DNA of 53,319 nt from positions 1-53,319 of the forward strand of contig SMWE01000059.1 of the NCBI GenBank assembly GCA_004357475.1, read 5' to 3'. Every line of letters begins with the position of its first letter. The stretch's first letter is position 1. Source of the DNA: Gammaproteobacteria bacterium (GTDB lineage: Bacteria > Pseudomonadota > Gammaproteobacteria > Steroidobacterales > Woeseiaceae). The translations under genes and the position numbers were made by a program. The notes below the pieces were generated by a model that worked only from the letters and a program-made list of their open reading frames with translations, was not told the origin of the DNA and made no database searches. Below, piece by piece: positions 1 through 53,319 of the stretch.

Positions 1-94
1 CACGCATCGAATCACCTTTCTGCCAGCGATCCCACATCAAGTTTCTTTGTTCTGAGCTGTAGTAAATCCTAGGTCGCTGCTTCATTTTCAACAT
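1..94 (-). CDS. IS30-family transposase, N-terminal fragment cut by the window edge
   Basis: Read leftward from position 94 the frame gives MLKMKQRPRIYYSSEQRN and continues to the window edge. The block MKQRPRIYYSSEQ followed by LMWDRW resembles the first residues of IS30-family DDE transposases, just ahead of their helix-turn-helix. The ATG at 94 has GGAG six bases upstream; a second ATG at 85 starts nearer the conserved block. Only about 31 residues are visible, so I cannot tell whether the element is intact. The family call rests on recognising the N-terminal motif, not on the catalytic core, which lies outside. Confidence 0.7.
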   Translation of the reverse strand, partial: MLKMKQRPRIYYSSEQRNLMWDRWQKGDSMR

Positions 95-118
95 CTCCCT
101 CTCCAGTGCCAGAGTGTA

Positions 119-146
119 GATGTTGCATCGACCAGTTGAGATCACC
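119..146. repeat. Possible terminal inverted repeat of the IS30-like element
   Basis: Just upstream of the transposase start is GATGTTGCATCGACCAGTTG followed by AGATCACC. IS30-family ends often carry a TGTTGC...GACC-GTTGA type sequence close to the transposase 5' end, so this is the likely element boundary. The other end is outside the window, so the repeat cannot be confirmed here. Confidence 0.35.
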
Positions 147-404
147 CCCCTAAAGCGGTCATTCAGGTTTTGTCAGTTTGTCAGTGAGTGTTTTGGGTAT
201 TCCTGGAAAACGGGATTTACTGACGATTTATGATAGGTCGGGTAAGGTCTTGGCTGATGGAGATGATGTCTAAAACACCCAAGCCAGCATGCTTCAGAGG
301 CATCAACTTTGCCTGTTCTCAGGCCCTAATCAGCATAATCAAGAATTAGCCGACGAAATGGACTTTTTCGCCCACTGGCGTATCTTTTTATGCGGAGGAA
401 CATC

Positions 405-653
405 ATGTCCTTGATTCTTGGCAGCGAGCGCTCGCTTTTTGACCGCAACATCATTAAGGCCGAACTCAACGTTGATGACTTTGAGATAACCAAAGAGAGA
501 GACGTACCCGGCACCACAAAACTGAGCGGTACAGGCAAGGTCACGGTCATCTATAAACCCACGGGAATTGTTCGTCATTATCGTGACGGCGTAGTTCCGC
601 CGCCACATGTCGAATTTGAACGCGAACTCAAGAAAGACAAATTTAAGATGTGA
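405..653 (+). CDS. Small hypothetical protein (82 aa)
   Basis: I do not recognise this protein. The start at 405 (MSLILGSERS) is chosen because GGAGG at 393-397 sits about seven bases upstream; an upstream in-frame ATG at 390 lies before that site. The product is small, soluble and charged, with a basic C-terminus (ELKKDKFKM) and no signal peptide, membrane segment or cysteine pair. The middle (VTVIYKPTGIVRHYRDG) looks like alternating beta strands. It lies between the IS30-like end and a gene-poor stretch, so it may be accessory DNA. No function is proposed. Confidence 0.55.
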   Translation: MSLILGSERSLFDRNIIKAELNVDDFEITKERDVPGTTKLSGTGKVTVIYKPTGIVRHYRDGVVPPPHVEFERELKKDKFKM

Positions 654-979
654 TAGCGCAGCTGTGATTTGTTTATTTGTTTTTGAGAAAAATTTCAGGA
701 AAAGGTCTCTTTAAAAATGCGCAATCGTAACAGACGGCGCCATGGATAATTATGGGTAAAGGTTTTTGCTCTCCGATCCCTTTGTGCCAGAGGCTCAATT
801 GGCGTGAATAAAATTTCTTAGCTGTGTCAAGCAACGTGTAAAATGCTACCCACAGTGCTACCCAGATTGGGAACGAACCAGATCGAAAAAACAAAAATCC
901 TTATCAATGAGCTGCTTGCTGAGAAAAGAGCGATCAAGAGAGCTTGCGCACTGACGATTCTATCTTGCATGAGGTCAGA
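654..979. other. Gene-poor stretch, no supported gene
   Basis: This AT-richer interval holds no open frame I would call a gene. It contains a short direct repeat, TGCTACCCA at 844-852 and 856-864 (12-base period), followed by an A-rich run. The repeat resembles sequence often seen near the start of phage-type integrases, but no integrase coding sequence follows on either strand. The upstream part must hold the promoter of the aminopeptidase gene, but I see no convincing -35/-10 pair. Confidence 0.4.
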
Positions 980-2044
980 TTGCCCTTGAGAGCGCCGAAG
1001 CGAAAACACAGCACCCAGCGATTCATGATTGTTATTGCCCTGCTGCTTGCGCTACTGCAGATTGAAGGCTGCTACTACCTGCAGGCGATTCGCGGCCAGT
1101 TCGAAGTCATGAACGCGCGGCAGCCGATATCGGAAGTCATCGCGGACGAAAACTCGCCGGATGAGCTCAAAAAACGGTTGACGATCGTGCTGCAGGCGCG
1201 GGACTTCGCCGTCGATGAGTTATTGCTGCCGGACAACAAGAGCTATCGATCGTACGCAGACCTGGGGCGGGACTATGTCGTCTGGAATGTTTTTGCCGCG
1301 CCCGAATTTTCGCTGGAGCCGAAAACATGGTGCTTTCCCGTTGCCGGTTGCGTTGCTTATCGAGGCTATTTCGCCGAGGAGGCAGCCCGCAAACAAGCGC
1401 AGAGTTTACGTGCGGACGGTTTCGACGTAGTGGTCGGTGGCGTTTCGGCGTACTCGACACTCGGGAAATTTTCGGACCCGGTACTTAGCACGATGATGCG
1501 CTGGTCTGATATGGAACTGGTTTCCACCATATTTCACGAGCTCGCGCACCAGAGGCTGTACATCAAAGGCGATACGGCATTTAACGAGTCGTTTGCCACG
1601 GCGGTTGCCGATATTGGTATGACGAGATGGCTGGACGGAAGAGCTGAGGTGGCGAGCGCTGGCGTCTTTCGTGCGAATCGCGAGCTGCGGCAATCGTTGA
1701 TGACGCTCGTCGATGCAACCAAGGCCGATCTCAGGGACCTGTACGGGTCGGACCTGGACGATGAGCTGATGCGCTTTGGCAAGCAGGAATTGCTGGACGG
1801 CTTGTCTGCGGCCGCCGGGCGCCTGCTTGAGGATAACGGGTCCGACACCCGGAACTGGCTGGCTCCGCCGCTGAACAATGCGCGGCTGGCATCCCTGGGC
1901 CTGTATGAAGGACGACAGGGGGTTTTCAAGGCAATTTTTCGAGACTGCAACGAGGAACTCGTTTGTTTTTATGCCGAATCAGAGAAACTGGCGGAGCTTG
2001 ATCAGGACCAACGCAAGCGGCGCATGGATCAGATGGCGGACTAG
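980..2044 (+). CDS. Predicted zinc aminopeptidase lipoprotein (COG4324 / PF10023 family)
   Basis: The protein carries a gluzincin metal site, HELAH (in STIFHELAHQ), followed about 20 residues later by NESFATAVADIG, which supplies the third zinc ligand. This layout, and the block SDPVLSTMMRW before it, match the family annotated as predicted aminopeptidase. The N-terminus is basic, then hydrophobic (MIVIALLLALLQ) and ends in a lipobox-like IEGC, so it is probably a membrane-anchored periplasmic lipoprotein. I start at TTG 980 because GAGG at 971-974 is correctly spaced; ATG 1025 or TTG 944 are alternatives. Its last codons overlap by four bases the end of the convergent slt gene. Substrates are unknown. 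Confidence 0.75.
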   Translation: MPLRAPKRKHSTQRFMIVIALLLALLQIEGCYYLQAIRGQFEVMNARQPISEVIADENSPDELKKRLTIVLQARDFAVDELLLPDNKSYRSYADLGRDYVVWNVFAAPEFSLEPKTWCFPVAGCVAYRGYFAEEAARKQAQSLRADGFDVVVGGVSAYSTLGKFSDPVLSTMMRWSDMELVSTIFHELAHQRLYIKGDTAFNESFATAVADIGMTRWLDGRAEVASAGVFRANRELRQSLMTLVDATKADLRDLYGSDLDDELMRFGKQELLDGLSAAAGRLLEDNGSDTRNWLAPPLNNARLASLGLYEGRQGVFKAIFRDCNEELVCFYAESEKLAELDQDQRKRRMDQMAD

Positions 2045-4014
2045 TCGATGCCTGCTACCGCCTCTGCCGGGGGATTGATGGCCGGCAGTTCTGTGGACAG
2101 TCGCCTGGTTTTGCCGGTGAGCCGCCAGTGAAAAATTGCGTCAGCGGTCAGGACGCGGCGAACGTACGCCCTGGTTTCATTGTAAGGAATATTCTCGATC
2201 CAGATTCGCGCATCAAGTTGACTGGCCCCTGGCAGCCACGCTTCAACATTCAGCGGGCCGGCGTTGTAGGCGGCTGTTGCGAGTACTTTGTTCTCGTCGA
2301 AGCGGTCGAACATCTTCCGCAGGTACATGGTGCCCAGGCGAATATTGCTTGCTGAATCAGTCAGTGTTGCCAACCCGGAATAGGGAAACCGGATTTCGCG
2401 CGCCATGCGCTTGCCGGTCTCCGGCAGGATTTGCATGATGCCGATGGCACCCGCAGCTGAGCGGATATCGCGCATAAAGAGGCTCTCGCTTCGCGCGATG
2501 CCATAGGCCCAGCTATCGTTGATGTTGGCGTCCTGTGAATATTGCGCGAAGTCCTCGCGCCAGGGCAATGGATAGCGAATCATCAGGTCATCGAACTCGC
2601 CCACCATAGAAGCCGTAGCAATTGCACGGGAATGCCATCCCCATTGGTGTGCGAGTATCGCCGCCTGCGCCTGTTCATGCGGCGTCAGGATGCGGACTGC
2701 TGCATCCCACTCGGAACGGCCGCGCCCCTCGAGACCGACGTGAAACAGTTCCCTCGCGCGGATCAGGGCCGGCATTTCCGCAAGCCTGGCGGCGACCTTG
2801 TCGTCAGTAATCAGGCGGCTATCCGCGAATGCGTAGTCATTGCCCAGCGCATCGGCGGCCAGGAAACCATAGTAGCTTCGGGTCGTGGCCAGTTTGTTCA
2901 GCTTCGCAGTGGCAGGTTCTTCCTCACCGGCATATTTCAGGGCCACCGCTTCCCAGTACTGCCATTCCTCGGCACCTTGTTCGTCCTCGGGCAGCAATGC
3001 GATTGCACGAAGAACGTTAGCCCAATCCTGCCGGCGAAGACTGGTCCGGATCATCCAGCGGCCAACCTCAGCGTCGAGCGCAGCCGGCGGCAGGCTATAA
3101 AGCATGGCCGAGGCCTCCGGCAGCTGACGTCGCGCTGCCCACAGCGCGATGTGCCGGCTGATGAAATGCTGTTGCCCGGCTGTGAACCGGTACTTCTTCC
3201 GCAGCGCAATCCAGTTTTCAGAGGCGAGCAACGGATCGCTAAACGCAATGCGTTCGATGGCATAGATCATTTGCTGGCGTCCGACGCCATTGTCAACCCG
3301 GTCGGCGTGCCCGCGCAAGAACTCGAGCGAGTGGTTTTGTGCCATGAGCCAGGAGTTGGCTTGCTCGAGGTACCCGGTACTCAACGGTCGTGACAGGAAA
3401 CGGGCGAGTGAGAAGTGCCGCTCATCGACTGCCAGCGCAAATCGTTTTTCGTAATGATCGTCTGTCAGTGCACTGGCGGCACGCAGGTGCGCAAAGACAG
3501 GATCGCACTCGTCAGCCTGGCTTTCGCCAACCAGCCAAAGGTCCAGCCCCCGACTGATGATTCTGTTTTGACGGCCTTCGCGGATTTCCGCCTGTAATGC
3601 GAGGCAGTCCAGTTTTGCGATATTGAGGCCCTGGTAATACTGCCGGTATATGTCCAGGTATTCCGACAGGTGGCCGGCATCTGCAAGATGCAGGGAAAAC
3701 TGGTAGCGAAGCTCCCGCGCCGGCTTCAGCGTACCGTGCTGATCGAGAAAAGCTCCCACCTGTGCATGATCGGCGATTCGCAGCCGGGATCTGAAATAGC
3801 TTGCTTCAAGATCAGGCCAGAGGACATAGTCGCGCAGCATTTGCTCATATTGCAGCACCGGCTGCCAGTTGCCGCGTTCTACCTCGGGACGGACCGCGCG
3901 AAACGCCGCCCGCTGTTTTTCAATATCGTAGGTTTCGGCCGACGGAGCGTCGCATGGTGCTCCGGCCAGTAAGACACCGGCAATGACAGCATGAAATCTC
4001 CATGCTGAATTCAT
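2041..4014 (-). CDS. slt: Soluble lytic murein transglycosylase, Slt70 type
   Basis: This periplasmic enzyme cleaves the MurNAc-GlcNAc bond of peptidoglycan with formation of 1,6-anhydro ends. The 657-residue product has a signal peptide (about residues 1-26), a long alpha-superhelical region typical of the Slt70 U- and L-domains, and a C-terminal SLT domain starting near residue 500. There IARSES holds the catalytic glutamate, about E510, followed by AAGAIGIMQILPET and the AYNAGP motif. Length matches Slt70. It begins five bases after the DegQ-like protease gene on the same strand, so the two are probably cotranscribed. The 3' end overlaps the convergent aminopeptidase gene by four bases. 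Confidence 0.9.
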   Translation of the reverse strand: MNSAWRFHAVIAGVLLAGAPCDAPSAETYDIEKQRAAFRAVRPEVERGNWQPVLQYEQMLRDYVLWPDLEASYFRSRLRIADHAQVGAFLDQHGTLKPARELRYQFSLHLADAGHLSEYLDIYRQYYQGLNIAKLDCLALQAEIREGRQNRIISRGLDLWLVGESQADECDPVFAHLRAASALTDDHYEKRFALAVDERHFSLARFLSRPLSTGYLEQANSWLMAQNHSLEFLRGHADRVDNGVGRQQMIYAIERIAFSDPLLASENWIALRKKYRFTAGQQHFISRHIALWAARRQLPEASAMLYSLPPAALDAEVGRWMIRTSLRRQDWANVLRAIALLPEDEQGAEEWQYWEAVALKYAGEEEPATAKLNKLATTRSYYGFLAADALGNDYAFADSRLITDDKVAARLAEMPALIRARELFHVGLEGRGRSEWDAAVRILTPHEQAQAAILAHQWGWHSRAIATASMVGEFDDLMIRYPLPWREDFAQYSQDANINDSWAYGIARSESLFMRDIRSAAGAIGIMQILPETGKRMAREIRFPYSGLATLTDSASNIRLGTMYLRKMFDRFDENKVLATAAYNAGPLNVEAWLPGASQLDARIWIENIPYNETRAYVRRVLTADAIFHWRLTGKTRRLSTELPAINPPAEAVAGID

Positions 4015-4019
4015 GCCAG

Positions 4020-5363
4020 TTAGCGGATTTGCAGCATCAGGGAGCGGTCGCCGCGCTGTACCAGGAGAAACAGGATCCTGTTGGCATCTGCGATCTCCTG
4101 CAGTTGTTGCAGATTCTGGACCTGCTGCCGGTTGACCGCGATGATGATGTCGCCGGACCGCAGTCCACGCTGTGCAGCCGCGCTGCCGGGTTCAACCTCG
4201 GTCACATCAATGCCGCCGGTCGTGCTGGCTGATGATGTTGAGAAGCGGGCGCCCTGTAATCCGGGGTGTATGTCGCTGCCGCTGCTCCGTGTAATCGTAC
4301 GTCGGCCGAGCTTTGCCCTGACTGTAAGGGTTTCCCCGTCACGCACGAATTCGATATCGACAATTTCGCCGGATCCCTTCAGCCCAATGGCATTGGCCAG
4401 TTCACGGCTGTTGTCGATTTTCTTGTCATTGACTCTGACGATAATGTCATCGACATGCAGGCCGGCTTGTTCGGCCGCAGATTCAGGTTCGATTGCTGAT
4501 ACCAGTGCGCCGCTGTCGACTTCCGCGCCAAGCGCCTTCGCGCTTTCCTTGTCGATGGTCTGAATTGAAACGCCGAGAAGTCCGCGGCGAACTTCACCGA
4601 AATCAAGAATCTGGCGCATGATCGATTGCGCGATTTGCGATGGCACGGCAAAACCGATCCCGACATTGCCCCCGGTACGGCTCACGATTGCCGAATTGAT
4701 GCCGACAAGTTCGCCTCTCATATTGACCAGCGCGCCACCGGAGTTGCCCGGATTGATGGATGCATCCGTCTGAATAAAATCCTCGTAGCCGTTGCGGTTT
4801 ATACCAGTGCGGCCCAGCGCACTGACAATGCCTGAGGTAACGGTGTGGCCGAGCCCGAATGGGTTGCCGATAGCGATTACAAAATCCCCGACCTCTACCA
4901 GGTCTGAATCACCGATTGGCAATTCAACGAGATTCCCGGGATCGACCTTGAGAACCGCGATGTCTGTCGCGGCGTCCGAGCCGATGATTTCCGCATCCAG
5001 TGTGTCATCGTTGAATAGCGAGATCTGAATCTTGTCAGCGCCGTCAACGACATGATGATTGGTCAGAATATATCCATTGGCAGCGTCCACGATGACGCCC
5101 GAGCCAGCACTCGCAATTTCTCTCGATCGACCTTCGAAATTGGGCAGTCCGAAGAAGCGCCTGAACATCTCATCACCATAGGGTGACTGTGATCGCACAG
5201 TCTGACTGACCCGGATATTGACGACTGCTGGTGCTACCTGCTTGACGAGGGGCGCAAGGCTGGGCAGCGGCCGGCCATTGACACTGTCGGGCAGCGCAGC
5301 TGTGCTTGTCGTAGCGACAAACATAAGCAGGGATGCCCAGATCAGGCGGTACGTTTTGCTCAT
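4020..5363 (-). CDS. degQ: Periplasmic DegP/DegQ-family serine protease (Do/HtrA)
   Basis: HtrA proteases degrade or refold damaged envelope proteins. From ATG 5363 the 447-residue product opens with a signal peptide (cleavage near TSTAALP), then a trypsin-like domain. The catalytic triad is visible: H104 in TNHHVV, D134 in ATDIAV and S208 in GNSGG. Two PDZ domains follow (LGVSIQTI... and GIDVTEVEPGSAA...). A GTG at 5414 in the same frame would add 17 residues before the signal peptide and is less likely. The long loop after the signal peptide is short compared with E. coli DegP, closer to DegQ or MucD. It is immediately upstream of slt. Confidence 0.9.
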   Translation of the reverse strand: MSKTYRLIWASLLMFVATTSTAALPDSVNGRPLPSLAPLVKQVAPAVVNIRVSQTVRSQSPYGDEMFRRFFGLPNFEGRSREIASAGSGVIVDAANGYILTNHHVVDGADKIQISLFNDDTLDAEIIGSDAATDIAVLKVDPGNLVELPIGDSDLVEVGDFVIAIGNPFGLGHTVTSGIVSALGRTGINRNGYEDFIQTDASINPGNSGGALVNMRGELVGINSAIVSRTGGNVGIGFAVPSQIAQSIMRQILDFGEVRRGLLGVSIQTIDKESAKALGAEVDSGALVSAIEPESAAEQAGLHVDDIIVRVNDKKIDNSRELANAIGLKGSGEIVDIEFVRDGETLTVRAKLGRRTITRSSGSDIHPGLQGARFSTSSASTTGGIDVTEVEPGSAAAQRGLRSGDIIIAVNRQQVQNLQQLQEIADANRILFLLVQRGDRSLMLQIR

Positions 5364-5510
5364 GGTTCGATTAACCTCATCGACAAAGTCTGGTGCGTCA
5401 TTGTGCAGCGGCACCGTTGAATGGCCAGTGAACGAATTCCCAAATCATAGCTTGTTTGGCACAGGACATGGAAAGATCATTGGAAGTTCCTTCGATGTCG
5501 GCAAACGAAT

Positions 5511-5541
5511 GCGTCCGGCATCTTTGGAAGATGCCGGACGC
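5511..5541 (-). terminator. Hairpin terminator after hsp20
   Basis: A perfect 12-bp stem (GCGTCCGGCATC / GATGCCGGACGC) with a 7-base loop lies 22 bases beyond the hsp20 stop codon. The following T run on the minus strand is weak (ATTCGTTTGC), so termination may be partial or the hairpin may mainly protect the 3' end. Confidence 0.6.
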
Positions 5542-5563
5542 CTGCAAATCGTCGCAGTGTTTT

Positions 5564-6013
5564 TCAGGCAGCTTTTACGGTAATTTTCCGTGCCAGAACT
5601 TGTGGCTGCTTCGGAATAATGACCTCGAGAATGCCATTGGCGCTCTTGGCCGAAATTTCCTCGGCGTCGGCTGTATCCGGCAAAGTGAAACGCCGATAGA
5701 ATTTGCCGCTGACCCGTTCTACGCGGCGCATTCCCTGCACTTCCTCCGTGGATTCCTGGTGCCGTTCACCGGACACGGTGAGGATGCCATTTTCCATATT
5801 GACATCGATGTCCTCAGGTTTCACACCCGGCACGTCGGCGCGCAACACATAGCGGTCCTTCTCCTCGACGATATCGACCGCCGGTATCCAGTCCGCAACG
5901 CTGCTGCCGTTATGGTCGCTGCCTGCCACGCCAAATCGGCGGCCGGCAATCTGGTCGAGATCCTGATACAGAAGATTGATCAGGCTCCAGGGTTCAAATC
6001 TCGTTATGTTCAT
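5564..6013 (-). CDS. Small heat shock protein, Hsp20/alpha-crystallin family
   Basis: This is an ATP-independent chaperone that holds unfolding proteins for later refolding. The 149 residues contain a full alpha-crystallin domain (about 45-140): VLRADVPGVKPEDIDV at its start, then ENGILTVSGER, RRFTLPDTADAEEISA and NGILEVIIPK, all family signatures. The N-terminal arm (NITRFEPWSLINLLYQDL) is typical of class A Hsp20. The usual C-terminal I-x-I tail motif is not evident; the protein ends QVLARKITVKAA. A sigma32-like promoter lies 80-110 bases upstream and a hairpin follows, so the gene appears to be a single heat-inducible unit. Confidence 0.93.
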   Translation of the reverse strand: MNITRFEPWSLINLLYQDLDQIAGRRFGVAGSDHNGSSVADWIPAVDIVEEKDRYVLRADVPGVKPEDIDVNMENGILTVSGERHQESTEEVQGMRRVERVSGKFYRRFTLPDTADAEEISAKSANGILEVIIPKQPQVLARKITVKAA

Positions 6014-6092
6014 TTTTCACTCCTAAATTTAACGTGAATCTAGTACTTCATCCGAGTCTGAAAAGATGCCCGGAAAAGCATGATTACGACAT

Positions 6093-6120
6093 AAATAAGG
6101 TCATTAAAAGCGTTTTCAAG
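6093..6120 (-). promoter_or_regulatory. Sigma32-type (heat shock) promoter for hsp20
   Basis: On the minus strand CTTGAA (6120-6115) is followed after 14 bases by CCTTATTT (6100-6093). The heat-shock sigma factor recognises CTTGAA, 13-17 bases, CCCCATnT; the -35 is exact and the -10 matches six of seven fixed positions. It sits about 80 bases before the hsp20 start, the expected place. Confidence 0.6.
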
Positions 6121-6177
6121 TGACGGAAAACCACTATAAAAATCGTTCTTGCCAGGTGGTTTTTGCTGTGCCTGATG

Positions 6178-6193
6178 CCACTATATGTAGTGC
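6178..6193. promoter_or_regulatory. Candidate NrdR box upstream of nrdJ
   Basis: CCACTATATGTAGTGC contains the palindrome CACTAyATGTAGTG and resembles the 16-bp box bound by the ribonucleotide-reductase repressor NrdR. NrdR normally uses two boxes about 31 bp apart close to the promoter. Only a half-similar site (6131-6146, CCACTATAAAAATCGT) is present, 47 bp away, and the box is about 120 bp upstream of the proposed promoter, so the call is tentative. Confidence 0.35.
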
Positions 6194-6314
6194 AAAATGA
6201 ATTTCTCGAAAGTGCAATTTTTTTCGTCAGGTAATTAAAGGACTTATTCGCTTTTATCCCATAAGTTATTGTTTTTTATATAATAAGAACCTATGAGAAA
6301 AAACACACAAAGCC

Positions 6315-6343
6315 TTGACAGTCGACTGCTCCAGGCATAATCT
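6315..6343 (+). promoter_or_regulatory. Sigma70 promoter for nrdJa-nrdJb
   Basis: TTGACA (6315-6320), a 17-base spacer and TAATCT (6338-6343) form a strong housekeeping-type promoter on the plus strand. Transcription would start near 6350, giving a leader of about 170 bases before the nrdJa start at 6519. Confidence 0.6.
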
Positions 6344-6352
6344 TGACTCCTA

Positions 6353-6467
6353 GCAGGCACAACATCTTGTGCTTGCCATAATGAAGATCCGAGGCCAGTT
6401 TTGGCACTCGCCGCTCAAAAAATGAATTGCGGTGAGCGGGGAGCTTTTCACTCTTTTAAAAGGGTGA
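6353..6467 (+). promoter_or_regulatory. Structured 5' leader of nrdJ (three hairpins)
   Basis: The predicted transcript begins almost exactly at a 10-bp hairpin (6353-6362 with 6367-6376, loop CATC, one G-U pair). A second stem can form as CTCGCCGC with GCGGTGAG (about 6407-6414 and 6429-6436) or, alternatively, as CCGCTC (6411-6416) with GAGCGG (6434-6439). A third palindrome is TCACTCTTTT/AAAAGGGTGA at 6448-6467. Mutually exclusive stems in front of a B12-dependent enzyme suggest a regulatory RNA, but I do not see the conserved boxes of the cobalamin riboswitch. Function is inference. Confidence 0.35.
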
Positions 6468-6518
6468 GTCAGCAAGAATTTGGGGTCTTCACACGCTGTC
6501 AGGGAGTTAAAGGTTCAC

Positions 6519-8678
6519 ATGAAGTCTGCGATACATCTTGATGCTCATCGTGTCGCTGACATCACCTTACAGCCAGCCTCGCTGGACATCTGGAATACAA
6601 AATACCGCCTGACGGCAAAAGACGGCACGCATATTGACGGCGTCATCGATGATACCTACAAGCGCGTGGCAAGAGCGTTGGCAGACGTCGAATCAGCCCA
6701 CTTACGCGAGCCGTGCTATGAAGAATTTTTGTGGGCGTTGCGCAATGGCGCGATACCGGCAGGCCGCATCATTTCCAACGCCGGGGCGCAGGAATACAAG
6801 CCGGCCACTTCGACCATCAATTGCACAGTCTCCGGCACGGTCGCCGACTCGATGGATAATATTCTGAACAAGGTTCACGAGGCCGGGCTGACGCTAAAAG
6901 CGGGTTGCGGCATCGGCTACGAATTTTCCACGTTACGGCCGAAGGGTGCCTATGTGACTGGCGCGGGCGCATATACTTCGGGCCCGCTGTCGTTTATGGA
7001 TATATACGACAAGATGTGTTTCACGGTCTCGTCGGCGGGAGGCCGGCGGGGCGCGCAGATGGGTACCTTCGACATCGGACACCCGGACGTGATGGAGTTC
7101 ATTCGCGCCAAGCGCGAGAATGGGCGGCTCAGGCAATTCAACCTGTCGCTTCTCGTCACAGATGAATTCATGCAGGCAGTCAAGAATGACGCGCACTGGC
7201 AGCTCGCATTTCCGGTGACACCCAGGGAAGTCGAACAGGACCAGCTCGACGTCAGGGACGACAGCCAGTTCATCTGGCGTGAGTGGCCCGAGCCGGACAG
7301 CTATGTGCGCAACGAAGCGGGCCTGGTCGCCTGCAAGATTTTCAAGACCATGCCGGCACGCCGGGTGTGGGACGTAATCATGGCGTCGACCTACGATTTC
7401 GCAGAGCCAGGCTTTGTTCTGATCGACAAAGTCAACGAGATGAACAACAACTGGTTTGTCGAAAATATCCGTGCAACGAATCCTTGTGGCGAGCAGCCGT
7501 TGCCGCCGTATGGTTCTTGCCTGCTGGGATCCATCAATCTCACGAAATTCGTTCTGGACGCCTTCACGGAAGACGCCAGGTTCGACTGGGACGAGTTCCG
7601 CAAGGTAGTGAAGATTTTCACGCGGATGCTCGACAATGTTGTCGAGATCAATGGTCTGCCACTGCCGTTGCAGCGTGAAGAGATCATGCGCAAGCGCCGT
7701 CACGGCATGGGCTTCCTCGGACTCGGTTCGATGATCTCCATGTTGCGGATGAAGTACGGAGATGCCGACGCCGTCAGGTTGACAGAAGAGGTTGCCAAGC
7801 AGCTCGCGCTGGCGGGCTGGGAGAGTGCGCTGGATCTGGCCAAAGAGAAAGGGCCGGCGCCAATCATGACCGAGGAATTCGAGGTTACGCCGGAAATGCT
7901 CGCCAAACGGCCGGAAATGGCTGCCGATGGCTACAAAGTTGGCGACAGGATTCCGGGTCGCATCCTGCACTGCCGGTACAGCCGCTATATGCAACGCCTT
8001 GCTGCAGAAGCACCGGAGCTGGTCGCGGAACTGGCCAGGGTCGGTGCGCGCTTCACACATCACAGTTCTATAGCGCCGACGGGAACCATTTCCCTGTCGC
8101 TCGCTAATAATGCAAGTAATGGCATCGAGCCAAGTTTTGCGCACCACTACTTCCGCAACGTTATTCGTGAGGGCAAGAAGTCGAAAGAGAAAGTGGAAGT
8201 GTACTCATTCGAATTGCTGGCCTATCGTGAACTGGTCAACCCCAATGCAATGCCGAGCGCCGGCAATGCAGAGGATGCTGCCGAAAATATGCTGCCGGAT
8301 TATTTCATTACGGCTGAGGACATAACGCCTAACGCGCACGTCGATATTCAGGCTGCTGCGCAGCAGTGGATCGATTCGTCCATCTCCAAGACGGCGAATG
8401 TGCCGACCGATTATCCGTACGAGGAATTCAAGAATATTTACCTGTACGCCTATGAGAAGGGCCTGAAGGGATGCACAACGTTCCGCTTTAACCCGGAGGC
8501 ATTTCAGGGCGTATTGGTCAAGGAGCAGGACCTGAAGAACACGGTCTATTCGTTTACGCTCGAAGATGGCAGCGAAATCGAGTTAAAGGGTGATGAAGAG
8601 ATCGAGTATGACGGTGAGGTGCACACAGCAGCCAATTTGTTTGATGCGCTCAAGGAAGGCTACTACGGCAAGTTTTAA
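6519..8678 (+). CDS. nrdJ: Adenosylcobalamin-dependent (class II) ribonucleotide reductase, large chain NrdJa
   Basis: It reduces ribonucleotides to deoxyribonucleotides using adenosylcobalamin as radical generator, with or without oxygen. The 719-residue chain shows the reductase barrel motifs: STINCTVSG with the first redox cysteine, GCGIGYEFSTLRP, NPCGEQPLPPYGSCLLGSIN with the thiyl-radical finger loop, and APTGTISL. The tail motif KGCTTFRFN is also conserved. The start at ATG 6519 has AAGG just upstream; an in-frame TTG at 6480 lacks a ribosome site. The chain lacks the usual C-terminal redox tail, which is supplied by the next gene 12 bases on, as in the split NrdJab of Pseudomonas aeruginosa. 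Confidence 0.93.
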   Translation: MKSAIHLDAHRVADITLQPASLDIWNTKYRLTAKDGTHIDGVIDDTYKRVARALADVESAHLREPCYEEFLWALRNGAIPAGRIISNAGAQEYKPATSTINCTVSGTVADSMDNILNKVHEAGLTLKAGCGIGYEFSTLRPKGAYVTGAGAYTSGPLSFMDIYDKMCFTVSSAGGRRGAQMGTFDIGHPDVMEFIRAKRENGRLRQFNLSLLVTDEFMQAVKNDAHWQLAFPVTPREVEQDQLDVRDDSQFIWREWPEPDSYVRNEAGLVACKIFKTMPARRVWDVIMASTYDFAEPGFVLIDKVNEMNNNWFVENIRATNPCGEQPLPPYGSCLLGSINLTKFVLDAFTEDARFDWDEFRKVVKIFTRMLDNVVEINGLPLPLQREEIMRKRRHGMGFLGLGSMISMLRMKYGDADAVRLTEEVAKQLALAGWESALDLAKEKGPAPIMTEEFEVTPEMLAKRPEMAADGYKVGDRIPGRILHCRYSRYMQRLAAEAPELVAELARVGARFTHHSSIAPTGTISLSLANNASNGIEPSFAHHYFRNVIREGKKSKEKVEVYSFELLAYRELVNPNAMPSAGNAEDAAENMLPDYFITAEDITPNAHVDIQAAAQQWIDSSISKTANVPTDYPYEEFKNIYLYAYEKGLKGCTTFRFNPEAFQGVLVKEQDLKNTVYSFTLEDGSEIELKGDEEIEYDGEVHTAANLFDALKEGYYGKF

Positions 8679-8690
8679 GGTCTGAGGAAG

Positions 8691-9404
8691 ATGAGCAAAG
8701 TAAAGATTGAGAAGAAAATAGTCGGTTATTCGGTAAAGCAAGCGGACGACAAGAACAGTGAAGCGCCACGACAGGGATTTCGTCGTGAAACGACCGCTGG
8801 TGGCGCGGAAATCATCAGGATGCACGAGAAACTCGAGCGACCTGAGATGCTCATCGGCTCGACCTACAAGGTGAAAACTCCTGTGTCAGATCATGCGATG
8901 TACATCACGATCAATGACATTGTCCTCAATAAAGGCACTGAGCACGAGAAGCGCAGGCCCTTTGAAATTTTCATCAACTCCAAGAATCTTGACCATTACC
9001 AGTGGATTGTTGCCCTGACCCGGATTATCTCGGCCGTGTTCCGCAAAGGCGGCGATGTGACTTTCCTGGTCGATGAGCTCAAAGCTGTCTTCGACCCTCG
9101 CGGCGGCTACTGGAAGCCAGGCGGTAAATTCATGCCCTCGATCATTGCTGAGCTGGGCTACATCGTTGAGAAGCATCTCATCTTGATCGGTCTGCTTAAA
9201 AAGGTAGAGCTCGATGAGGAGCAAAAAAAGCTGATCGAAGAGAAACGGGCCGAGTATGAAGCCCGCTCGAGACAGCAGGATGCGTTCGCCAAGAGCGAGT
9301 ACCCGGAAGGTGCGCAACTTTGTACGAAGTGCAATACGGCCGCTGTTGTCATGATGGATGGGTGTAGGACCTGTTTGTCCTGCGGCGACTCCAAGTGCGG
9401 CTGA
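8691..9404 (+). CDS. nrdJb: Class II ribonucleotide reductase C-terminal chain, NrdJb
   Basis: This is the second half of a split class II reductase. It contains the TSCPD-type domain (about residues 40-170, including MYITINDIVLN and FEIFINSKN), then a charged helix (EEQKKLIEEKRAEYEARSR), and ends with CTKCNTAAVVMMDGCRTCLSCG and a final CG. The terminal cysteine cluster probably binds zinc and shuttles electrons from thioredoxin to the active site. The start follows nrdJa by 12 bases with AGGAAG ahead of the ATG, so the two are cotranslated. NrdJb is known in P. aeruginosa to be needed with NrdJa; the role here is inferred from that. Confidence 0.88.
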   Translation: MSKVKIEKKIVGYSVKQADDKNSEAPRQGFRRETTAGGAEIIRMHEKLERPEMLIGSTYKVKTPVSDHAMYITINDIVLNKGTEHEKRRPFEIFINSKNLDHYQWIVALTRIISAVFRKGGDVTFLVDELKAVFDPRGGYWKPGGKFMPSIIAELGYIVEKHLILIGLLKKVELDEEQKKLIEEKRAEYEARSRQQDAFAKSEYPEGAQLCTKCNTAAVVMMDGCRTCLSCGDSKCG

Positions 9405-9415
9405 TCCACAAGAAT

Positions 9416-9527
9416 CGCCCGCTGGGGCGGGCTCCAACGACACTCCGTCATATTTTTTGATATTGGCTTCGCCCGCTGGGGCGGGCTCTTGCGAAACGAC
9501 CGCAGGAGCTCGCCCCAGCGAGCGAAG
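9416..9527. repeat. REP-like palindrome cluster after nrdJb
   Basis: The 19-base unit CGCCCGCTGGGGCGGGCTC occurs twice in direct orientation (9416-9434 and 9470-9488). An inverted copy lies at 9506-9527 and pairs with 9467-9488 at 20 of 22 positions, giving a strong hairpin. The inverted copy is preceded by GCAGGAGC, the head shared with the other palindromes in the window. It lies between the nrdJb stop and hldE and can also act as a terminator. Confidence 0.75.
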
Positions 9528-9589
9528 CGTTTTCCGGAGCGCAAGGTCTTTTTGCAGGATCATCGCGCGGCCCTGTACTATCGGACCCC

Positions 9590-11008
9590 GTGATTCTATC
9601 AATTCCTGATTTTTCCGGGGCCTGCGTGCTGGTGGCCGGTGACGTGATGCTGGACAGGTATCTGTTCGGCGGGACTGAGCGGATTTCCCCCGAGGCGCCG
9701 GTTCCTGTGGTGCAGGTTCGCGAGACGGTCAATCGCGCCGGCGGCGCGGCGAATGTTGCCGCAAACCTTGCCAGCCTCGGCGTCGACACCACACTTATCG
9801 GTGTGGTTGGTCAGGACGATGAGGCTGCCGCTTTAAAAGCCGTTCTTGAGCAACAAAATGTCAGCTGCCGATTCAAGGCAGTTGCGAACTGGCCAACGAC
9901 AACCAAAACGCGCGTTCAAAGCCGAGGTCAGCAGCTAATCCGGCTTGATCGCGAAGAGCAGGACGCATCTGGCAGTGCTGCGCTCACTGGTTACCTGAAG
10001 AAAGCATTGAAAACTTCGAGTGCCGTGGTGCTGTCTGACTATGGCAAAGGCGCGCTTGGAGATGTGTCGGCAATGATCGACCTCTGCCGGAACGCAAACA
10101 TTCCGGTCTTTGTCGATCCGAAGGGTTCGGACTTCGACAAATATCGCGGCGCGACGGTATTAACACCGAACCAGTCCGAGTTCGAGTCCGTTGCCGGAGT
10201 TTGTGCTTCTGATGCCGAGCTTGTTGAACACGTCAGGAAAATGATTTCAGAACTCGAATTGGGTGCGCTACTGGTGACGCGCAGCGAAAAAGGCATGTTG
10301 CTGGTTGAGGCATCTGACGAACCAGTCTTTCTGTCAACAAGGGTGAGTGAAGTGTTCGACGTAACCGGCGCCGGCGATACCGTCATTGCCGTACTGGCCG
10401 GGGCAGTGGCGAGTGGCGAATCAATGGCCGCAGCGGCGGCATTATCCAATTTTGCTGCAGGTCTTGTCGTACGCAAGACAGGTGTTGCATCGGTCAGTCC
10501 CGCAGAAATTCGCGCGGCGCTGCATCAGCGCGGGCAGGGTGGCCGCGGTCTTGTCAAGGAGGCGGAGATTGCTGCGGTGATCAGCGACGCAAAATGTCAA
10601 AATGAATCGATTGTTATGACCAACGGTTGTTTCGATGTTTTGCACGCGGGCCACGTCGCCTATCTTGAAGAAGCCAAGAGTCTTGGCGACCGGCTAATCG
10701 TTGCGGTTAACGATGATGAATCGGTGCGACGGTTGAAAGGGGACGATCGGCCCGTTAACGCACTGCAGGATCGCATGGCGGTTCTGGCAGGACTTGCTGC
10801 CGTGGACTGGGTTGTGCCGTTTTCGGAAGATACACCGGCGCGACTGATCCGGATGATATTGCCAGACGTGCTCGTCAAAGGCGGTGACTATCGTCCGGAT
10901 GACATCGCCGGTGCAAAAGACGTATTAAAATATGGCGGCGAGGTTCGCGTTCTTGCGTTTCGCGAAGGACACTCGTCCAGCAATATTATCGACAAGCTCC
11001 GCGGTTGA
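9590..11008 (+). CDS. hldE: Bifunctional heptose-7-phosphate kinase / heptose-1-phosphate adenylyltransferase
   Basis: HldE makes ADP-D-glycero-beta-D-manno-heptose, precursor of the LPS inner core: it phosphorylates heptose-7-phosphate at C1 and later adds AMP. The first 320 residues are a PfkB/ribokinase-fold kinase (AGDVMLDRYLFG, GGAANVAANLASLG and the catalytic GAGDT). Residues about 340-472 are a nucleotidyltransferase with TNGCFDVLHAGH carrying the HxGH site. At 472 residues it has the normal fused length. The start is GTG at 9590. waaA follows 51 bases downstream in the same direction, forming an LPS-core pair. Confidence 0.96.
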   Translation: MILSIPDFSGACVLVAGDVMLDRYLFGGTERISPEAPVPVVQVRETVNRAGGAANVAANLASLGVDTTLIGVVGQDDEAAALKAVLEQQNVSCRFKAVANWPTTTKTRVQSRGQQLIRLDREEQDASGSAALTGYLKKALKTSSAVVLSDYGKGALGDVSAMIDLCRNANIPVFVDPKGSDFDKYRGATVLTPNQSEFESVAGVCASDAELVEHVRKMISELELGALLVTRSEKGMLLVEASDEPVFLSTRVSEVFDVTGAGDTVIAVLAGAVASGESMAAAAALSNFAAGLVVRKTGVASVSPAEIRAALHQRGQGGRGLVKEAEIAAVISDAKCQNESIVMTNGCFDVLHAGHVAYLEEAKSLGDRLIVAVNDDESVRRLKGDDRPVNALQDRMAVLAGLAAVDWVVPFSEDTPARLIRMILPDVLVKGGDYRPDDIAGAKDVLKYGGEVRVLAFREGHSSSNIIDKLRG

Positions 11009-11059
11009 CTGCGCGTATCCGGCGCCAGCGGTACCCTCACCTGACACGCTAATTCATCG

Positions 11060-12331
11060 ATGCGATTTGCCTACGCACTAGTCACTTATCTCCTGATGCC
11101 GGTTTATGCCGTCTACTGGATTGTGCGCGGTATTGGCAACCCCAGTTACCGGGACCGGTTCGGGCAGCGATTCGGTTTCGGCTATCCGCTTATACCTGGC
11201 GGCAGCACCTGGATTCACGCGGTATCTGTCGGTGAAGTTCAGGCAGCAGTGCCACTGATAAAGTCGCTGGCGAAACGGTTTCCCGACAGACAACTCCTGG
11301 TCACGACCGTTACGCCAACAGGCGCAGCAAGGGTAGAGGCATTATTCGGCGACTCTGTGAAGCACTGCTACATTCCTTTCGAAACGCCATTCGCTGTGAC
11401 GCGTTTCTTCAATTCCGTGCAGCCGGACATAGCTTTGATTCTGGAAACGGAAATCTGGCCGAATCTCTACCACGAGTGCGGCCAGCGGGAAATTCCGCTG
11501 GTCCTGGTCAGCGCAAGAATATCGCCTGATTCAGTGGACACCTACCGCAGGTTTCTGCCGTTATTTCGCGAAACATTGTCTTACGGCATCGTCATAGCGG
11601 CACAAAGTGAGACCGACGCCGAACGGTTCAGGTCGCTGGGCGCGGCACCCGAACGAACCAAAGTAACCGGCAATATTAAATTTGACCTCGAGTTGCCGGA
11701 GGATCTCCTCGAGCGCGGGCATGCATTCCGATGTGACAATTTCGAGGATCGGCCGGTCTGGGTCGCCGCAAGTACCCACGATCGTGAGGAGGAGCAGGTT
11801 CTCCTCGCGCACCAGCTGGTTCGCAAGCAATTTCCCGATGCGCTGCTCATTTTGGCTCCGCGGCATCCGGAGCGGTTCGCCGCGGTTCGCAGCTTATTGC
11901 ACAAGCAGGGATTGAACTTCGTTGCACGCACTGATGGTGTGCCTTGCACAGCCGCTACTGAGATCTACCTTGGCGATACCATGGGTGACGTTCCGCTGTT
12001 CTATGCCGCGGCCAACGTCGCTTTCGTTGGCGGCAGTCTGGTTCCCATCGGCGGGCACAATCTACTTGAACCAGCCGCGCTCGGCCGGCCGGTGGTGATC
12101 GGACCGCACCTCTTCCATACGCAGGATATCGCTGAAAAATTCGAGAAAGTCGGCGCGTCGATTGTGGTCAACAATGCCGACCAGCTCGGCGCTGCAGTTG
12201 CCGATTTATTCGCCGATGAAGCGATGGCCACCGACATCGGTAACCGGGGCCGGGAAATCGTGCAGCAAAACAAGGGCGCACTGGACCGGCTGCTGAAATT
12301 GCTCGAGCCGCTGCTGGGCAACGTTGGCTAG
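11060..12331 (+). CDS. waaA: 3-deoxy-D-manno-octulosonic acid (Kdo) transferase
   Basis: WaaA transfers Kdo from CMP-Kdo to lipid IVA at the cytoplasmic face of the inner membrane. The 423-residue protein starts with a hydrophobic anchor (YALVTYLLMPVYAVYWIV). It contains the catalytic-glutamate motif SVGEVQAAVPL, the ETEIWPNLYHECG block, and a second glycosyltransferase-B half with GGSLVPIGGHNLLEPAALG, all diagnostic. It follows hldE and is convergent with tolC. Whether it adds one or two Kdo residues cannot be told from the sequence. Confidence 0.95.
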   Translation: MRFAYALVTYLLMPVYAVYWIVRGIGNPSYRDRFGQRFGFGYPLIPGGSTWIHAVSVGEVQAAVPLIKSLAKRFPDRQLLVTTVTPTGAARVEALFGDSVKHCYIPFETPFAVTRFFNSVQPDIALILETEIWPNLYHECGQREIPLVLVSARISPDSVDTYRRFLPLFRETLSYGIVIAAQSETDAERFRSLGAAPERTKVTGNIKFDLELPEDLLERGHAFRCDNFEDRPVWVAASTHDREEEQVLLAHQLVRKQFPDALLILAPRHPERFAAVRSLLHKQGLNFVARTDGVPCTAATEIYLGDTMGDVPLFYAAANVAFVGGSLVPIGGHNLLEPAALGRPVVIGPHLFHTQDIAEKFEKVGASIVVNNADQLGAAVADLFADEAMATDIGNRGREIVQQNKGALDRLLKLLEPLLGNVG

Positions 12332-12398
12332 TCCGAATATTTCAGGAGTGCCGGGACGTGGTTTGTGTGCCGAATGCGGCGCGATCGATGGTGGAGCG

Positions 12399-13853
12399 TC
12401 AGCTCGCGTTTTCCTTCGCTTCGTCTTCTGCAATCACTTCTTCCGGCGGGCGGCGTTCACTTAAGTATCGGTCGATTTCCTCGAGGTCCTGGATCTGCAG
12501 GTCGCCGGCGGCGAGTTTGAGCCGCAGTACGTTGCCAATATAGTTGTAGCGGCTCTGGTAGTAGTTCGTTATTGCTATGTAAAGTGAACGCTGAGAATTC
12601 AAGACGTCGACGATTGTCCTCGTGCCAACGTCGAAGCCCGCCTGTGTCGCTTGGAGTGCCGTGCGGCTCGAAGTGACTGCCTGCTCGAGCGCATTAACAC
12701 GGCTAATTTCGGACAATACACTCAGGTAGGCATCACGCGTCTGGCGTTCAGTTTCACGCACCACTCGTTGTAGTTGTTCCCTGCTCGCACGATGCAGGTA
12801 GACGGCCTCGCGAACCCTGGATGTTGTTCGGCCACCCGCAAATATAGGCACGCTGAACTGGACCGATATCGAGTCACGCGTGTTGCCAGTGGGAAAATTC
12901 GAATTCAGGGTTGTACCTCCGCCTATGGTGAGATTCCTGATGTCCGTATCGCTCGTCGTGTAGGTTGCGACCAGCTCAAACGTCGGATAATGACCGGTGC
13001 GGCGAAACGATATTTCGTCTCTCGCGATATCTTCGCTAAACCGGCTGGACAGCAATGCAAGATTCTGCACCATCGCCTGGTCGATCCAGCTTGCCTCATT
13101 CGCAGGATTCGGCGAACGCAGCGGAAAACTTTCACTGGGGGCGGACAGGGTCGGGATATATTCGCCGGTAATTTCACGCAAAAACTCACGGGAAGTCGCC
13201 AGTTCACGCTTTGCCTGAATCTCATCGGCGACCGATTGATCGTAAGCAGCCCGGGACTCCTGCACGTCCGTGATAGCGATCAAACCAACTTCAAATCGCT
13301 GTTTGGCCTGTTCGAGCTGCCGGGCAATTGCCAGGCGGTCGGCATGTATCGATGTCAGCCGGTCTTCGGCGGCCAGGACATCGAAATAACGGATGACGAC
13401 GCGCACGATCAGGTCCTGCTGCGCCGCTTCGAAATCAACTTCTGCTTTAGCGACTCTTTTCCCGGCCTGCTTCAGTCCGACAAACTGGTCCCAGCGAAAC
13501 AGCGTCTGCCGAAGCTCGGCGTTCCAGCCGAACCCATCGAAATCGGAGTCCGCATCCACGGTGTTAAATGCAATGATGTTTCCCAGTTCGTCCTGGATCG
13601 TCGCTTGCTGGAGACTGGAATCGGAACCCTGGTACCAGCTACCGCCCGCACTGATCTGCGGCAGCAGGAACCCGCGTGCCTGAGGTTCGAGTTCGAGCGC
13701 CGCCATGCGCCTGGCTTCCGCCTCGTGGATTAACGGATCACTCTGCAACGCCTGCTGGTAGACCTCCAGTAACGAGGCGGCAGCGGCCAGGCCGGGAGCC
13801 GTCAGGGTGCACAATAATGCAAATAAGAATCGGAAATTCATCGGCTTTTTCAT
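12399..13853 (-). CDS. tolC: TolC-family outer membrane channel protein
   Basis: TolC trimers form the outer-membrane duct of tripartite efflux pumps and type I secretion systems. The 484-residue precursor has a signal peptide (FLFALLCTLTAPGLAAAAS) followed by SLLEVYQQALQSDPLI, a standard TolC opening. Two internal repeats of outer membrane efflux domain follow, the second with GGRTTSRVREAVY and DVLNSQRSLY. The C-terminal tail (RRPPEEVIAEDEAKENAS) is acidic and probably disordered. It lies downstream of the pcm-like and rhodanese genes on the same strand, an arrangement seen in several gammaproteobacteria. No pump partner genes are adjacent. Confidence 0.93.
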   Translation of the reverse strand: MKKPMNFRFLFALLCTLTAPGLAAAASLLEVYQQALQSDPLIHEAEARRMAALELEPQARGFLLPQISAGGSWYQGSDSSLQQATIQDELGNIIAFNTVDADSDFDGFGWNAELRQTLFRWDQFVGLKQAGKRVAKAEVDFEAAQQDLIVRVVIRYFDVLAAEDRLTSIHADRLAIARQLEQAKQRFEVGLIAITDVQESRAAYDQSVADEIQAKRELATSREFLREITGEYIPTLSAPSESFPLRSPNPANEASWIDQAMVQNLALLSSRFSEDIARDEISFRRTGHYPTFELVATYTTSDTDIRNLTIGGGTTLNSNFPTGNTRDSISVQFSVPIFAGGRTTSRVREAVYLHRASREQLQRVVRETERQTRDAYLSVLSEISRVNALEQAVTSSRTALQATQAGFDVGTRTIVDVLNSQRSLYIAITNYYQSRYNYIGNVLRLKLAAGDLQIQDLEEIDRYLSERRPPEEVIAEDEAKENAS

Positions 13854-13946
13854 TTTATAGGTTCCAGCGAGAGTTGCCTTGTGGCAACAGGTGTTATGGT
13901 CAACTATATCACTATATCAGTTAAGCGAAATTTCTAACAGGCCCTT

Positions 13947-14267
13947 TCAGTACCGCGGCAGGGAATTATCCACTTCCAGGGCCCACGCATCGATGCCACC
14001 GGCAATATTGGCCACCCGGAAAAACCCCTGGTTGACCAGGTAATCGGCCACTTTGGCGCTGCGCACTCCCGAATGACAGAGAACCGCTACCGGTTTGTCG
14101 GTATCGAGCTCAGTTTGCCGCGACGGCACTTCAGCGAACGGAATCCTTATCGATCCGGGCACCGCGACGATCTCTAATTCCCACGGTTCCCTGACATCGA
14201 GGAGCTGCCAGGACGCGTTCGCCTTGTATTCTGCGAGGAATTCCGCCGGTGACAAGTTTGTGTACAA
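13947..14267 (-). CDS. Single-domain rhodanese (GlpE-like sulfurtransferase)
   Basis: It is a 106-residue cytoplasmic rhodanese domain. The active loop VLCHSGVRS holds the persulfide-forming cysteine, C64. DVREPWELEIVAVPGSIRIP is the conserved CH2A-type region and GGIDAW the C-terminal signature. The start is TTG at 14267 with GGAGAAA nine bases upstream. It lies between the pcm-like methyltransferase gene and tolC on the same strand. The sulfur donor and acceptor cannot be inferred. Confidence 0.87.
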   Translation of the reverse strand: MYTNLSPAEFLAEYKANASWQLLDVREPWELEIVAVPGSIRIPFAEVPSRQTELDTDKPVAVLCHSGVRSAKVADYLVNQGFFRVANIAGGIDAWALEVDNSLPRY

Positions 14268-14339
14268 GATGCTTTCTCCGTTACGCTTGCGGACAGACCT
14301 CCACGCCTTGGATGCGCCTACCCGCGTTGTGGTTTCAAT

Positions 14340-14987
14340 TCAAAAGAAAAATACGGATTCCTCTGCAATATTTTCCAGTGCGGGAATGTCCGTCTCGAAC
14401 AGGACGCTTTGGTGCAGGTCGTCGCCGTTGCGCGAAATGAGGAGGGCGCTCATTATCGGCGACTCGCCGACGACCAGGAACAGTCTTCCACCCGGCTTCA
14501 GCGCATTCACAAACCGCTCGTCGATGCGGCGAACAGAACCGGTAACGGCGATCGCATCGAAGTCTCCTTCAGGCAATTCTGCCATTGCGTCCATGCACTG
14601 CACGCTCGCATTTTCTATCTCCGCGGTTTCCAGATTCCGGCTGGCAGTAGCGATGAAGTCTTCATGAATGTCGATGCTGGTTACTGATGCACTCATCCTG
14701 GCAAGACATGCTGTCAGGTATCCGGTGCCTGTTCCGATCTCGAGTACCGTATCGCCGGTGCCCGGAGCTAGCGCCTGCAGCACTCTGCCCTCAATGATCG
14801 GCCGCAGCATGACCTGTCCATGCGCCAGCGGGATTTCCGTATCGGCATAGGCAACATCTTCGCAGCCGGCCGGCACGAATTGCTCTCTGGCGACACTGTC
14901 GAGGACGTTCAATACTTCCTGGTTGGAGACATTCCAGACGCGCACCTGCTGTTTGACCATTTGCCGCCGGACAAGATCGATTTTCAT
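14340..14987 (-). CDS. pcm: Protein-L-isoaspartate O-methyltransferase family protein
   Basis: The family methylates abnormal isoaspartyl residues using SAM so that they can be repaired. Visible motifs are REQFVPAG and YADTEIPLAHGQVM in the N-terminal half, then the SAM-binding loop VLEIGTGTGYLTACLA and VTSIDIHEDF. The length, 215 residues, is normal. The substrate-binding region is less canonical than E. coli Pcm, so this may be the divergent paralogue often found near tolC. It leads the pcm-rhodanese-tolC row. Confidence 0.85.
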   Translation of the reverse strand: MKIDLVRRQMVKQQVRVWNVSNQEVLNVLDSVAREQFVPAGCEDVAYADTEIPLAHGQVMLRPIIEGRVLQALAPGTGDTVLEIGTGTGYLTACLARMSASVTSIDIHEDFIATASRNLETAEIENASVQCMDAMAELPEGDFDAIAVTGSVRRIDERFVNALKPGGRLFLVVGESPIMSALLISRNGDDLHQSVLFETDIPALENIAEESVFFF

Positions 14988-15344
14988 AGTATTGATGACC
15001 TCTAAACCATTGAACTTAATCGGTTGGCTGCTTTATTCATAGCCTGTCCGATATGCAAAAAAATCACCAGAAAAATACTCATTATTGAATTATGGTGAAT
15101 CGTTGCAGTGTGCCGCGGTAGCTGGGATATCCTTAGCCATGTACACAACGAATGCTCAGGAATCACCTCGAATCTCCGGCTTTGGAGATGCCTCACGAGC
15201 GCCTAATCATAACAAATGATTGGTTTACGGCATCATTTGCACGATAGCCGGACAAGGATGGACGAATTTGCGCTGGGATAGCTTAACTACCGAACAGGCC
15301 GGGTGCGCGACCGGAACCTCTGAATTTCCGGCATTTGAACCTGT
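14988..15344. other. Divergent intergenic region, no gene seen
   Basis: The 357 bases separate the pcm-like gene (minus) from the GGDEF-EAL gene (plus) and must contain both promoters. I see no well-spaced -35/-10 pair, and only a short palindrome AATCATAACAAATGATT near 15203-15219. No open frame has a credible ribosome site. Confidence 0.4.
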
Positions 15345-17696
15345 ATGTCACCGATCATCGTAATCATCATTCTCGCCGCCATGTTGTCAGCTGCGCTGAT
15401 AGCGCTGCTTGTGATATGGCTTCGCCGGCGGTGGCTGGTCAATCGACTGGATAGTCTTAACGACGAGCTGGCCGCGGTTGCGGGCGATGCGTCTGTCGGA
15501 CGCCGCCTGCTAACGGCGGACCGGGGCAATATCGGCGAACTGACCAGGACCATCAATCGCCTGTTCGATGTGATAAGAGAACGCGACGAGGAAATTCAGG
15601 ATAAGGAAAACCTGTTCGCGGAATTCGCCAGGACATTGCCTGAGATCGTACTCGTGCACGATGAGCGCATACTGCTTGCGAATGACAGTGCTGCGAACCT
15701 GCTCGGTCTCGAGCCCGATCAACTTGAGGGCAGGGATGTTACCGACCTCGTCAAGCCTGCCTATCGCGCTTTGTTTCGCAAGACGATGGCGAATCGACTG
15801 TCAGGGGAGTCTGCGCCACGCCGTCTTGAAATCCAGTTAATCAATGGCGCCGAACAGGGCCTGTGGGTCGAGGTGCAGAGTTCGTTGATCGAGTACCGGG
15901 GAAGCAAAGCAATCCTCAGCATCGCCCGTGATGTCAGCTATCGCAAGAGTCTCGAGGTCTCATTGAGCCGCGGTAAACGGCAGGCGCAATATACGCTCGA
16001 ATCAATTTCCGAGGGCGTCATCACAACGGATAACGAAGGCCGTATCGACTATTTGAATCGCGCCGCCGAATCGATGACTGGTGCAAACCGCGACCATGCC
16101 TCTGGCCGCAAGCTTGGCGAGTTATTTTCCCTGGTTGATGAGGCTGACCGGCGCCCGCTTGGTGATCCTGTAGAACGATGCCTCTCAATGCGACGGCGCG
16201 TCAACATGGGGCGGCGTGCACTCCTGATCAGTCGCGACGGAGAACACGAGCACTCGATTGAGATCACTGCGTCGCCGATCAGAGGCCCCGGCAACAGTAT
16301 TTCAGGAACCGTTGTCGTGTTTCATGATGTCAGTGAAATTCGCGGACTGACTCGCCAGATGAGCTACCAGGCGACGCACGATGCGCTGACCGGATTGATT
16401 AACCGGCGCGAGTTCGAACGCCGTTTGCAGGAAGCGATGGACTCCGCGCATGCGGAAGAGGGCGTACACATCGTCTTCTACATGGACCTGGATCGTTTCA
16501 AGGCCGTTAACGACAGTTGCGGCCATCTCGCGGGTGACAACATGCTCCGTGAAGTGGCTGCACTGATCAAAGACCAGGTTCGCGACTCCGACTTCGTTGG
16601 CCGTCTGGGTGGCGATGAGTTTGGCACCCTCTTGATCGGCTGCCCGATCGACAAGGCCCGTCAAATCGCCGCCGATATCTGCAACGCGGTCGCCGATTAC
16701 CGCTTCGTCTGGCAAGACAAGATCTTTAACATCGGCATTTCCATCGGTCTGGTCGAGATATCGCATGCCAGCGGCGCGATGCAGGACATCATGAGCGCGG
16801 CCGACTCCGCCTGCTATGTTGCGAAACAACGCGGCCGCGGCCGGGTCCATGTGTACTCGGCGCGTGACGAGGCGATTGCCCGCGAACGCGGTGACATTCA
16901 ATGGTTGCGCCAGTTGCAGGAAGCTTTGCACGAAAACAAATTTCTACTGGCCCTGCAGCCGATAATCGCCACCCGCTCCGGCAACAATTCGGGCCCAGCC
17001 GTTGAGATTCTGCTTCGTTTGCCCGACGAACACGGCCGCCATGCTAACAGTGCGGACTTTCTCCGTTCAGCCGAGCGCTATCAACTGATGCCGCAAATCG
17101 ACCGCTGGGTGGTTAATGCGACGCTGGCGGCAATTAATTCCGGCGAAATTAAATTGGCCCGCGAGCGTAGCTGCGGTATCAACATATCAGGGCAGACTCT
17201 GGGAGATGAGGGCTTCTTGGGCTTCGTTGTCGAGGCGCTGGATCACAGCGGTGTGTCACCATCCAGCATTTGCTTCGAAGTAACCGAAAGCGCGATTTCG
17301 ACAAACCTGCAACACGCACAGCGCTTCATCGAAGTCCTGCATGGTATTGGTTGCGAATTTGCTCTCGATGACTTCGGTAGCGGTCTCGGCTCATTCTCGA
17401 GTCTTAAACACTTGCCGGTCGATTACCTGAAGATTGACGGTACATACACTCGCAACCTGAGCTCGGATCAGATCAACCGGGAGATGGTTGCCGCAATGAT
17501 CAAGCTGGCACGTACGATGGAATTCAGAGTCGTCGCCGAGCAAGTTGAAGAGCAGGAAGACTTCGACTGGCTCAGAGACATCGGCGTCGATTTTGTGCAA
17601 GGGAATTTTGTCGAACCACCAACGACATTAGGATCCGGATCCACCGGCACCTATCGCATACTCAGTCCGCCAAGGGACAACAACGCGTCCGGCTGA
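15345..17696 (+). CDS. PAS-PAS-GGDEF-EAL cyclic-di-GMP signalling protein
   Basis: The protein (783 aa) is anchored by one N-terminal membrane helix (IVIIILAAMLSAALIALLVIWL) with basic residues after it. Two PAS domains follow (about 85-200 and 210-320), then a GGDEF domain with intact GRLGGDEF near residue 422. The inhibitory RxxD site (RDSD) is five residues before it. The EAL domain starts near 540; its signature reads EIL rather than EAL, but the other catalytic residues are present: NIS, FEVTES, LDDFGSG, LKIDG and VAEQVE. Both synthesis and hydrolysis of c-di-GMP are therefore possible, with PAS inputs deciding. The gene stands alone and ends at a strong hairpin. Confidence 0.92.
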   Translation: MSPIIVIIILAAMLSAALIALLVIWLRRRWLVNRLDSLNDELAAVAGDASVGRRLLTADRGNIGELTRTINRLFDVIRERDEEIQDKENLFAEFARTLPEIVLVHDERILLANDSAANLLGLEPDQLEGRDVTDLVKPAYRALFRKTMANRLSGESAPRRLEIQLINGAEQGLWVEVQSSLIEYRGSKAILSIARDVSYRKSLEVSLSRGKRQAQYTLESISEGVITTDNEGRIDYLNRAAESMTGANRDHASGRKLGELFSLVDEADRRPLGDPVERCLSMRRRVNMGRRALLISRDGEHEHSIEITASPIRGPGNSISGTVVVFHDVSEIRGLTRQMSYQATHDALTGLINRREFERRLQEAMDSAHAEEGVHIVFYMDLDRFKAVNDSCGHLAGDNMLREVAALIKDQVRDSDFVGRLGGDEFGTLLIGCPIDKARQIAADICNAVADYRFVWQDKIFNIGISIGLVEISHASGAMQDIMSAADSACYVAKQRGRGRVHVYSARDEAIARERGDIQWLRQLQEALHENKFLLALQPIIATRSGNNSGPAVEILLRLPDEHGRHANSADFLRSAERYQLMPQIDRWVVNATLAAINSGEIKLARERSCGINISGQTLGDEGFLGFVVEALDHSGVSPSSICFEVTESAISTNLQHAQRFIEVLHGIGCEFALDDFGSGLGSFSSLKHLPVDYLKIDGTYTRNLSSDQINREMVAAMIKLARTMEFRVVAEQVEEQEDFDWLRDIGVDFVQGNFVEPPTTLGSGSTGTYRILSPPRDNNASG

Positions 17697-17699
17697 GAA

Positions 17700-17743
17700 A
17701 ACAAGGGGCCAGATCCCTTCAAAAAGGGATCTGGCCCCTTGTT
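17700..17743. terminator. Perfect 20-bp palindrome between convergent genes
   Basis: The arms 17700-17719 and 17724-17743 are exact inverted repeats with a 4-base CAAA loop. It lies three bases after the GGDEF-EAL stop and two bases from the hppA stop, so it can terminate both. The core AAGGGGCCAG is shared with the repeats in front of adk (21255-21264), which suggests that it belongs to a dispersed repeat family rather than being a simple terminator. Confidence 0.75.
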
Positions 17744-17745
17744 GG

Positions 17746-19785
17746 CTAGAGCAACGGCACCATCAGCAAGGCCACGATGTTGATGATCTTGATTAAGGGA
17801 TTGATGGCCGGGCCGGCGGTGTCTTTGTACGGGTCGCCGACGGTGTCCCCGGTCACTGCGGCTTTGTGAGCAGCCGATCCCTTTCCGCCGAAATGGCCAT
17901 CTTCAATATATTTCTTGGCGTTGTCCCAGGCGCCGCCACCTGCAGTCATCGAGATGGCCAGGAAGATGCCCGTGATGATCGTGCCGAGTAGCAGTCCGCC
18001 CAGGGCGACCGGACCAAGTATGAGGCCGACGATCAAAGGTACACCAATCGGCAGCAGGGAGGGTACGATCATTTCCCTGATCGCTGCTTTGGTCAGCAGG
18101 TCAACCGCGCGGCCATAATCAGGTTTGGCGGTTCCCTCCATGATGCCTTCGATTTCCCTGAACTGGCGGCGTACCTCGTTGACAACCGATCCGGCGGCAC
18201 GACCAACGGCCTCCATCGCCATCGAGGCAAACAGGAACGGAATGAGACCACCAAGCAACAAGCCGACAATGACGCGATAATCAGACAATTCAAAAGTCAC
18301 GTTGATGCCCTGAGCTTCGAGCGCATGCGTGTAGTCTGTGAACAGCACCAGCGCCGCCAAACCGGCAGAGCCGATGGCGTAACCTTTGGTAACCGCCTTT
18401 GTCGTATTGCCGACTGCATCGAGTTGATCCGTAATCTTGCGAACCTCGGGTGACAGGTTGGCCATTTCGGCAATGCCACCGGCATTGTCGGTGATCGGTC
18501 CAAATGCGTCGAGCGCGACGATTACACCTGTCATCGAGAGCATTGACGTTGCGGCGATTGCGATGTTGTAGAGGCCAGCAAGCGAATCACCAGACGGTGC
18601 CAGCATGAACGCGCCCCAGATGCTTGCGCAAACTGCAATAACCGGCCATGCGGTTGCCTTCAACGAAACGCCGAGGCCGGCAATGATGTTGGTGGCGTCA
18701 CCGGTCAGTGATGCTTCTGCAATTGCCCTAACGGGCTTGTAGTCGGTCCCGGTGTAGTACTCGGTAATGTAAACCAGGGCGGCGGTCAATGCGAGACCGA
18801 TCAGTGCCGAGCCATAGATGCCCATCACGTTGCCGCTGTCGGCCAACATCATGTCGGTAATAAAGTAGAACGCGATTGCGGCAATTACGCCGGCCACAAT
18901 CACACCCTTGTACAGTGCCCCCATTATGCTGCCGCCGTCGGATATCTTGACGAAGAACGTACCGATAATCGAAGCAACGATCGACGCAGCGCCGAGGACC
19001 AGTGGATAAAATACCGCGGCGGCGCCAATACTCGATGCAACGAGGGTTCCAAGCAACATTGTCGCGATAATCGTTACAGCGTAGGTTTCAAAAAGGTCAG
19101 CCGCCATACCTGCGCAGTCGCCGACGTTGTCGCCGACGTTATCGGCAATAACAGCCGGGTTGCGTGGATCGTCTTCCGGAATGCCTGCTTCGATTTTGCC
19201 GACCAGGTCTGCGCCGACGTCTGCGCCTTTCGTAAAGATTCCACCGCCAAGCCGGGCAAAGATGGAAATCAATGAACCACCGAATGCCAGGCCGATCAGT
19301 GCGTGAATAGCATCCTCAATACTGGTGCCCGTTCTGGTCAGGATCAGGAAATAACCGGCGACACCGATCAGTGCCAGTCCTACGACCAGCAATCCGGTAA
19401 TTGCGCCGCCGCGAAAGGCAATGTTCAGTGCCGCGTTAACCCCTTTGGTAGCAGCTTCAGCGGTACGAACGTTGGCACGCACGGACACGAACATTCCGAT
19501 GTAACCGGTCAGGCCTGAGAGAACAGCGCCAATCGCAAAACCAATCGCGGTTGTCCAGTGAAGTACAATGCCGAGTACCAGGAACAACACAACGCCGACC
19601 ACCCCAATCGTAAAGTACTGTCGGTTCATGTATGCGCTTGCGCCTTCCTGAATTGCCCGGGAAATTTCCTGCATGCGCTCGTTACCGGCCGGCTGCCTGA
19701 GTATCCACCGCGCGGATAAGAGTCCGTACAGAACTGCCAGAACCCCCGAGGCTATGGCGAACCATAGTGCCACCGCGTTTGTCAT
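17746..19785 (-). CDS. hppA: Membrane-bound proton-pumping pyrophosphatase (K+-independent type)
   Basis: HppA couples pyrophosphate hydrolysis to proton export, or works in reverse. The 679-residue chain has about 15-16 membrane helices and the signature loops [40 protein letters not shown] and ADLFETY that bind Mg-PPi. The position distinguishing subfamilies reads GNTTKA with lysine near residue 463; K+-dependent enzymes have alanine there, so this is predicted K+-independent. The start is ATG 19785, nine bases after GGAG. pfp, another pyrophosphate enzyme, lies 158 bases upstream on the same strand. Confidence 0.95.
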
Positions 19786-19943
19786 CAGATTATCTCCCAA
19801 TCACATGACTGACCCCGGCGCATTCAGACAGGGGCCGATGGTTATTCGATGTTTGAAGCCCTGCATCAGATAATTTTTTTTTGCGCAGGAATCCTGCCGG
19901 TTCGCGTCCCTGATGACAGGGCCGGTCCCCGGCAGGCGGCGCA

Positions 19944-21206
19944 TCATACCACAAATTTTGTCTTCAGCCGCTTCGGAACGGCGACCTTTTTTAGGGGGAG
20001 ATACTTTGGTAAGCCATTGATATATGGAGGATAATCTTCTCCCTGAATCAGTGGCTGGAGGTACCGTCGGGCGGCGGCGGTGATCGAAAAACCATCAGCC
20101 GAAATGTAGCGTCGAGGCAGCATCTTTTCCTTGTTCGCAATCCGCGATAGCGGCGCGATTTCGATTTTCCAGCGGTACGGGCTATCCGATATTCGCTTGA
20201 TGATCGGCATCACGGCGGTTTCGCCGGCAATGGCCATTTTGACAGCCGCTTCACCGACTGCGTACGCCTGTTTGACGTCGGTCGCCGATGCAATGTGGCG
20301 GGCCGATCGTTGCAGGTAGTCGGCAATTGCGTAGTGGTACTTGTACCCGAGATTCTCTCTGACCATGTTAGCCAAAAATGGCGCAACACCACCGAGCTGG
20401 GAATGACCGAAGGCGTCGGTTGTTCCGGCTTCGGCAAGAAATTTGCCGTTGGCGTAGCGTGCTCCTTCGCTGACAACGATGACGCAATAGCCATATTTCT
20501 GAACAGATTCCCGAACGCGTTTCAGGAACGCGCGTTTCCGGAACGGAATCTCGGGAAACAAAATGATGTGCGGCGCATCACCGGGTTTTGTGCCGGCGAG
20601 GCCACCGGCAGCCGCAATCCAGCCAGCGTGCCGGCCCATCACTTCGAGGATAAAGACTTTGGTCGATGTCTTGGCCATCGACAATACATCGAGCGCTGCC
20701 TCCTGGGTTGAGACAGCGACATATTTGGCCACCGAGCCGAATCCAGGGCAGTTGTCTGTTACCGGCAGATCATTGTCGACCGTTTTCGGAATGCCCAGGC
20801 AAATGACCGGGAACCCCAGGCGCTTGCTGATGAGGGACACTTTGTGTGCGGTATCCATCGAGTCGTTGCCGCCGTTATAAAAGAAGTAGCCAATATTGTG
20901 AGCTTTGAATACTTCGATCAGCCGTTCGTACTCCGCGCGGTTTTCCTCGATGCCTTTGAGCTTGTAGCGAGCGGAACCAAACGCGCCACCGGGTGTATGA
21001 CGCAATGCTCTGATGGCAGAGGCGGACTCCCGATTGGTGTCAATCATGTCTTCAGTCAGTGCACCGATTATGCCGTTGTGGCCGGCATATACATTTGAGA
21101 TCTGCTTCCTGTGCTTGCGGGCAGTTTCGATGACGGCGCAAGCCGAGGTGTTGATGACGGCTGTTACACCGCCTGACTGTGCATAGAACGCATTCATTGT
21201 GGACAT
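19944..21206 (-). CDS. pfp: Pyrophosphate-dependent 6-phosphofructokinase
   Basis: It interconverts fructose-6-phosphate and fructose-1,6-bisphosphate using pyrophosphate, a reversible step of glycolysis and gluconeogenesis. The 420-residue protein carries the PFK phosphate loop as GGNDS (112-116) and PKTVDND (140-146). The aspartate at 115 and lysine at 141, where ATP enzymes have glycine in both places, are the known markers of PPi specificity. EVMGRHAGW is the sugar-binding region. The gene lies upstream of hppA in the same direction. The 220-base gap to the divergent adk contains an inverted repeat pair. Confidence 0.93.
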   Translation of the reverse strand: MSTMNAFYAQSGGVTAVINTSACAVIETARKHRKQISNVYAGHNGIIGALTEDMIDTNRESASAIRALRHTPGGAFGSARYKLKGIEENRAEYERLIEVFKAHNIGYFFYNGGNDSMDTAHKVSLISKRLGFPVICLGIPKTVDNDLPVTDNCPGFGSVAKYVAVSTQEAALDVLSMAKTSTKVFILEVMGRHAGWIAAAGGLAGTKPGDAPHIILFPEIPFRKRAFLKRVRESVQKYGYCVIVVSEGARYANGKFLAEAGTTDAFGHSQLGGVAPFLANMVRENLGYKYHYAIADYLQRSARHIASATDVKQAYAVGEAAVKMAIAGETAVMPIIKRISDSPYRWKIEIAPLSRIANKEKMLPRRYISADGFSITAAARRYLQPLIQGEDYPPYINGLPKYLPLKKVAVPKRLKTKFVV

Positions 21207-21221
21207 TTTAAGTACCGGCTG

Positions 21222-21342
21222 AATTAGTTAAGGGGGCAGTTTACTTAATTAGTTAAGGGGCCAGTTTACTTAATTGAGTTCGTCATCGCCTTTTCGGTCA
21301 ATTTATCAGTGTCAATTAAGTAAACTGCCCCCTTAACTAATT
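21222..21342. repeat. REPIN-like inverted repeat pair with GTTTACTTAATT core
   Basis: A 29-base unit (AATTAGTTAAGGGG...GTTTACTTAATT) stands at 21222-21250. A second copy with one base changed overlaps it by four bases at 21247-21275. An exact inverted copy of the first is at 21314-21342. The spacer is 38 bases. Two REP units in opposite orientation form a REPIN, the form mobilised by RAYT transposases. It lies between the starts of pfp and adk, so it sits in a promoter region, unlike the other palindromes in the window. Confidence 0.75.
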
Positions 21343-21357
21343 AATGTCCCTTTCACA

Positions 21358-21386
21358 TTGACCTGATTCAGTAATTCCACTAGCGT
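21358..21386 (+). promoter_or_regulatory. Possible sigma70 promoter for adk
   Basis: TTGACC (21358-21363), a 17-base spacer and TAGCGT (21381-21386) are correctly placed about 40 bases upstream of the adk start. The -35 is strong; the -10 keeps only the most conserved T-A and final T. It lies immediately downstream of the inverted repeat pair. Confidence 0.35.
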
Positions 21387-21426
21387 ATGCCGCCGCGTTA
21401 TGGGCCATCCAACCGAGAAGACTTGC

Positions 21427-22065
21427 ATGCGTATCGTTTTATTAGGAGCACCCGGCTCCGGTAAAGGCACTCAGGCTAAGCGGCTCGAGGCTGACAGAAA
21501 TATTCCACAAATATCGACCGGGGATATGCTGCGAGCTGCTGTCTCGGCAGGCACACGATTTGGCCAGCAGGCTGGGGACATCATGGAAGCCGGCCAGCTT
21601 GTCTCCGACGACATCATGCTTGGCATCATCAGCGAACGGCTGGCGGAGCCGGATGCGGAACAAGGATTTATCCTGGATGGTTTTCCTCGCACCGAAAAAC
21701 AGGCGCTGGACCTGGAGGACCTGCTCGATCAGCTTGGCAAGCCGCTTGATGCTGTGGTCCAGATGGACGTCGATTTCGACATTCTGTTGAAACGCCTGAG
21801 CGGCCGGCGTACCTGTTCGCTGACTGGCAAATTGCTGAACATCCATTTCTCAACCCGGAAAGAACTGGATGCATGCACCAACGCTGGTGGCGAACTGATA
21901 CAGCGGGATGACGACAATGCAGAGATCATCGAAAACCGTCTCGATGTTTATCGTCAACAAACCGAACCGCTGATCGAGTATTACCGGTCGAAAGGCAGGC
22001 TCAAAACGGTCGATGCGGGCGGTTCAATAGACGAAGTTTACGAACGGCTGCTAGCCGTCCTCTAA
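21427..22065 (+). CDS. adk: Adenylate kinase
   Basis: Adk interconverts ATP + AMP and two ADP. The 212-residue chain starts MRIVLLGAPGSGKGTQA with the P-loop and has ISTGDMLRAAV, the AMP-site DGFPRT, and RRDD-like LIQRDDDN after a long-form LID. In zinc-type LIDs four cysteines (CPxCG and CDxCG) hold the metal. Here they read CSLTG and CTNAG, so one cysteine of each pair is kept and the other replaced; zinc binding is probably lost. The start at ATG 21427 is preferred over 21400 because it begins exactly at the P-loop strand. The 3' end overlaps convergent rnd by 15 bases. Confidence 0.95.
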   Translation: MRIVLLGAPGSGKGTQAKRLEADRNIPQISTGDMLRAAVSAGTRFGQQAGDIMEAGQLVSDDIMLGIISERLAEPDAEQGFILDGFPRTEKQALDLEDLLDQLGKPLDAVVQMDVDFDILLKRLSGRRTCSLTGKLLNIHFSTRKELDACTNAGGELIQRDDDNAEIIENRLDVYRQQTEPLIEYYRSKGRLKTVDAGGSIDEVYERLLAVL

Positions 22066-23151
22066 CATTTCCAGAAGGCGTTGGCCGACTTGCTCGCGGC
22101 GCCAGCCGCGGAAGATTCTCAGGTCGCGACTGCCGAGCAATGCCGAGGACAACTCTTTCTTCGGTGCAATCAGCTCGGTTGCAAGCCCCAGTTCCCCGGC
22201 GGCATCCGATACCTCCTTTTGCATCCTCTTTAGGACGGTCTTTTGCTGCTCGTTCGGTTTTTGCGGTGGCTCGTAATCGGATCGCTCATTTTCTGCGTCC
22301 GCCAGTACGCTTAACAACTGGCCGCCTGAACGTGCGGCAGTTCGCGCTGCGAGCCCCGGAGTGGCGCCGAGTTTCTGCTTTGTGTCCGGCCGGTTGATGG
22401 CGATATCGAGCAGCACGGAGTCACGTATGATCCATTGCCGTGGCCGATTGCGTCGCAACGCTTCCCGCTCCCGCCAGGCAGCTAGGTGAGCGGCGGCAGA
22501 GCGTGCGCGGCCGCGCAGGTTTTTTGCACCTTTCATACGGTTTATCGCCTGCGTCGCATCAGTTTCATAATGCGATGGGTTGAGCAGGTCCATGGAATCC
22601 TCGACCGCCCATTGAAGCCTGCCAAGTTTATCGAGACGTTCGGTCAGCGTGTCGTATGCCGGTAAGAGGTACTGAACATCCTCCGCCGCATACTCCATAA
22701 ATGAGTTCGGCAGCGGACGTTGCGACCAGTCAGCACGGGTATGCGATTTTGCGAGATCAATGCCAAACAATTCGTTGACCAGGTTGCCGTAGCCGATTTG
22801 CGGCTGATACCCGAGTAGCGCTGCCGCTACCTGGGTGTCAAAGACTTCGCGCGGCATGAGCTCGACGGTTTGATAAATAACTTCCAGATCCTGTCTGCCC
22901 GAATGGAGGACCCAGGCAGGAGTCGTAATTGCCTGCCAAAGCGCTTTAGCGCGATCGTCATTCCTGGCATCCAGGCCCATCGGGTCAGCACAATAAATTT
23001 CACTTTCAGTTGCGATCTGAATCAGGCAAAGCTGAGCGTAGAAAGTCTTCTCGCGCACGAATTCCGTGTCAACACCGATTCGTGATTGTTCAGGGAGAGT
23101 CGTCCCAAGACGGTCGTCCGTCTTCAGGTCGACAAATTGATACTCAGGCAT
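22051..23151 (-). CDS. rnd: Ribonuclease D
   Basis: RNase D is a 3'-5' exoribonuclease that trims tRNA and other small RNA ends. The 366-residue protein opens MPEYQFVDL and shows the DEDD exonuclease motifs: D28 and E30 in GVDTEFVREKTFYAQL, then LHSGRQDLEV, and YAAEDVQYLLPAY with the final aspartate. HRDC-type domains follow (LAAWREREALRRNRPRQWI). The start at ATG 23151 has no clear ribosome site but gives the usual N-terminus. It is convergent with adk, overlapping 15 bases. Confidence 0.92.
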   Translation of the reverse strand: MPEYQFVDLKTDDRLGTTLPEQSRIGVDTEFVREKTFYAQLCLIQIATESEIYCADPMGLDARNDDRAKALWQAITTPAWVLHSGRQDLEVIYQTVELMPREVFDTQVAAALLGYQPQIGYGNLVNELFGIDLAKSHTRADWSQRPLPNSFMEYAAEDVQYLLPAYDTLTERLDKLGRLQWAVEDSMDLLNPSHYETDATQAINRMKGAKNLRGRARSAAAHLAAWREREALRRNRPRQWIIRDSVLLDIAINRPDTKQKLGATPGLAARTAARSGGQLLSVLADAENERSDYEPPQKPNEQQKTVLKRMQKEVSDAAGELGLATELIAPKKELSSALLGSRDLRIFRGWRREQVGQRLLEMLEDG

Positions 23152-23268
23152 AACGCGACTTGATACGGATTTCGGTTGCGGCAGGTATCGTGAGATGATG
23201 GCGGCCAAGCATATCACTATTGTGACAGAACCCTGCAACTTCTTCTAAGAACATTTATCGAGATCATC

Positions 23269-23736
23269 ATGCTGCGCAAGAGTCCGGAGCAGGTTCCGGA
23301 TTCGTGGCTGGTTTTTTTATTCGCTCTGGTCTTGATGCAGTTTTCGTCGTTTGTCGCGGCAACGCTTATCAATCTGGGCGAAGGCCACAGTCACCTGCTG
23401 ACGTTCATGACCAATTTTTTGGGTATGGGAATTTATGCCGCGATTCTTTTTGTAACTGGTTTTTTTCACCGATTCGTGCCGGTTGTGTCCGCCATTATCG
23501 CGTGTGGTTCAATCCTGACCTTACTCTTTGTTGCCGCATATGTGATGTTGAACCCGTTTTTCGGCGGCGACATTGCGGTCATCGTCGCGACTCTCATTAT
23601 TATCTGGTCGGTACCTGTTGAAGGCCATATCATCGCGCGAGGCATTGATCAGCATTGGTATATTGGTATCGTTATCGCAATGATCGTGTTCATTGTGCAA
23701 TATGCGTTTCAATCAATCATGACTGGCCGCATTTAG
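23269..23736 (+). CDS. Five-helix membrane protein of unknown function, upstream of mpl
   Basis: I do not recognise a family. The 155 residues contain five hydrophobic segments (about 12-36, 43-67, 68-94, 103-124 and 130-150) with short loops. The only conspicuous polar motifs are GEGHSHLL between helices 1 and 2 and VEGHIIARGIDQHW between 4 and 5, both histidine-containing. The weak overall pattern recalls Yip1-like small membrane proteins. It ends nine bases before the mpl start, so it is probably cotranscribed with mpl. A role in the envelope is inference from that. Confidence 0.75.
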   Translation: MLRKSPEQVPDSWLVFLFALVLMQFSSFVAATLINLGEGHSHLLTFMTNFLGMGIYAAILFVTGFFHRFVPVVSAIIACGSILTLLFVAAYVMLNPFFGGDIAVIVATLIIIWSVPVEGHIIARGIDQHWYIGIVIAMIVFIVQYAFQSIMTGRI

Positions 23737-23745
23737 ACTCCGCAT

Positions 23746-25122
23746 ATGCATATACACATTCTTGGTATTTGTGGAACCTTCATGGGCGGCGTCGCGGCGC
23801 TCGCCAGGGCTGCGGGTCACGAAGTAACCGGCAGCGACGCGAACGTATACCCGCCAATGAGCACCCAGCTGAAAGACCTGGGAGTAGACATCATGGAAGG
23901 ATACCAGCCACAGCATCTGGATCGGGTGCCTGACTACGTCGTGGTTGGCAACGCAATGAGCCGTGGCAACCCGGTTGTTGAGACAATGCTCGATCGGCGT
24001 ATTTCCTATTGTTCGGGTCCACAATGGCTGGCCGAGCATGTATTGTACAAGCGGCACGTGATGGCCGTCTCGGGCACTCACGGCAAGACGACAACGGCAA
24101 GCATCCTGGCATGGATTCTGGATGACGCAGGACTTGCTCCAGGATTTCTCATTGGCGGCATACCAGTGAATTTTGAGGTTTCCGCCCGATCCGGAGAATC
24201 GGATTATTTCGTGGTTGAGGCGGACGAGTACGATACCGCGTTTTTTGATAAACGCGCCAAGTTCGTCCACTACCGGCCACAGACGCTGATAATCAATAAC
24301 CTGGAATTTGATCACGCGGACATATACGCTGACATTGATGCCATCTACTGGCAGTTTCATCAGTTGATGCGAACGCTTCCGTCGAACGGGCGCGTCATAG
24401 TCAATGCACACGACAAGAACATTGCGAAAATGCTTGAGCAAGGATGCTGGACGCCGGTCGAGAATTTCGGTTTGGACGATGACAGCGCTTGGCGTGCAAG
24501 CTTCGCCGACGCCGGTGAACGGCGTATCCGCATTGCGCACAGTAATGGCGAGTCCGCGGAGGTCGCGTGGCAACTCGGTGGCGCCTACAACCTCGAGAAC
24601 GCGCTGGCGGCAGTTGCCGCTGCTAAATCAGCCGGCGTACCGCTAAAGCAAGCTGTGGATGCTTTGTCCCGTTTTTCTGGCGTAAAGCGTCGCATGGAGA
24701 GAACGGCGACTGTCTCCGATGTCGCGATTTACGATGATTTTGCCCATCACCCGACGGCCATCCGGCGCGCGATAGAGGGGTTGAAAAAGAGATTTCCAGG
24801 TCAGCGCATCGTCATTGCGCTGGAACCCCGTTCGAACACGATGAAAATGGGCGTGCACAAAGAGGCGCTGCCCGAGTCGCTGTCCGAGGCTGATCTGATC
24901 TTTGTTTACCGGCCAGATGAACTTGCTGCTGATTTCGACGCGAGCCTTGGGGGCTTGGGGAAGCGCCTGCAATTGTTCGGTGATTACGACGAATTGCTTG
25001 CATCACTCGAAAGCAAATTGCTGGCCGGTGACCAAATGGTTTTCATGAGCAATGGCAGTTTCGGCGCTACCCGCCAAAAACTCACCATCGCCTTGCAGAA
25101 AAACCGTCTGACCACCGATTAA
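23746..25122 (+). CDS. mpl: UDP-N-acetylmuramate:L-alanyl-gamma-D-glutamyl-meso-diaminopimelate ligase
   Basis: Mpl recycles cell-wall peptides by joining the freed tripeptide to UDP-MurNAc, bypassing MurC, D and E. The 458-residue protein follows the Mur ligase plan: N-terminal UDP-binding domain (HIHILGICGTFMGGVAALAR), a central ATPase with VSGTHGKTTTASIL and VVEADEYDTAFFDKR, and a C-terminal domain with YDDFAHHPTAI. ICGTFMGG distinguishes it from MurC. It follows a small membrane protein gene and ends at a REP-like palindrome. Slt, which releases anhydromuropeptides, is also in the window. Confidence 0.95.
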   Translation: MHIHILGICGTFMGGVAALARAAGHEVTGSDANVYPPMSTQLKDLGVDIMEGYQPQHLDRVPDYVVVGNAMSRGNPVVETMLDRRISYCSGPQWLAEHVLYKRHVMAVSGTHGKTTTASILAWILDDAGLAPGFLIGGIPVNFEVSARSGESDYFVVEADEYDTAFFDKRAKFVHYRPQTLIINNLEFDHADIYADIDAIYWQFHQLMRTLPSNGRVIVNAHDKNIAKMLEQGCWTPVENFGLDDDSAWRASFADAGERRIRIAHSNGESAEVAWQLGGAYNLENALAAVAAAKSAGVPLKQAVDALSRFSGVKRRMERTATVSDVAIYDDFAHHPTAIRRAIEGLKKRFPGQRIVIALEPRSNTMKMGVHKEALPESLSEADLIFVYRPDELAADFDASLGGLGKRLQLFGDYDELLASLESKLLAGDQMVFMSNGSFGATRQKLTIALQKNRLTTD

Positions 25123-25128
25123 CGAGCG

Positions 25129-25187
25129 ATCGCCCGGTGGGCCCGGCTCCTGCGAAAAAGCTGTAGGAGCCCGGCCCACCGGGCGAT
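25129..25187. repeat. REP-like palindrome after mpl
   Basis: The arms 25129-25153 and 25163-25187 pair at 23 of 25 positions around a 9-base loop. One arm carries the head GTAGGAGCCCGGCCC, the other its complement. It begins six bases after the mpl stop codon and may serve as terminator. It belongs to the GGAGC family found at five other places in this window. Confidence 0.75.
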
Positions 25188-25235
25188 TTATTTCGGGCTC
25201 ATGGATATTCCTGAGAACGCTTCTATACTGAAGTC

Positions 25236-25829
25236 ATGAAAGTACCGCTGTTCCCATTGCGCACCGTTCTCTATTCAGGCGGCCCCTTAGCACTGCGAAT
25301 TTTCGAAGTGCGCTATCTCGATATGATCAGCAAGTGCATGAAAAACAGCAGCCCGTTCGGTGTGCTGTTGATCAAGTCGGGCAGCGAAACCGGGCCGGCA
25401 ACAACCTATGATATTGGCACGCTTGCCAGGATTACCGACTGGTACCAAGGTAGCGACGGGCTGCTTGGCATAACGGCGGTTGGTGAGCAGCGGTTCCGGT
25501 TGTTGTCCAGCAGCCGGGAGCCCGACGGACTCAACATCGGCGACATTGAGCTTATCCCAACGGAGACAACGCGCACTCTTCCCGATGAATACCGGCCGCT
25601 GGCAGATATTTTGTCGGGCGTACTCGAAGATCTCGGGTGTCTGTACGAAACCCTGGACAAGAAATACGACGATGCGGGATGGGTGGGCTACCGTTTGGCA
25701 GAAATTTTGCCTATTACCCCGGAGCAAAAACAAAATTGTCTTGAAGCAGATGATCCTGTCCGGCGTCTGGAAATGATGCGCGAGTTGCTGCACACTGCGG
25801 CCCCGGTGACGCGATTTAAATCGATTTGA
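25236..25829 (+). CDS. Lon N-terminal (LAN/PF02190) domain protein
   Basis: The 197-residue protein is a stand-alone version of the substrate-binding domain of Lon protease, without ATPase or protease domains. It opens [28 protein letters not shown], the family signature of proline-leucine strand and F/RYL motif, then [10 protein letters not shown] and [13 protein letters not shown]. The rest is helical. Its biological role is not established in general. It is convergent with hemL and its 3' end overlaps that gene by 14 bases. Confidence 0.88.
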
Positions 25830-27084
25830 ATACCGTTCTTGCCGCATCCAGTGTGCGAGAGATTTCGTCGTCACCATGTGCGGCCGAGACGAAGCCCGCT
25901 TCGAATACAGAGGGCGCCAGGTAGATACCCTGTTCGAGCATGCCGTGGAAAAATTTTCTGAAGCGATCGATATCTGCGGCGGCAACCTGACCGAATCTGC
26001 GTATCGGCCCATCGGAACAAAATACGAAACCGAACATGCCGCCGCACGCCTCGACCGCCAACGGAATGTTTGCCGCGTGTGATTCTGCGGCGAGGCCGTC
26101 AGCAAGTTTCCGCGTTTGCGCAGTTAGCGAGACGAAAAATGCCGGATCTTCGATTTGCTGCAACGTTGCAAGACCGGCAGCCATCGCGAGCGGATTTCCG
26201 GAAAGTGTGCCTGCCTGGTAGACAGGACCGTCGGGCGCGATGCTCGACATTACATCGGCGCGGCCGCCAAATGCTGCGGCAGGCATGCCACCACCGACGA
26301 TTTTGCCAACCGTCGTAAGATCCGGTTTGATCCCGAATATTTCCTGCGCGCCACCGCGCGCTACTCGAAAACCCGTCATGACCTCATCGAAGATCAGCAG
26401 GGCGCCAGCATCTTTGCACCGGGCATCCAGGGTATCGAGGAACCCCTCGACTGGCGGCACCATGTTCATGTTGCCCGCTATCGGTTCCACGATCACACAG
26501 GCAATCTGTTCGCCCAGTTCGTCGAAGGCTGCGCCGACCGCGGCGCTATTGTTGTACTCGAGCGTTATCGTGTGTTCTGCCAGGCTGGCAGGAACACCCG
26601 GGGAACTCGGAACACCCAGCGTCAGGGCGCCGGATCCCGCCTTGATCAGCAATGAGTCCGAATGTCCGTGGTAACAGCCTGCAAATTTTACGATTTTGTC
26701 GCGACCAGTATATCCGCGCGCAAGGCGGATTGCGCTCATCGTCGCTTCCGTTCCGGAGCTGACCATTCTGATACGCTCGATTGACGGTATGTATTCGCAG
26801 ATTTTGCGCGCAAGCTCTGTTTCGATCACAGTAGGTGCACCAAAACTCAAGCCTCTGTCCGCAGCCTCCTTGACGGCGTCGATGACGGCTGGATGCGCGT
26901 GTCCAAGGATCATGGGGCCCCACGAACCGACGTAGTCGATTAACTGGCGGCCATCCTCGGTCTCGAGCCACGCACCTTTTGCACTCTTTATGAATACCGG
27001 ATCACCGCCGACTCCGGCGAATGCCCGTACCGGCGAGTTGACGCCGCCGGCGATATATTTCCTGGCCTCTGTGAATAAATTCAT
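25816..27084 (-). CDS. hemL: Glutamate-1-semialdehyde 2,1-aminomutase
   Basis: HemL converts glutamate-1-semialdehyde into 5-aminolevulinate, the committed C5 route to haem and to the corrinoid needed by NrdJ. The 422-residue chain is a fold-type I PLP enzyme. It contains [10 protein letters not shown] near the start, [14 protein letters not shown], the PLP-aspartate motif [12 protein letters not shown] and [10 protein letters not shown], where K261 should bind PLP. The start at ATG 27084 has GGGGAA upstream and matches the family start. It is divergent from the rubredoxin gene, a pairing seen in other gammaproteobacteria. Confidence 0.95.
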
Positions 27085-27180
27085 CTGATTCCCCGCGCTG
27101 TGACCCTGCATGCTACAGAAGCGCTTATCTTTCGAAAACCCTCTGGATTGGCAATGGGCCTTGGTGCAAACTATTCCGGT

Positions 27181-27345
27181 ATGAAGACCTACATGTGTCT
27201 GATTTGCGGGTTCGTTTACAACGAGGAAGAGGGTGAGCCCGAATCCGGTATTGCGCCCGGGACGAGGTGGGACGATGTGCCCCTTTCCTGGCGTTGTCCC
27301 GACTGCGGGGCTGGTAAGGAAGACTTCGAGATGGTCGAAATATAG
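27181..27345 (+). CDS. rubA: Rubredoxin
   Basis: A 54-residue one-iron electron carrier. [18 protein letters not shown] and [17 protein letters not shown] provide the two CxxCG loops that hold the Fe(Cys)4 site. The start at ATG 27181 is the family start, although no clear ribosome site precedes it. The partner reductase or oxygenase is not nearby, so the electron acceptor is unknown. The stop codon TAG runs into a long palindrome. Confidence 0.95.
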
Positions 27346-27404
27346 CAGGAGCGGATTTATCCGCGAATCGCTCAACCCCGGTTCGCGGATAAATCCGCTC
27401 CTGC
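27345..27404. repeat. REP-like perfect 23-bp palindrome after rubredoxin
   Basis: Exact inverted arms (27345-27367 and 27382-27404) flank a 14-base loop. The arm begins with GCAGGAGCGG, the head of the GGAGC family, and its first base is the last base of the rubredoxin stop codon. It lies between the rubredoxin and the convergent TraB-like gene, so it may terminate both. Confidence 0.8.
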
Positions 27405-27419
27405 AGCCGCCTTGAAATA

Positions 27420-28310
27420 TTAGTTCGCAGGTTGATACAGCTGCGTTACTTTAAGGCCACGCTGCGACAACAAATATGGCACGCCTTGCTCGCCAACCAG
27501 GTGCAGCGTACCGACGACGATCAGGTAATCGTCTTCCTCACTCAGTAATTCCTGGATCTTCTCTACCCAGTTTCTGTTTCGGTTTACAACGATTGCCTGG
27601 TGCAGTTCCGCGAATTCCTGCATGTCGGCGAGCAGACTTTTCTCGAGGAACTCGATGTTACCGTAGCGCCAGGCATCGATCATATCGTCCATGACCTCTT
27701 TGAGTCCCATGCTGTCAGACAAGGTCTGGATCAGCATGTCGCGTTGCGACTCAAGTGACAGGTTGTCGAGAATCTCGAGTTGCTGACGCGTGGTCTCCAG
27801 CCCGAAAATTTCCTTGTGGTCGCGCTTCGCCAGCTCGGACAGGTGAAATTCGATGCCATGCATCGGATTAAATCCAATGCGCATCAGCATCATTATTTCA
27901 ATATTGACTGCGGCGTACCATGGCTCCGATTTATCGAGTAGCCGCAGCGGTATCTGCAACTCAGCCGCGAGTGATTCCGCCTCCGCGTACCGCTCAGGGC
28001 CCATCAGGTCGCGCAATGTCCTGCCATCCTGTATCAGCCCCAATTCAGTAGCAAGCGCCTGCTCCGCGACCGGATCGATATCGTCCATATCGAGTTCCAT
28101 GATCAACGTCTCGGCCTCCCTGTACGCCGCATAGATCACCGAGGGAATCGGGTGATCCTGTTCACGCAGCATATGGATCGAACCCAACAGATAGATGCTA
28201 TTGCTCGTGCCCTCAATCTGCCACATAGAAACCGGATGGCCGTTTTCGGCGGCGAGCGCCGGGTAGCCGGCAAGCAGCAGGCTCAGCCAGATTCCGGAGA
28301 AAAATTTCAT
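27420..28310 (-). CDS. TraB/GumN family protein, exported
   Basis: The 296-residue protein has a signal peptide ([18 protein letters not shown]) and the TraB/GumN (PF01963) motifs: YLLGSIHML near the N-terminus, [13 protein letters not shown], and [13 protein letters not shown] near the C-terminus. The paired GxxH elements are thought to form a metal-dependent hydrolase site related to Tiki proteases. The substrate in bacteria is not established. It starts 12 bases after the end of the damaged cpdA on the same strand. Confidence 0.88.
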
Positions 28311-28322
28311 TGGGACTGCACG

Positions 28323-29099
28323 CTAGCCGTTTTCCGGCTCAAGCCAGATCAGCTCATTTTCGACCTGTCCATCCGCGTGCAAACTGATCCGGCGGTAGGC
28401 AGGCGGGTGCTCATCAAGGGCGAAGACGTCATTTTCGACCATGAACTGGCGGCAGGTAGAGGGCGTGCCGATGATTTTAATCGATTCATGGTTGCCTTCG
28501 AATGCCTGGTGTACGTGGCCGAAAATTGCTGCACGAACGTTGCCTGGCTGCGCAATCATCCTGAGAAATTCGTTGCCGTTCTTCAGGCCGACCTGGTCCA
28601 GCCACTTGCTGCCGACCGGCAATGGAGGATGGTGCAGGCAGATCATGACGTGCGCGGCGCTGGTCCGGGCAAGAATTTTCGCGAGCCTGTCCAATTCGTC
28701 ATCATCCACCCGTCCACCGGCATCGCTGTCGACGCAACTGTCAATGCCTGTGATGAGCTAGTTATTGATGTGCACGGACGCGCAATAGTGAAACGGATCC
28801 TGTGAAACCGCGTCGCGCATCAGGTCACGAACGTCATGGTTGCCGGGCACGCAGTACACCGGCAAATTCATGGACGACATAAGTTCGCAGAATCGATCGT
28901 AGGCGGCGCGGCTGTGGTCCTGGATCAGGTCACCCGTCATGGCCACCATATCGGCCGGCCAGTTTGCCTTGGCGATATGCTGAAGTACGCGTGACAGCGA
29001 TGAATGGGTTACCGTTCCGCGCAGACTCGATTCTGAATCGGCGAATAAATGTGGGTCTGTGACATGCAGAACCCGGACAGGATCGGACGATGTATGAAT
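28323..29099 (-). pseudogene. cpdA: cpdA (3',5'-cAMP phosphodiesterase), interrupted by an amber codon and lacking a start
   Basis: One uninterrupted frame reads VRVLHVTDPHLF, TGDLIQDHS, VPGNHDVRD, LHHPPLPVG and IFGHVHQ. These are the metal-binding motifs of calcineurin-like phosphodiesterases, in CpdA order. The frame is broken by a single TAG (28760-28758) in the stretch HINN*LITGIDS, where family members usually have tryptophan or glutamine (NNW or NNQ). At the 5' end the frame opens after a TGA at 29117-29115 with no ATG, GTG or TTG before the first motif; ATT at 29099 stands where a start is expected. No other disruption is seen, so decay is recent. It lies between ahcY and the TraB-like gene. 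Confidence 0.82.
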
Positions 29100-29180
29100 G
29101 GTGTTTCGACTCGCTCAGACCCCAATGGCGCAGATGATAGCGTTTTGCAGCAAATCCGGCCACTGCGGAACTCGGTGTGG

Positions 29181-30494
29181 CTAGTACCGGTAGCGCTCGG
29201 GCTTGAACGGCCCTTCCCGGGACACGCCGATGTAGTCGGCCTGCTCGCTGGAAAGCTCAGTCAACCTCGCGCCAACGCGGTCCAGGTGCAGTCGCGCAAC
29301 TTTCTCGTCCAGGCGCTTCGGCAGTACGTAGACTTCATTGTCGTAATTCTCACCGTTTTGCCACAGTTCGATCTGGGCCAGAACCTGGTTGCTGAAAGAA
29401 TTCGACATGACGAAACTGGGATGACCGGTTCCGCAACCAAGATTTACGAGCCGGCCTTCGGCCAGGAGAATGATTCGCTTGCCGTCCGGGAATACGACGT
29501 GATCAACCTGCGGTTTGATGTTTTCCCATTCGAACTTGTGCAGGTACGCGACATCGATCTCGTTATCGAAGTGGCCGATGTTGCAGATGATCGCCTGATC
29601 CTTCATGCGCTCCATTTGCGGACCGGTAACAACATGGTAGTTGCCGGTGGCGGTAACGACGATATCCACCTGGTCGCAAACCTCGTCGAATATCACGACG
29701 CGGTAGCCTTCCATCGCCGCCTGCAAAGCACAGATCGGGTCGATCTCGGTGATCAGGACCGTGGCGCCCAGCCCCCGCAGTGACTGTGCACAGCCCTTCC
29801 CAACGTCGCCGTAACCGCAAACGACCACAGTCTTGCCTGCGATCATTACATCTGTGGCACGTTTGATACCATCAACCAGTGATTCGCGGCAACCGTACAA
29901 ATTATCGAATTTGGATTTCGTTACCGAGTCGTTAACATTGAATGCCGGACACTTGAGCGTCCCCTCTTTTTGCATGTCGTAAAGGCGTTTCACGCCGGTC
30001 GTCGTTTCCTCTGACAGTCCCTTGATGTTTTTCATCAGCTGCGGGAACTTGTCGTGCAGCAACAGCGTCAGGTCGCCGCCGTCGTCCAGGATCATGTTGG
30101 GCTGCCAGCCGTCCGGCCCGCTGATCGTCTGTTCGACACACCACCAGTACTCTTCTTCGGTTTCGCCTTTCCACGCGAACACAGGGACGCCGGACGCTGC
30201 AATGGCTGCCGCGGCATGGTCCTGGGTTGAGAAGATGTTGCAGGATGACCAGCGAATATCGGCGCCGAGTTCCCGCAATGTCTCGATCAGGACGGCTGTT
30301 TGAATCGTCATGTGCAGGCATCCCGTCAGCCGCGCACCAGCAAGCGGCTTATTCGCTCCATATTCTTCGCGCAGGGCCATGAGGCCCGGCATTTCCGTTT
30401 CCGCTATCGCTATTTCCTTGCGGCCCCATTCAGCCAGCGAAATATCGGCGACTTTGTAATCCTGTTTTTGCAGGGCAACGGCTTCGCTGCTCAT
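29181..30494 (-). CDS. ahcY: Adenosylhomocysteinase
   Basis: AhcY hydrolyses S-adenosylhomocysteine to adenosine and homocysteine, relieving inhibition of methyltransferases. The 437-residue protein has the family blocks [41 protein letters not shown], the NAD-binding [15 protein letters not shown] and the C-terminal KPERYRY. The start at ATG 30494 has AGGAG seven bases upstream and begins 16 bases after the metK stop, so metK and ahcY are one unit. Confidence 0.97.
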
Positions 30495-30510
30495 AGTCGG
30501 CTCCTGATGT

Positions 30511-31671
30511 TTAGGCTGCGACCGCGCCGCGCAAGGCATCTGCCTTGTCGGTGCGTTCCCAGCTGAAGTCAATGTCTTCCCGGCCGAAATGCCCGTAGGC
30601 AGCGGTCGGTTTGTAAATAGGCCGGATCAGATCGAGCATCTGCAAAATCCCGTAAGGCCGCAGGTCAAAGTTTTCACGGATCAGAATCGTCAGTTTTTCT
30701 TCACTGACCTTGCCCGTGCCAAACGTCTGGACGCTGATCGAAGTCGGCTCGGCAACACCAATCGCGTAGGCGACCTGGATTTCGCAACGATCGGCGAGAC
30801 CGGCTGCGACGATGTTCTTGGCGACATAACGGCAGGCATAGGCGGCGGACCGGTCGACCTTCGACGGATCTTTGCCTGAGAACGCGCCGCCACCATGTCG
30901 TGCGGAACCGCCGTAAGTGTCGACGATGATCTTGCGGCCGGTCAATCCGCAATCGCCCATTGGGCCGCCGATCTCGAAGCGCCCGGTCGGGTTAATGTGA
31001 TAGCGCGTCTTGTTGCTGATCCAACCAGCCGGAAGGACCGGCCTGATGATCTCGTCCATTACGCCTTCGCGCAGATCTTTCATGCTGACCTCGGCATCGT
31101 GTTGTGTCGACAGGACGACGGCATCGATAGCGACAGGTTTTTCGTTTTCGTAGACAAACGTGACCTGGCTTTTTGCGTCCGGCCGCAGCCACGGCAGAAT
31201 TCCGGCTTTGCGAACCTCGGCCTGGCGCTTGACGAGGCGGTGCGCATAGGTAATCGGGGCCGGCATCAGGACCTCGGTTTCATTGGTCGCATAACCAAAC
31301 ATAAACCCCTGGTCCCCGGCGCCCTGGCTCTCCTCATCCTCGCGATCGACGCCGCGAGCGATATCGGGTGATTGCTTGCCGAGTGCGTTCAATATGGCGC
31401 AGGAGGCACCGTCAAAACCCATCTTGGAATCGTTGTAGCCGATCTCCAGCACTGTTTTGCGCACCAGCTTCTCAATGTCTACCCAGGCTTCTGTTGTCAC
31501 TTCGCCTGCGACGATGACCATGCCGGTCTTGACCATGGTTTCGCAGGCGACGCGTGCTTGCGGATCCTGTTCAATGATGGCATCGAGGATGACATCGGAA
31601 ATCTGGTCGCATATTTTGTCAGGATGACCCTCGGAAACGGATTCCGAGGTAAACAGGTACGAATGACTCAT
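30511..31671 (-). CDS. metK: S-adenosylmethionine synthetase
   Basis: MetK makes SAM from methionine and ATP. The 386-residue product contains the signatures [31 protein letters not shown] and [19 protein letters not shown]. The start at ATG 31671 gives the standard N-terminus [17 protein letters not shown] although no Shine-Dalgarno is evident. The upstream 252 bases separate it from divergent tkt; I see no SAM- or SAH-riboswitch pattern there. ahcY follows in the same unit, so synthesis of SAM and removal of its product are coupled. Confidence 0.97.
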
Positions 31672-31923
31672 TTGATATAGTGTGTTGTGGTTATTAAGAA
31701 CCGATGATTGTACCTTACAGTTCGCACGCTGCACCATGCGCGATTTTGCATCAAATGCTGCAACTCGCTCGCAGAATGTACCACTACCCGCAAATGCTTA
31801 GGCAATCTCGCTTGCGGCATGCAGCCTAAACAGGGAAAATGCGCGGCGTCAGGAGTGCCCATCCACCCCGAAACTCTCTTCATTTAACGATAAAACCAGG
31901 CCGCAAAGGTCCACGACAGATAC

Positions 31924-33960
31924 ATGGCACAACAAACCAGCCGTTCGACTGCTGCCGGCCAGCCAGCCCGGCGAGATCTTGCCAACGCGATTCGCGCACT
32001 CAGTATGGATGCCGTCCAGGCCGCCAACTCCGGTCATCCCGGCATGCCCATGGGCATGGCTGACATTGCCGAGGTGCTTTGGAATGATTATCTGAAGCAC
32101 AACCCGGGGCACCCGGAATGGTGGGACCGCGATCGCTTCGTCCTATCGAACGGCCACGGCTCGATGTTGCTGTACAGCCTGCTGCATCTATCGGGGTATC
32201 CACTCCCGATGGACGAGATTCGCCAGTTCAGGCGATTAGGGTTTAGAACGGCCGGTCATCCGGAACGCGCACGGGAATTGTCCATAGAAACCACCACCGG
32301 ACCGCTGGGACAGGGCCTGACCAATGCTGTGGGCATGGCGCTCGCGGAGAAAATGTTGGCAGCAACGTTCAACCGGCCAGGCCACGAGATCGTCAATCAC
32401 CGTACCTGGGTGTTTCTCGGCGACGGTTGCCTCATGGAGGGCATTTCTCATGAGGCCTGTTCATTCGCCGGGACCCTGAAACTCGGCAAGCTCATCTGCC
32501 TGTATGATGACAATAATATTTCTATCGATGGCGAGGTCGGTGGCTGGTTCACTGATGACACTGCAGGTCGATTCGAAGCGTACGCCTGGCAGGTTATCGA
32601 TAACGTCGACGGACATGACAGCGGCGCAGTCGCTGCAGCAATCGATCAGGCGCTGGCCGACACCGAACATCCTTCACTCATTTGCTGCAAAACAATCATT
32701 GGATTTGGCGCACCCAATAAGCAGGGCACGGCAAGCACACATGGCGCACCACTCGGCGACGAAGAAATTCAGGCGAGCCGTGCGGAGCTGGGCTGGGAGT
32801 CTCCGCCCTTCGAAATACCGGAAAAAATTCTCGAAGGCTGGAATGCCATCGATCGTGGTGCTCGCTACGAACAGGACTGGGTAGACAGGTTTACAGCGTA
32901 CCGGGAAGTGCATCCGCAGCTCGGCCGGGAATTCGAACGTCGTATGAAGGGTGAGCTGCCTGACGGCTGGAACGAATTTGCCGGCAAGGCGATCGCAGAG
33001 ATCAGCGCTGCCGGCGTGGACATGGCGACGCGCAAGGCGTCACTTATGGCATTGAATGCATTTGCGCCAGCACTACCGGAACTCGTCGGCGGATCGGCCG
33101 ACCTGACCGGTTCCAACTTGACAAAACACGATGGTTCGACCGTGATCAGCAGCGACGATGCATCCGGGAATTACCTCTATTTTGGTGCGCGCGAGTTTGG
33201 CATGTCGGCGATATGTAATGGTCTTGGACTCCACGGTGGCGTGATTCCCTATTCGGGTACCTTCCTGACTTTCTCGGACTACGCGAGAAACGCGCTGCGG
33301 ATGGCGGCCCTGATGAAACTGCAGAACATATTTGTGTACACCCACGACTCGATCGGTCTCGGTGAAGACGGGCCGACCCATCAGCCGGTCGAACACCTGG
33401 CAAGCCTTCGCATGATGCCGAATATGCGTGTTTGGCGACCCTGTGATGCCGCTGAGACGGCGATCGCGTGGCGCGATGCCATCGAGCGCAGGGACGGACC
33501 AACCAGCCTCGTGCTGACGCGGCAGGGCCTGCCGCACCAGGAAAGAAGCGATTCGCAACTGGCGGACGTCGTCCGTGGCGCTTATGTGCTTAAGAATTCA
33601 GCAGGTGAACCCGACATTATTTTGATTGCCACCGGGTCTGAAGTTGCACTGGCGATCGGCACCGCCGCCGAGCTTGCCGCGGACGGGATCAAGGTGCGTG
33701 TGGTGTCGATGCCTTGCACGGATTTGTTTGACGCACAAAGCGACGAATACAAAGAACAGGTGTTGCCATCCGGCGTGAGTCGGCGCGTGGCAATCGAGGC
33801 CGGTGTCAGCGATGGCTGGTATAGATACGTCGGTCAAAGCGGGCGGATTGTAGGCCTTGACCGATTCGGCGCGTCTGCGCCTGCGGACCAGTTGTTCGAG
33901 CACTTCGGTTTCTCGGTCGGCAACGTATCAAGAATAGCCAGGGAGTTACTGGCAGGTTAG
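31924..33960 (+). CDS. tkt: Transketolase
   Basis: Transketolase moves two-carbon ketol units between sugar phosphates in the pentose phosphate pathway, using thiamine diphosphate. The 678 residues include [17 protein letters not shown] near the N-terminus, [15 protein letters not shown] and [14 protein letters not shown] for the cofactor and magnesium, [20 protein letters not shown], and the pyrimidine-domain [16 protein letters not shown]. Length is typical. It heads a row tkt-gap-pgk, and pyk follows after a reversed gene, so it belongs to a central-carbon cluster. Confidence 0.97.
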
Positions 33961-34001
33961 TTACGCCTGCAGCTTCGGCAGGCAAGCATCAGGAGATATC
34001 A

Positions 34002-35015
34002 ATGACTATTAAGGTAGGCATTAACGGTTACGGTCGCATCGGTCGCAACATACTGCGCGCGCTGTACGAAGGCGACAAGCGCTCCGAGATCGAGATCGTC
34101 GCCGTTAATGATCTGGGTGACGCCAACACGAATGTCCATTTGACGCGGCGCGATACGGTGCATGGCAGATTTCCGGGCAGCATAACCGTCGATGGCGATT
34201 ATATGGTCGTCAACGGTGACAAAATCCGCGTGCTTGCTGAACGTGACCCGGCACAATTGCCATGGGGCGAGCTTGGCGTCGAGATTGTTTTCGAGTCAAG
34301 CGGATTTTTCAGAACCAGGGAAGCGGCGTCAAAGCACATCGCAGGCGGTGCGAAGAAAGTCATCATTTCGGCACCGGGTAGCGGCGAAGTGGACGCAACA
34401 ATCGTTTATGGCGTCAATCACGACACGCTGAAGAGCAGTCACACGGTGATATCGAATGCTTCGTGTACGACCAATTGTCTTGCGCCGCTGGTCAAGCCCT
34501 TGCACGACAAGATCGGCGTGCAGCACGGCATCATGACGACGATACATGCCTACACGAACGACCAGGTGCTGACGGACGTATTCCATAAAGACCTGCGCCG
34601 CGCCCGTTCTGCAACGATGTCACAAATTCCGACGAAAACCGGCGCTGCTGAGGCAGTCGGACTGGTGCTGCCGGAACTCGCCGGTCGACTTGACGGCTTT
34701 TCGATGCGTGTTCCGACGATCAATGTTTCAGTGGTCGATTTGACTTTTGTCGCCGGGCGCGAAACCAGCATCGAAGAAATCAATTCAGTCATGCGCGAGG
34801 CAAGCACTGGCGACCTGAAGGGTGTGCTCGCCTATAACGACGAGCCGCTGGTGTCGATCGACTTCAATCATGACCCGGCATCAGCGACCTACGATGCGGG
34901 CCTTACCAAGGTCATGCAGGGCACGCTGGTCAAGGTTTGCGCCTGGTACGATAACGAGTGGGGATTCTCCAATCGCATGCTCGACACCGCGCTGGCTTTA
35001 TACCACGCGAAATAA
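34002..35015 (+). CDS. gap: Glyceraldehyde-3-phosphate dehydrogenase
   Basis: It oxidises glyceraldehyde-3-phosphate with NAD and phosphate. The 337-residue chain has the nucleotide-binding [13 protein letters not shown], the NAD-preferring acidic region AVNDLGD, the catalytic [12 protein letters not shown] with C155, and the C-terminal [12 protein letters not shown]. An erythrose-4-phosphate dehydrogenase (Epd) reading is possible because the gene follows tkt. However, C155 with the TKTGAA loop and the pgk neighbour favour the glycolytic enzyme. Confidence 0.93.
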
Positions 35016-35042
35016 GCGTCGGACGGATCGGGTTATACGGAT

Positions 35043-36221
35043 ATGCCGGTCATCGAAATGCGTGACCTCGATCTTGCGGATAAGCGCGTGCTCATTCGTG
35101 AAGATCTCAATGTGCCGCTCGCCGATGGTCAGATCACGAGTGATATAAGAGTTCGTGCCGCGTTGCCGACGATTCGTGCCGCGCTTGAGGCTGGCGCGGC
35201 TGTCATGCTGATGTCTCATCTTGGCCGTCCCCGGGAGGGTGAGCCTTCGGCGGAGTTTTCTCTGGCCCCCGTGGCCTTGCGATTGTCCGCATTGCTCGGC
35301 ATGGAGGTGCCACTCGTTAGCGGGTGGATCGATGGTGTCGAGGTCGAGCCAGGCAAGGTCTGTCTGCTTGAGAACGTCCGCTTCCTGAAGGGTGAGAAAG
35401 GGTGCGCTGATCGTTTGTCGAAACGCATGGCGGCGCTCTGCGATGTTTTCGTCATGGATGCTTTCGGTACAGCGCATCGGGCGCATGCCAGCACCTTCGG
35501 TGTTGCCAGATTTGCGGCCGTGGCCTGCGCCGGGCCACTGCTTTCAGGGGAGCTTGCAGCCCTCCGCCAGGCGCTTGATGATCCGCAGAGGCCCCTGGTT
35601 GCAATTGTAGGCGGCTCGAAGGTGTCGACCAAGCTGACGGTGCTGGGCGTGCTTGCCGGGATGGTCGATCAGTTGATCGTGGGTGGCGGCATTGCCAATA
35701 CGTTTATCGCCGCCGCCGGCCACAAGGTCGGAAAATCGCTGTACGAAGCTGATATGCTCGACCTGGCCACGGAGCTTGCAAACAATACTGATGATCGTGC
35801 CGAGATTCCGCTGCCGGTCGATGTCGTCGTCGCTACTGAATTTTCGGCGGATGCGCTCGCCACTACCAAGACCGTCAATGACGTCACCGATGACGAATTG
35901 ATACTCGATATCGGGCCGCAGACTACGAAGCTGTTTGCCGAAATTATTGCGCACGCGGGCACGATTATCTGGAACGGCCCGCTCGGTGTGTTCGAATTCG
36001 ACCAGTTTGCCGAAGGCACCAAAAAACTCGCCGAGGCGATCGCCGCAAGTTCCGCGTTTTCGGTTGCCGGGGGCGGCGACACGCTGGCAGCGATCGACAA
36101 ATACGGTGTTGCCGACGACATTTCGTACATCTCAACCGGCGGCGGTGCGTTCCTGGAATTTGTGCAGGGCACGCAGCTACCGGCAGTTGCCATCCTCGAA
36201 GAACGGGCGGCCGGCTTTTAG
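35043..36221 (+). CDS. pgk: Phosphoglycerate kinase
   Basis: Pgk transfers the acyl phosphate of 1,3-bisphosphoglycerate to ADP. The 392 residues include [20 protein letters not shown], the substrate-binding [32 protein letters not shown], the hinge [13 protein letters not shown] and the C-terminal [13 protein letters not shown]. The usual R-D-residue pair and GGG loop are intact. It starts 27 bases after gap, same strand, so the two are cotranscribed. It is convergent with the DUF839 gene, only one base apart. Confidence 0.96.
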
Positions 36222-36222
36222 T

Positions 36223-37608
36223 CTACGTCGCTTTGCTTGCCCAGGGGCCTGTAATTGCCACCGTCATGCCCCGTTCCTGGATATTGACAAAAAGAGTCGT
36301 CCCGTCAGGCGAGAAACAAACGCCTGCCAGCTCTGAATTGGTATAGGCGTTATCGGCGACCGGATAGTGCGTGCCGTCCGTTCGCAGTCCAACCAGGCCG
36401 CAATGCCCGGAAGTGTCTTCACAGACGATCAGGTCGCCCCAGGGGCTCATCGTGAGATTATCGGCATGTCGCAGCAGGCTGTCACTGGTGGATTCCGCCA
36501 GTAAAGCGAGGCGACCGGGATTTTCGTCCTCCGCAGGTGTCCCCTCGGCCGGGCTGGGATGATAGTTAAACACCTGGCCGAGGCGCAATCTGCCGCCTAT
36601 AGTCGCGGTCATAAAAAACTCACCGTCCGCGTAACACAATCCTTCGCCGCGAGCGAAAATAGTGGCGCCTTTTTCCCGGCCGCGAAAACGCAGGTCATTT
36701 TCGGCAACGTCCGGGTCATCCAGATCTACCCAGGCTGTGTCGAGCCAGGTTCCAGGTTTCAGCTCCTGCCCGCTGGCCCAGTTCCGGGTATCGAATTTCG
36801 GCATGCCCCTGATCGCCAACGCCTGCAATCGGCCGCCCTCGTGCAGCTCGCCCGGCACCTTCGGAATGAATCGATACAACAAACTCTGGTGACGGTCTTC
36901 GGTCATGTAGACGATGCCTGTCGCCGGGTTGACTGCCGCGGCTTCGTGTTCGAAACGGCCCATATCCTTCAATGGCAGAGGATCCGCCAGCCCGTCATCA
37001 GCGGCGCGCACCTCAAAAACGTAGCCGTGTTTTTTCTCGCGGTTCACGACTGCGCCCCATTCGAAATTCGAACCAGGGTCACGGAATATTTCTTCACACG
37101 ACAACCAGCTTCCCCACGGGGTCGGGCCGCCAGCGCAATTGATTTCAGTGCCAGCGAGGCTCAGATGGATGCGTGTTCTCTGCCGTGCTTTGGGGTCGTA
37201 AACAATCGTGGTGGTCCCCCCGGTGCCGGGTGTGATGCCTTTCCCGACGTCATACAGTTTGGACCGATCGATCCTGCCGAGGCGCTCCGCCTGTGCACCG
37301 AACGCGCCGAATCTCTGTACTCGCGCCGAGTTCTCATGATTGCAGACAATCAGCACAGAGCCGTCCTTACCCGGGAACGCCGCCATACCGTCATGCCGGG
37401 CTGGAACCAGCAAGCCGTCGTCCATTTCCTCGCCGTGCCGGGAGATTACCTGGTAGGAAAAATATTGCGGCAAATCGAGAATGCCGTTCGGGTCAGGCCG
37501 TAATTTGCCGAAGCCGGTGTGGGATCTCGATTTGGCCGTTGCCGTACTGGTGGCCGGGATGGTGGCTGCAGCAGCAATTGTCTGCAAAAAGCGGCGGCGA
37601 CTGAGCAT
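36223..37608 (-). CDS. Tat-exported DUF839 (PhoX-like) protein
   Basis: The 461-residue product begins MLSRRRFLQTIAAAATIPATS, a twin-arginine signal peptide, so it is folded with cofactor before export. The body is PF05787 (DUF839), the family that includes the calcium- and iron-dependent alkaline phosphatase PhoX: ISRHGEEMDDGLLVPARHDGMA, CNHENSARV, GGTTTIVYDPKAR, WLSCEEIFRDPG, FEHEAAAVNPATGIVYMTEDR and the C-terminal LVCEDTSGHCG. Phosphatase activity is inference; many members are untested. It lies on the opposite strand between pgk and pyk. The start is ATG 37608. Confidence 0.87.
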   Translation of the reverse strand: MLSRRRFLQTIAAAATIPATSTATAKSRSHTGFGKLRPDPNGILDLPQYFSYQVISRHGEEMDDGLLVPARHDGMAAFPGKDGSVLIVCNHENSARVQRFGAFGAQAERLGRIDRSKLYDVGKGITPGTGGTTTIVYDPKARQRTRIHLSLAGTEINCAGGPTPWGSWLSCEEIFRDPGSNFEWGAVVNREKKHGYVFEVRAADDGLADPLPLKDMGRFEHEAAAVNPATGIVYMTEDRHQSLLYRFIPKVPGELHEGGRLQALAIRGMPKFDTRNWASGQELKPGTWLDTAWVDLDDPDVAENDLRFRGREKGATIFARGEGLCYADGEFFMTATIGGRLRLGQVFNYHPSPAEGTPAEDENPGRLALLAESTSDSLLRHADNLTMSPWGDLIVCEDTSGHCGLVGLRTDGTHYPVADNAYTNSELAGVCFSPDGTTLFVNIQERGMTVAITGPWASKAT

Positions 37609-37786
37609 AAGCAGTTTCTTGTTTTCCGGAGAATTCTGTTTTGACAGGGCACAAGCTAACCTGTATTGGCTGCGGAGTACATACGGAAAGTCCACAACGG
37701 CAACAAGAGCCCATCCCGCGGAGTCCGCTTCGCAGCCATGCGAATTTATGAGATGGGCTCTGAGTTCCTGTGCAATAATTGCGCCC

Positions 37787-39223
37787 ATGCTGCGCAGGAC
37801 AAAAATAATTGCGACGCTTGGACCGGCTACCGACGATGCGAAAACGCTCCACGGGATGATCGATGCCGGCCTGGACGTGGCCAGACTCAACTTTTCGCAT
37901 GGTGATCACGACGCGCAGCGAAAGCGTCTGAAATTACTGAGGGAAGTCGCCGCCGATTGCGGCAGGTTTGTCGGCGTCATTGGCGATTTGCAGGGCCCCA
38001 AAATTCGCGTAAAACGATTCGAAAACAGCAAGGTCACGTTATCCAAGGGCGACCACTTTTTCCTCGATTCTTCCCTTGGCGACAACGCGGGTAACAAAGA
38101 CGGAGTTAGTGTTGCCTACGATGACCTGCACAAGGATGTTGCGGAAGGTGATGTGCTTCTGCTCAATGACGGGCAAATAACATTGCGGATAGACAGCATT
38201 GAGGGCACTCGGGTTCACACGTCCGTTGTTATTGGTGGCGTGCTGTCGGATCACAAGGGCGTTAATCGCCAGGGCGGCGGATTGTCGGCGCCGGCGCTGA
38301 CCGGAAAAGACCGCGATGACATTCGCTTCGCGGCGGAATCGGGCATGGACTTTATCGCGGTGTCATTCGTGCGCAGTGCGGCCGACGTCGAGGAGGCTCG
38401 CTCGCTTTCCGAGGCTGCCGGCGGGAACGGCAAAGTGATCGCCAAAATTGAACGGGTCGAAGCGCTGGACCGCATCAATGAGATTATTGATGTCGCTGAC
38501 GTTGTTATGGTTGCCCGCGGTGACCTCGGTGTCGAAATGGGCTACGCCGAGCTGACAGGTATGCAAAAACGCATCATTCGCCTTACACGCCATAAAAACA
38601 AGGTTGCGATCACGGCGACACAGATGATGGAGTCAATGATCAATAACCCGATTCCAACGCGTGCGGAAGTTTCGGACGTCGCCAATGCGGTAATGGATGG
38701 CACTGATGCGGTAATGCTTTCAGCCGAAACTGCGATCGGCGAATATCCTGTCGCCGTCGTGACTGCGATGAGCGACGTTTGCAAAGGCGCGGAGAAACAC
38801 TTGCTGGCCACAGGCCGCACAACCCATCGGCTCGACGACAGGTTTGAGGAGGTTGATGAAGCCATCGCGATGGCAGTCATGTACACGGCAAATCACCTGA
38901 ACGTCAAGGCGATCATCGCTCTTACGGAATCCGGGTCGACGACGCTCTGGATGTCGAGAATCAGGTCCGACATTCCGATCTACGCATTTACACCGCACGA
39001 TGCGACCAGCCGCCGGGTTACTTTGTACCGCGGCGTTTACCCGGTTTCTTTCCAGATCAAACACACGGATCCTCGCCGGCTATACCGCGATATGTTCTCC
39101 ACGCTCCTGTCAAACGAGCTTGTCGACGAAGGAGATCTCGTCATTTTCACGAAGGGTGACCTGAGCGGCGTCTCCGGTAGTACCAATTCGATGAAGATCA
39201 TCAGCGTCAACTCATCCATCTGA
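37787..39223 (+). CDS. pyk: Pyruvate kinase
   Basis: Pyruvate kinase converts phosphoenolpyruvate and ADP into pyruvate and ATP. The 478-residue protein starts MLRRTKIIATLGPATD and has DVARLNFSHGDHD, ESGMDFIAVSFVRSAADV, the catalytic-lysine region KVIAKIER, MVARGDLGVEM, and TATQMMESMINNPIPTRAEV with the potassium and metal residues. The C-terminal allosteric domain ends NSMKIISV. The start at ATG 37787 lacks a visible ribosome site. It continues the central-carbon row tkt-gap-pgk, from which the reversed DUF839 gene separates it. No fructose-bisphosphate aldolase follows within the window. Confidence 0.95.
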   Translation: MLRRTKIIATLGPATDDAKTLHGMIDAGLDVARLNFSHGDHDAQRKRLKLLREVAADCGRFVGVIGDLQGPKIRVKRFENSKVTLSKGDHFFLDSSLGDNAGNKDGVSVAYDDLHKDVAEGDVLLLNDGQITLRIDSIEGTRVHTSVVIGGVLSDHKGVNRQGGGLSAPALTGKDRDDIRFAAESGMDFIAVSFVRSAADVEEARSLSEAAGGNGKVIAKIERVEALDRINEIIDVADVVMVARGDLGVEMGYAELTGMQKRIIRLTRHKNKVAITATQMMESMINNPIPTRAEVSDVANAVMDGTDAVMLSAETAIGEYPVAVVTAMSDVCKGAEKHLLATGRTTHRLDDRFEEVDEAIAMAVMYTANHLNVKAIIALTESGSTTLWMSRIRSDIPIYAFTPHDATSRRVTLYRGVYPVSFQIKHTDPRRLYRDMFSTLLSNELVDEGDLVIFTKGDLSGVSGSTNSMKIISVNSSI

Positions 39224-39239
39224 ACCTGGTGCGCAAGCC

Positions 39240-39659
39240 ATGCGATTCCTGAGGCAGCTTGTTACCTGGTCTGTGATTTCGCTTGTGGTTGTGGCGTTGA
39301 TGACTTATCTCACATTGCGCGGGAGCCTGCCGCAGCTCGATGGCCACCTGGGTGCCGATCATATTCGCGCCGCCGTCCTGATTGAACGTGATGCAGCCGG
39401 CATCCTGGTGATTGCGGCCCGCAATCGCAGTGACTCAGCCTTTGCGACCGGCTTCGTTCACGGTCAGGACCAGTTTGCCGTTGCGCCTGGTGATCAGGCG
39501 AACGGCTGCTTGCATATGCCTGGCGGGCAAAGCGGGCACCCATTGTCTGATTATTACAGCCGCGGTCACGATGACCGGGTGGAGGGACGCGCAACCGCAT
39601 TTCCGCCGGGCGAACCAGTACATACGCTGACCCTGACTCCCGGGAACAGTTTGAATTAA
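39240..39659 (+). pseudogene. Internally deleted penicillin acylase family relic
   Basis: The 139-residue frame joins two ends of a much longer protein. Its first part (membrane anchor, then LPQLDGHL, VLIERDAAGI, ATGFVHGQDQF) matches the N-terminus of penicillin-acylase-family (Ntn hydrolase) precursors. Its last part (GQSGHPLSDYYSRGHDD and HTLTLTPG) matches their extreme C-terminus. The roughly 600-700 residues between, including the autocatalytic serine that starts the beta chain, are missing; the junction is near GQDQF|AVAPGD (about 39478). The deletion kept the reading frame, so a small membrane-anchored peptide could still be made, but not the enzyme. The family assignment is from motif recall, not from a search. 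Confidence 0.7.
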
Positions 39660-39660
39660 C

Positions 39661-39694
39661 GGGACAGTTTACTTAATTTGAGTAAACTGTGCCC
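39661..39694. repeat. Short palindrome with GTTTACT core
   Basis: GGGACAGTTTACT and AGTAAACTGTGCCC form an imperfect hairpin (one unpaired base) around TAATTTG. The sequence is a single, slightly decayed copy of the family found as a REPIN-like pair in front of adk. It lies between the penicillin acylase relic and the MoxR gene. Confidence 0.65.
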
Positions 39695-39708
39695 AACTTC
39701 AAGGAACA

Positions 39709-40581
39709 ATGGACACAGGAATGGCAGACAAGAAATTTAAGGGCACGAACACTTACATCGCGACTGACGACCTGAAAATGGCGGTCAACGCGGCGGTGAC
39801 CCTCGAGCGGCCTATTCTCATTAAAGGTGAACCCGGTACCGGCAAGACACAGCTTGCGTTCGAAATTGCTGAAGCCTTGGGCCGGCCTTTGATCGAGTGG
39901 CATATCAAGTCAACGACCAAGGCGCAACAGGGGTTGTATGACTACGATGCGGTCGCTCGGCTGCGTGATTCCCAACTCGGTGACGATCGCGTCAACGATA
40001 TAGCCAATTACATCGTACGCGGAAAAATCTGGGAAGCGTTCGAATCGGATGAACGCCCCGTTTTGTTGATTGACGAAATCGACAAGGCAGACATTGAGTT
40101 TCCGAATGACTTGCTCCAGGAACTCGATCGCATGGAATTTTACGTTTATGAAACGAAACAACTTATCAAAGCGAATCAACGTCCGATAATCGTTATCACC
40201 AGCAATAACGAAAAAGAATTACCGGACGCGTTCCTGCGACGCTGTTTTTTCCACTACATCAAGTTTCCGGATCAGAAAACGATGGAACAAATCGTTGAGG
40301 TTCATTATCCGGGTCTGAAGAAGACGCTGCTCAAGGAAGCGCTAGCCGCATTCTACAAAATCCGGGATGTTCCGGGCCTGAAGAAAAAACCGTCGACGTC
40401 TGAATTGCTCGACTGGATAAAATTACTGCTCGCCGAAGATATACCGCCGGAAGCCTTGCGTGCGGAGGATAGGCGCAAGGCAATTCCGCCGCTTTACGGT
40501 GCGTTGCTCAAGAATGAGCAGGACGTTCATCTTTTCGAACAACTCGTATTTCTTGACAGACGCAACGCGTCCCGGCAGTAA
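39709..40581 (+). CDS. MoxR-family AAA+ ATPase
   Basis: MoxR ATPases act as chaperones that help insert metals or assemble complexes, usually with a von Willebrand A-domain partner. The 290-residue chain has Walker A GEPGTGKTQLAFEIAEALG, Walker B PVLLIDEIDKAD, the sensor-like ITSNNEKELPDAFLRRC and the C-terminal lid. The next gene, five bases on, is such a VWA protein, so this is a MoxR/VWA pair. Two starts (39709, 39721) fit; the first has AAGGA upstream. The client is not visible. Confidence 0.9.
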   Translation: MDTGMADKKFKGTNTYIATDDLKMAVNAAVTLERPILIKGEPGTGKTQLAFEIAEALGRPLIEWHIKSTTKAQQGLYDYDAVARLRDSQLGDDRVNDIANYIVRGKIWEAFESDERPVLLIDEIDKADIEFPNDLLQELDRMEFYVYETKQLIKANQRPIIVITSNNEKELPDAFLRRCFFHYIKFPDQKTMEQIVEVHYPGLKKTLLKEALAAFYKIRDVPGLKKKPSTSELLDWIKLLLAEDIPPEALRAEDRRKAIPPLYGALLKNEQDVHLFEQLVFLDRRNASRQ

Positions 40582-40586
40582 GCATC

Positions 40587-41762
40587 ATGCTGACAAAATT
40601 CTTCTTCATGCTCAAAGAAGGCGGCATGAAGCCATCGATCACCGAGCTTCTGACCCTGCTGGAGGCGCTGAAGAGAGGTGTGGCCGGTCACAGCGTCGAC
40701 GATTTCTACTATTTGTCACGTTCAGCACTGGTTAAAGATGAGACGCAGTTTGATCGCTTCGATCGGATATTCGCGGCGCATTTTGAAGGCATCGAAGACG
40801 CGTTCAAATCGGTGGCCGGCGAAGTGCCGGCAGACTGGCTGCAGCGGCAGGCCGAGTTGATGCTCTCAGAGGAGGAACGGGCGCAGATCGAAGCCATGGG
40901 CGGTTTCGAAAAGCTCATGGAAGCATTGCGTGAACGGCTTGAGGAACAGGAGGAGCGCCACGAAGGGGGCAGCAAGTGGATCGGAACTGCCGGTACGTCG
41001 CCGTTCGGCGCTTACGGCTATAATCCGGAAGGCGTACGCATCGGCCAGCAGGGATCCCGTCATCGTCGCGCGGTCAAAGTCTGGGACCGCCGCGAATATC
41101 GAAACCTGGATGACAAGATCGAACTGGGGACGCGAAATATCAAAATCGCGTTGCGGACACTTCGCAAGTTCGCGCGCGAAGGCGCCGCGGATCAACTGGA
41201 CCTGGATGACACCATCGACAAAACTGCGCGCAACGCAGGCATCCTGGATATCCGGATGGTGCCGGAGCGGCACAACGCTGTAAAAGTTCTTCTGTGTCTC
41301 GATATCGGCGGATCGATGGACGATCACGTCCGCGTCTGCGGGGAGTTGTTTTCGGCTGCGAGGAGCGAATTCAAACATCTCGAATATTTCTACTTTCACA
41401 ATTTCGTCTACGAGAGCATGTGGAAGGACAATCGGCGGCGGCATGCCGAGCGCATCCCGACATCCGAGATCACGCACAAGTACGGACCGGACTACAAACT
41501 GGTTATTGTCGGCGATGCGACGATGAGCCCCTACGAAATTGTTTACGCGGGCGGCAGCGTCGAACACTGGAACGAAGAACCCGGCGCCGTCTGGATCAAG
41601 CGTCTCCTGAATGCCTATCCGAAAGCGATATGGCTGAACCCGGAGCCGGAACAGCGATGGGGATATACGCCCTCAATCAAGCTGACACGCGAACTGATGG
41701 ACGGTCGCATGTATCCGCTGACTGTCTGCGGATTGGGGGAGGGCATCAAACGTCTGCATTGA
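40587..41762 (+). CDS. CoxE-like VWA-domain protein, partner of MoxR
   Basis: The 391-residue protein has a charged helical first half (SEEERAQIEAMGGFEKLMEALRERLEEQEE) and a C-terminal von Willebrand A domain. The metal-ion-dependent adhesion site is DIGGSM (in VLLCLDIGGSMDDHV), with VGDATMSP as the later metal loop. This layout matches PF05762 (CoxE-like) proteins, which work with MoxR ATPases in maturation of metalloenzymes such as CO dehydrogenase. No metalloenzyme gene is adjacent, so the target here is unknown. It is in one unit with the MoxR gene. Confidence 0.88.
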   Translation: MLTKFFFMLKEGGMKPSITELLTLLEALKRGVAGHSVDDFYYLSRSALVKDETQFDRFDRIFAAHFEGIEDAFKSVAGEVPADWLQRQAELMLSEEERAQIEAMGGFEKLMEALRERLEEQEERHEGGSKWIGTAGTSPFGAYGYNPEGVRIGQQGSRHRRAVKVWDRREYRNLDDKIELGTRNIKIALRTLRKFAREGAADQLDLDDTIDKTARNAGILDIRMVPERHNAVKVLLCLDIGGSMDDHVRVCGELFSAARSEFKHLEYFYFHNFVYESMWKDNRRRHAERIPTSEITHKYGPDYKLVIVGDATMSPYEIVYAGGSVEHWNEEPGAVWIKRLLNAYPKAIWLNPEPEQRWGYTPSIKLTRELMDGRMYPLTVCGLGEGIKRLH

Positions 41763-41780
41763 CCGGTGCCTCTGCTGACC

Positions 41781-41809
41781 TAGGAGCCCTTCCTAAGCGG
41801 GCGATTTTC
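41781..41809. repeat. REP-like element, GGAGC family
   Basis: TAGGAGCCCTTCCTAAGCGG with GCGATTTTC following it lies 18 bases after the VWA gene stop. The 23 bases at 41786-41808 are the exact reverse complement of 43761-43783, a second REP-like element on the far side of the peroxiredoxin and patatin genes. Confidence 0.7.
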
Positions 41810-41840
41810 TTTTGTCCCCGGCAGTTGAATTGTCCTTTGC

Positions 41841-41883
41841 AAACATTGAAGGCCATGTTGTGAAACACGGCCTTCAACGTTTG
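41841..41883. terminator. Hairpin between VWA and peroxiredoxin genes
   Basis: A 14-base stem with one mismatch (41846-41859 with 41864-41877, core TTGAAGGCC/GGCCTTCAA) and a 4-base loop, extended by AAAC/GTTT. It lies between convergent genes. A GC-rich REP-like remnant (GTCGCCCGGTGGGCC) follows at 41882-41896. Confidence 0.5.
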
Positions 41884-41921
41884 TCGCCCGGTGGGCCGGG
41901 CCCCTCGACACCTGACTATAA

Positions 41922-42449
41922 TTATTTGGCTGTCAGCACCTCGAGGTCCGCCAGCACCTGCTGTGAATGGCTATCCGGATCTACTTTTTCATAGTGTTTC
42001 GCAATGTTGCCCTCCGGGTCGATCAGGAAGGTTTGCCGCTTGGCGACCGACATGCCCATCATCCTCGTTTTCACGCCATAGGCATCGGCGGTAGTACCGT
42101 CAGTATCTGCAAGCAGCGGGAAGGGCAGGCTGTATTTTTCCGAGAATTTCTTATGAGAATCCTCGTCGTCCAGGCTAACACCCAGAATCTGGCAATTGAG
42201 GTTCTTGAACGCAAAAATGTTGTCGCGGAATTCGCAGGCTTCAGTGGTGCAGCCAGGCGTGTCGTCTTTGGGGTAGAAATACAGGGCAACCCACTGGCCG
42301 CGATAGTCCTCGATGGAATGCAGCTGTCCGCTCTGGTCTCTCAATTCAAAATCCGGTGCCGGTTCTCCCATTTGAACCTGCCCGCCCAGCGATGACGTGC
42401 CGATGAGCAGCAGTGCTGCAGCTGAAATAATTGAAATGAAACGCTTCAT
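41922..42449 (-). CDS. Exported peroxiredoxin (BCP/PrxQ type)
   Basis: The 175-residue protein is an AhpC/TSA-fold thiol peroxidase: APDFELRDQSGQLHSIEDYR, then PKDDTPGCTTEAC with the peroxidatic cysteine C67 and a second cysteine five residues later (C72), the BCP/PrxQ pattern. A signal peptide (FISIISAAALLLIGTSSLGG) precedes it, so unlike cytosolic Bcp it is predicted in the periplasm. The electron donor there is not identified. It is divergent from the patatin gene. Confidence 0.9.
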   Translation of the reverse strand: MKRFISIISAAALLLIGTSSLGGQVQMGEPAPDFELRDQSGQLHSIEDYRGQWVALYFYPKDDTPGCTTEACEFRDNIFAFKNLNCQILGVSLDDEDSHKKFSEKYSLPFPLLADTDGTTADAYGVKTRMMGMSVAKRQTFLIDPEGNIAKHYEKVDPDSHSQQVLADLEVLTAK

Positions 42450-42541
42450 AATTCTTATCCTCGCTGATCCGATACTGGTCGATGTTCAAATACGTGGGGA
42501 GATGCCGTGTGGCAGCGCGCCCGTGCAGTCTATAATACGCC

Positions 42542-43756
42542 ATGCCAATGGAAATTCACCAGGAACACAAAAAAACAGGACTGGTTTTGCCCGGCGGAGG
42601 CGCGCGTGGCGCGTTTCAGGTCGGCGTTTTGAAAGCCATTGCCGAAATCCTGCCGCCCGGTTGTGTCAATCCGTTTCACGTGATTAGCGGTACATCGGCA
42701 GGCGCTATCAATTCGATAGTGCTTGCCAGCAAAGCGCGCCGTTACCGGGTCGCCGCAGCAGAACTGGAGCGGGTCTGGGGGCACTTCAGAAGTGCCCAGG
42801 TATTCCGCACCGGCAGTATGACGATGCTGAAGAGCAGCTTGCACTGGCTTTCGTCAATTGTGCTCGGCGGTTACCTCGTCGGCACGCCACGATCGCTGCT
42901 GGACAACTCGCCTTTGCGCGCATTGCTGGGCCGTAATATCCGTTTTTCACGAATTCAGGCGTCGATCGATGCAGGTTTCCTGCATGCCGTTGCCATAACG
43001 GCGGCTGGCTACGGTTCAGCCAGATCCATGTCTTTCTACCAGGCAGCGACAGGTACACGCCCCTGGTCCCGGACACGTCGTGCCGGAGTGCGGCAACAGC
43101 TTAACCTGGATCACCTGATGGCGAGCATTGCCGTGCCGATGATCTTCCCGCCGGTCAGCATCGGCGGCGAATATTTCGGCGACGGGGCAATGCGACAGGC
43201 GACGCCATTGAGCCCGGCGATACATCTCGGCGCAGACAGAATCCTGGTTATTGGCGTTCGCGACGAGACCGGGCATCCGAGCGCAGATCCACATCGCCAG
43301 CAGAACTTCCCGACCTTTGGAGAGATTGCCGGCTACATGCTGGATACCCTGTTCATGGATGGCCTGTATTCGGACCTGGAGCGAATGATCCGGATCAATC
43401 AACTGGTCGATGCCGTGCCGCCGGCGGCACGGACGGGGGCGCTGGAGAAGATGCGGCCAATTGATACGATGGTCATCGTTCCCAGCAAGGACTTGCGCGC
43501 GATCGCATACAAACACCGGCGCGAAATGCCGTTGCCGGTGCGTGCGCTTTTGCGTGGAATCGGCGGGCGCAATCGAGGTGAGAGCCCCCTGCTGAGCTTC
43601 CTCCTGTTCGAGCAGTCCTATACCGAGGAACTCATCGCGCTCGGCTACAGCGACGCGATGTCAGAAAGAGACCAATTGCTGGATTTTGTGACCGGTAAGG
43701 AGGTGCCGAGGTTGTTCGCACCAGACTGGGTCACGCAGGACCTGAGCGGATTCTAA
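42542..43756 (+). CDS. Patatin-like phospholipase
   Basis: The 404-residue protein has the patatin catalytic signatures: oxyanion loop PGGGARGAFQ (18-27), nucleophile motif GTSAG with S52 and the DGA dyad motif with D214 in FGDGAM. IAVPMIFPP is the family's I-V-P block. There is no signal peptide, so it probably acts from the cytoplasmic side on membrane lipids. Substrate is not known. A REP-like palindrome follows four bases after the stop. Confidence 0.9.
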   Translation: MPMEIHQEHKKTGLVLPGGGARGAFQVGVLKAIAEILPPGCVNPFHVISGTSAGAINSIVLASKARRYRVAAAELERVWGHFRSAQVFRTGSMTMLKSSLHWLSSIVLGGYLVGTPRSLLDNSPLRALLGRNIRFSRIQASIDAGFLHAVAITAAGYGSARSMSFYQAATGTRPWSRTRRAGVRQQLNLDHLMASIAVPMIFPPVSIGGEYFGDGAMRQATPLSPAIHLGADRILVIGVRDETGHPSADPHRQQNFPTFGEIAGYMLDTLFMDGLYSDLERMIRINQLVDAVPPAARTGALEKMRPIDTMVIVPSKDLRAIAYKHRREMPLPVRALLRGIGGRNRGESPLLSFLLFEQSYTEELIALGYSDAMSERDQLLDFVTGKEVPRLFAPDWVTQDLSGF

Positions 43757-43760
43757 TATG

Positions 43761-43816
43761 AAAATCGCCCGCTTAGGAAGGGCTGCTACTGCAGGAACCC
43801 TTTCTAGGCGGGCGAT
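43761..43816. repeat. REP-like imperfect palindrome after patatin
   Basis: The arms (43764-43784 and 43796-43816) pair at 18 of 21 positions. The first 23 bases, 43761-43783, equal the reverse complement of the element at 41786-41808. It lies between the patatin stop and the convergent mgtE stop and may terminate both. Confidence 0.7.
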
Positions 43817-43825
43817 ATTTTTACT

Positions 43826-45175
43826 TCACAGCAGGAAGATCGCGCCAAGTCCGAGGAACGACATGTAACCGACGACGTCGGTGATGGTGGTCAGAACGAC
43901 ACCCCCGGCAAGGGCAGGGTCAATCTTCATCCGTCTCAGCGTTAACGGCACCGCGAATCCGGCCAGTGCCGCTACGATCAGGTTGATCATCATGGCACCG
44001 GCGATGACACCACCAATGCGCCAGTCCTGAAACCATAAATAAGTAGCCACCGCGACAACGGACGCCCAGGCAAGGCCATTCAGGATGCCGACCAGCAATT
44101 CCTTGCGCAGAATTCCCTCGGCATTCGTCCGGTCGATCTGTCCCAGGGCCATCGCGCGTGTGATGATTATCAGGGACTGGTTGCCAGCAACACCGCCCAT
44201 GCTTGGCACTACCGGCATCAACACGGCCAGAAGCACAATCTTGTCCACCGTCGTCTGGAACATATCCACGACCGAGGCGGCAACAAACGCCGTGATGAGA
44301 TTTATGCCTAGCCACAAGGCACGACGGCGCGCGCTCCTGAAGACCGGCGCAAACATGTCGTCTTCTTCATCGAGACCGGCTGCACTCATAAACGAGTGCT
44401 CCGCCTCGTCGCGAATTACATCGACGACATCGTCAACGGTGATACGGCCAACCAGTCGATTGTTGTCGTCTACAACCGGCGCCGATAACAAATCGCGATT
44501 TTCGAACTCCCACACAACCTCTTCGGACGGTGTGTGCGCCGGAATGGGTTGAATGTCGGTCGACATTGCCTCGGCAACCGACTGGCTCGGCTCGAGAGTC
44601 AGTAATCGGGACAAATACAGCGAGCCGAAATACTCGTTGCCGCGATTGACCACATAAATCGTGTCAGTGCCGTCGGGAATCTCGCCGCGGGCCTTGAGAT
44701 AGCGCAATACGACCTCGAGCGTTACGTCCGGCCGCACGGTGACGATGTCGACGTTCATCAGGCCGCCGGCTGAGTCCTCGTCGTAGGACAATACGGCATG
44801 CAGACGTTCGCGATCCTGGTGGTCGAGCGAGCGCAGCACTTCCTGCGTGAGCGCCTCCGGCAGATCGGCGATCAGGTCGGCAAGGTCGTCGAGTTCCATG
44901 CCCTCGATGGCCGCCATGAGTTCGTCAGTCCGCATGCCTGCGATCAGGCCGTCGCGAACCTCGTCCGCCAGTTCGACGAGCACCTCACCTTCGTTCTCCG
45001 GGTCGACCATATCCCAGATGACGGCTCGCTCCCTGAGCGGCAGCGATTCGAGCAACCGCGCGAGTTCTGACGGGTGCAAACTGCCAATCAGCATTTGCGC
45101 AGAGCGCATGCTGCCGCTGCCGAGCATTTCGCGCAACAGTGAAAGGTTGGCCTGTGTGTGTTTTCTCGCTTCCAT
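43826..45175 (-). CDS. mgtE: Magnesium transporter MgtE
   Basis: MgtE is a dimeric magnesium channel that closes when cytosolic magnesium is high. The 449-residue chain has the N domain (LARLLESLPLRERAVIWDM), two CBS domains (about 130-250) and five membrane helices from about 285. Its pore region includes VPSMGGVAGNQSL and DVVGYMSFLGLG. Acidic residues between N and CBS domains are the usual magnesium sensor. The gene lies downstream of rapZ, in the place where other gammaproteobacteria have the NPr gene. Confidence 0.95.
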   Translation of the reverse strand: MEARKHTQANLSLLREMLGSGSMRSAQMLIGSLHPSELARLLESLPLRERAVIWDMVDPENEGEVLVELADEVRDGLIAGMRTDELMAAIEGMELDDLADLIADLPEALTQEVLRSLDHQDRERLHAVLSYDEDSAGGLMNVDIVTVRPDVTLEVVLRYLKARGEIPDGTDTIYVVNRGNEYFGSLYLSRLLTLEPSQSVAEAMSTDIQPIPAHTPSEEVVWEFENRDLLSAPVVDDNNRLVGRITVDDVVDVIRDEAEHSFMSAAGLDEEDDMFAPVFRSARRRALWLGINLITAFVAASVVDMFQTTVDKIVLLAVLMPVVPSMGGVAGNQSLIIITRAMALGQIDRTNAEGILRKELLVGILNGLAWASVVAVATYLWFQDWRIGGVIAGAMMINLIVAALAGFAVPLTLRRMKIDPALAGGVVLTTITDVVGYMSFLGLGAIFLL

Positions 45176-45244
45176 GAGGTGAGTCCTGCTTGCGGTCGAG
45201 GCGAAGTTTACGCATCAATGGAGTCTGACTCCATCGCTGCGTGC

Positions 45245-45298
45245 AGGAGCGGCGTCTCGCCGCGATTCCACATCGAATCGCGGCGAGACGCCGCTCCT
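45245..45298. repeat. REP-like perfect 23-bp palindrome between rapZ and mgtE
   Basis: Exact inverted arms at 45245-45267 and 45276-45298 with an 8-base loop. The head AGGAGCGGCG resembles the other GGAGC-family units, and the outer flank GCAGG/CCTAC repeats theirs. It stands between rapZ and mgtE, where it could separate their transcripts. Confidence 0.8.
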
Positions 45299-45310
45299 AC
45301 GGCGGATCAA

Positions 45311-46189
45311 TCAACCAGGAAGCTCGTTATGCCGCGTATGTACGGGATCGTGAGTTTCCTTAAGCGCTTTTTCCAGTTTTTCGGTCATATAGACCGAACG
45401 GTGCTGGCCACCAGTGCAGCCGAGTGCCACGGTCAGGTAGCTGCGGTCGAAGCTTAAGTACTTTGGAATCCAGCGCATCAGGAACGCCAGGATGTCCTCG
45501 TACATTTGTGTAAAGTCGGGCTCTGAATCCAGGAATTCGCCGACCTCGGAATCGCGCCCGGTCAGGCTTCGCAATTCGGCCTGCCAGTAGGGATTGGGCA
45601 GGCATCGCAGGTCAAACACAAAATCCGCATCCGATGGAATGCCGTGCTTGAAGCCAAACGACTCGATCAGCACCGACAGCATGTTGATCCTGCGGCGATC
45701 GACGCGTTCACGAATCACCTGGGCGAGTTCATAGATGCTGGTTCGCGAGGTATCGATGATCAGATCGGCGGCGTTGATGACCTGGCCCAGTAACTCTCGC
45801 TCGCTGGCGATTGCCGCTCGCAGCTCCGTCCCCTGATCCGCCAGGGGATGACGTCGCCGCGTCTCGCTGTAACGCTTCAGGAGAATGTCATCACTTGCCT
45901 GCAGAAACAGGAGATCGGTCTGCACATCGCCACGCTGCAATTCGGAGATCAGGCCGGGCAGGGCCTCGAGGTCGTTCAGCCGGTTGCGGGCGTCTACACC
46001 GACGGCAACCCGGGTTGCTCTTTCTTCACCCGGCTTTGTAACCTCGTCGAGCAGCGACTTGAGAAGCGCCGCCGGCATGTTGTCGATGCAGTAGTAGCCA
46101 AGATCTTCAAGAACATGGAGCGCGACGCTTTTTCCGGACCCGGAAAGTCCACTAACAATGATCAGTCGTTTTTCGTCGGACGTTTTCAC
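45311..46189 (-). CDS. rapZ: RNase adapter protein RapZ
   Basis: RapZ senses glucosamine-6-phosphate and, in enterobacteria, directs RNase E to small RNAs that control glmS. From GTG 46189 the 292-residue protein begins VKTSDEKRLIIVSGLSGSGK with a P-loop. It contains ESFGFKHGIPSDADFVFDLRCLPNPYW and the sugar-binding C-terminus VALGCTGGQHRSVYM. A longer frame exists upstream but would overlap ptsN; GTG 46189 matches family N-termini. It follows ptsN by 22 bases. Confidence 0.93.
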   Translation of the reverse strand: MKTSDEKRLIIVSGLSGSGKSVALHVLEDLGYYCIDNMPAALLKSLLDEVTKPGEERATRVAVGVDARNRLNDLEALPGLISELQRGDVQTDLLFLQASDDILLKRYSETRRRHPLADQGTELRAAIASERELLGQVINAADLIIDTSRTSIYELAQVIRERVDRRRINMLSVLIESFGFKHGIPSDADFVFDLRCLPNPYWQAELRSLTGRDSEVGEFLDSEPDFTQMYEDILAFLMRWIPKYLSFDRSYLTVALGCTGGQHRSVYMTEKLEKALKETHDPVHTRHNELPG

Positions 46190-46211
46190 AGCGGGCGATT
46201 GCCAAAGCCTG

Positions 46212-46694
46212 TTATGCACTGTGCATTTTGCGGCCCGGTTCATGCTGACCTGCCAGCAGCGCCTCGTAAAGTTCGCTGCTGCTGTTTGCGCTGCGTAGTC
46301 TCGCGCGCAAAGTTTCATCCCTGAGAAAGTGTGCAATGGATTTGATCTCGGCGTGGTCAGCCGGCTCCAGATCGGATGGCACCATAAGACCAAACACGAG
46401 GTCGACATTTTCACCGTCGATCGAGTCGAAATCGACGGGCTCCAGTAGCTTAATTAGTGCGGCGGACTTCTTTTTAACACCGTTGACGCGGCAATGCGGA
46501 AACGCGACGCCCTTATCGAGAGACGTACAACCCAGTCTTTCCCGTTCGATGAGCCTGACAAATGCTTCTTCATAGGCGATGTCCGGGTTGCGGCGAGTGA
46601 GTAGCTCGCTCAGAATTTCCAGGCAATGTTTCTTACTGCGCGCAGTTACGTTACAAAGAACGCTGTCAGGGTGGATGATGTGTTCGAGAATCAT
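46212..46694 (-). CDS. ptsN: Nitrogen regulatory PTS protein IIA-Ntr
   Basis: PtsN is the phosphate-accepting end of the nitrogen PTS, regulating potassium transport and stress responses. In the 160-residue protein VAFPHCRVNGVKK carries the phosphorylated histidine and ERLGCTSLDKG precedes it. The start is ATG 46694; a TTG 12 bases upstream is possible. The phosphorelay donors NPr and PtsP are not in the window; in many relatives the NPr gene follows rapZ. Confidence 0.92.
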   Translation of the reverse strand: MILEHIIHPDSVLCNVTARSKKHCLEILSELLTRRNPDIAYEEAFVRLIERERLGCTSLDKGVAFPHCRVNGVKKKSAALIKLLEPVDFDSIDGENVDLVFGLMVPSDLEPADHAEIKSIAHFLRDETLRARLRSANSSSELYEALLAGQHEPGRKMHSA

Positions 46695-46758
46695 GTTAAT
46701 GCGCAAGCTCGCGACAAACTTTTGGCAACAATAAATGCCGGTACGCTGTTGTTACTGT

Positions 46759-47079
46759 CTAGCCGTATTGCCTTTTGTGGGAATCCCGTGCGTGATGATC
46801 GGCCATCTTTTCTTTGTATTTCTTAACCTGACGATCCAGTTTATCAACAAGCCCATCTATAGCGGCGTACATATCCTCTTCAGTTGCATCGGCGTAAATG
46901 GTACCGCCATTGACGTTTATAGTCGCTTCTGCTTTATGTCTTAATTTCTCCACTGTCAAAATACAATGCACGTCTGAAACATGGTCAAAATGTCTTTCAA
47001 TTTTCTCTATTTTATTGGCCACATACTCCCTTAATGGAGCAGACACCTCGACGTGATGTCCTGTAACGCTTAGCTGCAT
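46759..47079 (-). CDS. hpf: Ribosome hibernation-promoting factor, short form
   Basis: HPF binds the 30S decoding centre in stationary phase and promotes inactive ribosome dimers. The 106-residue chain (MQLSVTGHHVEVSAPLREYV, KIEKIERHF, then DMYAAIDGLVDKLDRQVKKYKEK) is the short form without the long C-terminal dimerising domain. ACAGGAG is well placed upstream. It lies between rpoN and ptsN as in E. coli. Confidence 0.95.
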   Translation of the reverse strand: MQLSVTGHHVEVSAPLREYVANKIEKIERHFDHVSDVHCILTVEKLRHKAEATINVNGGTIYADATEEDMYAAIDGLVDKLDRQVKKYKEKMADHHARDSHKRQYG

Positions 47080-47202
47080 AATATTCTCCTGTGGTTAACT
47101 GCCTGGAGGGACAATCCAGAACGTCCCGAATGACTGGGTTGCCTTAACTGTCAATATATACGGGTTACGAGCCTCCTCGGTTTTTGACATCAGTTGAAAT
47201 AC

Positions 47203-48597
47203 TTACCTGGGTTTCCTGGTTCTTCTTTCGCTGGACGAGCCGATTTTCATTGCCTCACGGTACTTCGCCACTGTGCGCCTTGCGACCCTGATGCCCTCAT
47301 CGGCAAGCATGACGGCGATCTTGCTGTCACTAAGCGGTTTGGCCGGGTTCTCTGCACCGATGAGCTTGCGAATTTTTGCCCGTACAGACGTTGATGACTG
47401 ATCGTCTCCCTTCAGCGTGGAAAGATGGCTCGAGAAAAAATATTTGAATTCGAGAACGCCACGCGGCGTATGCATGTATTTGTTCGTTGTGACGCGTGAA
47501 ATAGTGGATTCATGCATGCCAATTGATTCGGCAATGTCTCTTAATACTAGCGGCTTCATCGCCTCGTCGCCATGCTCCAGGAACTCTTTTTGACGCGACA
47601 CTATGCAGGTCGCCACTTTGAGCAGCGTTTCATTGCGAATCTCGAGACTGCGCACCAGCCAGCGCGCTTCCTGCAATTGCGATCGCAAAGCGGCATGGTT
47701 GCCATTGCCCCGCAGGAGTTTGGCGTATTGCTGATTGACTGATAGTCGCGGGATGCCGGATGCACTGATTTCAACCTGCCATAGTTTGTCAATCTTGCGC
47801 ACAAAAACATCGGGTATGACGTATTCCGGTGCTGCCGGGCTGACGGCAAGTCCGGGCTTTGGATTGCAGCTCCTGACCAGCGCCAGTGCGACCTCAAGAT
47901 CGACCTCCGAGGTCCGGAGGCTGCGTCGAAGCTCCCCGTATTCCTTGCTGGCAATAAGTTCGAGGTGATCGTGCGCCAGCCTGATGGCGAGTTCGAGTCC
48001 CGGCGTCGACATTTCCAGTTGCCTGAGCTGCAATACCAGGCACTCGGCAAGCGATCGCGCGCCGATACCCACCGGATCGAGGCATTGGACCTTGGCCAGC
48101 GTATCCTCGATTTCCTGGAGCGTCACGCCGGCCTGGTCATCGAGGAAATCCTTGACGTCTTCAGGTTCGATCGTCAGGTAGCCATCGTCATTGATCGCGT
48201 CTACCAGCGCCTCGCCGATCAGCGCCTCACGCGGGCTGAAGTCTTCGAGTTCGAGTTGCCATAACAGGTGTTCGCGCAGCGTCTGTCCGCTCAGGTCGGC
48301 GTATTCACTAACGGGGCGGCCTTCACCATTCCAGCCGCCGTCGCGAATGCGCTCCATCGCAGCTGATTGCCAGCTGTCCTGGGCCTTGATGGTTTCGATT
48401 TCGGCCGTAGATTCGCCGCTGGTTTTTGGAACATCGGGAAGATCTTCCATCTCCAGCATAATGTTTTCTTCAAGCGCCTCCTGAATCTGCGCGCTGAGAT
48501 CGAGCAGCGGCAGCTGCAACAGCTGAATGGCCTGCTGCAATTGCGGCGTCATCGTCAGCGTCTGGGTGAGTTTCAGTTGCAGTGAAGGCTTCAGCAT
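47203..48597 (-). CDS. rpoN: RNA polymerase sigma-54 factor
   Basis: RpoN directs transcription from -24/-12 promoters with enhancer-binding activators. The 464-residue protein starts with the glutamine-rich activator region (LKPSLQLKLTQTLTMTPQLQ, QAIQLLQ), followed by a charged region, the core-binding domain and the helix-turn-helix (HESTISRVTTNKYM). It ends with the RpoN box ARRTVAKYREAM that reads the -24 element. It follows lptB by 100 bases and precedes hpf. Confidence 0.97.
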   Translation of the reverse strand: MLKPSLQLKLTQTLTMTPQLQQAIQLLQLPLLDLSAQIQEALEENIMLEMEDLPDVPKTSGESTAEIETIKAQDSWQSAAMERIRDGGWNGEGRPVSEYADLSGQTLREHLLWQLELEDFSPREALIGEALVDAINDDGYLTIEPEDVKDFLDDQAGVTLQEIEDTLAKVQCLDPVGIGARSLAECLVLQLRQLEMSTPGLELAIRLAHDHLELIASKEYGELRRSLRTSEVDLEVALALVRSCNPKPGLAVSPAAPEYVIPDVFVRKIDKLWQVEISASGIPRLSVNQQYAKLLRGNGNHAALRSQLQEARWLVRSLEIRNETLLKVATCIVSRQKEFLEHGDEAMKPLVLRDIAESIGMHESTISRVTTNKYMHTPRGVLEFKYFFSSHLSTLKGDDQSSTSVRAKIRKLIGAENPAKPLSDSKIAVMLADEGIRVARRTVAKYREAMKIGSSSERRTRKPR

Positions 48598-48697
48598 GGG
48601 TAGAGCGGGTCCTGATTCCTGGTTGCGCTTTTTGCGGGTGACACTCTGCGTAACCGGGCAAATTGCCTGTATTTAACTGTCGTTGCGCAATTCTGAC

Positions 48698-49423
48698 TCA
48701 GAGTTTGAACTCCTGTCCGAGATACACTTCCCGAACGTGCTGATTTGCTAAAATTTCCTCTGGAGACCCGGAAGCAATAAGGCTGCCGTCATTCAGTATA
48801 TAGGCTCTCGAGCAAATTCCGAGCGTTTCCCGCACATTATGGTCAGTAATCAGAACACCGATATCGCGCTCGCATAAGTGTCTGATTATCCTTTGAATAT
48901 CGAGGACGGAGATCGGGTCTACGCCGGCGAATGGCTCATCGAGAAGGACGAAGCGCGGGTTGGCCGCCAGCGCCCTTGCGATTTCCACGCGCCGTCTTTC
49001 GCCACCGGACAGGCTGATTCCAAGGCTGGTTCGAACCTGGCCGACATGCAACTCGTCAAGCAATTGATCGAGTTCCTGTTCGCGTCCCGCACGGTCCAGT
49101 TCCGGGCGATTTTCCAGGATGGCGAGTATGTTTTGCTCAACCGTCAGCTTGCGAAAAATCGATGCCTCCTGCGGCAGGTAGCCAAGGCCGAGTGCGGCCC
49201 TGCGGTGCATCGGCAGAGTAGTGAGGTCCTGTCCATCGAGCAGAATCTGTCCGCGGTCCGATGCAATCAGCCCGACGATCATATAGAAAGCTGTTGTCTT
49301 GCCGGCACCGTTAGGGCCCAGCAGGCCAACAACTTCGCCACTGTTTACTTCCAGTGAGATACCTTTGACAACTTCGCGAAACTTGTAGCGCTTGGCAATA
49401 TCCCGGACGCTCAGAATACTCAC
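48698..49423 (-). CDS. lptB: LPS export ABC transporter ATPase
   Basis: LptB is the cytoplasmic motor that, with LptF and LptG, extracts LPS from the inner membrane. The 241 residues show Walker [10 protein letters not shown], the Q-loop [14 protein letters not shown] signature [15 protein letters not shown], Walker [13 protein letters not shown] and the switch histidine in ITDHNVRET. The start overlaps the lptA stop by four bases (ATGA), so the pair is translationally coupled. lptF and lptG are not in the window. Confidence 0.97.
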
Positions 49424-50154
49424 CGGGGAATGTCTCCGGTTGTTTGCGGCAAATCGGTGTCATTTTCGTCCGCGAGCTTATCGCCGGTCCCCTGCTCGTC
49501 CTGGATCTCTTCATCTGCCGGCGCGGCATCGCCTGCAGTTGCATCATCCGTTGTGCCCGGCGTGTAGGTGATTCTTACCCTTGAATCGCCCTCGCCACCG
49601 GCCCGCGCATTGATGCGCTGTTCTTTGATGTTGTAGACGAGGTAATTGCTGGAAATCTGATTGCCCCCCTCAGTGATCGTCGCCTGTTCCGAGAATTCCA
49701 CCACACCGGCATCGAAGTCATATTCGAGTCGGCCGGCTTCTGCATAGGTAACCTTATTGCTGTTCGGCCGTTTTATTTCAAACGTTGCGGGCGATCCTGT
49801 AATTGTTGCCAGGCGGAGTACGTGCCCGGTAAATTTGAGGTCCGCCGTATCGCTCTCAATATGGACATTTCCAGTATCGATGACGACGTTGCCCGTAAAG
49901 TGCCAGACACTGTCTTCGAAATCGAGTTTGCTTGCACGGCCCTCGTCAGCCTCGATACCAATGCTTCCCTGTGTTAATCGCAGGCCACGAAACATCAGCA
50001 TCGAACTTTTTCCATCGTAGTCCGTGGAGTCCGCAACGAGGGAGATAGGCAACACCAGTTCATCGATCTGGCTGTACGATGAACTGCACAGCAACAACGC
50101 TGCCAGCGCGATGCCGCAGCGGCACAAATTTATTTTCGATCGGACGATTCGCAT
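49420..50154 (-). CDS. lptA: LPS transport periplasmic protein LptA, with acidic C-terminal tail
   Basis: LptA forms the beta-jellyroll bridge that carries LPS across the periplasm. The 244-residue precursor has a signal peptide ([14 protein letters not shown]) and the OstA fold ([58 protein letters not shown]). The last ~45 residues are rich in Asp, Glu and Thr ([20 protein letters not shown]) and have no counterpart in E. coli LptA (185 aa). They are probably disordered. It sits between lptC and lptB. Confidence 0.92.
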
Positions 50155-50196
50155 GCCAAAAAAATTCCCGGTCCTGACGTATATTTCAACAGCCTG

Positions 50197-50754
50197 CTAG
50201 GGTAAAAATTTTCCGCTGACGTTGGATCTCAGTTGCAACCGATTTTCTTGCAGTAATGCTAGCATGCCGGTTGCAGTCAGACTGCGCGAGCCAATTCGAA
50301 TTTGTACCCGGCTGTCGGTCTCGGCTTTATACGTCGCGGGTTCAAGATCCAGATGTGGCGTCCGAATCTCTGTGACTTGCCCCCCGAATCCCTCATTACT
50401 GACTGCGATCACGTGACCGCTGAGCCGGAGCAGACTCTGGTCTTCGCTGATCGTTGCCTCGTCTGCGTTGATCGTCCAGGGCACGTGCGAGTTCGCCGAA
50501 TACCTGATCCGCACATGCTGCATTGCAATTTCATTGTTTTTTCGCTGTTCGACAAAATCGGCTTCGATTTCATATAACAACCGACCCTCGGCATCTGTGC
50601 CGAAAATTCGTACAGACTTTAGATAGAAGCCTTCGCTAGCGCCATCTGATACGGTTTCCGTTATCTCGGCAGGTTGCAGCGAGCGGGCCAGGTACCAGGT
50701 GCCAAACGCCACGAACAGCAACACGGAAAATGTGGTGATGTTTTGCGGATTCAT
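50197..50754 (-). CDS. lptC: LPS export protein LptC
   Basis: LptC is the inner-membrane bitopic protein that passes LPS from LptBFG to LptA. The 185-residue chain has one N-terminal membrane helix (ITTFSVLLFVAFGTWYLA) and a periplasmic OstA-like domain (GFYLKSVRIFGTDAEGRLLYEIEADFVEQ, WTINADEATISEDQSLLRLSG). Sequence conservation is low in this family; the call relies on fold pattern and the conserved position between kdsC and lptA, with 12 bases to kdsC. Confidence 0.9.
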   Translation of the reverse strand: MNPQNITTFSVLLFVAFGTWYLARSLQPAEITETVSDGASEGFYLKSVRIFGTDAEGRLLYEIEADFVEQRKNNEIAMQHVRIRYSANSHVPWTINADEATISEDQSLLRLSGHVIAVSNEGFGGQVTEIRTPHLDLEPATYKAETDSRVQIRIGSRSLTATGMLALLQENRLQLRSNVSGKFLP

Positions 50755-50766
50755 TATAGGTAGCCC

Positions 50767-51270
50767 TCAGTTCAGGTTCCGTGATTCCAGTATCAGGTCA
50801 CAGATTTCGCGCACGGCGCCGTGCCCGCCGGAAGCCGCTGTCGTCAATGCGCATTCCGCCTTCACCTCTGCAACTGCATTTGCGACGGCGATTGCCAAAC
50901 CGGCGCGTCGCAACAGCGGAATGTCGGGCACGTCGTCGCCAACATACACGGTATTCGTTGCCTCGATACCGAGTTCATTGATCAGCGATTGAAACGCGGC
51001 TGCTTTGTCGTTACATCCCAGGATCACATGAGTCACACCCAGTTCAGACATTCGTTTTTCGACTGCGTTCGATTGGCGCCCGCTGATGACTGCGACTTCC
51101 AACCCGGCACGCAGAAGCTGGCGAATGCCAAAGCCATCCTGAGTATCGAATGCTTTCGATTCCACGCCGTCGTCCGACAGCCAGAAACGGCCGTCAGTCA
51201 GAACCCCGTCAACGTCAAACGCGACCAGGCCGAGATTTGCAGGGATCTTTTGCCGGTTTTCTGAGGTCAC
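50767..51270 (-). CDS. kdsC: 3-deoxy-D-manno-octulosonate 8-phosphate phosphatase
   Basis: KdsC dephosphorylates Kdo-8-phosphate to Kdo. The 167-residue HAD phosphatase has VAFDVDGVLTDGRFW with the nucleophile and acid aspartates, VAVISGRQS, and the metal motif YVGDDVPDIPLL. The start is GTG 51270, overlapping the kdsD stop by the four bases GTGA. Its product feeds CMP-Kdo synthesis and then WaaA, encoded at 11.1 kb. Confidence 0.96.
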   Translation of the reverse strand: MTSENRQKIPANLGLVAFDVDGVLTDGRFWLSDDGVESKAFDTQDGFGIRQLLRAGLEVAVISGRQSNAVEKRMSELGVTHVILGCNDKAAAFQSLINELGIEATNTVYVGDDVPDIPLLRRAGLAIAVANAVAEVKAECALTTAASGGHGAVREICDLILESRNLN

Positions 51271-52247
51271 ATCACACCCGCACGGAAGAGGTCATGGATA
51301 TTCAGCGCGCCGACCAGCACCTCGTCGTCATCGACGATGAGGAGTGCCGTGATCTTGTTTTCCTCCAGAATACGCACGGCTTCTGCGGCCATCATGTCCG
51401 GACGGGCGGTGATGCAATCGCGGTGCATTACCGAATTCATGTCTGTCTTGTGCACGTCTTTTCCTGTATCGAGTGCACGCCGCAAGTCACCGTCTGTGAA
51501 TATTCCGAGCAGGCGTCCGCCGCTGTCGACGATCGCAGTCATGCCAAGTCCTTTTTGTGTCATCTCCACCAACCCGTCGCTGAGGTTGACCTCACCTCCA
51601 ACAACCGGAACCCTGTCGCCCGTGTGCATGACATCCTCGACTCGCAGGAGCAGGCGCTTTCCGAGTCTGCCGCTTGGATGCGAAAGCGCAAAATCCTCTG
51701 CTGTGAAACCGCGGTATTTCAGGAGTGCCACTGCCATTGCATCGCCCATTGCCAGCGCTGCGGTTGTGCTCGCCGTTGGCGCAAGATTGAGTGGGCAGGC
51801 TTCCTCGCTGACGCTCACATCGAGGTGAACGTCGGCCGCAGTGGCCAGGGTGGAACCAGGTTTGCCTGTCATCGAAATCAGCTTTGCTCCCATGCGTTTG
51901 ACCAGCGGCAGGATGGTCACGATCTCCTGTGTCTCTCCGGAGTAAGAGACGGCCAGCAGGGTATCGCTGGACGTGATCATGCCGAGGTCACCATGACTGG
52001 CTTCGGCCGGATGCATAAAGAACGACGGCGTTCCGGTGCTCGCGAGCGTTGCCGCAATCTTGCCGCCGATGTGCCCGGACTTGCCCATGCCGGTAACAAC
52101 GACCCTGCCGTCAGTATCGAGACATAACTGGCAGGCTGCAGTGAACGAGCCGTCAAGACGGGATTTAAGTTGATTGACGGCGCGCGACTCTATGTCCAGG
52201 ACCTCCGCGGCAAGCGCAAGCAAATCTTTCGGTGAGGTCTCCGTCAA
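51267..52247 (-). CDS. kdsD: D-arabinose-5-phosphate isomerase
   Basis: KdsD makes arabinose-5-phosphate, the first dedicated precursor of Kdo. The chain has a SIS domain (VVVTGMGKSGHIGGKIAATL, AVSYSGETQEI, HPAEASHGDLGM) and two C-terminal CBS domains (VEDVMHTGDRVPVV and NSVMHRDCITARPD). I choose TTG 52247 because GGAG lies eight bases upstream and the length (326 aa) then matches E. coli KdsD (328); an upstream TTG at 52271 is possible. It is coupled to kdsC by overlap. Confidence 0.95.
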   Translation of the reverse strand: MTETSPKDLLALAAEVLDIESRAVNQLKSRLDGSFTAACQLCLDTDGRVVVTGMGKSGHIGGKIAATLASTGTPSFFMHPAEASHGDLGMITSSDTLLAVSYSGETQEIVTILPLVKRMGAKLISMTGKPGSTLATAADVHLDVSVSEEACPLNLAPTASTTAALAMGDAMAVALLKYRGFTAEDFALSHPSGRLGKRLLLRVEDVMHTGDRVPVVGGEVNLSDGLVEMTQKGLGMTAIVDSGGRLLGIFTDGDLRRALDTGKDVHKTDMNSVMHRDCITARPDMMAAEAVRILEENKITALLIVDDDEVLVGALNIHDLFRAGVM

Positions 52248-52280
52248 AGCACTGGCTCCGGCTGATCGCAAACGTTGATT

Positions 52281-53246
52281 CTAAACGTTTTGCACCACCA
52301 CATAGGCCTGGTACGCAAGATATGCGCCAAGCAGTGCAAAGCCTTCAAGCCGCGTGATCCGCCCGCTGCCATCGTATTCATAGGTCATGGCGAACAGCAC
52401 CAGGGTAAACGCGACCATCACGAAAATATGCAGTGAAAGCACTGAAGGTGGCAGAGCGGCTGGCTGGATCACTGCGGCGATACCGATGACTGCAAGAAGA
52501 TTGAATATGTTGGAACCGACGATGTTGCCGATTGCAAGGCCGTACTCGCCCCTGAAAGCGCTGACCACCGAGACAGCCAACTCCGGAAGGCTGGTAGCCA
52601 GCGCCACCAATGTAACGCCTATGACGACCTCTGACACGCCGAGTGCCTTCGCGATCTCGATAGCGCCGTCAACCATCAATTCGGCGCCGACCAGCAAGAT
52701 GGCGATGCCGACGAGCAGCCAGAATATGGCGACTCGCATACTCATGTGCTTGGGAATCTCTGCATCGAATTCAGCTTGCAGCGGATCACTGGACGACGAA
52801 CGAAATCCCAGTCGTGTCAGCCAGAACATAACGATGATCAGACCGGTCAGCAGGACCAGGCCGTCGACTCTGCTCAGGAACGAGTCCAGGAACAACGACA
52901 CGGTCAGCAGGGTTACCGCGAGCAGCGCCGGCATTTCACGCCGCAGCGTCGCCGACTTTAACTCGACCGGGCGCAATATGGCCACCACGCCCAGTACCAT
53001 TCCGATATTTGCGATATTGGAACCAATGGCATTGCCGATCGCCAGATCGGGTTCGCCGCGAAGTGAGGCGACGAAGGAGACAAGTATTTCCGGAGCAGAT
53101 GTGGCAACCGCGACGATGGTCAGGCCGATCAACAACGGCGGAACTCCGAGGTTGCGGGCCGTCGCGGCCGCACCATGAACGAATCGGTCCGCTCCCCAGA
53201 CTAGGAGAAGCAAGCCGACAATTACTTCGAAAGCATTGCCAAGCAT
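52281..53246 (-). CDS. yrbG: Calcium/sodium antiporter, YrbG type (CaCA family)
   Basis: The 321-residue membrane protein consists of two homologous halves of about five helices. Each carries the ion-binding alpha repeat: VATSAPEILVSFVASLRGEP with AIGNAIGSNIANIG, and ALATSLPELAVSVVSAFRGE with AIGNIVGSNIFNL. It is the first gene of the yrbG-kdsD-kdsC-lpt row, as in E. coli. Physiological transport is poorly known. Confidence 0.94.
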   Translation of the reverse strand: MLGNAFEVIVGLLLLVWGADRFVHGAAATARNLGVPPLLIGLTIVAVATSAPEILVSFVASLRGEPDLAIGNAIGSNIANIGMVLGVVAILRPVELKSATLRREMPALLAVTLLTVSLFLDSFLSRVDGLVLLTGLIIVMFWLTRLGFRSSSSDPLQAEFDAEIPKHMSMRVAIFWLLVGIAILLVGAELMVDGAIEIAKALGVSEVVIGVTLVALATSLPELAVSVVSAFRGEYGLAIGNIVGSNIFNLLAVIGIAAVIQPAALPPSVLSLHIFVMVAFTLVLFAMTYEYDGSGRITRLEGFALLGAYLAYQAYVVVQNV

Positions 53247-53265
53247 AGGTCAGGTTTTCAGGTTA

Positions 53266-53317
53266 TCAGGTCCGGTTCGTCGCCGTCTTCGTTAATGGCA
53301 GCGCTGTGCCCGGCAAT
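53266..53317 (-). CDS. Possible C-terminus of a further gene, cut by the window edge
   Basis: A frame open to the edge ends IAGHSAAINEDGDEPDLIT then TGA at 53268-53266. The acidic end looks like a protein tail, and the position, 19 bases before yrbG, would suit a cotranscribed gene. A second frame is also open over this short stretch, so support is weak. No family is assigned. Confidence 0.25.
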   Translation of the reverse strand, partial: LPGTALPLTKTATNRT

Positions 53318-53319
53318 CC

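Follow-up and report, generated by a model that had tools for sequence, protein, structure and literature searches.

The window, the whole 53,319-nucleotide stretch of DNA that we analysed, is one entire contig of a 2.66 Mb assembly of 192 contigs that is 75.7% complete. On its minus strand it carries, in this order, ahcY, a cpdA frame, and a gene of the TraB/PrgY/GumN family, with the following features.

29181..30572, minus strand: ahcY (S-adenosylhomocysteine hydrolase), the upstream neighbour, given as its longest open reading frame
29115..29117, minus strand: TGA upstream of and in frame with the cpdA ATT, which excludes starts farther upstream
29110..29114, minus strand: GCGAG, a weak Shine-Dalgarno-like stretch 10 nt before the ATT that matches the consensus over fewer than 4 nt
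29097..29099, minus strand: ATT, the inferred start codon of cpdA, ten codons before L-H-V-T-D-P-H; relatives have ATT, ATC, or ATG there
28323..29099, minus strand: the cpdA frame (3',5'-cAMP phosphodiesterase family), from the ATT to a terminal TAG (28323-28325), with one internal TAG
28758..28760, minus strand: the internal TAG of cpdA, codon 114 counting from the ATT, at a nearly invariant tryptophan site
27420..28310, minus strand: the intact TraB/PrgY/GumN family gene (gumN), the downstream neighbour

The true start of ahcY is probably the ATG of MSSEAV, which lies inside the longest frame. An earlier note on this DNA described a single cpdA frame that holds every metal-binding motif and is interrupted by an in-frame TAG, and this description was correct: DPH, GDL, GNHD, LHHPP, and GHVHQ follow one another in one frame across the TAG, matching the series D-x-H, GD, GNHD, H, and GHxH that we take to define class III phosphodiesterases. 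With the TAG read as a residue, the predicted protein matched the Pfam Metallophos family (3.4e-17) and, best by far, the NCBIfam CpdA family NF008359 (1.9e-64, 217.8 bits); this score is below the curated cut-off of 225, and the name CpdA is used here for the best-matching family. The protein was also similar to solved class III phosphodiesterases (Rv0805/Icc chains, 8.7e-13 to 1.1e-11) and to the phosphohydrolase 2dxl (2.7e-14). By family match, we class the frame as a CpdA-type cAMP phosphodiesterase. A search of the rest of the genome, as the earlier note had advised, found no second cpdA in the 75.7% complete assembly, with one match per search. As candidate backup copies, the other Metallophos matches (L002-L004) gave nothing in a full-length search.

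The same note named ATT as the first usable codon, and we agree: the in-frame TGA at 29115-29117 closes the frame upstream, and no ATG, GTG, or TTG stands ahead of the metal-binding aspartate. The 141 nt around this start folded no better than shuffled sequences (z -0.15).

The internal TAG

For the residue replaced by the TAG, the earlier note had offered tryptophan or glutamine. Tryptophan was right, being present in 92 of 93 aligned family members, with phenylalanine in the remaining one; glutamine was absent, and so was any other stop. The orthologue in the nearest relative (G009) encodes a CpdA protein 93% identical to that of the window in an open frame, has tryptophan at this place, and shares both the ATT and the upstream TGA. 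Between these two genomes, the dN/dS of cpdA was 0.22 overall (0.14 before the TAG and 0.27 after it), compared with 0.24 for the intact neighbour gumN and 0.08 for ahcY. Because cpdA has a dN/dS like that of gumN and the TAG is private to the window, constraint on the gene stayed ordinary until recently, unless the TAG is not real. These comparisons fit a recent loss or a consensus error or strain variant in the window copy, much as the earlier note had proposed.

If the TAG is real, it would cut the product down to 113 residues, with the C-terminal metal motifs lost. Recent loss of cpdA through the TAG alone is possible, and the start codon may then be moot in the window's own genome, the gene being cut. 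That the TAG instead reflects an error of consensus or sequencing, or a variant from a minority strain, and that the living gene is intact and starts at ATT has, in our estimate, a shade under an even chance, and is compatible with a near-cognate start. The assembly is of metagenome type, with the fragmentation and completeness given above, and the TAG is a private single-base difference with no sign of relaxed selection; against this, as a weak check, the mechanical ORF map of the window showed no further gene with an obvious interruption.

A different proposal, that cpdA is a pseudogene in which both start and frame have been lost, draws on the private TAG at a nearly invariant tryptophan and on truly broken cpdA genes in relatives (the remnants L120 and L121 and the interrupted L119). 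We consider it unlikely, because the open G009 orthologue has the same ATT and TGA, which argues that the start was not lost here, because dN/dS equals 0.22 as against 0.24 for intact gumN, and because the TAG is the sole lesion. The TAG and the ATT start are two unrelated oddities. Recoding, which the earlier note had judged improbable, and amber suppression also found little favour: TAG terminates 15 of the 50 ORFs of the mechanical map of the window (two of these ORFs are fragments of cpdA), and the anticodon CUA that would read UAG is missing from all 28 tRNA genes found, a weak argument since the assembly is 75.7% complete and a tRNA-Trp was likewise not found among them.

Start codons of cpdA across the family

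We read cpdA starts in a sample of 107 genomes of the family, whose bacteria are mostly uncultured; 98 of these genomes had a cpdA match, and the L-H-V-T-D-P-H strand (the first metal motif) served as anchor. The start counts cover 94 loci and exclude G048 and G108 (remnants L120 and L121), G011 (contig end), and G141 (paralogue only). From the upstream in-frame stop to four codons before the motif, 46 of the 94 loci contained no ATG, GTG, or TTG; extending the search to the last codon before the motif left 42, and extending it to the codon before the metal-binding aspartate left 35, the window included. In these 35 loci, therefore, no canonical in-frame start would yield a complete metal site. 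The earlier note had treated the missing start as damage or sequence error. That reading is wrong, because ATG, GTG, and TTG are likewise missing from the intact orthologue with 93% identity and from 46 of the 94 loci in the family; judged from these comparisons, the missing canonical start is an inherited feature.

An in-frame ATT, ATC, or ATA was present in 45 of the 46 loci. The exception, L019 (from G017, a single-contig genome of 4.06 Mb), had neither a canonical nor an AUU, AUC, or AUA codon in frame before the motif; there, a different frame holds an ATC, which would fit the loss of one base near the cpdA start. When each of the 94 loci was given its best start label, 61 were labelled AUU, AUC, or AUA, 27 canonical (24 + 3), five undecided, and one none. 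Among the 61 near-cognate labels (ATT 43, ATC 16, ATA 2), 48 had no canonical rival in codons -22 to -4 and 13 were chosen over such a rival for a better Shine-Dalgarno sequence; a few more had a rival farther off or at -3, and L080 and L098 are weak calls. A near-cognate cpdA start is thus common in the family and not universal.

Several features point to these codons as starts. First, in the 46 loci a Shine-Dalgarno match of at least 4 nt lay 5-10 nt upstream of 33 of 49 AUU, AUC, or AUA codons, compared with 79 of the 688 codons of other kinds (Fisher p 5.6e-18, with no correction for kinship). The matches are mostly 4-6 nt long, and examples such as AGGAGGT-8-ATT (L061), AAGGAG-8-ATT (L023), TAAGGA-8-ATT (L024), and GAGGT-8-ATC (L017) come from different parts of the cpdA tree; the window's own subclade has a weak one, GAG at 10 nt. 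Second, the distance from start to anchor differs among clades, being mostly -10, -13, -14, or -15, as expected of a start and not of a conserved internal isoleucine. At codon -10 itself, 92 loci had ATT (17), ATC (12), ATG (5, including L010 and L015, both of the window's genus), or varied other codons, commonest among them GCG (12) and GAC (10), which belong in part to loci with a start read at -13 to -15. In L011 and L012, visual inspection showed GC-rich inverted repeats in the gap between ahcY and cpdA, immediately ahead of the Shine-Dalgarno sequence; they could be a terminator or control hairpin.

Two other accounts of the N-terminus were weighed. In one, CpdA is shorter and its true start is a canonical codon located at the first beta strand or close to it. 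In 11 of the 46 loci, an ATG, GTG, or TTG does occur in the stretch that begins three codons ahead of the motif and ends with the codon preceding the metal aspartate, and in two cpdA genes from elsewhere in the class a GTG or TTG precedes the motif by just two codons. This account is nevertheless very unlikely, as the 35 loci described above, with the window among them, have no canonical codon up to the aspartate and the Shine-Dalgarno sequences point to the AUU and AUC codons. The other account makes the isoleucine codon internal to a longer protein produced by readthrough or frameshifting from ahcY. By a pattern search, 93 of the 94 loci had an ahcY-like end upstream of their cpdA, and in L016 and L017 cpdA follows the ahcY TGA in the same frame; however, the distance to the ahcY stop ranges from -11 to more than 190 nt (the value for L006, apparently misplaced, was set aside), and in many loci, the window included, stops in the cpdA frame lie between ahcY and the AUU, which makes such a fusion scarcely credible. 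We favour the reading that translation of cpdA in this lineage begins at a conserved near-cognate codon, AUU in the window and AUU, AUC, or rarely AUA in relatives, and give it, from sequence comparison, a probability of about 0.82.

Other genes, other lineages, and descent

In the samples read, cpdA without a canonical start was confined to this family. In the same family loci, no gene lacked a canonical start among the 62 of 94 readable for gumN or the 25 of 94 readable for ahcY. crp started with ATG in all six family loci read, and pcnB had TTG at one place, judged by eye, in 11 of 15 loci, with two not placed, one divergent, and one without a canonical codon. The latter (L258 of G020) had no in-frame ATG, GTG, or TTG before the conserved region and contained in-frame ATC codons; cpdA of the same genome (L029) was read as starting with ATA. 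The gumN, ahcY, crp, and pcnB starts oppose a general looseness of start codons in the family.

Outside the family, cpdA without a canonical start was found in none of 25 loci from other families of the order, in none of six from Alcanivorax and other hits (L055 being only a partial match), and in none of 53 loci read from the class, where two loci flagged by the margin carry a GTG or TTG at a distance of two codons from the motif. The class sample comprised 140 genomes, of which 80 matched; 61 loci were taken, nearly all weak matches being excluded, and the motif search missed eight of these. One class locus, L289, had a canonical codon only at more than 22 codons from the motif.

On a quick tree of CpdA proteins from 93 of the 94 family loci (L119, interrupted in mid-gene in G140, was excluded) and eight of the 25 outgroup loci, with six rows unlabelled, start type changed seven times compared with a mean of 28 for shuffled labels, a contrast inflated by near-copies; the starred branches alone force only two changes, of the 98 inner branches, 35 are left open, and L118 is placed with the outgroup. 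Near-cognate starts were the only kind in one clade of 30 rows (SH-aLRT 99). Canonical starts occurred in genus g5 (8/8 loci), in one species group as a TTG that overlaps or adjoins the ahcY stop, and scattered elsewhere. In L026, L030, L058, L077, L079, L092, and L095, cpdA was read as canonical, with a TTG that overlaps the ahcY stop or directly abuts it.

CRP is present in the window's genome; across the family, a match at E 1e-60 was found in 91 of 107 genomes and in none of the nine g5 genomes. The g5 genomes are small and keep cpdA with ATG, GTG, or TTG (L108-L111 and L114-L117). Three other small genomes without CRP had a cpdA remnant (L120 in G048 and L121 in G108, both 1.5 Mb and without a strong CRP match) or no cpdA match (G056). 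A tie between start type and CRP was considered and is no more than a hint: g5 represents a single lineage, and both G051 (100% complete) and G055 contradict it, having no CRP match and yet a cpdA read as near-cognate (L032 and L021). Among 13 genomes tried for cyclase domains, class III was found in 12 and class I in none; the window's genome had only weaker class III matches, in large frames.

Translation initiation and cAMP breakdown

Conserved near-cognate starts are already known, and cpdA would be a new member of this group. The AUU start of E. coli pcnB was reportedly described by Binns and Masters in 2002. That AUU is an inefficient start (PMC9410913), and infC, which starts with AUU in E. 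coli and AUC in Streptomyces, has a near-cognate start that is rejected by IF3 (PMC5472188). Likewise, Streptomyces sigR has a conserved GTC start with experimentally demonstrated IF3 repression and a misplaced annotated start (PMC5472188), and Staphylococcus ccpN (AUA) and cvfC1 (AUU) have conserved near-cognate starts with Shine-Dalgarno sequences, such starts giving reporter yields of ~10% of AUG in poor medium and, for ccpN, 30% in rich medium (PMC13009471). In Borrelia burgdorferi, the annotated version of pncA/BBE22, which starts with AUU, was without the N-terminal catalytic-Asp region (PMC13398362). AUU starts arise rarely, with one switch in 61,358 ancestral AUG starts and one in 5,080 GUG starts (PMC5622118).

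cpdA resembles each of these and differs from each. It shares with infC a conserved near-cognate start; infC, however, controls itself, whereas cpdA encodes an unrelated second-messenger enzyme whose start type occurs, in the samples read, in one family only. As with E. coli pcnB, expression would be limited by an inefficient AUU; unlike in E. coli, pcnB of the window's family has TTG in the 11 of 15 loci mentioned above. sigR is likewise a regulator with a conserved non-canonical start, differing in its GTC codon, in encoding a sigma factor, and in its experimental proof, the cpdA start being predicted from sequence. ccpN is also a catabolite regulator, and it and cvfC1 have extended Shine-Dalgarno sequences, in contrast to the shorter ones of cpdA. 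Borrelia pncA pairs an AUU start with a misannotation that drops a catalytic aspartate region, and differs in being one gene, supported by structure and, in the excerpts of that paper available, not treated as having a family-wide trait. In the open-access literature, with most subscription papers outside the scope, we found no joint report of Woeseia and cpdA or of Woeseiaceae and start codons, and no report of a near-cognate cpdA start among the matches listed; a match for cpdA with the phrase "non-canonical start codon" used the phrase, in the excerpt available, for rpoS and gave Salmonella cpdA an ATG start.

How such a start might act can be outlined from the behaviour of near-cognate codons. 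fMet-tRNA would initiate poorly at AUU, AUC, or AUA, codons that IF3 is expected to reject, so that CpdA output would be low, sensitive to IF3, and inversely related to IF3 activity. cAMP breakdown would then be throttled at translation initiation, as IF3 itself would be through infC. In the family, infC has ATC after GGAGG at a conserved place in all 30 loci read, a reading that rests on this place and the GGAGG, only 11 of the 30 being without any in-frame canonical codon. infC of the window's genome has ATC as well, and an in-frame TGA precedes this codon by two codons. With infC starting at ATC, the same IF3 discrimination is probably used in the family. That cpdA has been placed under IF3 control is a suggestion by analogy with infC and sigR, which we advance tentatively and at somewhat less than even odds.

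The gene upstream may contribute. At 19 of 60 near-cognate loci measured, the near-cognate codon lies 11 nt past the ahcY stop, and where this stop is a TAA with GG directly after it, the TAAGG(A) Shine-Dalgarno sequence of cpdA includes the stop itself. In the window, the ahcY stop and the cpdA ATT are 81 nt apart. A ribosome-binding site at or beside the ahcY stop makes re-initiation after ahcY plausible, and such re-initiation or coupling, to judge by this arrangement, probably aids cpdA translation in many relatives. In E. coli, extra IF3 also lowers re-initiation without a Shine-Dalgarno sequence (PMC2268962).

Interest in the cpdA start lies in the role of the gene and the depth of conservation. 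Methods that allow only ATG, GTG, and TTG can put these starts within a catalytic motif or beyond it, so that intact genes look broken, as happened in the earlier note. For the family itself, it is possible, at somewhat less than even odds, that cpdA and infC form a small IF3-governed set of AUU and AUC starts, tying cAMP breakdown and the CRP regulon to IF3 and initiation capacity, with help from re-initiation after ahcY. Throttling at the cpdA start could be tested with ease in reporters, and a near-cognate start kept for long and family-wide in an enzyme that sets cAMP would be a natural case of signalling throttled by the choice of initiation codon.
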